A DNA stretch of 64,000 bases from Collybiopsis luxurians FD-317 M1 (lineage: Eukaryota; Basidiomycota; Agaricomycetes; Agaricales; Omphalotaceae). The position numbers and the translations under genes were made by a program. Under the pieces are notes generated by a model that worked only from the letters and a program-made list of their open reading frames with translations, was not told the origin of the DNA and searched no databases. The DNA lies in contig KN834750.1 in assembly GCA_000827265.1 (NCBI GenBank), forward strand, positions 682,001-746,000. The letters run 5' to 3'. Within the stretch, counting starts at the first letter, position 1. Each line of letters begins with the position of its first letter. Positions 1 through 64,000 of the stretch are shown here, in pieces.

Positions 1-281
1 GGGATGCCAAGGTCTGGTGTTCTGATTGAGGGTTGTACACATGATGAAATTTGCGTTTATAATTCCAAGCAAACCATAGATGGCTGGAAGAGAAGAACTG
101 GCTCCTCAGGGCATCGACGGAGACAGTGTGGCGTTGTTCACACGTGTGCTCGTATCCAGAATGCGACAAGCACAGCTAGCATGGAGCTGAAACTGAAACT
201 CTTCCTTCCTCCGCTGCTTTTCCACTAACCACCTTCTCTGGTGTGTATCCGCCGCCCTCCCTCTTCCGCTCAACATTCAGG
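1..281. other. Left-edge non-coding stretch
   Basis: No frame here looks like a recognisable protein. The short open frames lack codon bias or motifs. The stretch is best read as the upstream region of the secreted-protein gene starting at 282. Whether a neighbouring gene ends just outside the window cannot be told. Confidence 0.4.
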
Positions 282-1324
282 ATGCGCGCCGTCTCTTGGC
301 CCGGCTTTTTCTCTGTTATCTTTATCGTCTCGAACTGTGTTCCGGCGTCACCTGTAAATCTAGGATATCTCACAAAGGGCCTCAATTGGTTTCTGGACTC
401 TTCGTCTTTTTCTCCGAATTCACCGGCGACGATAGCGGGTGGAGGTAAAGCAGCGGTGGTGGCGGAGCTTTCAGGTTCCAGCTCGGAGATTGATGTAAGC
501 TTGGGATGGGTAGATCCAAGAATTTTGGGTGGAAGATTGTTAGATGCGAGTGTATACATTGGGATACGATTACGCAAAGCCAATGTTTTTTTTTTGTCTA
601 GTTCACAACTCCTCATGAAGGCGAACCACTCAACGTTATCATATCTGGCAAGTCTGATCCATATGTGCTTTCTGAGAGTGGCTTCTCGGACTATGCCAGG
701 TTAGTTATATTTATCTGCAATCCTACAGACTCAAAATCTTTATTTCTCAGATCTCTTGGTTTCTCAAGCGAATGCTTAGGGGTTCATGTAGGCCACATTC
801 ATCAAGCGAACCTTGGTGATGGCAACGAGAGGCGGGATGAACAGATTCTAGCCAGACAGTACTATTTTATGGGGCCTGCGGGCCCCATTTTCGGGACGTG
901 TTGGGAAAGCTTAGCCGGTATGTCTTTCGATTCTTTCGTCTCAGACCTCGCTTGATTTCTGTTTAGGTGGCAATCACTTCCGTGCATGGAAGCAGAACGG
1001 TACCCAGGCGGACAGCGGGGCATGGTTTTTGGGTGTCTCGAAAGAACAGGTATGTATTGCCCGTTAGTGCGCTGTTGAACGTTCTGAATAATTCTTGACA
1101 TACAGCACGCCAAAAAAAACCATATGATAGTACCAAATGGGTACAACATTGGAAGGGACTTTGTCGTCGAACAAGCCGTCTCATCTCCGACGCACTGGAA
1201 CTCGCTCTGGTGGCGAGCGGAGGTAGAATGGGTTGAAGGATTGTTAGAGCCAGGGAGTGTTGGCGTGAATCATGGAATTGAGCAGGATGGGCTTGTTGCT
1301 GTCCTGACTGTTAGTCGTTTGTAG
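282..1324 (+). CDS. Uncharacterised secreted protein, Agaricomycete-specific family
   Basis: A protein of roughly 280 residues in about four exons. The start at 282 gives a hydrophobic N-terminus (about residues 6-20, WPGFFSVIFIVSNCVPA) that reads as a signal peptide. Introns fit at about 552-601, 702-751, 919-965 and 1048-1106, all GT..AG, and the spliced frame stays open to the TAG at 1322. Segments such as GEPLNVIISGKSDPY, FGTCWESLAGGNHFRAW, HMIVPNGYN and GVNHGIEQDG resemble a conserved family of unknown function that I recall from mushroom genomes. No enzymatic motif is evident. A secreted or ER-lumen location is inferred from the N-terminus only. SIN3 follows on the same strand after about 210 bp. 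I am confident that it is a gene; its function is unknown. Confidence 0.75.
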
Positions 1325-1534
1325 GATATGTGCCATTTTATTTTTGTATTTATGTTGTACGTATAGACAATAGACTTTGGTATTTACTTGTTGGTCCGTG
1401 CGCAATCAGAAAATGAGCTGACGGACCGCCTCTCCCTCTCTACTCAATTAAACGTCCCTTTCGTGGTTTCTGCTCATCCTTCATCGTCTCCCCGTAAATT
1501 TTATGAAACTATCCTCCACCAACCTCTAGTTTCA

Positions 1535-4500
1535 ATGGCCGAGGGCTTTTCAGAAACAAAGAAATCCGTACTAGATACCCAAGATGTCCAGATGGCCGAT
1601 GAAACTGCTCCCGCTCTAGGCGCCGCCAAGGACGACGAAGAAACGACCGACAATATCACACACGACAGACCACTCAATGTCACAGATGCTTTGAGCTATT
1701 TGGATGCCGTCAAGAATAAATTCTCTACCCAGCCAACTGTTTACAATCATTTTCTCGACATCATGAAGGAGTTCAAGAGCCAACAGTGGGTTTTTCTCCT
1801 CCCCCCCTTTTGTCAACAGCTTTTTATCGCTCAACAATTGTCGTTAAAGAATCGATACTCCCGGGGTCATAAAACGGGTATCCGCTCTATTCCAAGGTCA
1901 CCCGTCGCTCATTCAAGGTTTTAATACCTTTCTACCCGTCGGGTACCGTATCGAGTGCTCAGTTGACGCCAATCATATCACCGTCACCACTCCTAGAGGC
2001 TCAAAAATGGAAACTACCAGTGCCGGCAGAGGTCAACCTTTTCATTGGTCAGACGAATTACCAGAAACACACTCCCCGCTACCTGTTGCCCGTACGTTTC
2101 TCACCTATGATGCCCCGTTTACGTTTCTTGACCCGCTTTTCCGGACAGCTAAATATTCTGAGCGAATCATGCATCCTTCCAGTCGCCGAGCTACTCCCGA
2201 CATTATGCTTCCTGCTCCCCAAGCCATGGAGCCCGCCGTAGCCTACGTGCAAAAGATCAAACAGCGCTGCGATCCGGACACTTATAGACAATTTCTGGAC
2301 ATTTTATCTCGCTATCATCATTCACCTGAATCGATTAATGAGGTTAGAATTTAGCTAACATCGTTGAGTTTAATCCAAAACGTGTCTTTACAGGAAGAAG
2401 TCTCAAAGCAAATCAGCCAGTTATTCAAAGATGCTCCTGATCTAAGGTCTGACTTCAGAATATTCATGCCTGATGGCTCTGGTCAGTCTTTGCTGGACGA
2501 CAATGCTGTGGCTGAGGAAGGTAGACACCATCACCGGGATCATCATCGTGACAGGGATCACCATGATTCAAAGAGCAGACGTAAACTCGAGTCTGTCGAT
2601 AGCGGTGCATCATATCTGCCACAGAAAAGGAAGAGAAAAGCGGGCGAAAGAGACGCTGGCGGTACCAAGGAAAAAGATAAGAGGGAGATTGTGCCAATGA
2701 AGCCACCCCCTTCCAACAAGGTTTGTTCTCGTCAGTGGTGTTTAGCGAATATATTAATGGTCTCTGCCGTTAGAGTAAGAAGCTCAAATCTGAAACCATT
2801 CGCCCTCCTGTCGCTTCGACTTCAGCCGCTCCTCCAAACATCATCTCCGCTCCTCCACCTTCGTCAACCCGACTACACCCCGCAATGCCTGTCCCTTCTC
2901 AAGTCGACCCTTCGTTATTCTTCGATCGCGTGAAACGAGCACTAGACTCGCGCGAAACGTACAACGAATTCCTCAAAGTAGTCAACCTTTTTACACAGGG
3001 ATTCATCGATACTGCACGTTTAGTTCACGAGTCACGGAATTTCCTGGTTGGGGATGGAGAGTTGATGAAAGGATGGAAAGAGATATTGGGATGGGATAAT
3101 AGGAGGGAGGAGGTGGAAGCACCAGGAGATATTGCCGGGTGGACCAGACCCGTGGTAGTCGACGAAGTCGTTGAACGACCGGTGCCAATACCAGGAAAGG
3201 TCGATTTGAGTGCTCAGTATGGAAGTTATAGAAGGCTACCCCAGAGCGTATGTCATTTCTCAACTCCGCTGATACATTCATTGAAGCCCTCGCAGGAAAT
3301 CAATGTTACATGCTCGGGTCGAGATTCCATGTGCCGTGAAGTTTTGAATGATGAATGGGTTTCCCATCCGACTTGGGCTCTCAACTCTTCTTCCTACGTC
3401 TCTGCCTCGAGTAGCAACGGCTCCGGCAACGTTGCCTACCCCGATCCTTTTGACGATCCCACACTGTTCTGGTCCGTTTCTAGGAAAAATCCGTATGAAG
3501 AGGCTCTGCATAGGTCGGAGGAGGAAAGACACGAGTACGATTTCCACATCGAAGCCATTTCCCGTACAATTGCCATCATCGAGCCTATCTTCAATAAGAT
3601 CAAGTTGATGTCGCTCGAAGAGAAAGGCTCTTTCCGGCTCAAGCCCAATCTAGGCGGCTCTGCAAAGGCTATTCATCAGCGGGTGGTGCGCAAGATTTAC
3701 GGGCGAGAAGTCGGCACCGAGGTGCTCGCATGCATGCAAGAGAATCCTGCACAAGCTATACCTGTAGTCCTTGAGCGATTGAAGCAGAAAGAAGAGGAGT
3801 GGAAGAGGGCGCAGAGGGAATGGAACAAAGTTTGGCGAGAAGTGGATGCCCGAAATTACGCCAAATCGCTGGATCATCAGAGTGTCAACTTTAAGGCCGC
3901 CGACAAGAAGGCGCTGACAACGAAAGCCTTCGTGAGCGAAATCGAGGCAGCGAGAGAGGAGCAAATGGCTTCTCGAGCTGCGCTTATTGATCCACTTTTC
4001 GCGAGAACGCGACCTCGTCATCAGCTCGAGATAGCCTTCGAGGATCCTAGCGTCCTTCAAGATTCTCTCAAGCTTGTCTTTTCCTTCCTCGATCGGACTC
4101 AAGGCCAAATATCTTACACGGAAAGAAGGAGAATAGAAGCTTTCCTACGAGGCTGGGTTCCTTTGGTTTTCATGATTGATGCTGCTTCTTTCAACGCTGC
4201 ATTCTCTGTTGTCCAAGAACTGAGTGGGGCTGAAGCTGAAATGGATATCGAGGGATTAGGTTTACTCGATGTCGAACCACAAATAGCATCTAGCTCTCGA
4301 TCCGGGGCTGGGAGAAGCAAAAAAGGAGGAGGGTCAGGGGTCTCGGGAGGTGACCTCAGGAAAAAGCTATTGAAAAGTGAGCAAGCCAAGTCCGGAAGGA
4401 AGACTCGAGCAAGTGGTGGCGCTCAACCGTCACCTTCGGTATCGCGATTCGCTTCCCCTGCTCCAAACACTTTTGGTGAGCGTACATCCAAGATAACACC

Positions 4501-6042
4501 CACCACCAATAGAAAGCGTGGTATATTTTTCACAAACACCACGTTCTATGTACTACTGAGACTCCTTGGGGTTCGTCCAGTTTCGATCTTCGCATTTCTC
4601 AACTTACGCACAAAACCAGGTTCTCTACACCCGTCTACTCTTGTTCAAAACAATAGGTGACCAAGAGGCTGCGCAAGCTCAACCACCTGAGCCTCAATTC
4701 TCCTCCTCTGAACATGTACCTGCTCAGCTATCATCTTTTACGGATCCATCCCCGCCAATGATTTCCAACGTTCGAGGCTCGTCAATATCCGAGCCAACTG
4801 GAGACATTGATCCCAACATGGGTTCTGTATCCCCGTCATCACTAACCCCAAAGCAATCAACAATAGAGGATGTTGCAAAGGTTGCTCAACCGACTTTGGA
4901 CAGTGAACGCAAACTTGTTGGGGCACACTATTACGATGTCCTTCTTCAAAATTGCGAGCGGCTTTTTGATAATGAAATTGAGCAGGGTGCGTTCGAGGAC
5001 CAAATGAGGCTTATGTTTGGTATCAAGGTAAAGATTTTGCGACCGTGGATACCCTCCTCGTCGTTTCTGAAATGATTATAACGTTCAGCATGCATACAAA
5101 ATTTTCACTATCGACAAGTTGATAGGTGCTATCATCAAGCAGGTTTGTTAATCTCACACATTGCCAGAGGAGTTTTCTGATCTGTGCTACCTACTCAGGT
5201 TCAAGTCGTCTTTTCGGATCCCAAGTCTCAAGAACTACTTGAAATTTTGAAACGAGACAGGGCGGTGGTCTCTCCTACGACCCAGGATCAGATCAATAAC
5301 AGACGAAATACGGAGAAGGTTTTAGGCCCGGATGAAAATCTCTTTAGAGTTGACTGGGTTGGTTTCGGATTCTTGGAGATTATTTTCCATTCTGACTCAC
5401 TAGTTCACTGATAGCTTACTGAGACCAAATGTCTAACAGTGCAGTTGATTGGAAAGGATGATTCAAGTTTCGATGATTCGGAAGTTTTAACTGGACGGTG
5501 GCAATCCTACGTTGATTCGTACGTTTCGGTATGCAACCTGCGTCTATACCCTTCGGTTTTTTGCTGATCACTAGGCTCGTCAGAATGAATCAACACAGGA
5601 TGTAGCTCCGCAAAAGATTAAAAAGCCTTATCTCACCAGGAATCTCCCAAGGTCGAAGACACTGCTGGAGCCTGAAATAGTCGGATCCGATGCCCTTGAG
5701 ATCAAGGTGTGCGTACGGACATATAGGTTGTTCTATGTTTCGAACACAGAGGATTACCTCTGCTCGGTGAGGGGAAGGGAACATTATGCCGCTATATTAC
5801 CCGGCTTGAAAAGGCGTCAGCAAGCCAGAAGACAGTGGATTGAGCGAAATAGGAGGGAAAATCTGCAGCAGCAGGAGACACCTGAGAGCCCGGACCTAAT
5901 GGCTCAGTCCCTTGAGGCTCCTGTGCATATAGTGGAGACGGTGACTCCAGCTGCGAAACTGCAACACACTCCTGAAGGCAACCATGAGAACTCACCTGCG
6001 ACGAGTGCCGACGCCATTTTAACTTCAGTACAGACTTCATAA
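1535..6042 (+). CDS. SIN3: SIN3 transcriptional corepressor (paired amphipathic helix protein)
   Basis: Scaffold of the Rpd3/HDAC histone deacetylase complex in the nucleus. In order it shows PAH1 ([16 protein letters not shown], then [20 protein letters not shown] after an intron at about 1786-1849), PAH2 ([20 protein letters not shown]), a His/Asp-rich basic linker, PAH3 ([20 protein letters not shown]), the HDAC-interacting Sin3 domain (starting [11 protein letters not shown] across an intron at about 3249-3297, then the [18 protein letters not shown] helix), and the Sin3_C region (about 4930-5740, with [17 protein letters not shown]). About ten introns are needed; two near 5.35-5.58 kb are placed loosely. 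The ATG at 1535 opens [10 protein letters not shown], in frame with PAH1. A GT..AG segment at 2092-2148 is 57 nt with no stop, so it can be spliced or retained. The length of about 1,250 residues is typical. It converges on RPT6. Confidence 0.95.
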
Positions 6043-6463
6043 CGTCATTGGGTTTTATTTTTCTTTTTATTGCTGTTGTAGCGCTGTGTTGTATCCTAGC
6101 TATAATATTCTATATAGTATGTATTACTCTTTGGTATCCTAAGGATTGACGGGTGAACCGATAGAAGTTACCACGAAGACGAACAAAAGACGAATCGCCG
6201 GAGTTACAACGGCACTCCAGGAGTAGGCTCTGGTTGCCAGATTCTTTAAGCGCATTTGGACGGCTTCTACTAGCTGCGAGATAGAGACCTTCGTCCTCCT
6301 CAAAACCCGGAAGCACGACTATGATGCATATGTCGGACTCGTTTCTAACATCAGGGAGGGTAGTCCCGTGGGAATCGTATCCTCAAATGGTGATGGGTAA
6401 AGTCAATGCTCATCTACTCTGTACTGAACTAAGGCGATATATATAGGAATGACAAGAGCTACT
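6043..6463. other. Convergent intergenic region SIN3 / RPT6
   Basis: About 420 bp between two stop codons. It should hold the 3' ends of both transcripts. I see no coding frame, RNA gene or repeat. An AT-rich tract just after the SIN3 stop (about 6050-6125) would suit 3' processing. Confidence 0.5.
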
Positions 6464-8059
<1,596 letters not shown>

Positions 8060-8104
8060 GGTGAACGTTCAGAATGGGAGGCAACACTTAGAGTCACAGT
8101 ACTG

Positions 8105-8166
8105 ACGCGTCGCGTTGCCCACGCTGACATAAGATACTCGGCGCCAATTTTGAGCGCCAATTTGAG
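8105..8166. promoter_or_regulatory. RPT6 upstream motifs: ACGCGT and tandem GCGCCAATTT
   Basis: ACGCGT lies at 8105-8110, about 45 bp upstream of the RPT6 ATG. Two back-to-back copies of GCGCCAATTT(T)GAG occupy 8141-8166. The same 10-mer recurs 22 bp before the RAD4 start, and half-sites flank the REV1 start. The reverse complement resembles an E2F-type TTTGGCGC core. Function is inferred. Confidence 0.35.
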
Positions 8167-8201
8167 ACTACTAAATGTATACATGTATTTGACAATTGAT
8201 A

Positions 8202-11200
8202 CTATCGTAGCGATAATTTGCCTCCAAATCTTCGTCTCGCGACATCGTCCATTTCTTTTTTGACACCCCTGAAAGAGTCCCACCAAGCTTTTCCAATTTT
8301 CGCTCTCCTCTCCTCTTCGGAATCAGAGTCATCTTCTCTCAACCCATTTTCGTGTTCGTAGTTCCCCCACCATCTTTTTAATAGAACCAGCCACCACTTC
8401 ATCACACTGACAGCCCTGCATAACCCTTCGTCCCCTGCCTGCGCACGGTCCACGCTCTTCACTAACCATTTGGCAAAAAATGCAACATCCTGCTTGTTCG
8501 GTGCGTACACCCTAAATCTCATCACCCACTGTTCAATAACCCTCTGAACATCATCTGTGTCAACGAAATACAGCTTTTCTCCAGGAGTGGGTCCAGCTTG
8601 CTTCAACATTGGAGGCTGCACGAATCGTGCCTTTGGTGGGGGTAGATAGGTCACTTCCCCTGGATCGGGCTCAACTGGGCGCAGCTCAACCCTCTTCGAC
8701 TCATCCAGTTGAGGAATAAATCCTAAGTTCTTGAGCATCCTTGCAGCTGTAATTTGTTCACGCTGGACGTTCCTCGGCAGGGCGGCGAATACCTCAGGGT
8801 CAATGTCGAGTTTGAGCAGTTCGCTATCGGGGACTTTCCAGGATGCTAGCCCAGGGAGCCTCGTGTATCGATTGTATTTAATACCAGGTTTCCGTGGAGA
8901 GAGGGAGGATCGGGCACGGGAGCGGACAGGATCCAATTGTGCTGTGATTCGTCGAATATCTGCTCCTCGGGGGAAAGGCTTACGAGGCGGAGGAAATATC
9001 ATAGAAAGTTTATTTTGAGGGGCGTGAGCGTTTGAATGATATGAGATGGCCTGACCGCTGTCGGGAGGATGTTGAACCCCAGCCTTGGGTACTCCTGGTC
9101 TTGGTAGAACAAGAGGCGACGCGGAACGACGCTTGTATTCAGTCTCCAGCTCTTGCTTGATGTCATGCGGTAACGCTTCAAAAATGGATTTATCGACCTG
9201 GGAAAAGGAAGGCAAGTCACTGGGACCGCTGACAATTTTCGAATGAACAGATGCAAGTCCACTGTTTATTGTAGGCGTAGACGTCACCAACGACTTTTCG
9301 TCAACTTTTAAGGACCGGATGGGTTTCAAGACCCCACCTCCATGTCGGGAGGCCAAAGCCGATTCCGTTATACTTCTCTCGTTGTCTCTGGTCCTCGTTG
9401 AAAATGATAATCTGTTCTGACCTTGGTTCCCCATATTTACAGGTCTTGTAGCAGGAGCTGGGCCAGAGGTAGGCTCAAGCTTCGTAATTTGAATTCCCAA
9501 ACCTCTCAATTCCTTGGCGTCAATTCCTAGCGAATGGAGCAACCTCCACGCATGCTCAGCTATAGTCCTCCCATCACCTGTCGCTATAGGTCTTCCGTTT
9601 GGGCCGAGAATGCTTGCTTGCTTATTGAATACGTCGCAGGCACCATGACCCAGGAACTGTAAAGACCAAAAGATGAGTACGAGCAACAAAACCAAGATAG
9701 ACAAGAGGAAAAAGTAGGGATCAAAGACTTGCCTTAGGTGGCTCGACAGGCGCTGTAGGATCCCTTTTCATGACCTTGAGTGTTATTGACCGACCGTGCC
9801 GCTGTATCGCATCGAGACGTCTAGCTACCTCTTTTGCCAGCTGGTGTAAGAATGTCTTGACTTCTTCATCCTTCTGGAAACGGATTCCGTACTAAGTTAA
9901 GACAAAAGTTTTACATTGGCAAAACGGACCCGATAGAGAAGTTCTTACATTGATATCACAGCTAACGCTCTTCCTCTCTTTGTCGTTCTCCAATCTCCTC
10001 TCATCCACTCCTCTTATAAGGTTATACAAGGTCTCCCCAGTAGTCTTGCCCAAAACCTCTTTCAATGCTTCCTTACTCTTTCCTTCAAGGTCCCCTAGTG
10101 TCGACGTATCCCATCTATCCAAGGCTTTTTGCTTCGCGGCTCTTCCAAACCCATGTAGGTCTGCAATATCCAATGGTGCGAGGAAAGAATGTACTTCGCC
10201 AGGGACAAGGTGGTAAGATTTCGCAGGTTTCGCGCGACGTGTGGCCAGACGAGCGAGAGCGATATTGTGTGAGATGCCAATGCTTACTACGCAGGCGGAG
10301 GAATTAGACAACCCATACATCAGGAAGTTGCAGTTCTCTAAGGACTCACTCTCGCACCCAGTAGATTCTTTTACTTGAGCGCGGATTTGTTCCGCAAGCT
10401 CTTGCGCTGGATCGTAGAGACGAACGGACGAATCGGAACCGTCGTAGGGGACCTTTTCCTGAATGCGAGTGACGGCTTGAGTTACATCGATCAGGGCTTC
10501 ATCCACCGATACGGCTTGAAGATCATCGGCGTGCATCATTAGTACGGTATAGAATTTGAGAGAGAACTGTTTATATCTAGACCGCTGATTAGTTCATGGA
10601 CGAATGCGAGGATGCAAACACTCACAGCTCAAATTCATATGGAATAGTGAGAATATTTGGACAGAGTTTTCGAGCTTGCTGAAGGCTAAACCATTATGGA
10701 ATGAGAACCCGCGTGTGAAGGCTACGAAAAAGCACACCTCATCCCATTTTTGACGCCAAAATCTCTCGCCTCGTAGCTCGCGCTAGCAATCTCACTCGTA
10801 CTTGCATCTCCTCCTTGCCCCCCTTGGGAGTGACACACTACTACCGGCTTCCCCTTCAAGTGCGGTCGCTTGGTCAAACCAGCAGCGACAAAGAAACAGT
10901 CAAAGTCGCAATGCATAATGACACGCTGTTCTTCAGGAGGCACCTCCGCTCTGGCTTTACCCTTCGCACCGATCCTAGTGCTTTGCTGGGCTTTGCTCGG
11001 AGAACGGAGAATGAAGCCGGCCCCACGCATACTGAATCCTTCACCTACGGAAGTCCTAGAAGTCTCTTCGCCAGACACCTTCCCTTCAGCAAATCCTTCA
11101 TTGCATTCCTCCGCCCTCTCCTGAGCTTCACGTAACAGCTCCTTAAGCTCTGCTTTCCATGCAGAGAGATGATGGAGACGGGAGTTTTTGTAGAACCCGT

Positions 11201-12084
11201 CAACGAAGTCTGGAGCAACGGAAGTGTGAGCAACACGCCATTCTGGATTGTGCATAGCTCGTTGGGCCAGCGGGTTTGACTCGTACGCGGCATAAGAGGG
11301 GCCAGAATTCTTGCATTTTGAAGCCGATGGAGACAAGGTGTTCGATTCCAATTTCGAGTCGGCGGCAAAGAGAGCTGGTTGGCTTGAACGAACACCCTGA
11401 ATATGTTCTGATCGACCGGTAGGTGTCCATATGAAGTCCCTCCATGGAAGAAGCACCTGGCGCTTCGCACTTTCGACAATCCATTCTGGAGTGCATATCT
11501 TCATGTGCTTCCATTCAGCGATTTTAGCCGGTGTTAATGAGCAAGTGATGATATGCGTGACAATAGTCTTTTTGTCTAAATAAGCATGAAATACACCTCC
11601 GTGACGCACTATAAGCTGTCTTAAATCCTGGATAGATGGGTTTGTGTATCCGTTTATCTGATTAAAAAGTCAGAGAATAGTTAAAATTTTGCAAGTAATA
11701 GCGCACATAGATTGATAGTCCAGTGAATATCCCGTCATCCCCTGCTATATTATTGTTTTGTATCTGCAACTTTGCCCTCTTCCGTTTCATATACTGTCCA
11801 AAATCTCCGAAGCTTGCGGCGCCGTAAATTTCATCGTCACGTCCCTGATCCTCATATTTTCGCTTGGAAGATATGTAGAGGGCTTGCTGATTCGGCGGAG
11901 GGGGCGTTAGCTCCCGTGTTCCTTCTTTCTTTATATCCTTTCTTGAATCCCCGGTCAGATTAACCTGTTCGATGTAGCCAATGTCTCCAGGAAGGGCGGT
12001 TCTTGCAAGAGCTTCAAGGAATCCCGAGTCCTGTGAGCTGAAGTAGTCCGACGAGTTGCTACCGGCAGGGGTTGAATTTGCCAT
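8202..12084 (-). CDS. REV1: DNA repair protein REV1 (Y-family deoxycytidyl transferase)
   Basis: Translesion synthesis polymerase scaffold. From the start at 12084: a disordered N-terminus; a BRCT domain (spliced GYTNPSIQDLRQLI, then VTHIITCSLTPAK and ICTPEWIVES, about 11.4-11.7 kb); the Y-family palm with both metal-binding motifs, CDFDCFF (about 10900) and SVDEALIDV (about 10500); the little finger; then two ubiquitin-binding motifs with LP cores (FEALPHDIKQEL and FAALPRNVQREQ); and the C-terminal REV7/polymerase-interaction domain (DEGLCRAVSVMKWWLVLLKRWW). One intron, 9657-9732, has a GC donor (AAG|GCAAGT) and joins PVEPPK to FLGHGACDVFNK, a conserved junction. Full length for the family, about 1,100 residues. 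RPT6 lies downstream in tandem. Confidence 0.95.
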
Positions 12085-12574
12085 TGATCATAGTCGCGAT
12101 TAAGATGCGCCAGGAATTTGGCGCTCGTGGAATGTGGCGTTGAATGAGTCATCGGCCGCGCTTGCCCACTTCTCTCCTTGATTTTCCACAGAGCTAAGCA
12201 AATGTCAACGTGCTAACCTTCGCCCAATTTCGCATTGATCAAAAATGCATGATTTCTCAGAATATCAACTTCTGCAATAAATTTGTCAAGTCCGCGCGAT
12301 AAGGCTTTCATTTACTCCGAGTGTCCGTCCCTGCGTGTTTTCTCATATGGAGCGATTCCAAGCACACTTCCTCTGTATCCATCCTTTCAAGTGCGGGAGC
12401 CAAAGAAAAATTGCCAACAAATGATCATCGTGACATGATTGGCTTTCCCTGGAAGGCGACGAAACCGTTCTTCATAGCAATCAAACATGGCCAGCTCTCA
12501 CAATGCAAAGTCCTCAATAAGTATTTCCGAACTGCTGGTAGGAGTTGAACTTGTGAGATTCCTTTCCCTCCGCA
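12085..12574. other. Divergent intergenic region REV1 / GT90, with GCGCCA-type palindrome
   Basis: About 490 bp between two divergent starts, so it should contain both promoters. At 12107-12124, 23 bp upstream of the REV1 ATG, GCGCCA and TGGCGC form an inverted repeat around a 6-bp spacer; the right half extends to TTTGGCGC (12117-12124). No credible coding frame is present. Short open frames here have no recognisable motif. Confidence 0.4.
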
Positions 12575-15566
12575 ATGAAGGCAAGAACGGTGGGCGGCCC
12601 CCGCTTCATAATTCGAAGGCGTTTTTTTGCCAAGTATGTGCTTGCACTAATTCTCCTGCTGGCCGTTGCACACACTTCATTCCATGCTGGCTACGCACAT
12701 AACTACTCCAACTTCTCCCTATCTTCTCGGCTCTCCCTATCACTACCCCTCTTATCCATCTCACTCTCGGCCGTGCATCTTCTTTCCAAGTCATATATTT
12801 TAACGAAGCAATCTGCACCGAAGGCAGATACAACTCACGACATGTGGTCTACCCACCCAATCACTCGACTAATGTCCCTCGCTGAAGACCGCTTTCGTTT
12901 CAAGCTCGATAAACAGTCTAAAACTCTCGAAGCAGCTGTCGCTGAATACCAGCGAAGATACAGTATGCCCCCTCCCAAGGGTTTTGATAAATGGTGGGAG
13001 TTCGCAAAGAAGTACGGTGTGGTGATGGTCGATGAGTATGATGGGATGATGAGGGATTTGAAGCCGTTTTACCATTTAGGTGGCGGGGGTCAGGAGCTAA
13101 GGAAACGAATTGCGGAGGTTGCAAGCTTGCCCAGCATTGATCTAGTGAGAATAAAGGGTGGGGCTCCGAGCACAATCAGTGTACAGGCGGATGGATACGT
13201 CGACACGGAAGTAAGCGCGAGGGCTAAAGGCTTGAAAAGCATGCTTGGGAAATTTGTCGAGGAGGTGACTTCCCCTCTGTCCCGCGTGTCCTGAGCTTAT
13301 TCGATACGCAGCTTCCCGATATGGACTTCCCTGTCAACGCCAAAGCAGAGGGACGGGTAATTGTTCCTTGGGAGAAACGAAAGATACAGTACAACTCTAC
13401 GACAGGTGACTCTTTTTCTTTGCTTGAGCCAGATTTGATTTCACTCATCCTAACTCTCGCAATTTTCACTCCAATTTGGTGTTTTATTTACTTGCTTATC
13501 TTGATATTAACTATATACTCGCGGACGCTGAAGCTCATCTCTCACGCAGATAACACGACCAACCCATTTGTATCATTCAAGCCTGATTGGAAAGGTGAAG
13601 GAAACGGTGCGTATAAAGAAGCTCATAAAAGGTTCTATTTTTCATCTTTTTAGTTTGGGATGCTTGGCGACGGACCTGTCCCCCAGAATCTAGGGCGAGG
13701 AAACTTTTTGGTAGTCTGAGGAGTGGAATGGTGCCAAAAGGCTTGTACCACTTTGTTTAACCTCCGCGTATCATTAATTTCTGCGTTCTATAGATCAGTC
13801 TTCTACCCACCCAATTCTGGATAACTTTCGTAAACTCAGCGATCCGTCGAACCCTTTCAACAGTTTTAATCCCTACGACCCTTCTAAAGCAGACCGTATA
13901 GGCCTTTCAGCAACTAATCAAGCGAAATCAGGCCTATCGTCTCCACAGTTTACATTTTCACCCTTCACTCCATATCATGATCTATCATTTTGCGACCAGC
14001 CCCATTTACATTACATGCAGGGACACTTTTTTAGCGACTGGCGAACCGTTGGAGACTTGTACCCGGTGATGAGTCCAGCCAGAGCGAGAGGATTCGCGGA
14101 TATCAAGGTAAGAAGAGTGCATCTTCCCCGTCCCTCACGTTATGTATCTGGAATCCTCAAACTTCACAGATTCCGTCGCATTACTATTACGGATCTACTT
14201 CTAGATACACGTACGGGTGGGACCCGGCTAGAAAAGAAGTTCACGAAGTCGATCAGGATGAAGTTCCATGGGGTAGAGGCAAGATTGGTTCTCAAGACAG
14301 TGAGGAAGCCACTGGTGCGTCTCCTGTTTTCGTAACTCTCCCGTCGCTCTGAAATACATCCCTGGTCAACTTTCCAGTATCTCATAGGGTTAATGAATCT
14401 GTGCATAAGATTGACAAAATCTTTTGGCGAGGCGCGACGACAGGAGGTGGGAGCGAACCCCCAGGCTTTGCAGGGATGTACCAAAGGCATAGGGCTGTAA
14501 GGAATCTGGGCAGATGGTCGAAAGAAGGGAGTGTAGAAGTCTATGTCCCGAAGGCACCAACCGTCAGCACTTCCAACTTCTCCTGGCGTTCCTCTCTTGC
14601 CAAACTCCGTCGTCGATTTTCTTTGAAATCCCAGTTGATGTCGAACCTTGACGATTCCGGGTCTAATTCACTTGGGGAACAGGCTGACTTGCATGGTGGC
14701 CTGCGGCACTTCTCCATTCCTTACTCAATAATGAACAAGGTGATCATGGACTTGGCATTCATGAAGGCTACCAATCCGGCACAATATCCTGGGGGGATGG
14801 AAAAATTGGTACTGGATCACAGATTCGCTGAAGGAATCCCACTGGGCAAGTTGCAGCATTCCGATATTACATTTCTTGTGATAACTGATACTGCCCACTT
14901 ACGCATACTATTCCCCTTCTAGGTGGACACTGGAAGTATAAATATCTACTCGATCTGGATGGAATGTCATATTCTGGAAGATTTATGGCCTTCCTTGCAT
15001 CTGACAGTGTCCCCGTAAAGAGCACGGTCTACGAAGAATTTTTCGGAGAGTGGATTGAGCCTTGGTAGGATTGTATCCTCAAATATTTTTATAATGTCTT
15101 ACGGCCCGTAACGCTCAAAATTCTCAGGCTACATTACATCCCTTTGTCGGCAGGATATGAAGAAATTTACAATATATATACGTACTTTTCGGGTATCCCA
15201 GGCGAGGTTGTTGAGCACCTGTATAGTGAGTGATTTCTTTCATGGCTGCTATCCTATCTGCACCTTACGTTCCTTTACCTCTTAGAAAACTCGACAAGCG
15301 CTGGATCTGAGACAGTCAAGGAATGGAAGATAACAGGTATCCCCGGTGCCCCGGATGGAGACGCGCGCCTGAGAAGGATTGCACATGCGGGAAAACAATG
15401 GAAGAAGACGATTGGAAGGACAATAGATATGGAAGGTGGGTATCAGTTTGTCCCAATTCCCGTTACTTGAGTTTTTAACACCACTCTAGCCTATGTTTAC
15501 CGCCTAGCGCTCGAGTGGGCTCGCCTGTGTGCCAACAATAGAGAAGCAATGAGTATGGCGATATAA
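12575..15566 (+). CDS. GT90 / CAP10-domain glycosyltransferase (type II membrane protein)
   Basis: Resembles the fungal family of capsule-associated CAP10 and beta-1,2-xylosyltransferase-like enzymes, expected in the Golgi and acting on polysaccharide or glycolipid. The start at 12575 gives a basic N-terminus followed by a membrane anchor (YVLALILLLAVAHTSF, residues about 21-36). Conserved blocks follow across about ten exons: GFDKWWEFAKKYGV, VWDAWRRTCPPESRARKLF (about 13670), HYMQGHFFSDWRTV (about 14010), YTYGWDPARKEVHEVD, FWRGATTGGGSEPPGF (about 14425), YLLDLDGMSYSGRF, and VPVKSTVYEEFFGEW. The spliced frame reaches the TAA at 15564. An intron at about 13265-13312 removes the apparent stop at 13294. 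Donor, acceptor and linkage cannot be deduced. It converges on the FAD monooxygenase with a 142-bp gap. Confidence 0.88.
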
Positions 15567-15708
15567 TTGAAGCCAGTTCGATTTTAGACTCACTTGCTTA
15601 CATTCATTCCCAAAAGAAGGAACAATTGTACATATCCTGATTCAATAACAAATGCTGTGCATACATGATTAAGTACATCGTTCCCAGATGAGTATTTGGA
15701 TAACAAAG

Positions 15709-17821
15709 TTACTTCCTCATTAGTACCCACGAAACCAAAAGAACGATCACAGCTCCAAACACCTTCGATCCCAATATCAGATCTCTATCAACCAGTCCCA
15801 ACCTGAAAGGCCTATCTCTCAAGGGCCTCCCATTCGCTCCAAAGAACTCCCACTCACTCCAGTGGGGCTTCCTTGCCAGCCACCAAAACAGCATAGCGGG
15901 TCCAGGGAACATGGCAATATTTTTGGTGCTACTCGTTCCATCGACATAGTAGTACGATTCTGTGCATGAAGGCCATACGGATGTGGCAATACGCCGCTGA
16001 AGCCAAGCGTTATATTCGTCGGTGACCTTCTGTTTAATGGTTAACGAGGTTATTTTTCTCGTGATGACAGGTTCGATGAGCTGCATTGCTAGATGGATTT
16101 GGGCTTCCATATCAAATAGAAGGGACGCGTGGCCCGTTGCGGCATTCGCGCCTGCGAAGTAATTGAATGATCTGAGAGTATACGAGGGACACAAAAAGAG
16201 AGTACCAATGATATAACACAAGTTGGGAAAACCGGGAAAATTACCACCTAGATACGCGGTAGGACCACCTTGCTCGGAAAAATATTCCTGGATTGTCTTG
16301 CCGTTGAGACCCCGGATGCGAAGGTTGGTTGGCTCCTGCGATCTGGGCTGGAATAACAGAGACGACGAGGGAATTAGATGCAACTCACCAATGAATATCC
16401 TGTCGCAAACACGATTGCATCTACTTCCACAACCTGTTCGTTTTTCAGTTTGATTCCGTTCTCCACTAAGCATTCTATTGGCTCCGTTCGTAATTCGACA
16501 TTGGGTCTACTCAAAGACTTGAGGTATTTGGGATCTACTATTATTTGCTTTGCGCCGACAGCTATGAAGCAGGTATCAATAAAATTTAAGCCAGAAAATA
16601 CTTGGAAAAGCGCACGGTAATCAGGAATGAGTTTTTCCCATAACGCCTCCGGTGCAACAGACTTGATATATGAAGTTAGACCCTTTACAGGAGCTATTAG
16701 TTTTCGGCTTCGGAAGACAAGTGACAAAAGCCTAGGTACTTCGATAGCTAATTCTCTGAGTCTGCGATTCTTTTTGCGAAATACTAGGAATTCAAGGTCG
16801 GCCTGAGAGTGACAGTGTAAGAGTACAATCATAAAGGGGAACTCAGAAAAAAACCAACTCGAGCCATTATAGCATTCCTATACCAGCGCATGATGAAGGG
16901 GACATGTCGAAAAATCCATTTGATGGAGGGGCGGTATTGGAACTGGTTCTGAAGGCGGAGGTTATTGGTCAGTTTCATTCATTTGGTAGCAGAAACGTGT
17001 ACCATTGGTACGAGCCATTGCGGGCTCCGGATAAAGTTGAGTACTCTGGAAAAAATGAGCAAAGTCTATCTTTTTGGCCAAGAAAGGACTTTACTTTATC
17101 GACGGGTCAGATGCTAGCGCGGGGACAATTTGCGCTCTGAAGGGCAAGTCAAGACGTCAGACAGGCTACAGTGGCAAGAATAACTGACCCCGAACATCCA
17201 TTCTCAATGACTGCAACACGCTTATTCTTTAGTTCGACATCATGTCTCCATTCCGCAGAATGCCAGACGGCTCCCTTTGTGAAAATTTTCACTTGTTCAA
17301 GTGGCACAGTCTTGGGATACTGTGGGGCCATGAATCCTCCAAGGCCATAAATCACAAAGTTGGCAGAAACGACAGACATTTTGCCAGTACTTTCATCTCT
17401 AAGCGTAACATTGTAGACCTGTGCTGCCTCATCCCAAACAGACTCATATACTGATGTTTCAAATTTGGTATGGCGGGAGAGATTGTGTCGACGCCAGATG
17501 GATTCCCAGTAGGCGAGAATTTCGGGCTGAGTGGCAAAATGGGACGGCCAGTTGGGGTTGAGGTCAGAAGATAGACTGTACCAGTGACAAGGTATGTCGG
17601 ACGCGCAGCCAGGGTAGGTACTCGTTCGCCAGGTGCCTCCTACGCCGTTGGACTTTTCATAAATCTTTTTTTTTTTTTTTTTGAGAGAATCAAAAAACAA
17701 GCAAACCTATAGGACTCACGGTGAAATTGGAGAAACCGAGCTGACGCTTGAGAGCGATACCAGAAGCAATACCACTGATTCCACATCCAGCAATCACTAC
17801 ATGGGGGGAGGTCGATTTCAT
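15709..17821 (-). CDS. FAD-dependent monooxygenase (FMO / Baeyer-Villiger type)
   Basis: The start at 17821 gives MKSTSPHVVIAGCGISGIAS, with an intact FAD GxGxxG (GCGISG). After an intron containing a long T/A run come IYEKSNGVGGTWR and the substrate-side segment YPGCASDIPCHWYSLSSD. A second dinucleotide motif sits at about 17200 but reads VAVIENGCSGS, with Glu in place of the first Gly. Further exons carry RSPQWLVP, the PDYRALFQVF segment, and VDAIVFATGY near the FAD C-terminal motif. The last residues are hydrophobic and end in basic residues (AVIVLLVSWVLMRK), suggesting a tail anchor. The substrate is unknown. No secondary-metabolite core enzyme lies nearby, so a cluster role is not supported. 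The Glu substitution could weaken NADPH binding. Confidence 0.85.
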
Positions 17822-17957
17822 TTGTCGGGAGTGATAGGCAAGGAGCGGAGGCTAGGTTTGGAGTATTAGCGTCCGATCAAACGTACTTCGGCTGCAGCGC
17901 AGGGTGTTTACTTTCTCCCCTTGTGAAACAATGACTGTTGGAGTGTAGTAGGTTCTG

Positions 17958-19723
17958 TTGACCGCGACTTTAAATCTCAAAGCTCACTCCGTTGCTTGTA
18001 GGTGGATAGTTGCAGCAATGATAGCTCCTCCAGGTAAAGTTGAACTTGTGTATACAGGTCTGCATTCGCTTATCCTGAGCAGTTGCTCTTTTATACGACC
18101 ATCTCACTCTGTGTCTGTATTTCTCACCTCACTCGTCTTCTCGATCGATCTTATATTCCATCTAATCAGCTCAAGAAGTCCAGTTCATTTGGTACAGACC
18201 GAAAAGACGGAGTGCCTATTGGTTCTTCACTCTACGTTACTTGGTGTCTTTTGGAGAGATCGCTACTCTAGTGCTGAGATTCCAAATATCTGGTTCTGTG
18301 ACTGTATGTCCTAGTTTCTTCTGGGTTCAATATTATTGCTCAGTTTCCATTGTATCCCAGATGTGATTTTATATCTCAATCTTTGTTCCTGTCACCAACC
18401 GCTGATGCCGATTCGATTGAATAACCGCAGTTGCAATTCCTATCAAACATTTATCAATGTCTACACACTGATAGTTGAACTATTGGTTCCCAGTGCGTAA
18501 TGGCATTCATTTTCCCTTCCTGGCAAATGTATTAATCAAGATTCTCAGTCCTCTTAGCGATGCGAGTATATGCGATGTACGAGCGGAGCAAGAAAGTTCT
18601 ATGGACTCTCTGGATGTCATTCGGATGTTTACTACCTGTAGTTGTGGTGCGTTTACTGTTCCATCATTGGCCAAATTGATACCGAAAGGTACCGGCTTGT
18701 CAGTGGTCGGTCGTCGAGAGCAGCCTGGGCACCGTCCTGCTTTCTGGGTTGGTATGCAATCGATTTTTTGATGAAGCAAAGTGCGTGTCTTTCTCCTGTA
18801 TATGGACTTTTGATTTGTGACATTCCTTGTCTTCTAGGGCGAGCGGTGCGTTGCCCCAATCTTTCTATTCTCGACAAGCTCATCCATTTTGTAGTTCTAG
18901 CCATAACCTGGGGATGCGCCCTAGCGTTCGATTCTTTGATCTTTGGGTTGACGATCCACAAATCCTTCCGAGCTACCAAACTTTATTCAGAGATGGAGAT
19001 TCGGATTCCGCTGATGAACTTGATGATTCGAGATGGTGTGTTCTTGACCTTCCATCTCGGTGAGCAGTAAGGTGACGAAAATTTAAGGCGCAATTTATTT
19101 TGCGTATGTCAAGTGTTAGCAGTAGATTTCCATGTTCATTGATCTATCTTCAAGAATTATTTGCTGTGTGCATCTCGCCAACATTATTCTAGCGTTTATA
19201 TATTCTTTAGCAAGTCAAAATCTCTGAAGTTCTCTGCAGGCGACGAGGGTATGTCAGACTCATTTTCCGAGTACTCTGAAGTTTTGTTGATTCGGTCTCT
19301 CGACGAGTAGTCAACAAGCATGTCTGCATTGACGAGAGAGTGAGTGCGACCAAGGTGCAAGCGGCGACTGGCTGATATTTCCTACCTCCCTCCGTCAGTA
19401 TCTCTGCCATAATGGTTCTTCGACTAATGTTAAACTTGCACGCGAAAGCTTCTGAAGGCATTCTACAAACGACTGATGGGACTTCGATGACGACGCGCTC
19501 CGAGTTGGTATTCAATAGCAATACGGTGGCACAGACAACGACGACGGCCATGGATTATTATATGGAGACGGATGTACATCGTCCGAAACGGACTGCAAAG
19601 TCGAGTGTATCGACTTCGAGGACTTATACGACTGGTACATTTTCTACCAGCAATGGCGCCACGAGCAGCCTGAACACGAGAGGCTTTTCGGACGAATTGG
19701 ACATGGAGATGACGGAGTTTTAG
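17958..19723 (+). CDS. DUF6533-domain seven-helix membrane protein
   Basis: Splicing by eye recovers the hallmark of this fungal family. VALLYDHLTL lies after an intron ending at about 18078; it joins through an intron at about 18113-18169 to QEVQFIWYRPKRRSAYWFF, and then to NSYQTFINVYTLIVELLVP joined to ILLAMRVYAMYERSKKVLW (about 18550-18620). A late exon encodes FDSLIFGLTIHKSF and IPLMNLMIRDG. The last exon gives MVLRLMLNLHAKASEG and a Ser/Thr-rich tail ending at 19723. Several hydrophobic helices are visible. The family is abundant in Agaricomycetes and uncharacterised; a receptor-like role is only a guess. The first exon is uncertain: the ATG may be near 17933 or 18018. The gene diverges from the monooxygenase. 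Confidence 0.75.
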
Positions 19724-20140
19724 CACTAACGCCGGACCGTTGTACCACTTATAAATTATATCGTTCCTATTTATGTACTCTATAATCCTTGAGATAGGAT
19801 ACACACCCTTGCCTTGCGAAAGTAATATGGCTACGGGGAGATAGGGTTGATAGGATGCCCCGCTCTCCCTCTCCACCTGCCATCTTGTACGTGCTTCTTC
19901 GTTTCTTCTCTTGGGGGCTCTGCCATATGGGCCCCCCCAAACTTTGTTTAGCCAGTTCGGCTCCCAAGAATCTCTGGCGGAGGGTACAGTATGACTGGAA
20001 TGTTCCAACTGCCGCTGTACGTGATCGGTACCTAAGACGTTTCTTGGCAATGCAAATAGCTTGCAACATTTGAATATGGCGCGACCTTGATATTGCACCA
20101 TTTTGCACCCCAATTGTGCTATATGCACAGTTCAGCGCTC
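19724..20140. other. Intergenic region upstream of the tetraspanin gene
   Basis: About 420 bp between two plus-strand genes. A long minus-strand open frame crosses it but continues antisense through the DUF6533 C-terminal exon and has no family features, so I do not call it. A C run at about 19930-19936 is the only simple-sequence feature. Confidence 0.4.
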
Positions 20141-21547
20141 ATGTACAGGTGAGATGTCTCATTCATCTTTATCTGATCAGTCTTCTCACCGGGCTCCCTT
20201 AATGTAGCTTGGGCAGCACCTCGAAATTGTCAACATCGTCTTCAACTGCGCTCATGCTCGTTCAGGACAACGCCTCCCACCCGGATCTCCTATTACAACC
20301 CCCCGTTGCCCCCTTTGCCCTCTCAGCTCCCTCGCGAAGCGGTTCGCGGGACTCTGAAGAAAATGGCGCTGCGAATCTTTCCTTGACAGTGAATTATGTT
20401 CCTTCCAAGTTTTCAGGTGCTCTTCTTAGCCCAACTGGGCCTCGACGAAGGAAACCGACCGTGACAGGAGTGGGAGCTACGGGTATTCCTCGAGGAGGAG
20501 GTACTGATGCGTTCAGATCCGGGGAGGCTAGAATGCCTGACAATAACGACGATGACTACGACGGTGTAAACATTGCCAGAACCGGGTGGTTTAGCAAGAA
20601 AGAAAGAGGGTCGAATAGAAAACTTCGATGGAACATGTTCAAAACCATCTTGTTTTTCACCAACACAGTCTTTTTCCTCTCCACTCTTACGACCCTCATA
20701 TTTTGTATCCTCACCTGGTTCGATGTTTTCCAAGACGCCGACGTCATACGCGTCGGCAACCGTACAGAACTTATTTTCAGTACACTTGCGGCTGTATTTG
20801 GTCTATTCACCTCTCTCATTGGCTTCGCCGGCATCTTGCTCAACAACCGTGGCTTCCTGGCCGTATACACCTTCTTTCTATGGATAACCTTCGCCTTTTT
20901 GGTCATCCCTGGCTACATTTCCTACAAGAAACGTGAATTTAATCTCGAAGGAAAACTAAACGCTCAATGGTCTCGAAACCTCGGTACCAGTGGACGTTTA
21001 CGAATTCAAAACAAACTGACCTGCTGTGGATGGTCTTCTCCTTATGTCGAAGCGACGATTTCACAAACCTGCTATTCTCGGTCAGTACTTCCCGGGTGCA
21101 AGCTGGGATACTTGAACTGGCAGAGGAGAATATTGAAGAGGTGGTACATAATTGCCTTTACGCTTGTCCCTGTTCAGCTTGGTGCCATCTTTGCGGGGTT
21201 ATTATGCTCCAACCATGTCACTTACCGGTTTGGCAAGGGCATGATGCCAAAGAGGTATCAGCTCGACGCGACTGCGGTGAAGGTTATTATTGACAATTAC
21301 AAAAAGTGGGTGGTCATGCTTGGAATTCTCGTTATCTTCGTTCTCCACCCTCATGCTGTTATACTCTAGTCAAATTGCGGAACAATATGGCATGGATATC
21401 GCGTCCGATGTGATTGCCAAGTCTGGCGTGCAAGAGTTCACCACGCAAGAAAACCCTTCATTCCCACTTCTGGGTATCTCGCCACCATTCGAGTCCACCG
21501 GAGAGAGTAAAGGGGAAGGAGGAGCTATCTCCTATGCCAGACGCTGA
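20141..21547 (+). CDS. Tetraspanin with long cytosolic N-terminus (fungal TSP2/TSP3-like)
   Basis: Four-pass membrane protein. Proposed start: an 8-nt coding exon (20141-20148, ATGTACAG), a GT..AG intron (20149-20207), then SLGSTSKLS in frame. The alternative start is the in-frame ATG at 20254. About 140 Ser/Pro-rich residues precede TM1 (TILFFTNTVFFLSTLTTLIF), TM2 (AVFGLFTSLIGFAGILL) and TM3 (FFLWITFAFLVIPGYI). The large loop carries the diagnostic LTCCGW and two further Cys-containing segments, and TM4 follows (FTLVPVQLGAIFAGLL). An intron at 21306-21369 joins NYK to NQIAEQYGMD, and the protein ends at 21547 with a cytosolic tail. In fungi tetraspanins act in membrane microdomains, cell-wall integrity and appressorium function; the role here is not known. 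It converges on PMS1. Confidence 0.85.
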
Positions 21548-21797
21548 CCAGTCCCTAAGCACTAAGCTCTTGGATCAATCTACTCATCATTTAGATACCT
21601 TGGAATATAATATGGCCCCTATATGAGGCTATTCGGTCACGTAGTTGCACCGGGTCCTCGTTTACTCTTTACTTCAAGAATGCGAAGTTGAGCACCTCTG
21701 GTAGACGTATACGTTGAAGGTAATTTGAGGCTATCTACTGACATGAAGTAGCTTGGTAATATGAAGCATGCATTAAGATATCTTTATCAAGATAGTA

Positions 21798-24700
21798 TTA
21801 TGACTTTTCGAAAGATGCCCAATCTATTTCCCTATGAGCACGGTCATTTTGAGAGGAAGGCTGTATATTAGCCACATCGAACAAATGCCGCATTGTAGGT
21901 CGACCATGAGGACAATTCCACGGCTGGTCTATCGTTCCCATGTGTGTGACGACCTGCAACCGAGAAGGGGGTAAAAAGAACCTTTCGGCGGGAGGTTTGT
22001 AACTTACCGTACTCATTTGACCCTTCGTCAGTGGCATACCGATCATAACGCTCTTGCGGCACGCCCGACTAGCGAACATTGCCCGCGCTTTGGAGCATCT
22101 CACCATTTGTCCCTTCGGACGGTCTTGCATCAATTGTATCAGTTCCTCCAGGTCTGCAAAGATGGCGATCAACACGACCAGTCTGGAAGACTATGCTTAT
22201 GCACTAACCACGCATATCAAAGACCGTGCTCTTGCTTACAGGCTGGGCAACGAGCTTGAGTCTTCGACGGATCTTCCCCTGATGGTTAGCAGAGTCGCCC
22301 GATTCATCCAGCATTTCGATATCAGGGTCATCTTGTTCCGGCAAGTCTTCATCTACTTCAAGCTCAAACCCATTCAGTGTGAGGATATCAATATTTTCCA
22401 ACGCCACTAGTTCGTCGGAAGCTATAAGCGCAAGAGGCCGAGGCCTAGACAATAGTTGAGATTATTTCCGGTAAGGTAAAATGAAGAGAAGCACGTACTT
22501 GAAGAGCTTCTGGCTTTTGATGCTCGTTGTCTGTTGTAGAGTTTCAAAGTTGTATTTCTCGTCCGCCGCATGCTGATCCACAATGAAGAGATCGTCCAAA
22601 ATTGCTCCCGAGCCTTCACTAGGCCTCTTTTCCGAACCAGGTTCTTCCGCAGTGTCCCTCTTCCTCCTGCGAACAACAATGAAACCCAGGTTAAATTGTC
22701 CCACCACCTCCATTTCTTTGAAGTCCTGTTTGCTAATAATTCGAGAAAGAGCGGCTTCGGAGGTCTCGACATCTGCCGAGGAAACCCCCGCCTCCTTAGC
22801 TAGCGACGAGGGGCCTCTTGTTTTGTCGTTTCTATCACCTACCCGCTTTGCTCGTGCGTTACACAATTTACTGTGTAACTTTGTCCAATGCTGTGATATG
22901 CCTGATAGATCAAACCTCAAACGGACATCTCCAGTCGTGGACTGTGACGCCTCGGTGCGTATGACTTCTGGAAGGTGAATAGGGTTATTCGATTCGTCGG
23001 CGACGGCGGAGGAAAGAAGGGATAGAGAGTTGTCATCGTCGTCGTCGTCTAAAGCAAGGTCAACCATTTCGGATGATTTGTCGGACAAGGATACTTTATT
23101 ATCCGCAACGGAACTCGTTGCAAGAGGCGTAGTGGCACTAGTTGACGTCGAGACAGTTGATGAAGTCGAGAAGCCTAGACCGCCGGAAGATGGGGCATCG
23201 TCGCTGCTGTCTACAATGATATCGTCCTCAGGTAAGAAGAGAGGTCCATCAGTGGACTTGGGCGAGGCATTGATTTGCGGCTCGGTTTTGCGAGAGGGAG
23301 CTGCGCCGACCTCCTCCTTTCCTTCCTGGGCAGAATGTACATCTTGCTGCTGATCCAGCTCGTCTTCCTCGTCTTCTTCTTCGTCCTCCACATCTGATGA
23401 TAAATGAGGTACCTGACTACCGCTTCTAGCAAATCCCGCGAGCTGAGAGCGCATCTCCTGCCTAGTCGTTTTTCCCCTGAACATATCAGTGAGTTTAATC
23501 TGCCTTGTTATCGTCGCAGGAACTTTGGCAGTAGGAGCCTGTGACGTCCCTTTACCATACACTCCTTGGCCTTCGGCTGCAGGTTCCGAGTCTACGTCGT
23601 CATCAGCTAATGATATTGCCGATCTTCGTTTCTTCCGGGGTGGCTCCTCCTCCGCAACGTCAGGAGCATGGGCTGCAGGGGACTTTAACCTTCCTATCTC
23701 TAGAGAATCCCCTTCTTCGGAACGTCCAGATACATCCTTTGGTCGATTCCAGGAAGCGGTGCTTGTGTTCATGACAACGACTTGGGATTCGCTGGAAGTG
23801 CGGGATTTTCTAATAGCTGGTGACTGGAGAGGCCCTAGGGGAGCAGAATGATGTCCATTTGATGCAGAAGCCAGAGTTGAACCCTGTAGATCGTCAACAT
23901 CCATTGAGTCTTCATCCTCGTCGATAGGTTGGATACCGGCCAGCGATGTCAGCTTGCGAGGACTCTTAGCGAGAGCCAGTTTCGGTATTTGTTCCGATAT
24001 TGTAGCTTCTTCGACCTCATCACTGTCTTGCCGATCGCCATCCCCTCCTGTTGTAGCTCTCTTGTCCATCATCGTAGCGCCCTTCAGCATGGTTCGCGAG
24101 TCACTTATCCCGTAGGTTGACCTTGAAGGAGAATACAGCTCCTCGAGTGCATCCTATTCGAAGGATTAAAATCGCAGGAAAAAATATGATTTGACATGCA
24201 ATACCTTCATTCGCTCGCATAATTCTGCTTCCGCGTGAACAAGAATCGTCCTCTTGTCCGGAGTAACATTCACATCCACTGCGTCACCCGGTATAGAAAA
24301 GTCAATCACGACGACTGGGAACTGGCCTGAAGTAGAGTTGGAGGGAAGAAAGGTACGGTAAACCTCGTTGATGACTTTTTGGACCTTAAAAAGCAAGGTC
24401 ACATCTTGACTAAGACATGAAAGATGAAACCTCACTTTGTTCATTGTACAAGGACGGCCATTTACATAAAAAAATTGTCGATCACTCGAAGTCCTTCCAT
24501 TCGTTCCAGGACGCGGTGTTGATCCTGACCCAGGAGTCAGGGATGGAGAGGATATCAGACCCTTGACGCCAATAGTAAAAGTTTCGTCGCTGCTCTCGTC
24601 AGCTTTTGATTTCCGGCTTTTAACTTTTCCTGTGATCCTTACGGAGATGTTGGTGAAAACGATGTAGTAAGAAGAGCCCAACATACTTTGGAACCTCAAA

Positions 24701-25686
24701 CTCCAATTCGAGATCAACAATGCTATCCAACGCTTTAGATCCCCATAATGCAGTGGTGCCGGCCCTGACTGTACGCAGTGAAGAAGTTGACGTAAGAGAC
24801 GAAGGAAGTGGAAGCGAAATCTGTGTAGTTTTGGCTCTAGAGATCTTGTAAGAATAGATTTGCCTTTTTCTGGAATAGCCATACCCTTTCTCCGGTTGAT
24901 TGGTCACCAAGAGTCGAACGGGCTTGTCTGAGCCTAAACCAGAGCAAGGTCCCAATGCATAGGCATTTAAGAGAGCCAAAGCTTTGCCGAATTCACGTTT
25001 GATATTTCGTTCGAGTTCTTTACGCCGTACAGGAAGAGGTATAAAGGGGGCTGTCAATGTAACCGTTGTACCGCGCTGAAATCCGATCCGGTAAACACCT
25101 CGATTCAAGTTAGAAGATACTCACCTGTCTTACTGCCTTTGCTTTCGACTTGACCTCACCTCGCTTGTCCAGCTCGAGAACGGCACCCATCGGTGCTTTG
25201 TCGATTGCTGCAGTAGTAACCGTTACGCTTTCGCATAAAGCACATAACGAGGACAAGGCCTCTCCTCGAAATCCGAAAGAAGTCAGAGTCGTCAAGTCGT
25301 GAAACGCGGACAACTTGGAGGTGTGGTGTTTTCTGCCTGCATTACGGTTAGATTAGAAATAGAATAGAAAAGAAAGCCTGAACTGCACCAATGCTATCAA
25401 AATCCGTCTCTGAAATACCACTTCCATTGTCAACGACTTCGATGCTTTTCAATCCATAGTTTTTGAAGCGGATTTCTGTCGTCCCGGGTAAATGAGAAAG
25501 GGAGGAGTACAAAGAAAATGACACACCAATATTATTCGCTCCAGCATCCAGACTGTTTTCGACGAGTTCTTTTACCGCCGTCTGAAGATCTATCACAACT
25601 TGGCCAGAGGTGATACGGTGGACAGAGCTGCTGTCAATGGCTCTGATATTCCCGCCACCTGTGGAAGATGTCGATTGGGAAGACAT
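21798..25686 (-). CDS. PMS1: DNA mismatch repair endonuclease PMS1 (PMS2 type)
   Basis: The MutL-alpha partner of MLH1, with a latent nicking endonuclease. The start at 25686 leads into the GHKL ATPase with [11 protein letters not shown] (motif I, about 25550), VVDNGSGI (II, about 25430) and [10 protein letters not shown] (III, about 25260). The transducer domain follows (24.2-25.1 kb), then about 400 disordered acidic/Ser residues (22.8-24.1 kb). The C-terminal domain has [10 protein letters not shown] and the metal-binding endonuclease motif [12 protein letters not shown] (about 22565), plus [10 protein letters not shown] and the zinc-site motif NCPHGRP (about 21910). These establish the PMS2-type, nuclease-competent subunit rather than MLH1. 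Introns are short. Two ACGCGT sites lie 64 and 74 bp upstream of the ATG. Confidence 0.96.
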
Positions 25687-26225
25687 GATGTCCTTAGAGG
25701 GAGGTCCGAGGAAAAGAACGATCAGTCACATTATGTCACAAGACATCAGACGCGTCGCTACGCGTCCTCAAAGCTTGACAAACAACACTAAATGTTCCGA
25801 CGTCCGATATTCAACTTAACACTGATTCCAATGCAAGCAAGTCCTGCCCTCATGCCTATGGCCCCCTTGTAGAAGCGTAGCAGTGCATTCTCTCTCATTT
25901 TACATGAACTCATGCCTACATTTTCCGGAAGTTGTGAAGATTAATGTGTATCATGTATAATGTGACCTTGTTGACTTCATAGTAAACATTTACTGCTGCC
26001 TCATTATCTTCACCTCAGCCTCAAAGTACCCTGGGGTACAGCAAATTTTCAGCTCAAAGCTAGTAGTATTGCTATATAAAACATACATGAAAGTACATAT
26101 TATTGAGAAACATGTCATGAATCAACAAGCAAGTTATTGAATTGTATGAACAAGATCAGAAGAAACACAATGGCCAGATACTTTCTGGGGAGGGAGACTT
26201 GACTCATGTTGGATTGTGAATTTTC
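25687..26225. other. Intergenic region upstream of PMS1
   Basis: About 540 bp. The part next to PMS1 should be its promoter and contains the ACGCGT pair listed separately. The rest is AT-rich with no open frame I would defend. The change in texture at about 25.85 kb, towards repetitive and AT-rich sequence, precedes the RG-rich ORF and CRN-like gene. Confidence 0.4.
25750..25765. promoter_or_regulatory. Paired ACGCGT (MCB-like) sites upstream of PMS1
   Basis: ACGCGT occurs at 25750-25755 and 25760-25765. The copies are exactly 10 bp apart, one helical turn, and 64-79 bp upstream of the PMS1 ATG. ACGCGT is the MluI cell-cycle box bound by MBF at fungal S-phase genes. Binding here is inferred. 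Confidence 0.45.
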
Positions 26226-26270
26226 TACTCACAGTATCGGCGCTTAGTTTGTTTTGACTGAGTAGAAAAT
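26220..26270. repeat. 12-bp perfect inverted repeat
   Basis: ATTTTCTACTCA at 26220-26231 is matched by its reverse complement at 26259-26270, with a 27-bp loop. It lies at the 3' end of the RG-rich ORF. It may be a 3'-end hairpin or the edge of an old element; no target duplication is visible. Confidence 0.5.
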
Positions 26271-26846
26271 CTTTGAATAAATGTTAGATGAGTGATCAGG
26301 CATCATAAAAGTAACAGTAACTCACTCTAGGTCCATAAGGACATGGTAAACTCCAAGAAACTGAATAGGAGGGAACCCTTGCTTATGGGTGGACTTGACC
26401 TCAACCTCAGGCTCACTCTCAGGAAGCTCAAGAGTGACCACAGGCTCAACCTCAGGAGTGACCTGCAGAGTGACCTCCTCACCCATGTCATGCACCTTTT
26501 CTTTCCCTTTCCTGCTTTTTCCTGCCTGTGATCCCCCCTGAGTCCTGGAAGTCCCCCTGGTGGTGTCAGCCCTTCCGCTTCCACTTCCACTTCCCCTCCC
26601 CCTCCCCCTCCCCCTCCCCCCCCCTCTCCCTCTCCCTCTCCCCCTCCCACTTGCCCTGGAACTTGCCACAGTCAGGGTTTGCTCCTCACTCAAATTTTCA
26701 TCCTCATCCCTGCTCATGTTTCCATCCCCACCCACATTTTCTTCCCCTTCAGTGTTCTTCATCTTCATCTTCATCTTCTTGGTCAATCTTTTGGGCTGAA
26801 ACATTGAAGAGGTTGAAGAAACAGAAGAAGATTGAGCAGGAGACAT
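26226..26846 (-). CDS. RG/SG-repeat and acidic low-complexity protein (orphan)
   Basis: An open frame from the ATG at 26846 to a stop at 26322, or, if GTGAGT..AAAG is spliced, about 18 residues further to a TAG at 26226. The protein is strongly biased: a Ser-rich start, a lysine block (KKMKMKMK), an acidic stretch, a run of about 35 RG/SG dipeptides encoded by a pure polypurine tract, then an E/V/P-rich tail. I recognise no domain. It begins 28 bp after the CRN-like stop on the same strand, so it could be that gene's 3' neighbour, a transposon-derived fragment, or a spurious frame over a microsatellite. Composition differs from all neighbours. Expression is doubtful. Confidence 0.35.
26591..26648. 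repeat. 58-bp pure polypyrimidine tract (C-rich on +)
   Basis: Only C and T occur from 26591 to 26648, mostly CCCCCT and CCCTCT units, next to further CCACTT repeats. On the minus strand it encodes the Arg-Gly run of the orphan ORF. Such mirror-like tracts can form triplex DNA and vary in length. Confidence 0.8.
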
Positions 26847-26873
26847 GGTACTTGGGATGAGGGTAACAATATG

Positions 26874-28640
26874 TTAAACAGGATCAGGATAAATGAGATT
26901 GGGGGGGATAGAGACAGGCAGTTGGATTGACACAGAGTTAATTGCCACAGGAGACAGAAATATATATTCAATGCTCTTGATGCCTCGATCCCAGAGCCAC
27001 CAGAGCCCTTCTTTACTGACACTGTGCCTAAAAGAAATTGTTCCTTGAATGAGCACAATGTGTCCATTGGCTCTTACCCATATGGAGTCAAATGTGGCAA
27101 AATTTTTAGCCCACGGAATATAATAGGTGTTCTCTTGAAATTTGAAGACCTCGTTGGTGTGGAAACGAATCATGGGTATATTGGAAGGGATTGAAAAGGT
27201 ATGGAGTGTGGATTCATTGCCAGGACTGGACCAGGTCCGCATCATCTGATCAGCGGAAGGCTCATTTCTGGGTTTCATGCAATGGCAGGGAAGATCGCGA
27301 CCAGAACAAAGATAGTGGTGGTACTGAGTATCGAACAAGTATGCCGCTACCGTCTTGGCAGAGATGTCTGAATTTTGCATCAGTCGGGAGAAAACTTCGA
27401 ATTGGTTCCCTTGCTCTTGTTTGACAATTGCTTTCCAGACTATTTCCATGATGAACTCCGATGCTGGCCTGATTTCGTATTCCATCCTATCAGCGTCGGT
27501 CAAGGGATATACGGATGCAAAGAAATGGCTGATCTGTAAATTGACCGAGGGTAATTGAGGGGCCCAGCCACTGGTGGCGTCGACTGCATGCCCTTCGATG
27601 AGGTAGTCAAAATTGAGTTTCTGCATGTTCGACCTTAAGATGCTAATCATTGAATCCAGCTTGTTTCCCTTTACATAAGCGTCTCGGGCAGAGCTTCCAA
27701 GCTTCTCCTGGAAAGAAACCAACTGCTCTACCGTCGCCCCTCTGTTTGGTCGGACTTGTACTTGGAGACTGTGAGAAGAGTAAGACTAACATCCTGAGCT
27801 GAGTCCGCAGCTTACCCAGCAATAAGTTCACCCGGCGACCATTCCCGCATGAAAAAGAAGCTTGCACCGGCCTTCTGGGCCCATTCAAGTCGTTGTCTCG
27901 GCGAGGCCGCTTGCATTATGAAGTAGTTTAGATCATATATTGAAACAGGAATATCAATGATCAAGTTGTTGGAATCGAAAAGAAACCACGTCGCTCGTGG
28001 TACATGATCTGTAAAATATTCCGACTCGAAATCATCCAGTTTGAAGTTTGCCATATACAACTTCTTATCCTTCCATAAGTATATTGGTCCAAGTTTGCAA
28101 AACAGGGTTGGAAGATTTGCAGCGATCCTGAGTACCCACAAGTAGCATAAAAAGGTTGTTTTACCTTGTCAGTCAACTGGTCAGAAACATTTGATGTTGT
28201 GAAAGGATTTAGAACTCACCGATTCCCGGAAGACCGGTAATAATGAGCCTTTCTCTTCCAAATGTTTTGTTCGTAAGAAATGGATTTGGGTACTGACCAG
28301 GATTAGTGAGCAGAGTTTTGGTGGGGGTGAAGGGAATGATGTTTTGTTTACTGTCAGACAGAAAAGTGAGTAAAATCCTTAACAAAATGGGTGTCACCAC
28401 ATACTGTTCATCAGCGGCTATCCACTGAAGAATAGCGAGGAGGGCGTCGTGGTACTCCTGACGAACCATAAGCTTCATGGGTTGCCCATCATCATCATCA
28501 AATATCGGTTTCTTATTTGGATCTTGGAACGTCCAGATGTGCGTAGGAGCATCAATATTCGGATAAGAGTTCTCGACTTCGGTCCACATAAAAGTTGTGT
28601 TGATATGGCTTTCTTTCTCTATCCAGGGTGCAGTTGCCAT
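26874..28640 (-). CDS. CRN/RHS-like P-loop NTPase with C-terminal nuclease-like domain
   Basis: The start at 28640 gives a 75-residue N-terminal segment (MATAPWIEKESH) unlike the oomycete LxLFLAK header. Then come FGRERLIITGLPGIG and, across an intron at 28165-28219, KTTFLCYLW, which restores an intact Walker A (GLPGIGKTT). ATWFLFDSNN looks like a Walker B strand, followed by the family-typical SPRQRLEWAQKAGASFFFM and WSPGELIAG. After further introns the C-terminal half ends in a block (YYIPWAKNFATFDSIWV, then IVLIQGTIS) with the Asp and Q-x-T spacing of the PD-(D/E)xK-like domain of Crinkler/RHS proteins. The full protein is about 500 residues. In other eukaryotes this family includes secreted effectors and transposon-linked proteins; no signal peptide is visible here. 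Family assignment is by pattern memory. Confidence 0.65.
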
Positions 28641-29023
28641 GATGGATAAAGGACAAGGTGACAGTATGACACCACACACGATAGCTTTCCCGTTCTGGGC
28701 GCTTAATGTCTTTCAAGCAAGTCACGCCGAAGTTACGGGAAATCTGCTAATAGTTCAATTGTCCCTATCTCGAGGAAAATAACAAGTATAACAACAGTAG
28801 CGCCGTTTAGCACAGCAATGCCCGCTCCCTCCTACATAGACAGCTCAAGTCGTACCATTTAGTATGTATGTTACATGTAAGAACCAGGAGGATATAAATT
28901 ATACTTGACATACATGGATTCATATACATACTTGATCTAAATTGTTATAGTACAGTCAATGCAGGAGAGGAAGAAGCAGATTACAGGGTAATAAAACAAA
29001 AACGATATACGGGAACAGCACGA
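28641..29023. other. Intergenic region between the CRN-like gene and RNR1
   Basis: About 380 bp. It should hold the CRN-like gene's promoter and the RNR1 3' end. It is AT-rich with ATGTAT-type repeats near 28860-28930. I see no gene or clear repeat. Confidence 0.4.
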
Positions 29024-32000
29024 TTAGCCAGAGCACATCAAGCACGCCTCCTTGTTCTCGATTGAGCAAAGTAGTTTAGCCTCCTCATACTCGCGCTCCT
29101 TCTGTCTTTTAAGAGCAGCGGCAAATTCTGGGTCAGCTTCAGCAGCCTTCTTTTGCTTCTCGTCAATCGATAGCTTTTCCAGTGCAGAACTGACGTCCGA
29201 AGTGGGAGTTGCAGGAGGACGGGATGACGACGAAGAAAGGGAGGGTGTTGATGAACCAGAGGAGAGCGAAGGAGTGAAGCTGCGCTCGACCTGAGGAGTG
29301 ACGGGCGGCTTCACACTAGAGTTCAACTCCGTCGTCTTTTTCTCTGTCGCAGCTTTTACCTGGTGCTTCTTGGCGTCCTTCAGCACAGCCGCATCAACGG
29401 TGAACTGGATGGCCTGGGCCGCAGGCTTCGTTCTCAAGTAATACATGCCAGTCTTCAGGCCTTTCTTCCACCCATAAAAGTGCATACTCGTAAGTTGACC
29501 TATAGTTGGGGATGCGAGATGGACATTAAGACTTTGAGATTGACAGATGTAAGCTCCACGGTCAGCAGCGAGATCGAGAACTTTCTTCTGGGAAATTTCC
29601 CAGACAGTCTTGTAGATAGCCTTGATGTTGTCTGGGATACCAGGAATGTTTTGGACAGAACCGTTGTGGGCAATAAGCATGTTCTTCATGTCATCATTCC
29701 AAAGGCCAAGATCTACTAGGTCACGGAGGAGCCAGGGACAGACGACTTGGAATTCTCCGGCAAGAACACGACGGGTGTAGATATTGCTGTAAAAGCAAGG
29801 TTAGCAATAACAAAGGGTAGAAAAACTTGGCAGAACACACCTAGTATAAGGCTCAAAACACTCATTGAATCCAAGCATCTGACTAGTTGACGCAGTTGGC
29901 ATCGGGGCCGTCAGGAGCGAGTTCCTCATGCCGTACTTGGCGATATTCTCCTTCAACGTCTGCCAGTCCCACATGTCCGTAGGGGTAACACCCCACAGAT
30001 CAAATTGCAACTGGCCTTGTTGAGCAGGACTGCCGACCCACGCCTCATACGGACCGTCGGTCTTGGCTATCTCGCAACTAGCTTCACAAGCTCCGTGGTA
30101 GATCGTTTCAAAGATCTTCAAGTTTAGTTCCTTGGCCTCGGGAGAGTCGAAGGGCATTTTGAGCGCCATAAAAGCGTCGGCGAGACCCTGAACACCGATA
30201 CCTATGGGACGGCTACGCATGTTGGAACGGCGAGCTTCGGGAATAGGATAATAGTTCCGGTCAATAACGCGATTAAGGTTGAACGCAACAGTTCTGGCAA
30301 CGTCGTGAAGTTTTTGGAAGTCGTAGACAGATTGACCCGAGGCGTCTTTGGTGATGAAAGTGGGAAGGGCAAGGGAAGCGAGATTACAGACGGCAGTCTC
30401 ATCAGGAGAAGAATACTCGACGATCTCGGTGCAGAGATTGGATGACTTGATCGTACCGAGATTCTTTTGATTGGATTTGGCTAAAAGTACTTTAGCTAAA
30501 GCCCATGATAAAGTAAACACGAACATACCATTGCAAGCATCTTTGTAACACATGAAAGGATTACCTGTCTCGATTTGTGCCTCGAGGACGTGGTACCAGA
30601 GCTTTTGAGCGGGAATGGTTTCGCGAGCTCGACCCTCTTGCTCGTAACGCTCGTAGAGAGCCTCAAATTCTTCTCCATAAACCTCATGGAGACCAGGAGC
30701 TTCGCTTGGGCAGAACAAAGACCACTGTCCATTAGCCTCGACGCGCTTCATACTAAGAAAGAGATCAGAGAAAGAACAAAAGATCTGGTACCATAAACAA
30801 CTTACAATAGATCAGGAATCCAAAGAGCATAGAACAGATCGCGCGCACGAACTTCCTCTTTACCATGATTCTTCCTCAAGTCAATCATGGCAAAGATATC
30901 AGCGTGCCAGGGTTCGAGGTAGATGGCAAAAGCCCCGGGACGCTTGTTGCCACCTTGATCGACGTACCGAGCCGTGGCATTGTAGGCACGAAGCATCGGC
31001 ACGATACCGTTCGAGTATCCATTCGTACCGGCGATATAGGAGCTGAAGAAGAATGATATTAATATACGAAAAGTAACAGCCAGGAGACACATACCCAGTA
31101 GCCCGGATATTATGGATGCTAATACCGATACCACCCGCCGACTTGCTAATAAGAGCGCAGTTCTTCAAAGTATCGTATATACCCTCGATCGAGTCGTCCT
31201 TCATGCAAACAAGGAAACAAGAAGACATCTGCGGATAGGGTGTGCCAGCATTGAACAGAGTAGGAGTAGCGTGTGTAAAGTATCGTTCGGACATGAGATT
31301 GTACGTTTCAAGAACATGTTCAATATCATCGCCATGAATCCCAACAGCAACGCGCATGATCATATGCTGCGGTCGTTCGGCGATACGACCATTGAGACGA
31401 ATGAGATAAGATCGTTCGAGGGTTTTGAATCCAAAGCTATGGAAAATTAAGGAAAAATAGTGGCGCAGATTGAAACAGACATACTAGTTGTAACTGAAAT
31501 CGCGATTATAGATGATAGCAGAATCGAGGACCTCTTTGTGAGCCATGACAGTTCGATAAGTCTCTTCGGAGACCATGGGAGCTGATTTTCCGGTCTTGGG
31601 GTTAATGTATTCATAGAGGTCAGTGATGACTGAGGAAAAGTTCTTCTTGGTCTCCTTGTGCAGATTTGAGACAGCAATACGAGCAGCGAGGATGGCGTAG
31701 TCGGGATGTTTTGTGGTGAGATAAGCAGCTGTCTCGGCTGCAAGATTCTGTATAAAAGAAAGATGAATCAAGGCTAGGGAGAAAAAGAAAATGCGCTTCA
31801 CTCACGTCGAGTTCGACTGTAGTAACCCCTTGATACACGCCTTGCACGACCTTCTGTGTAACTCTGGAGAACGTTGAGAAAAGATTCGTGAGAATACGCG
31901 AGTCGACGCACTCTATAGGGTCGACATAATTCATATCGAGCCCGTAACATAACTTGTCAATGCGAGAAGTGATCTAGACAGCGCAATGAGTAAGAGCGCG

Positions 32001-32214
32001 TCGCCCAAGAGATTACAAGCTCCACACCTTGTCGAATTGGATCCGCTCTTTGCGTCTGGAATTTTTAATATTAGTCGCGCTCCTATGAGGTTGAGCGAGG
32101 TCATGCTCACCCATCTGGAACGATGACAAAAAAAAGCTAATCAGCGCCATTGCTTGGAGGTAGAAAGGGTTGCAGTGACTTACCGCGTTTGTAGACATAG
32201 GCCATGTTGCTCAT
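29024..32214 (-). CDS. RNR1: Ribonucleoside-diphosphate reductase large subunit RNR1
   Basis: Catalytic and allosteric subunit making dNDPs from NDPs in the cytosol. The start at 32214 gives [20 protein letters not shown], the ATP cone; the residues DG span a 4-nt microexon (32111-32114). Then come [26 protein letters not shown] (with the first active-site Cys), [16 protein letters not shown], a [14 protein letters not shown] loop, the [23 protein letters not shown] active site, [36 protein letters not shown], and [18 protein letters not shown] Ser/Pro-rich linker (about 29.2 kb) precedes the C-terminal CLMCSG, whose CxxC re-reduces the active site. All expected residues are present, so it should be functional. 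About ten introns. Confidence 0.97.
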
Positions 32215-32658
32215 AATGAAAGAGGGGAGGAGGTGGTGGTGGAGGGGGAAGATGGTGAAACAAGAAAAGTGCAACGCGGTAGCCTTATAAATTATTTTCG
32301 TGACGTGACGGCACACGATGCACGTGTAACCGATTTCAATTGTTCAACGAGGTCATTCTGGTTAGATTTCGGTTAAAATGGTCAATAAACGTTTGGAAAA
32401 AGGGATTTAATAGATTTATTGTATCTTTTACACGTTTTTACACGTTTATAATATTCAAAACGCGCTTTTATAGTGTAAAATTGAAGATTCAACAAAGCGC
32501 GTTATTTGTTTCTATGTATGCGTGTATGAGTCAATCAGCAAATTCGGCATTGCGCCGTCAAGTCACGTGGTATGATAACGCGTTTGTTCAACTGCAAACG
32601 GTTTCACGCGTCTCATGTTGGCAAGCGGGGTTGAATCCTTTCTACCATCCATCTTGTT
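32215..32658. other. Divergent promoter region RNR1 / orphan gene
   Basis: About 440 bp between divergent starts. It contains CACGTG at 32564-32569, two ACGCGT sites (separate entry), several other ACGCG-containing words and an AT-rich middle. No coding frame is supported. Confidence 0.45.
32578..32611. promoter_or_regulatory. Two ACGCGT (MCB-like) sites in the RNR1 divergent promoter
   Basis: ACGCGT at 32578-32583 and 32606-32611, about 365-395 bp upstream of the RNR1 ATG and 50-80 bp upstream of the opposing ORF. MBF control of ribonucleotide reductase genes is established in yeasts; here it is inferred, and the sites may serve the opposite gene instead. Confidence 0.4.
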
Positions 32659-33423
32659 ATGGAGTATCCACCACCAGCAGAAATCCGCTCCCCATCTCCA
32701 ACAAGCTCTGTGGGCAGCACACATCCAGACGACCAGACTTCCTTGTCAGACTTGGAATTGATGGAATTCCAGTTTGAGCAAAAATGGGAAACCAGAATCG
32801 GTCTCGGTCAGCCAGCTCAACATGAGACCGAGGCTACAAGAGATCCTTTATTACCACGTCCTCCCCCAGGCTCAGAAGAAGAAAGATGCAAGTCCAGTTT
32901 GTTTCCTTCTTTATTGCATATTTACAACATGCCCTCTTCTTCAGTAAGCTACGAACGAATCCTTCAAAACCTCCGGCAACGAGTCCAGCAGTTACACGAA
33001 AATGTAATTTTTGAGCAAACGTTGCTTCAAGGATCTAAAGCCGCACTCGAAACACCTGTCTATGCGCGCGATATTGATGCTATTATGCGGAGCATGATGG
33101 GTCCTTCCTCTTCCTCTTCTTCCGTCTCAGTCCCTGCATTCCCCAATGCCACCTCAACTCCTTTTACCCAACAAACCCAGCCATCCACGTACCATTCTTC
33201 CGCCGCTGATGGAGACACGACCAACGGTCCCTGGAACAATCCCGAAGTGACTAGAGGTGGGTACGGAGGAGGGATGCATTTGGATGCATTTGCTAGAGTC
33301 CCCAACGCTTATGGACAAGGATATGGCGGCAACTCTGCTGATACAATGTTTATGGTGCCACAGCCGCAAATTTCCCCTGGGCAGGGTAGAAGAAATAGAG
33401 GGCGGACTACAGGGAGAAGATGA
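32659..33423 (+). CDS. Uncharacterised protein with short coiled coil
   Basis: An open frame of 254 codons from the ATG at 32659. The N-terminal third is Pro/Ser/Glu-rich. A heptad-like helix follows (YERILQNLRQRVQQLHENVI, then FEQTLLQGSKAALE). The rest is low-complexity (Ser, Thr, Gln, Gly) and ends in a basic GRRNRGRTTGRR. A GT..AG segment at about 32896-32941 could be an alternative intron. I do not recognise a domain. Position opposite RNR1 and codon use like its neighbours suggest a real gene. Nucleic-acid binding through the C-terminal RG-type tail is only a possibility. Confidence 0.55.
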   Translation: MEYPPPAEIRSPSPTSSVGSTHPDDQTSLSDLELMEFQFEQKWETRIGLGQPAQHETEATRDPLLPRPPPGSEEERCKSSLFPSLLHIYNMPSSSVSYERILQNLRQRVQQLHENVIFEQTLLQGSKAALETPVYARDIDAIMRSMMGPSSSSSSVSVPAFPNATSTPFTQQTQPSTYHSSAADGDTTNGPWNNPEVTRGGYGGGMHLDAFARVPNAYGQGYGGNSADTMFMVPQPQISPGQGRRNRGRTTGRR

Positions 33424-33873
33424 CGGACAGACGAATTCGTGGACTTACTTGTATCATTCACTCTTGTAGCATGACGGATTATTAGACAAAGTCATAATGT
33501 AAAACTCGGTTGAGTCGACCTGTGAAAGGAAGAACATTAGACCTATATAATCGATCCAGCGAAGCAAGCGAAAAAAGAAAAAAAAAAAGGTCAGGTTGCA
33601 AATTATTCAACTCTCATCCAGCGTCGGTTACTTGGAGATGCTGAATCCAAGAAACACAGACATCAATGGTATCGAGAATGGTGCTTGTTTTCATCAGGGA
33701 AAAGAAAAAGATGACTGATACTCACTGAAGCTGAACAGTCGGTAAACCACTCAAAATTTTCTAATTTCAATGGGCGGATAATTGCGGGCCGTGTCTTTCG
33801 CTTTATCTAAGTTGGCATAATATGGCGCAAGCGAGCTTTGCGTCTTGCTCTCAGCCTCCATCTTCTTTCAAGC
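33424..33873. other. Intergenic region upstream of the aldo-keto reductase
   Basis: About 450 bp with an A-rich run at about 33570-33590. It should contain the 3' end of the orphan gene and the reductase promoter. No gene or repeat is evident. Confidence 0.4.
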
Positions 33874-35149
33874 ATGTCCATAACACTGAATGATGGCCAC
33901 AAGGTAGTTCTCCATTCAGCAGAGGCTCACTCATCCCCATTCTGGTCAGATTCCAGGACTCGCTTATGGAACTGGCTCCAAAATGAAGTTCCACGACATT
34001 ACCGAGTACATTGGGCAAGCTATTGAAAAGGGCTTTTCTCATATTGATACTGCGTCCTGTTTGTAGCGCCTCTATGTTCCTTCCTACTCGAACCCATTTC
34101 AGTTCTGCTCCTAGATTATGAAACAGAGGAGTACGTCGGTAAAGCTATCAAAGAGAGCGGATTAGCCCGTTCCGAACTTTACGTTGCCACCAAGTATCTC
34201 AGCACGAGCCCAGTTTGCGAGAATATTAGAGAAAGTTTATCCTCTGTGGGCCACTTAATCTTGTTCATCGCTCTTATCCAACTCACGCACTCTTAGCTTG
34301 GCTTGGAATACGTAGATTTGTATCTAATTCATCAGCCTCGAACAGTTCCTAATGTTCCTGACTTGTGGAAAGAATTCGAAGAGGTGAAGAAAGAAGGTTT
34401 GGCAAAGTTGGTACATTCCACAACGTTGTTTCTAGCGTCTCATCTCTACTGATAAGGAGCATCGGGGTCAGCAACTTGATCGACCCGCAAGAGCTGGAGG
34501 ATCTGATCAAGGTTTCGAACGTCATACCCGCTGTAAACCAGGCAAGAGGAGTGCGCGAATTTGGAATACTTTATTCTGAACTCTGTCGTTTAGATCAAGT
34601 TACATCCGTATAATTATCAAGAGATGAAGCCTATTCTAGACGCATGCGCAAAGCATCACGTCACAGTGGAAGCCTACAGCAGTCTCTCGTAAGTCGTTTG
34701 CCTGATTCTTTCAGTGTCCATCCTTCAACGTTTTCAGCCCGATTACCACCTACCCTGGTGGGCCCGTTGACGTACCACTCAAGGCCGCTGCTGAAAGAAT
34801 CGGTGCAACCCCTACGCAGGTGATATTTCTATGGGTCAAAGCCAAAGGCGCAGTCATCGTAACGTAGGTTACTTCACGGTCGAGGATGGAGCAGAGTCTG
34901 AATTTGTACAGGACAACGACCAATCAAGCGCACATGGAGGAATATCTTGCCGTCAATGATTTACGTGCGTCTGAGAATTGAGTTGACCTGTGTTCGGCTT
35001 ATTCATGTTACACAGCGCCTTTGACGGCTGAGGAAGTTGCTGCCATTGACTCTGCAGGTGCTCAAGGTCCTCCTTCGAGGGCGACGTTTGGAATTGTAGC
35101 GAGCATTGGATTGTTGTGTATGTATGCACTTGGAAGGATGTACACGTAG
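33874..35149 (+). CDS. Aldo-keto reductase with hydrophobic C-terminal tail
   Basis: NADPH-dependent carbonyl reductase. The start at 33874 gives MSITLNDGHK; an intron at about 33904-33948 joins it to IPGLAYGTGSKMKFHDITEY. The catalytic tetrad is present across exons: Asp in FSHIDTAS, Tyr in YETEEYVGKA, Lys in YVATKYL, and His in DLYLIHQPR. The cofactor region follows (SIGVSNLI, NQIKLHPYNYQEMKP, YSSLSPITTYPGGPV). After the barrel, about 20 C-terminal residues (FGIVASIGLLCMYALGRMYT) form a likely tail anchor, which is unusual for soluble AKRs. The TAG is at 35147. About seven short introns. The substrate is not predictable. The SNF1 beta subunit starts 97 bp downstream. Confidence 0.9.
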
Positions 35150-35246
35150 AATATATATATGAATACCGGGCCGAAAACTCCGAACAGGGGTATTGTAGGG
35201 TAGCAGATAATAGATCCGACATTCTTGTTGACCGCCATCTCCATCG

Positions 35247-37703
35247 ATGGGCAACTCACAATCTCAAAACAACCCTGCCAGTCCCCATCCTTCCTCTGCT
35301 CTCGGCTCTAGACGATATCCCACTCCAAGGCCTAGAACATCTCTCACCAGCAGTAATTCTCCCAGAAGGTCCAGTTCTTTGCGCTCTTCCACTCGTCCTC
35401 AGTCCCCCCCTTCCCCGTCTCATGCTTCCCTAAGGGCACCGAGAGCTCCAAATCCTGGCGCGAGTCGCTCAAGAGAAAAGGAAATTAGAGACAGAGATAA
35501 AGAAGGTCGAGGGATCCGCGTCCACCATTCTCTCAGAACAAAGAAAAAGAGTCTGGAACTCCCAGATTTGGCTCCAGCCGAATTTTCTCTCTCTCAGGCT
35601 GTTCCTATTCCAGTCCCAGGCAGATATCAGGCTTTTTCTCCTCCGCCACTCTCTGACTTTGTAGATGATCCCTCCGAACAAAGCAGAAGCAGATCACAGT
35701 CTCGAACTAGACAGAACAATGAAACAGGAGATGATTCCATCTCCGAAAAGGCAGATCTCCCATATCAGCCCATCGTCATCCGTTCATCCATACCTTTCCC
35801 TATCAATCTACAAAAGATTGTCGTGCAGCAGGCTCTGCAAGCTCAAGCTTCTTCAACCCCGACTTTTCCTTCTTTAACATCCTCTACTCAATTTTCAAGT
35901 CCAAGTAGGATTAACCCCCAACCAAGCGAAGGGGAGACAACCTACCTTGTCAAGATCACCTGGCGTGGCGGAGGGGAGGAAGTGCTCCTCGCCAGAGCCG
36001 GGGACGACGATTGGAATGGGAGACGCAAGATGGACAGAGAGGAGCCAGGGATAGTAGCAGCCGCTGACGGTGAGCCGAAAAAGGATGCATCGGATGGAGG
36101 CAAGGTCATTGATTCCGCCACGATGATGGAGGACACTGGAGGTTCAGAAACTGCTGCTCCCGTTGCCTCAAACCCTACTCCAATATTCAGCACTATAATC
36201 GCTCTTCCCAGAGGAACTCATCACCTCCGTTTCATCGTTGATGGTCAACAGCGCGTCGCTGACGATCTACCCACCGCAGTAGATGATAACGGTTCCCTCG
36301 CCAACTATGTCGCCGTCGGATTGGGAGATGTAGAACCCGATACAACCTCCGACGGCAGTTCTGGCTCACATCCTGAACTATCGGAACTGGCTGATTCTAC
36401 AGTTCCGGTAGAGGTGGAAGTAGAGGCTTCAGAGATCACCCCGAGACCCACGGATGTCACCTCCTTTCCTCAAGTCGAAGAGTACCCGAGAATAGACAGC
36501 CATTCGTCCTTCTGGAACGACAATAACAGCGAACCTCCATCATTGTCGTCTTCGCCTACCATGCAATCGGGGGCAGGGATTCTCAGTCCGTTGACACCTG
36601 TTACGAATGGTATGAGAGCCAGTCCCGCTTTCGAGAATCGAACTAAATCTACTTTGGTTGCAGCATCTACCGGAAATACCACCAAAGTGAAGTCTAAAAC
36701 AAAATCAACGACCCACGAACGTAAATGGACGCAAGAAATTCCACTTGAATTACTGGAAGCTGCTACAGAAGAAGAGAATTATTTGGCGTACCAAAATGAG
36801 GTTGAGAATGCTCATGCGTAAGTCGTTACTTGTTTTTTTTTACTGTTCTCACTTTAATTGTCTAACTCCTCTGTTCTGCAGCTCCGGCCACCGACACGTA
36901 ACAGGCTTCGTCCCCCTCCCCAATATCCCTCCTGCTCCGCGTCTTCCGCGCCATCTCGAGAAACTCATACTGAATTCCCCGGTTTTACCTTCCACTCCAA
37001 AAGGTCCGGGATCGCCTTCAACATCTTCAGCAACATCGAGAGTGAACAGTCCGAGAACGCCTAGTTCGGCCTTGACTGGCCAGCAGATGACTAACACTTC
37101 ATCCGGTGGCGGAAATGGAGGAAGGGGACACGGAGGAGGGAGTGGTTCTGGAAGTTATGCGGGACTTGGCCCGGGCGGGTTAGTAGGTGAAAGAACTTCT
37201 CGGGAACCCCAGAGGGAGAGGCATAGCCCCTCCCGAGAAGGGAGGAGGAGAGAGAGGGAATGGAAGAGCATAAGTATGGCTATGAATGAAGGTGCCGCGC
37301 AGGAAGCTGAGAAGGAAAGATCAAAGGATTCAAGGGAAGATACGGATAGACCGCTACCGGTGACCACCGCGAGTGGTACCAACGTTTCCCAGGTGGTTCA
37401 GGAGAGACCAAGATCAGCGCCGTCCCCATCCCCGTCTTATGATAAGCAGGAAATTCAGCCCTCGTTCGCTGACCTTCCAACCATCGCTGACGATACTTCT
37501 GTCCTCCCAGTCCCCTCCCACGCCGTGTTACACCATCTGTGTACGAGCGCGATCAAGAATGGGATGTTGGCTGTCGGAGGTACGGTCAGGTACCGGAAGA
37601 AGGTGAATATTGCAATGTTTCGGGACGTCTTGTCTTGTGCTAAAAATTTGTTTTCGTCTCTCTATAGTTCGCCACGACGATTTATTACAAGCCTACTTCA
37701 TAG
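35247..37703 (+). CDS. SNF1/AMPK complex beta subunit (GAL83/SIP2 type)
   Basis: Regulatory scaffold of the SNF1 kinase, governing glucose derepression. The start at 35247 gives MGNSQSQ, with Gly2 and Ser6 fitting N-myristoylation. A disordered Ser/Pro-rich region of about 220 residues precedes an AMPK-type glycogen-binding module (YLVKITWRGGGEEVLLA and DDDWNGRRKM, residues about 232-262) that is interrupted by about 45 acidic residues before FSTIIALPRGTHHLRFIVDG and DDLPTAVDDNGSLANYV. The C-terminal ASC/AMPKBI domain starts at WTQEIPLELLEAATEEENYL, spans an intron at about 36819-36881, has a long disordered insert, and ends with PSHAVLHHLCTSAIKNGML and, after a last intron, FATTIYYKPTS (TAG at 37701). 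Confidence 0.92.
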
Positions 37704-38252
37704 ATACCTCGGTACAACCTCTTCTCGATTTATCCTGGCCGTGCTTGAGCGGTCATAGGAAAATGAAACCCAAATTCTTGGGAGTGCCGGTATCCGTGCT
37801 TTGAATTTATTGGCGGAAGCCGGCATCTTTTGTTCAGTTGTAAATTCAGAATTTCGGATTCGTTTGCTCGGTTACTAATATAATGGTGTGCGGGGTAAAG
37901 GAATGGACGGAGAACAGGAGATTAACACGATGTACGAGGGCAGGCTCTAGTTCAGCGGTAAGGGGGTAGCATACAAGAGAGTTGAGGGTCCGCATGCAGA
38001 ATTGTGAAGATGTAAGAATTCAGAATAGCTTGTTTGTCTGCTCTAGGAATTGTATCATACTGAGGTACGAAATCTCTAAAAAAGCCGGACTTTGTATATA
38101 GAATATGTATGAACAGGAAGGAAAAGCCAGAAAGACTACCCGAACAACCTCTTTGAACTTTCGCCATCAACCATTGCTTCACTGAACTAGTTTAGTCGTG
38201 CTTCTTTTCATCTCATCGTTCCTTCCCCATTGCTGGCTGTGGTTTGCTTCAA
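37704..38252. other. Convergent intergenic region AMPK beta / ABP1
   Basis: About 550 bp between converging stops. A stretch at about 37948-37958 resembles a tRNA A box, but no B box or cloverleaf follows. No gene is called. Confidence 0.45.
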
Positions 38253-41018
38253 TTACTCTGGCAATTGGACATAGTTGGCTGTGGAAAAGGCAGTTAATAT
38301 ATTATCGAATAAGAAGCAGAGCAACAATTGAGGCCCGTATGACATGAGGAGAAACCCCGACTTACCAGGGAACAATCCAGCCTCTGCACTTCCACCCTGT
38401 ACCCTTCCACTCCACCAATCATCACTGACGGCATCGATGTCAATGATGACATCGCCCTCTTTGAATGTCAACTCGTTGTCTTCCGCAGCGTCGTAGTCAT
38501 ATAATGCGATGGCATACACACTTCCTTCGACTCCAGCTTCGTCATGTCCTGAATGAACTGGTTCCGCTTCAGGCTCTGGCTCCGGAGAAGGCGCCCTAGG
38601 CGATACCACTGGAGCGACAGGAGCGGGAGGAGGTGGGGGTGGTGGAGGAGGCGGAGGAGGAGGAGGAGCATCGGCACCGAACGAAGGGGCAGATGTAGCA
38701 GCGGCAGGCGGGGGTGGAGGCGGAGGAGGCGGAGGAGGAGGCGGCGGTGCAGCAACAGCGGCCGCAGAGGAAAAGGAGCCTGGGGGAACAGATTCGACGA
38801 TCTCGACGTAGTTTGCTGCAAATAAAAAAAGTAGGTTAGCAGACTGATAAAAAGCAGAAAGACAAAATGTGAAAAGAAATCATAATGTGAAAGACAGCAC
38901 AGCCACCTACTACCTGTCCCGGTCAGAGTAGAGCGAATAACTGCTTCAGTTATGTCCATCGAAAGACCAGTTTTTCGGAAAGCAGCAGCAATGCAAGAGC
39001 TTCGCAAATTGTGACGTTTAGAATGCAACACTCACCGGGAAACATGCCCTCATCGCCATTCGGTCCAAGTCCACCCCACCAACCTTCGTCAAGCTCTTCA
39101 ATCCGCTGAATTAATTGGCCTTCTAAGAGACTGAGCTCGTTGGATTCGGCTGCCTGTGGGTGCACAGACAGAGATCATATGAAGACAACAGGACGCAATT
39201 GAGTAAAAGCCCGGTGAACAGACGATGGACACGGAACAAGTCGCGAAAAGAGGGTTAGAGAAAAGGGAAAAACAAAGTAAGTCAGTATTGATTTTGTTGC
39301 CAGGAGCATATCGAGCAAGGGGAAGTACTCGATATCGTAGACGAACGAGCGCACCTCATAATCATACAATACAATCGCGCAAATTCCTTCTCCTTCAACT
39401 GGCCCTCTTTGCTCTTGCCTAGACTCAGGCTCAGGCTCAGGTTCCTTTGGAACAATTCCAGGAGCCACAGGAGGAGGTGGTGGAGGTGGTGGCGGGGGTG
39501 GTGGTGGCGGTGAAGCGGCCTCGGGCTCAGCTTCAGGCTCAGCTTCGACGGGAGGTTGAGTGGGAATTGGCCTGGCGGCGCTCGGAACAGGTGGAGGCCT
39601 TACTGCGGAAGGTATTGGCGGAGGTGCCGGTGCCGATGGGGCATCCCAATTATCTTCGTCATCGTTTTCGTCTGGTTCGTCTGGTTCGTCTTTGGCTAAA
39701 ACTGGAGATGCTCGAGGAGCGAAACCTCCACCACCGAGTTTCATGGCACCGAAACCACCTACGATTGAACGAGCTGAGGGAGCTGTCGATGGCGTGGAGG
39801 ATGGGACTGGGCGCGGAGCAGTTGGAGTGGGAGGAGCAGGGGAAGTAGCAAAGGCAGGGGAGGCAGGTGACTTCACCACACTGGCAGTAGCATCGTGACT
39901 TTTTTGTTCCTCCTCCTCGGCCTGCTTCTTGGCCAGCGCTTGGCGTTGAGACCAAGTCAACTTGCCAGAGCCGCCGACAGCGCCTGAGGGGCGAATAGGC
40001 GAAGGAGTAGACTGTGCCGCCTGGGCTTCCTGAGCCTTTTGCTCGAAGGGATTCTTCAGTTTACCGGGTTTGGGAAGAGATACGGGTGTGTAGGCAGTAC
40101 CGACTGGGGCAATGAGATCATCGGGAGAGTATGGTTTCGTGGGCACCGTTGACGAAGGAACGGGGGCAGCAGAAGAAGGGGGAGGCGCAGATGGAGTCGG
40201 CGCCGCGGACTTGGTTGAAACAAAAGACGAGAAGCCGCCAGCGGGTCTCGAAGCAGCTGGGGAAGGTGCCGGTGCAGCAGGAGCTTTGAATTCCTCTTCA
40301 GGCCATGCATCGGCTGGGGCGGTCTGTCGCGCCGCACCATATAACGATGCTGCGGGTTTTGCTGTTGGCGCCGGACTGGGTCTTGATGCCGTTGGCGGTG
40401 CAGGGGGTTTTTGACTCCTCAGAGCTGCCATATCAACCTTTCCCACAGGCTGATATCCTGAGCCAACATTTGGTACAATCTTGGGGACAGACCAGGGAGC
40501 AGATGGGGCTGCATATGAAGGATTTTGTTGTTGAAACGAGTATTTCGCACCAGACGCAGCTTCAACTCGTTTCATTATGACGGATGGTGCTACATCTGAC
40601 TAGAGGGCGAGTTGGTGATTGTGAGCGATAGTTGAGAAAGACTGCTGACCTCATTCCTGGCACTGATCACAACATGCGCGCCTTTCAAAAAGTCTGCAAC
40701 TTTTGCAGCATGGCTGGCAAATAAACCCTTCTTGGACTCGGGAACACCATCTCCACACCAATTGATCAGGACAAACTTGGGCAGCTGGCTTCCTGGATCA
40801 GTTACTCGGGCAAAAGCGTATTGGATGCGGCCATCGTAAAATTCATCTTCAAGTTCAGAGAGACCACCCGAGCCAGTGCTTTGAACTTTGAGAGAAGAAG
40901 GACCAGAAGGAGCAGGAGAAAAGGAAGTAGTATAGATGGCCCAGTCTATATCTGAAGAAGAATTGATAATATCGAGATAAGTGGACCTAATAGAGGGATC
41001 CGTAAGCTGAAGGGACAT
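38253..41018 (-). CDS. ABP1: Actin-binding protein ABP1 (drebrin-like; ADF-H plus two SH3 domains)
   Basis: Cortical actin-patch protein linking F-actin and Arp2/3 to endocytosis. The start at 41018 gives an ADF-homology domain (LTDPSIRSTYLDIINSSSDI, then PKFVLINWCGDGVPESKKG and FASHAAKVADFLKGAHVVI). A Pro/Ala/Ser-rich middle of about 400 residues follows, with WSQRQALAKKQAEEEE as an acidic/helical patch and poly-Pro runs. The first SH3 is ICAIVLYDYEAAESNELSL to FPANYVEIVE across introns. Between the SH3 domains are two more poly-Pro runs encoded by GGTGGA-type repeats. The second SH3 (YAIALYDYDAAEDNELTF to FPANYVQLPE) ends the protein. Two tandem SH3 domains are more than the single one in budding yeast Abp1. 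It diverges from RAM1 with 68 bp between starts. Confidence 0.93.
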
Positions 41019-41086
41019 GGTGGTTGAGAAGAAGGAGCAGTCAATGGATTAAGCGCCGGTTATTGTGAACTTGAACCACAACCACC

Positions 41087-42420
41087 ATGGTCTTTACAGA
41101 CGACAATTATCCTTCTCCAACCTCCATTTCTCAAAAGTCAACTCTAGCTCTACTCGCTAAGCCTACTCCCTCGGACTCTTCTAAGATATCTCAGGGTATT
41201 CTCGATATCAACTCTCATCTCGGCTTTCTAGGTCGAAACCTTCTCCAAGGTCTCCCTGCGAGATATACATCCCAAGATGCTTCACAGCCCTGGCTACTTT
41301 TTTGGTCTCTCCAGTCCCTAAGTTTGCTAAAAGTCGAGCTAGACGAAGGAAATAAGAAGAAAACTGCCCAGACCATACTAGCCATGCAGAACCAGATTGA
41401 AGGTGGATTTGGCGGGGGACCGGGTCAGGCATCTCATCTGCTGCCGACTTATGCCGCTATCTGTACCCTCGCCATAGTAAGCTCCCCTTCAGGCATCAAT
41501 CGCCGCCTTCTCTACAACCTTTTCCTTTCCCTCAAAGAACCTGATGGATCCTTCCGTGTATCCTCAAACGGAGAAGTTGACGTTCGCGGCGTGTACTGTC
41601 TACTCGCAGCCGCGAAATTAACCGGTATAATGACGGAAGAACTGGTCAAAGGTACGAGAGAGTGGTTGGTTGGTTGTCAGACTTTTGAAGGTGGATTCGC
41701 ATCCGGGGCCATGGATATTGGTAACGGGAGGGCTGCCCCCTTAGGTGAAGCGCATGGAGGTTATACGTTCTGTGCCCTGGCGGCCTGGGTTCTATTGGAG
41801 TTGGAATTTCCGTCACCATCCAAGTCCCAACCCAGAATAAATCTCAAAAACCTCCGTCGTTGGCTCGTCAACATGCAAGGAGGTGAAGAGGAATTATTTG
41901 GGTTCCGTGGACGGACGAATAAACTAGTCGATGGATGCTATTCGTGGTGGGTTGGAGGATGCTTCGAGCTGCTGGATAAATTAGAAGCGGTCGAGAGGGA
42001 GAGTGAGATGATATGGAATCCTGGTGGGTTGAAAGAATATATTCTTTATGCTGCGCAGCATCAGGCAGGGGGTTTGCGGGATAAGCCACCGAAGTGAGTT
42101 CATTCCTGCGCTACTCGTTACGAGATCCTACACGACACGTCATTAGATCGCCGGATATGTACCACACGTTATACTGCCTCGCTGGATTGTCAGCAGCCCA
42201 GTACGCGTTGCAATCACATGCACCGATAACATCCTCCTCCTCGTCACCACCACAAGCCCAATCTGCACTCAACTCCACTTCCAGCCAAACAAATCCACCA
42301 TCACCACCACCACCAAGTCTTAATGCCACCGATCCCCTGTTCAACCTCACCCGAACACATGCGGAGGCGATGATGGAGTATTTTAGAAGTGGGGAGGGGT
42401 CAAAGGTTGATTTCAGGTAG
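41087..42420 (+). CDS. RAM1: Protein farnesyltransferase beta subunit RAM1
   Basis: Catalytic zinc subunit that farnesylates CaaX proteins such as Ras and mating pheromones. The alpha-alpha barrel repeats are clear: GGFGGGPGQASHLLPTYAAI, LFLSLKEPDGSFRV, DVRGVYCLLAAAKL, CQTFEGGFASGA, EAHGGYTFCALAAW, and FGFRGRTNKLVDGCYSWWVG. The zinc ligands are all visible: Asp and Cys in LVDGCYSWW and His in MYHTLYCLAGL after a single intron (about 42094-42150). A Ser/Pro-rich stretch follows, and the frame ends at 42420 with the conserved NLTRTHAEAMMEYF helix. At about 425 residues it is normal for fungal Ram1. The start at 41087 is the only reasonable ATG, 68 bp from the ABP1 start. Confidence 0.96.
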
Positions 42421-42783
42421 ACGGACAATAGTGGAAGAAAAAAAAAAGATGTTATGATTCTGTCTTTACGCTTATATTTGAAATTTTTTAGGGATCTGGA
42501 GGAATCATGTATGGTCTAATCCTTTCAAGTTTCACGATGCAACCGAAATGAAGTCAAGTTGTAATGAATAAATAAACAGGCGGCGAAACACACTTTATTT
42601 TTCCTTTCGTGCTGCTCCAGATCCTCTACAGAGTTCTTTGTCTCGGGGCAAGTCACATATCCACAAATCGTGTCGTCGGTTGAAAATTTGAAGAACGGTT
42701 CGAACATTATGTATCGGAATGGAGTGATCGGTAAAATAACAAAGGAAGTCGGCCAAATGAGGGGACGGACGATGAGATAAATT

Positions 42784-42978
42784 TTATTCATAAGTAGGAG
42801 CTCGAAAGAATCGTTGTTCCTGGGCCTCTGGGCGTTGATAAACTACTGATCCGGCACATACGTCTATCAAATGATACCGTCGGGAACGAATTTTTAAGGC
42901 TACGAGATTGCTTATTGCTAGTCCATACGAGATGGGCAAGTTCCATGCGATCTTTCGCTTCCACGGAGACTCCTGCAT
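42784..42978 (-). CDS. Doubtful small ORF
   Basis: From the ATG at 42978 a frame of 64 codons runs to 42784, and the same frame is open upstream to about 43101, into the MITE-like element. The peptide (MQESPWKRKIAWNLPISYGL onward, ending RFFRAPTYE) has a mildly hydrophobic centre and reads like protein, but I recognise no family. It could be the last exon of a small gene, a decayed fragment, or chance. AG acceptors precede the ATG, but I could not find a convincing first exon. Confidence 0.2.
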   Translation of the reverse strand: MQESPWKRKIAWNLPISYGLAISNLVALKIRSRRYHLIDVCAGSVVYQRPEAQEQRFFRAPTYE

Positions 42979-43094
42979 GAGAGAATGGAGGTAAGTACTG
43001 AAAGACCCCAAAATTTCCTGCCTATAAACATTTGGTTGCGACGGAGGAAACCGTTTGGCGGGAGTGCATATTTTATCAAACGGAGGTATCGGCG

Positions 43095-43250
43095 TCACCA
43101 AAATGTCCCAAACTTTATATCGTATGAGATAGAGTTATACTGACCTTATTTTGAAGAAATGGGGTTTTATAATACCGTGATAACTCCCAAAATCTGGTAT
43201 AATGGCCATATCACACCAATGTAGGTTTAAAGTTTGGGACATTTTGGTGA
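43095..43250. mobile_element. MITE-like element with 23-bp perfect terminal inverted repeats
   Basis: The 23 bases at 43095-43117 (beginning TCACCAAAATGTCCC) are repeated exactly in reverse complement at 43228-43250. The 110-bp interior is AT-rich and non-coding. The total of 156 bp fits a miniature inverted-repeat element, or a long hairpin. Flanks (GGCG on the left, TGAG on the right) show no clear target-site duplication, so the insertion may be old or the true ends may differ. It lies about 500 bp upstream of the zinc-cluster gene. Confidence 0.7.
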
Positions 43251-43748
43251 TGAGTCGGAATGATTCACTATCCTTACACAAATGAATGGCTCAGATGAAC
43301 TGAGCTAAAAATTATATTTCTCCTCTTAGCTCACAATGTAGACTCTAAGGTCGTCGATCCGATTGGGCGAATGAACTTGACATTAAACCGAACAGAGCAC
43401 CAAAGCTTTTTCAATGGCATTCCGAAGGTCCCGGTGTATGTGCTGACATTCCGGCACAAAAGCCGTGTCGGAGGTATGTCATGGAAATTTATGCCGAGTT
43501 CAAAGACGAAGTCGACGGAACCTTTGAGTTGGATTGATCCTCAGTTTCACCGCCCAACGCAACGGGTGGCAGAACCAGTTTGCATATGCGTCCTATTCAA
43601 TGATTAGACTAGAGATTGTACCGAATGTTGTGGCGATGTTATCGGCGTGGACGACATTCCGACCGATGATTGCAACTCCACCCCACCCTGTGCATGTAAG
43701 TATTGTTTGCTTACTGTTCGGAGATACCACAGATATATAAAGGTGTTC

Positions 43749-46700
43749 ATGGCGAAAATCCATCTGAAATTTTTTGGAACGATGTTAGCTTCCAATGATA
43801 CCCAGCTAAAACTTTACGATGAACCTCCTGGAGGGTTCAAAAAAAGACGGCTGCAGAACGCTTGTGATATGTGCAAGAAGGTGAAGATTCTGAATAATAT
43901 GTGTACTTGGAGGACGGAAGACTGATATGCTTCGTTCTTGCAGCGAAAGAGTAGGTATCCTTACTATTTGGGTCGATAACTTACTCAGGCCTTGTTATTT
44001 TAGTTCGATGTAAGGAGGCTTCAATCTCGATATCGTCGATGTCCAAATAATCGTATTTCCTAGGCGATAGTTCCAAGATGCCGGGATTCATCTGTTCCAA
44101 TTGCAAGGCCTTTGTGAGCTCGATTCCGAGTTACCCCTTTCAGATTTCTAAAAAGGCTTTGTCCTGTCATGCAGAACTGTGAATGCACTCATAGCTCCTC
44201 AAATGTGAAAAAGGTATTCTGTTTCTCGTCAGATCAATGTGAAAGTTACTTAGCCCAGCGTTCATTAGAAGAAAACTACTCTTGTGAATACAATCAGTCC
44301 AACAGCAGCGGGTGAACCCGCTTCCAACAATGATCCTTTCACTGGATCTACTCTCAAATTAAGTGGAGATACATTCACGTTTGCCAAACGCCAGATATCA
44401 GTTATCCTTGACACGCCTTCGTATCATGTTCCGATGGACGACCACACCTTTCTCCTCCGCCTACTCACTGAGATCGCGGCGTATGCAAGGTCGTTGGAGA
44501 CTGCTTTATCAGATTCCAGTACAAGGCCCTCGAGATCTCCTTCTCCTGTTCCGACTCATTCCTTGAATTCTAGCATAAATCCGAGCCACCCAAAGGACCC
44601 TTTGTCTCTTTACTCGGAGCCGTCGTACCAAGGACATGGAACATCGCCTGGTAGCTCTTCAGATAACCAGGACTCAATTGACCTGCATCTAGGTCTTATT
44701 GATATAGAGCTTGCAGACAACGTGAAGAAACTCGAACTCGACGCAAGTAGAGACAGTTTTTTCGGTGGCTCAAGCCAGTTGGCACTGATGAAGACTGCAA
44801 TCAAGATCAAGGAGGAGTATTCAACTAATTCGCGAAATTCAAACGATCTTGACGGTGGTGCAGCTTCGATTCCGCACGAAGGCAGAAAAGTGGATTTAGA
44901 AAAAAAGAGTCTTTCGCCTCCATCTTCAATAAATGCTTGCAACAACCCCAAAAAGCGGCCAGCATTCTGGAATGTGCATCCCGTAGGTTCAATCCCTTCC
45001 ATTCCTTTTGGACTGATTTACCAACTCTCGACACATTTTTGTTCCCAGTGGCAACATCTTGCGACGCAGACCTCCCTTCCGGAGTTGGAATTTCCTCCGC
45101 CTTCCCTCCTCGACTCGCTTGTCAATTACTATTTTATAAAGCGTAACCGAATGTTGCCCCTCCTTCATCGACCCACGTTCCAACAAGGACTGGACACTCA
45201 TTTGCACAGACGCGATCGAGCATTTGGTGAGTTGGTGCTGTCAGTTTGCGCGATTGGGGCGAGATATTCGCGTGACGAGAGAGTGTACGATGGACGTGCA
45301 AGCAAAAATTCTGAAGAACGGGAACACAGCATCGGTGAGCACCCGGGTTATTTGATTTGAATGCTCTTCGGAACTCAATTCTGCTTTTTTACCTAGGTTG
45401 GAAATATATCAACCAGATTGGTTCAATGGAAGAGTTTATGCCGCAAAGCGCACTGTATAAGGTGCAAACTATATGCGTAAGTCTACCTTTTTTTTTTTAC
45501 ACTAGCCTCAAGTTATCTCATTCTCGCGCTCAAGAACTTGATTGTATTCCTCTCAACAACCTCCATGCAGCGTCCGATCTGGGCTCTCCTCGCTATCGGT
45601 GTGCGACATGCTCAAGCTGTCGGTGCGCACCGACGGACTTTCCTTGGAACAAAACCCAGTGTCAAACAGGAACTATGGAAGAGAGCTTTTTGGGCTTTGG
45701 TTTTTCTTGATTCTTTTACGAGTGCATATTTGGGCAGGCCGAAGGCAACGGATCCTGCAGAGTGAGTTCATCGAGAATTATGACTATTTTTCGAAATGTT
45801 CAACTACTGAAATTGTCTTCTTTAGATACGACCTGGATCTGCCAATTGAATGTGACGACGAGTACTGGGAGCATCCTGATCCTGACAAAGCATTCAAGCA
45901 ACCCACCGGGCACCCATCGTCAGTTGTGCATTGGACGACTCTGTTGAAGCTGGTGGATATCCTTGCATTTGCGCAAAGGAGCCTTGTAAGGTCTCGAGTG
46001 TTCTCCTAATGGACTGACTTACTCATAAAAGATTTTCTAAGTATTCGGTGAAGAAGCCTCCAGAATTATGGAGCTCCTCAAATTCGTGGGCCTCATCCTG
46101 GGACCAAAAGGTTCTTGTAGAGTTGGACTTCGCTTTGAATATTTGGGTTGATAATATACCGGATCATCGTACGTTGAATTTGAACTTTCCTTTCTCCAGC
46201 AATACTCTAATCTTCCTTCCTGGATAGTGCGTTGGGATCCACACAGGGAAGACCCACTATTTTTTGACCAATCATGTTTATTGTACAGTACATACTATTT
46301 TGTGCAGATCCATGCTCATAGGTAAGCTGTCAATTTTTTAATTGTAGCTCTGCTTTATCGAAGACACAGGCCTTTCATTCGCCCCGGAACTATGTCTCCA
46401 TGGAGTCCACAGGAGCAGCGTCAGCGCCGCTCAGGCATTTCATACCCATCGCTAGCTGTGTGCGCTAATGCTGCCCGCTCATGTTTACATTTACTAGACC
46501 TTCATTCAAGAAGAAGCGGAGGCGCTTCCCCAATTTCTCTGAGCTCTACTTCTAGCTCTGACTCTACCTTATCTGATCCTCTACCAACCCCATTAACCAC
46601 CTTCCCAGTAGCCATATTTAACTCCGCGATCATGATACTTATGAACCTTTGGACTGGCAAGCGTCTTGGAATGACAGTGGATCCTCGGAGAGAATTGCAG

Positions 46701-47812
46701 GATGTTGATCGATGTTTGGAAATGTTGAGAGGGTATGAAAAGTTTCAACAGAACGCGGGAAGGCTCTAGTGTGTATCTTTCAAATGCAACTGCGAGTGTT
46801 TCTACGCATCTCTGACACTTCTCTATAGCGATATCATTAATGACCTCATTTCTGTGAGCAGCGCGAACTCTCAGCGCGCAGAAATCAAGTTCCAGAGTGT
46901 GCCAAGCTCTGGCTCAATTTCGAGCAGGAAACGTTCAAGGGATACGGAGGTCGAGAGGGGTGTTCTAAATCAATGTGCAATGTTCAGTGATAAAGCTCCT
47001 CTTATTAACCTCAGTTCCAACCCTCATGCAACATCTTCGCCTGAATATCAGAGCTCACTCCGGCAGCCTAGTGTTGAAGCTCAACAAATGCGATATTCTA
47101 CTCTGAACAGCGCCCCTAGTTCTTTTTCATCCCCCTCCTTTTCACTGCAGACTTCTCTAGTGCACCCCCCATCATCGTACTGCGATAATTCTATTCCTAT
47201 ATCTTCGGTAGAACATACAGCTTATCTAGACCATGTTCTTCATGGTCAGCATAGTCTATTTGGATTACCACTTCATACAGAGGATCTTGGGAGACTCCCT
47301 GTTTTGTTGGGTACTGATGATCAGTTCAGCATTCAGAAGCCAAGTATCAACTATAACAATTTCAAGTCACACTCAAATTCCATTCCGATCAGTACTCATT
47401 CTGATGAATACTACGCTTCGAATTTTGATGCAGGTCTGGGGGATCAATCTTCTAATGTCAATGACGGCGTAGAATCTCTTGGTCAGTCAGTCTCAATCAT
47501 TGCTATTCTACTAAGTTGACTCGGAATAATCAGCTCTTGAAACGGATTTTCGAAATGACCAACAGTGGCAGACCTGGTGTGCTCAAACTGCGCCCTCAAA
47601 TCAGCCGCCTGAGTGTCACGTCCGTTCACAATTGCAGGACCCCTTTGTGAATATGTTCAACCCTACACCTACTAGAGAAGGGTAAGTTTATATAAGATAT
47701 CCGCTTTTCACTTCTAATAACATTCGCATCTCCCCACAGATGGTATGACTGGGGCATGTACATGGCTAACGTTGATGAGTTGCTTCGTTCTGTAGACTCT
47801 GGGTATTCTTGA
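43749..47812 (+). CDS. Zn2Cys6 fungal transcription factor with fungal_trans domain
   Basis: Nuclear regulator. The start at 43749 gives MAKIHLKFFGTMLASNDTQ; the ATG at 43782 is the alternative. The zinc cluster is assembled from several exons: ACDMCKK (ending 43880), a 7-nt exon (43944-43950), a 6-nt exon (44004-44009), KMPGFICSNCKAF (44064-44113) and NCECTHSS (44175-44213). Spliced, it reads C-x2-C-x6-C-x9-C-x2-C-x6-C, a full binuclear cluster. The middle-homology region follows (YFIKRNRMLPLLHRPTF, ELVLSVCAIGARYS, RPIWALLAIGVRHAQ, and ELWKRAFWALVFLDSFTSAY with GRPKA). The C-terminal third is Ser/Pro-rich and ends with WYDWGMYMANVDELLRSVDS (TGA at 47810). The target pathway is unknown. Confidence 0.9.
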
Positions 47813-48245
47813 ATACGGTGCCCGTTCTACAATCCCAACGATTAACAGATGGATAAACCCTTTAACTTATAACTGCTTTCATTTATGTACATACTGTATT
47901 CTACGCGGAACGCAACCGCGCAACTCAACGCGAAATCAGTAATCACTCATAAGTCATGCTTTTTTTATCGCGCATGCTTCGTCCGACTCCCAGACCAGTC
48001 ACACATGCTACAGGTCCCAATTTGACCGAAGAGGGGCTCTCAGGCAATCCTCCCGATGTGGCGGTGGAGAAGAGAATACGAAAAAAAATTGTCCGAACAC
48101 AGCATATTCTTTGACCATCTTCCATTTGAGAGTCAAACCCACTTCCGCACATCCGACGTATGAAACCATAATGATAGCTTAACGTATGAGAATGCAAGAG
48201 TCTTCACGGTGTTCTACACCTAGCAGTATTCGTACTCCCAGACAA
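47813..48245. other. Convergent intergenic region Zn2Cys6 gene / RRS1
   Basis: About 430 bp between two stop codons. A short minus-strand frame at 47943-48197 has no recognisable content. I see nothing else. Confidence 0.45.
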
Positions 48246-49445
48246 CTACCGCCTTTTTCCCTTTATCTTGCCCTTCTCACTTTCCCTACCCAAGGCAATC
48301 CCACCCCGGCCTTTACTTGCAAACCGCACGGCCTTGCGTACGTTGACGACTTTTTCCTCCATGGAGTCTTCTCCTGCGCCTCGGCCTGTCGCAATTATGA
48401 GAGAGATTACAAGATCAATCTCAAGGACCTTACCTGTGCGGGATTTTTTGCTCGGTCTTTGAGCTTCCGTAATACGCGTTTTACGTGCGTCAGAGTCCAT
48501 TTTGGCGAGGAGATTGAGGGAAGCTTTGGCTTCGGCTGCAACGTCGGCTTCTGTCGGGTCAAACTGTAGACATTTTCAGCATGCATAGTGATCCGTCTGA
48601 AGTAGACGTATACTGACTTTCCGTTTGACCCCCTTCAACTTTTTCTCTCCTTCCAATTTCCGATCAAATTTACCCATACTAGCAGTACTGGTCCTCGACG
48701 TGGCAAGAGTGCGCTCAAGCTCATTTTTACGAGCTTCCCGGTCGGATGACGCAGAAGCCTTTTGAGCCCTGGCAAGGTTGGCTTCTTGCTGCTTGTTATT
48801 TTTTGCTACCCGAGCTTTTCGTTCGTCTCGAGCAACTTTGCGGGGGTCATAGTCGATGTCTATAGTCATGCATAAATAAAAGAGCGGAATAAGTATAAAC
48901 GAAACGTACCAGCACCCATGGGCACCTCCGTGATCCATTTTTCCTCCTTTTCCTTATTTTTGCCCTTCCATCCCCAACTATTAACCCATTCCTGCTTTTC
49001 CTCATCCCATACCTTTTTCATCCTCTTTTCTTTTGATTTGCCCTGGATACCCTTTGCTTTTGCAAACATTTCCCATTTTGTGAGAGGTTTGGGTTTGGGA
49101 AGAGGTTTAGCTCGGGGGAGGTGCGTGGCAGGAGGAGGTAATTGAGCTAAAGGACCATCGGGAGAAGAGACGATTGGGAGAGAAAAGAGGGAGTTGAGGA
49201 GGGCTTGTGCTCCGGTGCGTGCAAGGGAGAGGAGATGAGATTCGAGGTCGGCTGAGTAGCTTTCTGGGTCTATTGGATTTGGGTCGTACACGGTAAGAAA
49301 GCCAGGATCGACTTCGAGGGGGGTATCTGTCTCGATTTGAGTAGATTTACTATTGCTAGAAGGAATTAGCTAGCCAATAGATATTTGACTATACATCGAT
49401 ATACCTTTTCTCTGCATGTTCAGCTAATATACTCGATACATCCAT
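48246..49445 (-). CDS. RRS1: Ribosome biogenesis regulatory protein RRS1
   Basis: Nucleolar factor that, with Rpf2, recruits the 5S RNP to pre-60S particles. The start at 49445 gives MDVSSILAEHAEKS; an intron then joins KSTQIETDTPLEVDPGFLTV. The core RRS1 domain has LLSLARTGAQALLNSLFSLP, the PLPKPKPLTKWEMFAKAKGI block and KRMKKVWDEEKQEWVNSWGW, followed by EVPMGADIDYDPRKVARDE across an intron. The tail is basic (KMDSDARKTRITEAQ and a KGRGGIALGRESEKGKIKGK end). About 300 residues in four exons, normal for the family. It diverges from RAD4 over 107 bp. Confidence 0.94.
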
Positions 49446-49520
49446 GACCGTAGCCAGCAACCTCGAAAAAAAAATATAGGCGCCCAAAGTCACGATGTCA
49501 AGTTGAGTCATTGTCGCGTC

Positions 49521-49530
49521 GCGCCAATTT
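49521..49530. promoter_or_regulatory. GCGCCAATTT word upstream of RAD4
   Basis: An exact copy of the 10-mer found twice before RPT6, placed 22 bp before the RAD4 ATG in the RRS1/RAD4 divergent gap. It is preceded by TCGCGTC. A regulatory role is inferred from recurrence only. Confidence 0.3.
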
Positions 49531-49552
49531 CACCCCTTGTCCCATTTCCACC

Positions 49553-52500
49553 ATGTCCTCGCCTGACCCCCCGTTAATACCTTTTCCAGATGACGGCGAC
49601 TCTGACAACGAGATGGATTGGGAAGAAGTCCAAGTTCCTGACCAGCCCTCACACGACCAGCCCCTGATGAAAATTGTACTAAGACCTGATAATGAGGACG
49701 AGGTACTAGCTAAGTAAGCAAGCAACTCTCCGCTCTTAGTAGTACTTAGTTGTTTTTGCAGAAAAAAGTCTAATGTAATGAGCCACGCGGAACGTTTACT
49801 TCGAATTGACTGTCACAAGATCCATACTGTTCTCTTGCTCCTAAGCGCACGCATACGAAATAAATGGCTAAACGACGAGTTGCTTCATGCCCGACTCCTC
49901 TCTTTGACTCCCCTCCAACTTCAAAATGCTTTTGCTCTTATCCATTCTTCTCGAGTTCCCGAGGCACCCCGCCGTGGACGAATGTTTGAAACTGCTGTAG
50001 TGAGATTGGTAGAGTGGTGGTCAGAGTCTTTTTTCGAAGTAACGGAGGAAAGCCACATCCGGAATAATACTTTTGATTGGATAAATCAGAGATTGCAGAC
50101 GTTTGTTCCGGGGTTCGGGGAGGTGTTTGAAGCCGCTGTGACAGCAAAGGAGGAAACGGACAAGTTCCGCAAGCCTAGTACAAAAGGCAAGCAGAAAGAA
50201 CGAACCCCGCTCTCTGCCGACCCTCTCATTGACTCGAATGACCTCGACCTTCTCGAAGACATCCTTGACAACTCTCTCGAACCTATTAAATCTCCCAAGT
50301 CCCTGATGAAACACGCTCTAATGCAGTCTGGCTCCCGGGACACCTCCGCTCAGTTATTTACCGCACTCTGTCGTGCATTGGGTATTCCAGCCAGGTTAGT
50401 AGCTAGCTTGCAAAGTGTTCCGTGGAAGGCTAGCGTAGGGAGAGACCCGAAGAAATCAAAGACATCGGTAGGGAAGGGGAAAGGAAAAGAAAAGGAGAAG
50501 GAAGAAGAAGAACCAGCTGATTTGATCCCCACCATCTTTCCATCCAGTTCTACCTCCAAAGGCGCATTCAGTGACGCTGGGGAAGGTCAAAGACTTGATG
50601 GCGCTCCCGTCCCGAAGAGAGAGATGGCCAAGCCAGCTGTCAAGCTTCGAAAGAGCAAGGCTAAGGGAAACGTACTGGGGGGCGCAGGCACAGGAAGTAG
50701 TTCGAGTAAACCAAAGAAAGTGGTGCGGGACGGTATGTTCGGTATTTTCGCTCTGTTTCGAAAATTTCTTACGTTGTATCCACAGATCCTCGCACAACGC
50801 CTCCCATCTACTGGACCGAAGTATTTTCAAAAGCTGATTCTCGTTGGATTCCTGTGGATCCGATACGTGGATACGTCAATAAGCGACATGTATTCGACCC
50901 ATCACCCTCAACATCTAACCCTTCGTCCTCCGCGTCTTCAGGAGGAGACAATCGTCTCCTCTATGTACTTGGATTTGAAGAAGACGGATACGCAAGAGAT
51001 GTCACGAGGAGATATGCCAGGGAATTTGGAGCAAAGATTGCAAAGGTTCAAGGGGGCAGTGGTAATGCAGGAAGAGCGAGGATGCATTGGTGGGAAGGTG
51101 TAGTCGCCCTCGTTACGAGGCCTTTCAGGCTGGTAAGTTCGTCTTCATTCTCTCTCTTTCATGAATCACTTCTCTCTCCCTTTCATTGCAGAATCGCGAC
51201 GACATTGAGGATTCAGAATTTGAAACGGCTCAATTAATGGAAGGCATGCCGACAAGCATTTCAGGATTTAAGGATCATCCTCTATACGTCCTCCCTCGAC
51301 ACTTGAAGCAGCATGAATCTATACACCCCCCTCCAGCCCCCCCTGAGGCTTCCTCGAGATCATCCACACCTTACTTTGGTTTCGGCAGGGCAAGTGCAAC
51401 ATCTTATACACCTGAACTAGGCAAATTTCGCGGTGAACCGGTGTACCCGCGCTCATCTGTCATTTCACTTAAAACGCCGGAAAACTGGCTACGAAGTGAA
51501 GGTAGGCAAGTCAAGGAAGGCGAAGTACCAATCAAATATGTCAAGTTACGGGCTAGTACGATTGGAAAAAGAAGAGAGGTTGAGATGATCAAAGAGGGGA
51601 TGAAGGAGTTCAACGCGAGGACGAACGCAAAAGGGAAAGGGAAAGGGACAGACGAAGAGGTTATGGGGGAGAAGGACGGTGTTTTGGACATCCATGTAGA
51701 TGAGCTAGATGGTGGGGATGTCGAAGGATCTGGAACCAGAGGAGGAGCAGACATCATGCAAGGATTGTACGCAAGACATCAGACTGAGCCATACGTCTCT
51801 GATCCTGTGGTCAATGTGAGTCTTGATTATTTCATCTTCATCTGTCTCGTGCTTCCTCTTTGGCGAAATTCGTTGACACTCTGACCGACACTTGTACTCA
51901 GGGAATTATACCGAAAAATCAATTCGGGAACATTGACCTGTATGTAAGGTCAATGTTGCCCAAGGGGGCGGTACATATGCCTTGTGGGTTCTTGAGCTCT
52001 ATTGTCGTTATCATTCTTTACCTAATATTCTTGAATAGTCAAAGGAATAACCAAGATTGCTCGCAAGTTACAGATTGACTTCGCTGAGGCCGTGGTATGT
52101 ACTCTTCCTCCATTGTCTTCGTGCATACATCAACTTCATTGGTAATTCTCACGTACGTTTCTGCTGACGAGTGCTGTCTGTTCTTCAGACTGGATTCGAA
52201 TTCCGAAAACGAAGAGCGACCCCTGTGGTCGAAGGTATTGTGATTGCGGCAGAGTATGAGGAAATTGTGCTTGAGGTACACCGATCAATTATGTGGTGTT
52301 TCAGCCTTATGGAAATTTGTGCTCTCTAGGCTTTCCTGGAAGCAGAACGAGAAACTTTCGAAAAAGCTCGCCTTAAGAAGGAAGAACGTGTGCTCAAACA
52401 GTGGACGAGGCTCGTTCATGGTCTGAGGATTCGCCAGCGTCTGCAGGAACAATACGCCAATAGAGGCGGAGACACAGAGCGAGATACGACGGCAGCCGCA

Positions 52501-53475
52501 AGTACCACAAAACGTGATGCTGATGACGCTACCACGGCGAGGAAGAAAGGAGCCAAGAGTTCAGGCAAGATTGACGCTACGCAGGGTATGGATGAAAGGC
52601 GCGACAAGGAAGGGCCAGACGGATCGACAGGTATCAAAACTTCCCATAATGACGAGAACGAAGCCCACGAGGAATTTGAAGACATTCCCAGCGGTACTGG
52701 ATTTCTCGTCGGAGCTGGGGATGTCGTTCAACCGTTTCGGCTGCCAAAGCTTCCACAGCTGGACAAGGATTTGGTCGGCTATTCCGATATCCAGAGTCGA
52801 GCTCGCTTTTCAAGATCTGGGGTCGACGTCACGATAGATGACGGGAATGCTGACGGAGGTGTTCCCCTCCCTGATTTCAAGACTTACGACATCGATGGGG
52901 ATATGAACTCGGCGGCTATGGACGTACAAGCGGACGGTGACAGAACATCGCAGTTTCCGGTGCTACCGACTCCGAAGACTATGCAGGAGCTAGCTGAGGC
53001 TGACGATGCTACTCGCGCTCGGTCGGAGTCTCATGATCCGGATTTTGCGGACAGAGTTCAAGCTCAAGCTCCTAACCAATCTCTTGAGATTGCCAGCACC
53101 AAATCTGCCTCGCGTTCAACAAAGACTAAGCGAGATGAATCCGTCATTAATCCGGCTAGTGCTAATGGGGTAATAACAACCAGGACCACCAGAAGCGTCG
53201 GTACTAAATCTAGAGGTTCTAAAGTGACCCTCACCGCTCGTCGGAGATCGACAAGAAAGCGACATAGAAGTGACGATGACTCGGATGACGCTCCTGATGT
53301 AGACGAAGATGCGGAACCTTCATCTTCACCTTCAAAACGCAGTCGCCGAGGAGGATCTTCTCTGAAGGCATCCACCTCCACTAGAGTCCTGCGCCCCAGA
53401 ACGGCGAAGACCAAGGCTCAATTGGATCAAGAACAGGACAATGAAGAAGCGTATAGGAGGGCAACTGCGGAGTAA
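49553..53475 (+). CDS. RAD4: DNA damage recognition protein RAD4/XPC
   Basis: Nucleotide-excision-repair lesion sensor, partner of Rad23. The start at 49553 gives an acidic N-terminus ([14 protein letters not shown]). A transglutaminase-like domain follows ([20 protein letters not shown], then [16 protein letters not shown]), a Lys/Glu-rich insert, and after an intron [20 protein letters not shown]. The beta-hairpin domains: BHD1 ([20 protein letters not shown]), BHD2 ([20 protein letters not shown]), and BHD3 ([20 protein letters not shown], joined over an intron to [20 protein letters not shown]). The tail from about 52.4 kb is over 300 residues, disordered, Asp/Ser-rich and ends with Arg/Ser/Lys patches (TAA at 53473). 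About 1,100 residues. BHD2 is expanded by a low-complexity Lys/Gly/Glu insert. Confidence 0.95.
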
Positions 53476-53670
53476 CGGTTACTGACAGATAGTATGCATT
53501 AACGTTTGATTTGGTGCAGGGATGTCGTGTGTGACTTAAATAATCGCGCTTGCATCCATACCAGAGTAATGTATGTAGGAATATATATCTGTACTATACA
53601 GCATGCATACTAAGCACTCTGTAAAAAAATTCTCTTATTCCACAAAACACAGTGTGCTCGTATAGAATCA

Positions 53671-55589
<1,919 letters not shown>

Positions 55590-55771
55590 GGATGGATCTG
55601 AAGAAGATGGCAGTTGAAGGGAAAGACAGACGGGGAGAGATTGGGTTGAAATAAAAAAGTAACCCCATATAGGAATAAAGTGATGTGACTGAGATTTGGC
55701 GAGATCTGCTTATTAGGTTCTTCGCAAAATGTCGGATTTAGTAGCCTACCTCTTCTTTCCTCTCTACGTCC

Positions 55772-57240
55772 ATGGACTCTGGCATTCCCTGTTTATCTTT
55801 CAGTCAGTTCCCTTTCTTCTTTCATTTCATTCCTTCTCATCCCCTTCAACAGTCGGCATCGTCGATTTCTCACAGGAGGCATGCTCTCTCCCCACCCACT
55901 CGTCCATCTCTAACAAATATCCTAGGCACGATGGCTCTATATGACCCCTTCTGTAACCGATCTTCTGGGTGTGTTTTTTTAGCCTTTTTTCTGCGTTCCC
56001 TTCTTCATGCTCTCATAGGCTACGAGCCGCATGAACTTCGCGGCCGTCCTTCTTTGGAACTCGTCCACCCAGATGAGACCGCTCGGGTACGAAAACTCCA
56101 CTAGTACGTTTATCGTCCTTCATTTTGGCGTCTATCACCCATCTTCTTCCTTCTAGCGATACAATCCGTCAGGATAAAGCCGCCTGTCTCGTTTATCTGC
56201 GAATGAAGCATAAAGATCCCCACAAAGGCTACATTCTCTGTGCTGTGGTCCGTATCTACTTTTTTTTTCCTTCCCAATGTTCCATCCAATTCTGATTCGC
56301 GCCACATAGTCCCGGTTCGTCCGTCATTTTCCTTCCAGTCCCTCTCTAATCTCCCTGTAGCACTATTGTACACAACGTGACAATTGGTAGCGTCAGCTAT
56401 GCAAACTCCAGTTCAAAAGCTATGCACAATGCTTCCACCGCCCAAGAAATAACCGTTCTCAGCCCCACTCCCGATTTGGAGTTTCGTGTAAGTAGATAAA
56501 TTGCTGCTTCCTGCATCTACTTATCCTGCCGAAGCGCTGGCACGATCCCTCACCCATGCCTCCCAGTACTATACCTTCGGACATTCGCAGGTCACTGAAA
56601 CAGTATTCAACACGTCTGAATGGGCAGGATTCGGAAACGGAACAAGAAGACGAAGAAGACATATCTTACGAGCCCTTACCCTCCCAATCTTTTAGAACTG
56701 CGTTCATCCTTGATCGTTTCTCCCTCCACTGCCCCATTTTGTACATGTCCAATGATCTATTGATCACCGCTAATTCGGTCGAAGGTCGAAGTTTCTTTGA
56801 CTTTGTTTCCAAGAATGACGAAGGTAAAGTGAGGACCTGGATTGATACCGTAAAGGGTTGGGGTGTCAATGAACGAGGGCAGCCTTCGGACGGCGGTTTT
56901 GGTTTCGGAAAGTTTAATGTTCTGGTAGACGGTAGAGATTATCAGTCTGTTGTCTCTCGATTTCTCCTCCCTTGTTTTGTATTTATCATTCTTCTCTAGT
57001 GCTGCCCGTGCTGCTGAGCCTCCTGCACCTCCGCGACAACGTTACGGTTCTCATACATCCTCCCATCCCTCCTCTTCCCACACACGCGCTCGACACTTGA
57101 AATCCAGTATTCGTGGGTCTGGTCCATCGCACAGTACAGCAAGGGCCACTTTGAATTCCGAAGGAGAATCCATCAAGGTTGATGCCATATTTTCTGCTCA
57201 TTCCGATGGTCTCATGATCATTCTCCGACGAGCAGCATGA
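55772..57240 (+). CDS. PAS-domain protein (Agaricomycete family, possible sensor)
   Basis: Splicing gives MDSGIPFGIVDFSQEARWLY: exon 1 at 55772-55790, exon 2 at 55853-55879, then an intron with a GC donor (GAG|GCATGC, 55880-55926). It continues MTPSVTDLLGYEPHELRGRP and DETARVRKLHYDTIRQDKAA, a clear PAS fold, and VYLRMKHKDPHKGYILCAV. A second globular region (RTAFILDRFSLHCPILYMSN, then EGRSFFDFVSKNDE and WGVNERGQPSDGGFGFGKF) looks like another PAS-like unit. The tail is Ser/His-rich and ends VDAIFSAHSDGLMIILRRAA. The FAD-binding Cys motif of LOV photoreceptors (NCRFLQ) is absent, so this is not a White-collar-type light sensor. No output domain is visible. Several short introns near 56.1-56.5 kb. 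Confidence 0.8.
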
Positions 57241-58160
57241 ATATGCAGCGAAAAGTGATTTCAGCTTGATTAATGGCATATTTGAGTATCTACTTTATGA
57301 CCGAATGCATCGTCTTTGTAACCCTTCTATTACTGCCCTGTATTATAACTAGTCCTACCCTTGCTTTGCCTCTGCTTTCTCTCGGTGTTTTTTTTTATTG
57401 GGTGTTGGACTCTGCATATATGGATATTTCCTTTTGGTCTGGCCGGGTTTCAATTATCTCTCCTTCCATCGTTTGCATACCCATCCTACACCTATAGCCC
57501 GCTACCCTATTGTATGTACAATTTATAGTTGACGAATGCTAGAAATGATCCCTTGTCATCCTAACCGTTGTAGGCACTGTCGGTACAAGGGACTGGATCC
57601 AGAACTAGCCCCGGTCCGACCTTTGCTCCCCACAGAAGTCTATACATAGCTCGCGTCGAATTGGCGGCTTTTGCATCGATGAATTTCGTCATTGCCCAAC
57701 TCCAGGAGTAAACTATAAAAAAAAAAGGAAAAACGACCGAAATTAATCCCCGATCTCATCGCCGGACACATATACACTAGGTGTAGCTACTTTGCACTAA
57801 AATGCATCGATTGGATAACTTTTACCACCTGACATCCTGTGGCACGATTTCTACTGTCTGTCTGGTAGACTCGCCGGGAATATCCGTAATAACAAGCGCC
57901 CTGAAGGTTCGATATATGCCTGGCCAGAAGAAGAAACCCGGCTCCGAGTTTGGTCTAGTACAAGTAGTATATATAGATTCGCGGGCGCCAAGGCTCTAAA
58001 GACCAGGGCTCCTCGCGCGAAACGTTGCGGTGTTCATTTTTTTCATATTGCTTTTCAGTGTAAAGTGTACGGCGGAGCGCTTCTCGATCGCCTTTCAAGT
58101 ACTTTCCATTTACTGACTAGTGAGCCACACACAGTATTACAAGGTGGCATGTACATATCA
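57241..58160. other. Convergent intergenic region PAS gene / alpha-galactosidase
   Basis: About 920 bp without a supportable gene. It holds an A run at about 57718-57727 and otherwise mixed sequence. The short plus-strand frames at 57802 and 58065 have no recognisable content, and the second overlaps the 3' end of the alpha-galactosidase antisense. Confidence 0.45.
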
Positions 58161-60533
58161 CTACGTTGCGACGCCTATGCGGTAAAAGTCGGGTGCAAAT
58201 GCTGTCGGATTGGAAATCTGGATGGTATTGCTGTTCCCAGCCTTGAAACCAGATAGGCTGACCAGGTATCCATTAAAGAGGATGTCCCAACTCTAGCAAA
58301 CCCAAGGTCAGTCATATTTTTATTTTTTATTTTTCCAACCAGAGGGTTGAAAGATTGAATGAAGTGTTATATTTATATTTGGTACTAACCTGACCAGAGA
58401 GGGGCATTTGCACTTGAACAGCGGTGCCTCCATTGACACTGATAAAAGCGTTACGACAGTTTGAGCAAGCGGTGTTGGTCGCGGTAAAGTCCGCATTGAT
58501 GTAATCGACCGACAGTAGTTTCGTACCGCCAGCCCCGCCGTTAACATTGGTGAACTCGAGAGTCCCCCCTTCTCCAACAAATCCCACGACAGTGATAGTA
58601 TTGTTCACGACACGCGTAGTGGCACCTCCAGCAAGGACATTTCCTGACGCCGCAGCGTCATAAAATGTAAACACGTTCGGTGTTGCCGCTACAAGATTAC
58701 TCAGTTTCAGCACAATAGATCCGTGCGCGTCGAATGTCGAGGTAAATCTGACAGAGTGTCATGGTCAGCGTAAATGCAGGGCCGATTAGTCGTCGATTGC
58801 TAAGAACCGACGTACGAATTGGTGAGTGTTCCCAGCGAAGCTCCAGTGATGACATTCATTGCAGTGGCTGAAGTTAATCCAACATCTGATAGTTCAAATG
58901 TGATAGATCGCGCGGAGTTTTCCATGTTAATCACCACTGCATACAAAGAACCTGAGATGAGCGGGACCAATAGGATAGGAAAAAACTTACCTGCCACCAT
59001 CGACCCATCAGACAGAGGCCCCGCCCAAACATCATGGTCATTGGTGTATCGACGCTTGAAACGGATAGACTGGCCCAGAGGGTCTTGCTATTATACATTG
59101 GTGAAATCAGCCATATGTACCACTCGGACTACTCCGTGGATCAACGGTGATATGCTCAGTCATTCACTTACATTCAACGCAATGACTCTGGTATTGGTCA
59201 AAATAGATAGGGCTTCCTGAGATATTTCGGTCAAATCCGTGGAGATCATCAAGGGTGATTTAGCGGCGGCCCAAAATGCAAAGTGTGTTTGTTGTTCAGC
59301 TGTTGTTAAACCAGAGTTCCCAACTTCCAGCAAGTCTAGATCATTGAAACCTCCGGGACCGGCAAAACCTGCTATTGGCACTAGCTGGTTGAGAATCCTA
59401 AACAAGTTATCCCAGGAAGCAGGAGGCCCAATATCGTTTCTATGCAAACGACAAAATTGATTCGGATGGATGTGAAGAAATTATCAAACTAAGTAGGGAC
59501 GTACGCAATTCTCCACGAGTTTGCAACCTCTGACGCTGGCCATCGTGCGGGATCCTTGCATTTCCCATATCAGCCAATAAATTCCAGGATCTACTGATTG
59601 CGCCTAACCTGAACTCCCCACTCGCATGCCGAAAAAAGGATCGGACGCCCTGTCGCGGCCAGGGCGTCACGCATGGTAGTGTAGTGCGGCTGCAAGTCAT
59701 ATTCTCAGATTGATTGCAGTTCCGCAGCCAGATACGGAGCTCTTGGTACGTACTTCGATCTAAGTGAGACCAGCATGTAAAGACTGGTGGTCCCAGAATT
59801 TCTAACTGAGGTTACTTACCTGAATGGGAGGATCGAAATCGACAAAATCCGTAGTGCTGACCGCATAGCAATTGTCATATTTGAGATAATCCGCTCCCCA
59901 GCTAGCAAAGGTCGCCGCGTCCTGAGACTCGTGTCCTAGCGAGCCGATGTAATGTGCTGTACCGCCGACAGTATCGCAAGCGAAAAATCCACTATGACGG
60001 ATGGAGAATATCGTTCGGGGACAGAAGTTTATACATACCCGTCAGAATATACCCCAAATTTCAACCCTAGGTTGTGTACAAATGCCGCGAGAGATGAGAC
60101 GCCATTTGGCAGAACTGCCGTGTTCCAGGTGATAGCCCCAGATGCGTTCCTCGCGGTGCCTTGCCATCCACAATCACTGTGGAAGAAAGAAGTGATGGAG
60201 TTGAGGATCCCCTGAACTATTTAAAAATAAACGCAGATGCGCACAGATTCACATAATTGTACCCAAGAGCCTTGAGACCCAAGTTGACTACGGCTTCGGC
60301 GTTAGATTGATATTGGGATTGCACAGTGTTGCATCTGGGCATACAATTAGTGGCTGTGACAAGTGGAATCTGTCCAGATCCCTAACTCACGCAAAAGCAT
60401 TATAAGGGTTCCATCCCATGGCTGGAGTGATACCGACTCCGTTATTCAAAGCCCACGAGCTCCCAGGCTCGCTGAATACGAGCACAAGCCTTGTGAGAAT
60501 TCCCCAAAGTCCTGGTGTTTTCAACCATGCCAT
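58161..60533 (-). CDS. Secreted GH27 alpha-galactosidase with C-terminal carbohydrate-binding-like domain
   Basis: Releases terminal alpha-galactose from oligo- and polysaccharides outside the cell. The start at 60533 gives [20 protein letters not shown], a likely signal peptide, then [19 protein letters not shown]. Core blocks across about ten exons: [23 protein letters not shown], the nucleophile motif YLKYDNCY (about 59900), FSACEWGVQ joined to [17 protein letters not shown] and NDIGPP (acid/base Asp), [20 protein letters not shown], and [14 protein letters not shown]. The C-terminal beta-sandwich ([16 protein letters not shown]) is followed by a CBM35-like module ([36 protein letters not shown]). 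The TAG is at 58161. Three GTGGGG words upstream fit a CreA-type repressor site. Confidence 0.93.
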
Positions 60534-61323
60534 CGTGGGCGAGACAGTTGTAACTGCAGGGGAAATCGATTCACGATTTTATAAGTATTGCGGGCCGTAT
60601 TCACAAGCTTGCACCTTCATGGTAACCAGTCCTCTGACCTTTGCCCTGAGCAGTGATTCGCGTCTCTGGCGCGTCGTTCTCAGGTTGTTTACCAGCTGGA
60701 GGGGTCATTTGAGCTCGGTGATAAATCCGACATTTCACCGCGTCTGCTCTAGACACACTCTTTCAAAGGACTATTTTTACGTCGAAAAGACTGATGTGCG
60801 CCTCACATACTACTCCGGATTTCCAGCACTTCATCCTCGCTTGGAAGGAGTCCCCACAGAGGCACCCCACGGAACCACTCCACACGGTTAACTCAATCTG
60901 TAAAAGAAAGAGTATTTTGATATAGCCCCCACGGAGAATTTCCGTCGTAGTAATTTGTTTTAGACACAGAGACCGTTAGCGGGTCAAGACTACATGCAAG
61001 TCTCGCTCCTTCTTCCGGTATCGAGTCAAACTGCTTCCACCATCAAAGATAAGCTCTACTCTAAGAGATGGAAGAAGAAGGCAGTTCAAGACGGGACTAA
61101 AGAATTGCCCGGATTGGGTTCTTTAAAGGTGCTTTCAAACGCATGCGAGGTGAAGCCAATGCAAGTGGTCAGTGGGTAAATGCCAGAGCAAAAATAAGGT
61201 AAACATCATATCGAAGCAAAGCAAGTCAAAAAATGTCGGTAGTGCAGGTTGCTGGAAGGCCGAGTGAGATATCTGGGTGTGCTCATTACAGTGATCAACT
61301 CACAAGATTGCGTTGTTGTGAAT
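60534..61323. other. Intergenic region upstream of alpha-galactosidase
   Basis: About 790 bp. The right side should hold the 3' end of the FYR-domain gene and the left the alpha-galactosidase promoter. Open frames at 60418 and 60994 have no recognisable content, and the first is partly antisense to the signal-peptide exon. Confidence 0.45.
60852..60932 (-). promoter_or_regulatory. Three CreA-like GTGGGG words upstream of alpha-galactosidase
   Basis: CCCCAC on the plus strand (GTGGGG on the gene's strand) occurs at 60852-60857, 60865-60870 and 60927-60932, about 320-400 bp upstream of the start. The consensus SYGGRG is short and common, so this is suggestive only. Carbon-catabolite repression of such enzymes is well known in fungi. 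Confidence 0.3.
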
Positions 61324-62679
61324 TCATGAGACGGAGGTTGAATCTCTTTGCGCTCCTTGCACCTCCTCAGCGGTCTCCGCATCGCTCCTTCCATTCCCTT
61401 CCCCTGTATCTGTAGGCTCCTCGGTTGCATTCCTGCTCACACCAGCCTTTGCCAACTCATTCAACAGACCCACAATCGTCGCTTGAACACGGGGATCGTG
61501 TACTTCCATCACCGCCGTGTCCGTTGCATCTCTACTGATGGCTTCTATAAAGGCATGGTCCGGCGATGCAGCAGAGATATCCTGGGACAATGAAGGCATG
61601 AGATCTGACGCAGGAGGCACAGTGGTCATTTGAGATGTTTCTAACGAACTCTGACCCGACGCTGCTGAAGGTGTTGGAGGTTGCTCACCCCCGGTGGAGG
61701 AGGACTGCTGAAGCAGTTGATTCAGACCCTGGACCTTTTGCGACGACGATGGAAGATCTGATTTTGAGGAAGACTGGTTAGGGTGTTGTGGATTTCGCGG
61801 CGGCTGCTGCTGTGCCTGAGCAAGGACGTGAGGAGGATAGTACGATAAACCGGTGCCTAGCGAAACACGCGTTGGATTCAACGAAAGAGGTATCGCGCTA
61901 GAGGTTGGGGTGGGAGCTTGGTTATCTGTAGACTGGGAGGTGGATGGTGTGGGAGGACCTTGTATTATCCTTGGAGGAATGTATTCTCCAATGGGACCGA
62001 TCGCGCTCTCAAAATCGTCCGGTAAGGCTGGTATGACAGCCGCATGGCGACCACCGAGAGGACCGCCCTCGGTGTAGTGCTGCCAGACGTAGAATCCACC
62101 TCCGTCATCGGATGGCTGGTCCCTCTTGGCCAGTTTCTCTGCACCAGGGAGCTGCTGAATCAAATGCCTGATGGTGTTCTGACCCAGACCAAAGAAATCT
62201 GGACCGGAAACAGAGTTGCTATGAGTTCTTTTCCTGATCCTATTCGCCTCCTTGACAATGACACTCCAAGCGCCAGTCGCTGTGCTAGCGATGACGGGTC
62301 TGTCTACTCTATCTGCGCCTACGACTTGGAATTTGGGTGAATCTCCTCCGTCTATGATAGTGCAGTGGTAGACGACTTGGGCTGTGGGAGAGACGGTAGA
62401 GAGATAGCGTCTGGTGACTTCGTAGCCGACAGGAAAGATGTAGCGTTCTGAATGGAATTTTTGGCGAAAGCAAATTGAGCCGAGGGACATGAGGGTCATG
62501 ATACCGACATTGAGAGGGAGGAGAGGGAGACCATGACTGTCGCGAGGAACTGTAGGGATATTGTAGGACTTTGAAGGAACTGGATTTGATTTAATTCTTT
62601 TTTGTTTTGGAATAGGAAGAGTAAGAAAATAATAAGGATTCTGAATCAAAGTTGAATTCACTCGTTTTGTGGTGGACAT
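61324..62679 (-). CDS. FYRN/FYRC (F/Y-rich) domain nuclear protein, TBRG1-like
   Basis: A single open frame of 451 codons without an intron, rare in this window. From the start at 62679: a short basic N-terminus, then PTVPRDSHGLPLLPLNVGIM and SICFRQKFHSERYIFPVGYE (FYRN), RRYLSTVSPTAQVVYHC, and FYRC (GADRVDRPVIASTATGAWS, SVSGPDFFGLGQNTIRHLIQ). The C-terminal half is Pro/Gln/Ser-rich and disordered. The paired FYR motifs occur in MLL/Trithorax proteins and TBRG1; without a SET domain, TBRG1-like is the fitting comparison. It probably acts in chromatin, but the partner is unknown. Its start codon is 31 bp from the divergent Rab-like gene. Confidence 0.85.
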   Translation of the reverse strand: MSTTKRVNSTLIQNPYYFLTLPIPKQKRIKSNPVPSKSYNIPTVPRDSHGLPLLPLNVGIMTLMSLGSICFRQKFHSERYIFPVGYEVTRRYLSTVSPTAQVVYHCTIIDGGDSPKFQVVGADRVDRPVIASTATGAWSVIVKEANRIRKRTHSNSVSGPDFFGLGQNTIRHLIQQLPGAEKLAKRDQPSDDGGGFYVWQHYTEGGPLGGRHAAVIPALPDDFESAIGPIGEYIPPRIIQGPPTPSTSQSTDNQAPTPTSSAIPLSLNPTRVSLGTGLSYYPPHVLAQAQQQPPRNPQHPNQSSSKSDLPSSSQKVQGLNQLLQQSSSTGGEQPPTPSAASGQSSLETSQMTTVPPASDLMPSLSQDISAASPDHAFIEAISRDATDTAVMEVHDPRVQATIVGLLNELAKAGVSRNATEEPTDTGEGNGRSDAETAEEVQGAQRDSTSVS

Positions 62680-62710
62680 TCAGGCTTGGATTATAAACTT
62701 GTACAAATAA

Positions 62711-64000
62711 ATGCACCGTACAATCAAACTGGTCGTCATCGGCGCAGCTGGCGTTGGCAAGACCAGTATCCGCGCTCAGTTCATCTCAAATCGTTTCTCA
62801 ACAGGTTATCGTGCTACTATCGGCGCTGACTTTATCTCAAAATCTATTCAACTAGACCCTTCTCAGTCTGTTGTATTACAGATTTGGGTATGTCCTTCTA
62901 TTCTTACCTTCAATTCTTTCTTGACTCTTCCCAAGGATACTGCTGGTCAAGAACGCTTTTCTTCCCTTTCATCTGCCTTTTTTCGTGGGGCAGATGCCGC
63001 CCTATTGGTATTCGATGTCAACACTCCAGACTCCTTGCAAGCTTTGACAAGATGGTGGGACCAATTCAAGCTTTATGCTCCTCTCAGGGAAGAGAATGAC
63101 ATTGGTCAATTCTGTATCGTTCTAGTCGGAAACAAGGTCGATCTTGGGAGAGACAAAGATTACCCTGTGTCGTTTAGACAGGCTCAGGTAGCCATGGACA
63201 ATCTTGTTCCGCCAGAACTGTACGCATCAAAGGACACCAGTCCCTCCTCCTCCCCTCCCGTGAGACACCGACTGGATTCATCTCCATTGAGACCTTCTCC
63301 TCTTACTCAACACTCTCCTTCCGATTCACCTCACCTACTCATCCGCCGCTTGTCCAAATCTCCCTCCCAAACCAAATCACGGTCCAAATCCATCGACCCA
63401 GGTTCACATCGCTCCCTCTACGCCTCCAGCTCCGTCTCCGCCTTGTCTGTATACCACACACCCTCCTCGTCCGTGTATCATCAAGATGACTCCCCACAGA
63501 GCTTTCCAGAACTCTCCCGCTCTTTCGATTCTTCCTACCCTCAAACTGTCGGAAGTATCGGCAGCTCCAGTACAGGCAATGCCAGTGCTGTAACCCTCAC
63601 TCCTAGAAATTGGGATCAATTTCGTTCCGATGAGGACGACTTGCGCCGCAACAACAGAAGCGAAAGGCTCAGATTTGACTCGATCAACTCTGTATCTTCC
63701 TCCGTTTCCGCTGCAGAGTCCTTCTTTTCTGCATATTCTTCCCATGAGGCACTCTCATCGCATGTTTCAGAACCCTCAGGTTCTCCTCTCATCGTTCGTC
63801 CGAGTTTGCATTCACATCCTCACCCTCGTTCTCCTTTGTCATCTCATCCGCCCAAACCAGACTCTGGGCCCCGTCTCTTTTTCGCCTCGGCTAAAACGGG
63901 TGAGGGGGTCCCGGATGTATTCGAGTATGTCGCCAAGCGGGTCGTTCAGCGATGGGAGTGGGAGGAGAAACATGAGGAGGAATTCGGCCATCCAAATGGT
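62711..64000 (+). CDS. Rab-like small GTPase with long internal insert (3' end outside window)
   Basis: The start at 62711 gives MHRTIKLVVIGAAGVGKTSI, with an intact P-loop (G1). G2 lies around YRATIGADF; an intron (about 62888-62936) splits QIW from DTAGQERFSSL (G3). FFRGADAALLVFDVN and VLVGNKVDLG (G4, residue about 123) follow. From about residue 159 to 370 a Ser/Pro/His-rich disordered stretch replaces the short loop before G5, which is still present as FFASAKTGEG. The sequence then continues VFEYVAKRVVQRWEWEEK and leaves the window at 64000, so the prenylated C-terminus is not seen. The core resembles Rab7/Ypt7 (ATIGADF, RGAD, LVFDVN). The insert of about 210 residues is odd for a Rab. 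It may act in vacuolar or endosomal traffic, but a divergent role is possible. Confidence 0.85.
   Translation, partial: MHRTIKLVVIGAAGVGKTSIRAQFISNRFSTGYRATIGADFISKSIQLDPSQSVVLQIWVCPSILTFNSFLTLPKDTAGQERFSSLSSAFFRGADAALLVFDVNTPDSLQALTRWWDQFKLYAPLREENDIGQFCIVLVGNKVDLGRDKDYPVSFRQAQVAMDNLVPPELYASKDTSPSSSPPVRHRLDSSPLRPSPLTQHSPSDSPHLLIRRLSKSPSQTKSRSKSIDPGSHRSLYASSSVSALSVYHTPSSSVYHQDDSPQSFPELSRSFDSSYPQTVGSIGSSSTGNASAVTLTPRNWDQFRSDEDDLRRNNRSERLRFDSINSVSSSVSAAESFFSAYSSHEALSSHVSEPSGSPLIVRPSLHSHPHPRSPLSSHPPKPDSGPRLFFASAKTGEGVPDVFEYVAKRVVQRWEWEEKHEEEFGHPNG

What the first reader, a model, noticed from the sequence alone, without database searches (positions are those of the whole stretch)
43881..44063. 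Consecutive 7-nt and 6-nt microexons inside a Zn2Cys6 zinc cluster
CDMCKK ends at 43880. The canonical continuation RKIRCD is recovered only by joining CGAAAGA (43944-43950), TTCGAT (44004-44009) and GCGATAG from 44064. All three introns (63, 53 and 54 nt) have GT..AG ends. Skipping the 6-nt exon would keep the frame (its length is a multiple of 3) while removing two residues, Ile-Arg, between zinc ligands; skipping the 7-nt exon breaks the frame. This could act as a splice switch for DNA binding.
Basis: partly seen in the sequence, partly recalled or inferred. Interest (0 to 1): 0.8.

Follow-up and report, generated by a model that had tools for sequence, protein, structure and literature searches.

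The report
Six-base microexon carrying a zinc ligand
In a mushroom gene-control protein, two tiny exons of 7 and 6 bases complete the DNA-binding zinc cluster; the 6-base one recurs in sister genes and is probably often missed by gene annotation in related fungi, leaving proteins that look broken in the databases.

Summary
A spliced aligner using other species' proteins picks the same exons (1 of 1000 shuffles as good). The 6-nt exon is not peculiar to this gene: 12 of 34 family members in the genome, this one included, have it at the same position and phase with coding-compatible changes; the closest paralogue, L010, has both microexons. One detail of the finding is wrong: skipping the 6-nt exon turns Ile-Arg-Cys into Ser (Gly in Val genes), so it removes zinc ligand Cys3, not just Ile-Arg. 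That product is the database entry for 60 of 222 homologues held (one of three searches was biased towards it), in five looked-up Agaricomycete orders besides Agaricales. I read these as annotation errors: 7 of 7 proteins from short intron-free contigs, probably transcripts, include the residues. Most likely this is an old, constitutively spliced microexon that annotation misses. A regulated switch, as in Trichoderma Xlr2, has no support here but is not excluded.

The parts
43782..43880 (+). Exon 1 (99 nt): N-terminus to Cys1-x2-Cys2-Lys-Lys (MLASN...NACDMCKK); an in-frame ATG further upstream is also possible as start
43881..43943 (+). Intron 1 (63 nt, GTGAAG..GCAG), profile position 12 phase 0; seen otherwise only in paralogue L010
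43944..43950 (+). 7-nt microexon CGAAAGA: Arg-Lys and the first base of Ile
   Evidence: L010 has CGAAAAG at the same place
43951..44003 (+). Intron 2 (53 nt, GTAGGT..TTAG), position 14 phase 1; present in 12 of 34 family members
44004..44009 (+). 6-nt microexon TTCGAT: rest of Ile, Arg, first base of Cys3; the conserved microexon
44010..44063 (+). Intron 3 (54 nt, GTAAGG..CTAG), position 16 phase 1; the intron by which I define the 34-member family
44064..44113 (+). Exon 4 (50 nt): rest of Cys3, linker, Cys4-x2-Cys5 (C-DSSKMPGFICSNCKAF)
44114..44174 (+). Intron 4 (61 nt, GTGAGC..GCAG), position 33 phase 0; seen otherwise only in L010
44175..44213 (+). Exon 5 (39 nt): Cys6 segment NCECTHSSSNVKK (with one extra Cys)
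44214..44268 (+). Intron 5 (55 nt, GTATTC..TTAG)
44269..45334 (+). Exon 6: linker and start of the Fungal_trans (PF04082) domain
   Evidence: 28.1 bits, cut-off 23; 3' end by the GT at 45335 only
45571..45762 (+). Part of a further exon with a middle part of PF04082; exact ends not modelled
   Evidence: 30.3 bits, profile 116-172

Best explanation
The gene encodes a Zn2Cys6-Fungal_trans transcription regulator of an Agaricomycete family. Its zinc cluster is assembled from five exons, two of them microexons. The 6-nt exon is old: it lies between two phase-1 introns and supplies Ile/Val-Arg/Lys and the first base of Cys3. The 7-nt exon arose when a further intron entered just upstream, in the ancestor of this gene and L010. 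Each short intron is most likely recognised as a unit (intron definition) and removed one after the other, so both microexons are included constitutively and a complete DNA-binding domain is made. Omission of the 6-nt exon gives an in-frame protein without Cys3, which would be expected not to fold its zinc cluster or bind DNA; omission of the 7-nt exon truncates the protein. Shown here: gene structure, coding constraint, recurrence in paralogues. Inferred: inclusion in mRNA, splicing order, the DNA-binding defect, gain of the 7-nt exon rather than loss elsewhere, and that skip-form database entries are annotation errors.
For: Exact in-frame reconstruction; Zn_clus 31.4 bits with, 15.5 bits (below the cut-off of 21) without the 6-nt exon. 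A profile from other species selects these exons. 12 of 34 family members with the (16, phase 1) intron have the 6-nt exon; across the 12 the codons read [I/V][R/K]C, with the second base of I/V and the first two of Cys invariant and wobble bases varying. L010 has the same 36-7-6-50-21 layout over the domain and is sister to the window gene with support 100/99. The skip product Lys-[Ser/Gly]-Asp predicted for a phase-1 6-nt exon appears in 60 of 222 database homologues, including species of Hymenochaetales, Russulales, Gloeophyllales, Boletales and Polyporales. 7 of 7 proteins sourced only from 'lgn' contigs (longest 2,985-4,893 nt, uninterrupted frames of 893-1071 aa) include [I/V]RC.
Against: No RNA from this gene or species was examined. 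Shuffle controls per gene are modest: over the 12 genes 0 to 16 of 200 shuffles reach the real score (worst L019, then L018 with 7 and L011 with 6), and the 6-nt pattern itself is chosen in 1 to 63 of 200 shuffles because the fixed flanks call for it; the weight lies in recurrence and codon pattern. L013, L019 and L020 parse with further very small upstream exons and are less certain. For other species only proteins were seen, so their 6-nt exons are inferred from the junction. That 'lgn' contigs are transcripts is inferred from the absence of introns; none is of the window gene, whether those genes have the 6-nt exon is unknown, and clustering at 90% identity could hide skip isoforms.
Confidence: 0.8

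Rival explanations
1. Regulated switch: the 6-nt exon is skipped under some conditions, giving an in-frame protein with Ser in place of Ile-Arg-Cys3 that keeps Fungal_trans and acts as a DNA-binding-dead competitor.
For: The exon is symmetric (6 nt, phase 1-1) in the 12 genes; the skip is in frame and removes a zinc ligand; a glucose-regulated 20-nt microexon in the Zn2Cys6 domain of Trichoderma Xlr2 is reported (PMC11121469, sections read); skip products are the annotated form in 60 of 222 homologues; donors upstream of the exon are slightly less canonical (G at +5 in 9 of 12, against 11 of 12 downstream and 21 of 22 in genes without the upstream intron).
Against: No RNA support here; probable transcript-derived proteins include the residues (7 of 7); the donor difference is small; symmetry may simply follow from common descent of one intron pair.
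Confidence: 0.12
2. The skip form is the genuine constitutive product: the cluster in these genes has lost Cys3 and the 6-nt matches are remnants.
For: 60 of 222 database homologues are annotated so.
Against: Coding-compatible conservation of the 6 nt in 12 genes; Pisolithus tinctorius P0186, whose cluster lists 'lgn' among its sources, has the full motif while three other Pisolithus entries (P0136, P0184, P0207) are annotated as skip.
Confidence: 0.04
3. The window gene is a decaying copy, and the exon matches are chance or non-functional.
For: First donor GTGAAG lacks G at +5; no annotated protein of this gene was listed in my searches (these limit candidates by length and list the best 120).
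Against: 363-aa open frame over exon 6, PF04082 pieces over the cut-off in two exons, six cysteines intact, and the same layout in L010.
Confidence: 0.04

Closest known systems
Xlr2 microexon of Trichoderma virens (PMC11121469; abstract and sections 2.1, 2.4, 3.5 read)
   Same: Microexon inside a GAL4-type Zn2Cys6 domain of a Fungal_trans regulator; missed by annotation, so models lacked the DNA-binding domain
   Different: 20 nt, encodes PCRRCE with two of the cysteines, in an ascomycete; regulated by glucose with RNA evidence. Here 6 nt (plus 7 nt) up to Cys3, in Agaricomycetes, no RNA data
Rhizopus delemar I1CF81 in the CeGAL study (PMC10141177; abstract and passages seen)
   Same: [quoted passage not shown] mispredicted, with five of six cysteines in the predicted sequence
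   Different: One gene of another fungus, mentioned in passing; its place in the domain could not be compared (figure not held)
Conserved small microexons of plants (PMC8831610; abstract read)
   Same: Ancient microexons of 15 nt or less, widely misannotated
   Different: Plants, many gene families, backed by RNA-seq
Microexons of fungal P450 genes (PMC1184071 passages; PMC12940212 abstract and introduction)
   Same: Exons down to 6 bp in the basidiomycete Phanerochaete and 1 nt in Fusarium
   Different: Other gene family; no DNA-binding domain

Membership tests
Zn2Cys6 binuclear cluster (PF00172) | Six cysteines (here CX2CX6CX9CX2CX6C, plus one extra Cys in the last spacer) and a score over the curated cut-off | tested here: met
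   Spliced product 31.4 bits, cut-off 21; without the 6-nt exon 15.5 bits
Fungal_trans (PF04082) regulators | PF04082 domain downstream of the cluster | tested here: met
   Exon 6 28.1 bits and a later exon 30.3 bits, cut-off 23; two other downstream pieces gave no match
Conserved coding microexon (15 nt or less) | Same length, position and phase in related genes, with coding-type substitutions | tested here: met
   6-nt exon in 12 of 34 family members; 7-nt exon in 2 of 34
Conserved coding microexon (15 nt or less) | Inclusion in mature mRNA | not testable with these tools
   No reads; indirect support from 7 intron-free 'lgn' proteins of other family members
Regulated microexon switch as in Xlr2 | Condition-dependent inclusion | not testable with these tools
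   Needs RNA
Regulated microexon switch as in Xlr2 | Microexon at the same place in the domain (PCRRCE) | tested here: not met
   Here the exons encode R-K-I-R and the first base of Cys3 (paper section 2.4)

The most novel reading that the evidence does not exclude
A 6-nt microexon carrying the third zinc ligand has been kept through Agaricomycete history as an in-frame on/off switch: regulated skipping makes Cys3-less, DNA-binding-dead isoforms of a whole family of regulators in mushroom-forming fungi, and some of the skip-form database entries are real isoforms.
Probability: 0.12. Interest if true: 0.8.

Novelty: new variant of a known kind. Interest (0 to 1): 0.55.

Why it matters
It gives a concrete, checkable cause for one class of broken DNA-binding domains among Agaricomycete Fungal_trans proteins, and names the junction (Lys-Ser/Gly-Asp in place of Lys-Ile/Val-Arg/Lys-Cys-Asp) by which such entries can be found. 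It also offers an old 6-nt exon, and a case where a second microexon lies directly beside it, for studying how very small exons are spliced in short-intron genomes.

Tried and rejected
One search tested a wrong skip product (I had removed Ile-Arg but kept Cys); one search used the true one. The first aligner read one strand only and allowed only GTA/GTG donors, so it mis-parsed L010, L019 and L020; one search allowed any GT. My first classification of database proteins was too loose and was replaced. The classes are made by patterns over the first 260-300 residues: 4 of the 10 'other' proteins (P0047, P0053, P0056, P0079) in fact keep the Cys, and 4 more (P0108, P0175, P0187, P0211) break after Lys-Lys/Arg-Lys-Ser in other ways. 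Weak splice sites as a sign of regulation: only a slight difference. I found no way to genomic DNA of other fungi: by its description genome contigs holds bacteria and archaea, no metagenome scan was allowed, and the own genome has no relatives held; I did not scan viral contigs or genome contigs. Structure prediction and fold search were not run.

Papers: no report of this conserved exon was seen in the listings of searches (open-licence PMC papers only). In PMC3990503 and PMC4014442 the word microexon occurs only as an aligner setting (passages); PMC7295025 says that most group VI zinc-cluster genes of Pleurotus ostreatus have many exons under 50 bp (passages).

Full report
What is there. 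The window belongs to Collybiopsis luxurians FD-317 M1 (Omphalotaceae), judged by two contig lengths: C11 is 1,088,088 bases, as for database protein P0003, and C7 is 1,356,040, as for P0140. At 43782 starts a gene whose exons 43782-43880, 43944-43950, 44004-44009, 44064-44113, 44175-44213 and 44269-45334 join in frame to MLASN...NACDMCKKRKIRCDSSKMPGFICSNCKAFNCECTH.... The five introns between them are GT..AG and 53-63 nt long. The product scores 31.4 bits for Zn_clus, and exon 6 and a later exon carry parts of Fungal_trans. The 3' structure was not modelled.

Chance. I wrote a spliced aligner (GT..AG introns of 40-140 nt, any exon length) with a profile of four domain sequences from other species (P0006, P0007, P0009, P0011). 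It returns the same exons with score 105.0; masking the two microexons lowers it to 80.0; 1 of 1000 dinucleotide shuffles of the interior reaches 105. For the 12 genes with the 6-nt exon, 0-16 of 200 shuffles per gene reach the real score, and the 6-nt pattern itself is picked in 1-63 of 200, because the fixed flanking exons call for it. Single genes are thus suggestive; recurrence and codon pattern carry the weight.

Recurrence in the genome. Of 41 distinct parses scoring 40 or more from 64 loci, 34 have an intron at profile position 16 phase 1, and 12 of these also one at position 14 phase 1, giving a 6-nt exon: L009 (window), L010, L011, L013, L014, L015, L018, L019, L020, L022, L053, L063. 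One of the 34, L060 (score 43), is a poor parse. The 6-nt sequences are TTCGAT, TCAAAT, TTCGTT, TAAAAT, TTAAGT, TACGTT and TCCGCT: the second base of the Ile/Val codon and the first base of Cys do not change in the 12, the wobble bases do. In the other well-parsed genes this stretch belongs to the upstream exon, for example 49 then 71 nt. The 7-nt exon is found only in the window gene and L010 (CGAAAAG there), which are sisters with support 100/99. L010's database protein P0003 appears to start inside an intron in another frame, and Pfam finds only Fungal_trans in it. In a tree of 34 rows (33 family members and L006) the 6-nt exon needs 5 changes, against 10.1 on average for shuffled labels; gain or loss is not resolved.

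What skipping would do. The 6-nt exon runs from phase 1 to phase 1. Without it the codons ATT-CGA-TGC become AGC: Ile-Arg-Cys3 is replaced by Ser, in frame. The Zn_clus score falls to 15.5 bits, under the cut-off. By alignment to GAL4 (1d66, E 0.0079) the 7-nt exon encodes the counterparts of its Lys-Lys pair and the 6-nt exon those of Leu-Lys and the start of the next Cys; that these GAL4 lysines contact the CGG bases is recalled. Skipping the 7-nt exon, or both, gives a stop soon after; retaining any one of introns 1-3 does too.

Other species. Only proteins could be examined. In the first two searches 16 of 129 proteins carry the skip product and 83 were counted as full (P0010 was there counted as full by mistake; the second query included one skip form, P0008). 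Over all three searches it is 60 of 222, with 126 full, 15 without a cluster, 11 with mainly its second half and 10 other. The third search used a skip-form query and so is enriched for it; the second and third listings showed 120 of 627 and 120 of 195 hits. Skip forms come from Hymenochaetales (Coniferiporia), Russulales (Vararia), Gloeophyllales (Heliocybe), Boletales (Serpula) and Polyporales (Trametes), and from Agaricales such as Mycena (that order recalled). Two of the 60 have Gly in place of Ser, as expected if the gene has Val (P0152, P0183). The same two-residue loss with the same substitution in so many entries fits one old 6-nt exon that gene finders jump over.

Inclusion or switch. 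Seven proteins come only from 'lgn' contigs (P0071, P0074, P0083, P0086, P0104, P0128, P0205). Their longest contigs are 2,985-4,893 nt with uninterrupted reading frames of 893-1071 residues, which suggests spliced transcripts; all seven have the full motif. I take 'lgn' to be the Logan assemblies of public reads, of which I saw only a search listing. Clustering at 90% identity may hide skip isoforms, and whether these genes have the 6-nt exon is not known. Donors are near-ordinary: G at +5 in 9 of 12 upstream and 11 of 12 downstream introns. I therefore favour constitutive inclusion.

Known relatives. Xlr2 of Trichoderma virens has a 20-nt microexon in its zinc cluster, glucose-regulated and missed by annotation (PMC11121469, abstract and sections 2.1, 2.4 and 3.5). 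CeGAL attributes over 90% of Fungal_trans-only proteins to annotation errors and mentions a two-residue exon in one Rhizopus gene (PMC10141177, abstract and passages). Basidiomycete P450 genes have exons down to 6 bp (PMC1184071, passages), Fusarium a 1-nt exon (PMC12940212, abstract and introduction), and plants ancient misannotated microexons (PMC8831610, abstract). The kind is thus known; the conserved Cys3 exon, its skip signature in databases and the 7+6 pair were not seen in my searches.

Noticed in passing
43095-43250: Short element with perfect 23-nt terminal inverted repeats, 110 nt apart, with at least ten similar places elsewhere in the genome: a MITE-like element about 530 bases upstream of the gene.
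   Followed up: partly
G000 contig C57 (L016, L017, L023, L024, L028, L031-L034, L037, L038, L057, L060): A large local cluster of paralogues of this regulator family on one contig; these 13 parse without a 6-nt exon.
   Followed up: partly
L013, L019, L020: The aligner places further very small exons (10, 4+8 and 8 nt) just upstream of the 6-nt exon, which may be independent carvings of the same stretch or mis-parses.
   Followed up: no
41075-42097: Long open frame just upstream that looks like a protein prenyltransferase beta subunit (recalled likeness, translation; not searched).
   Followed up: no
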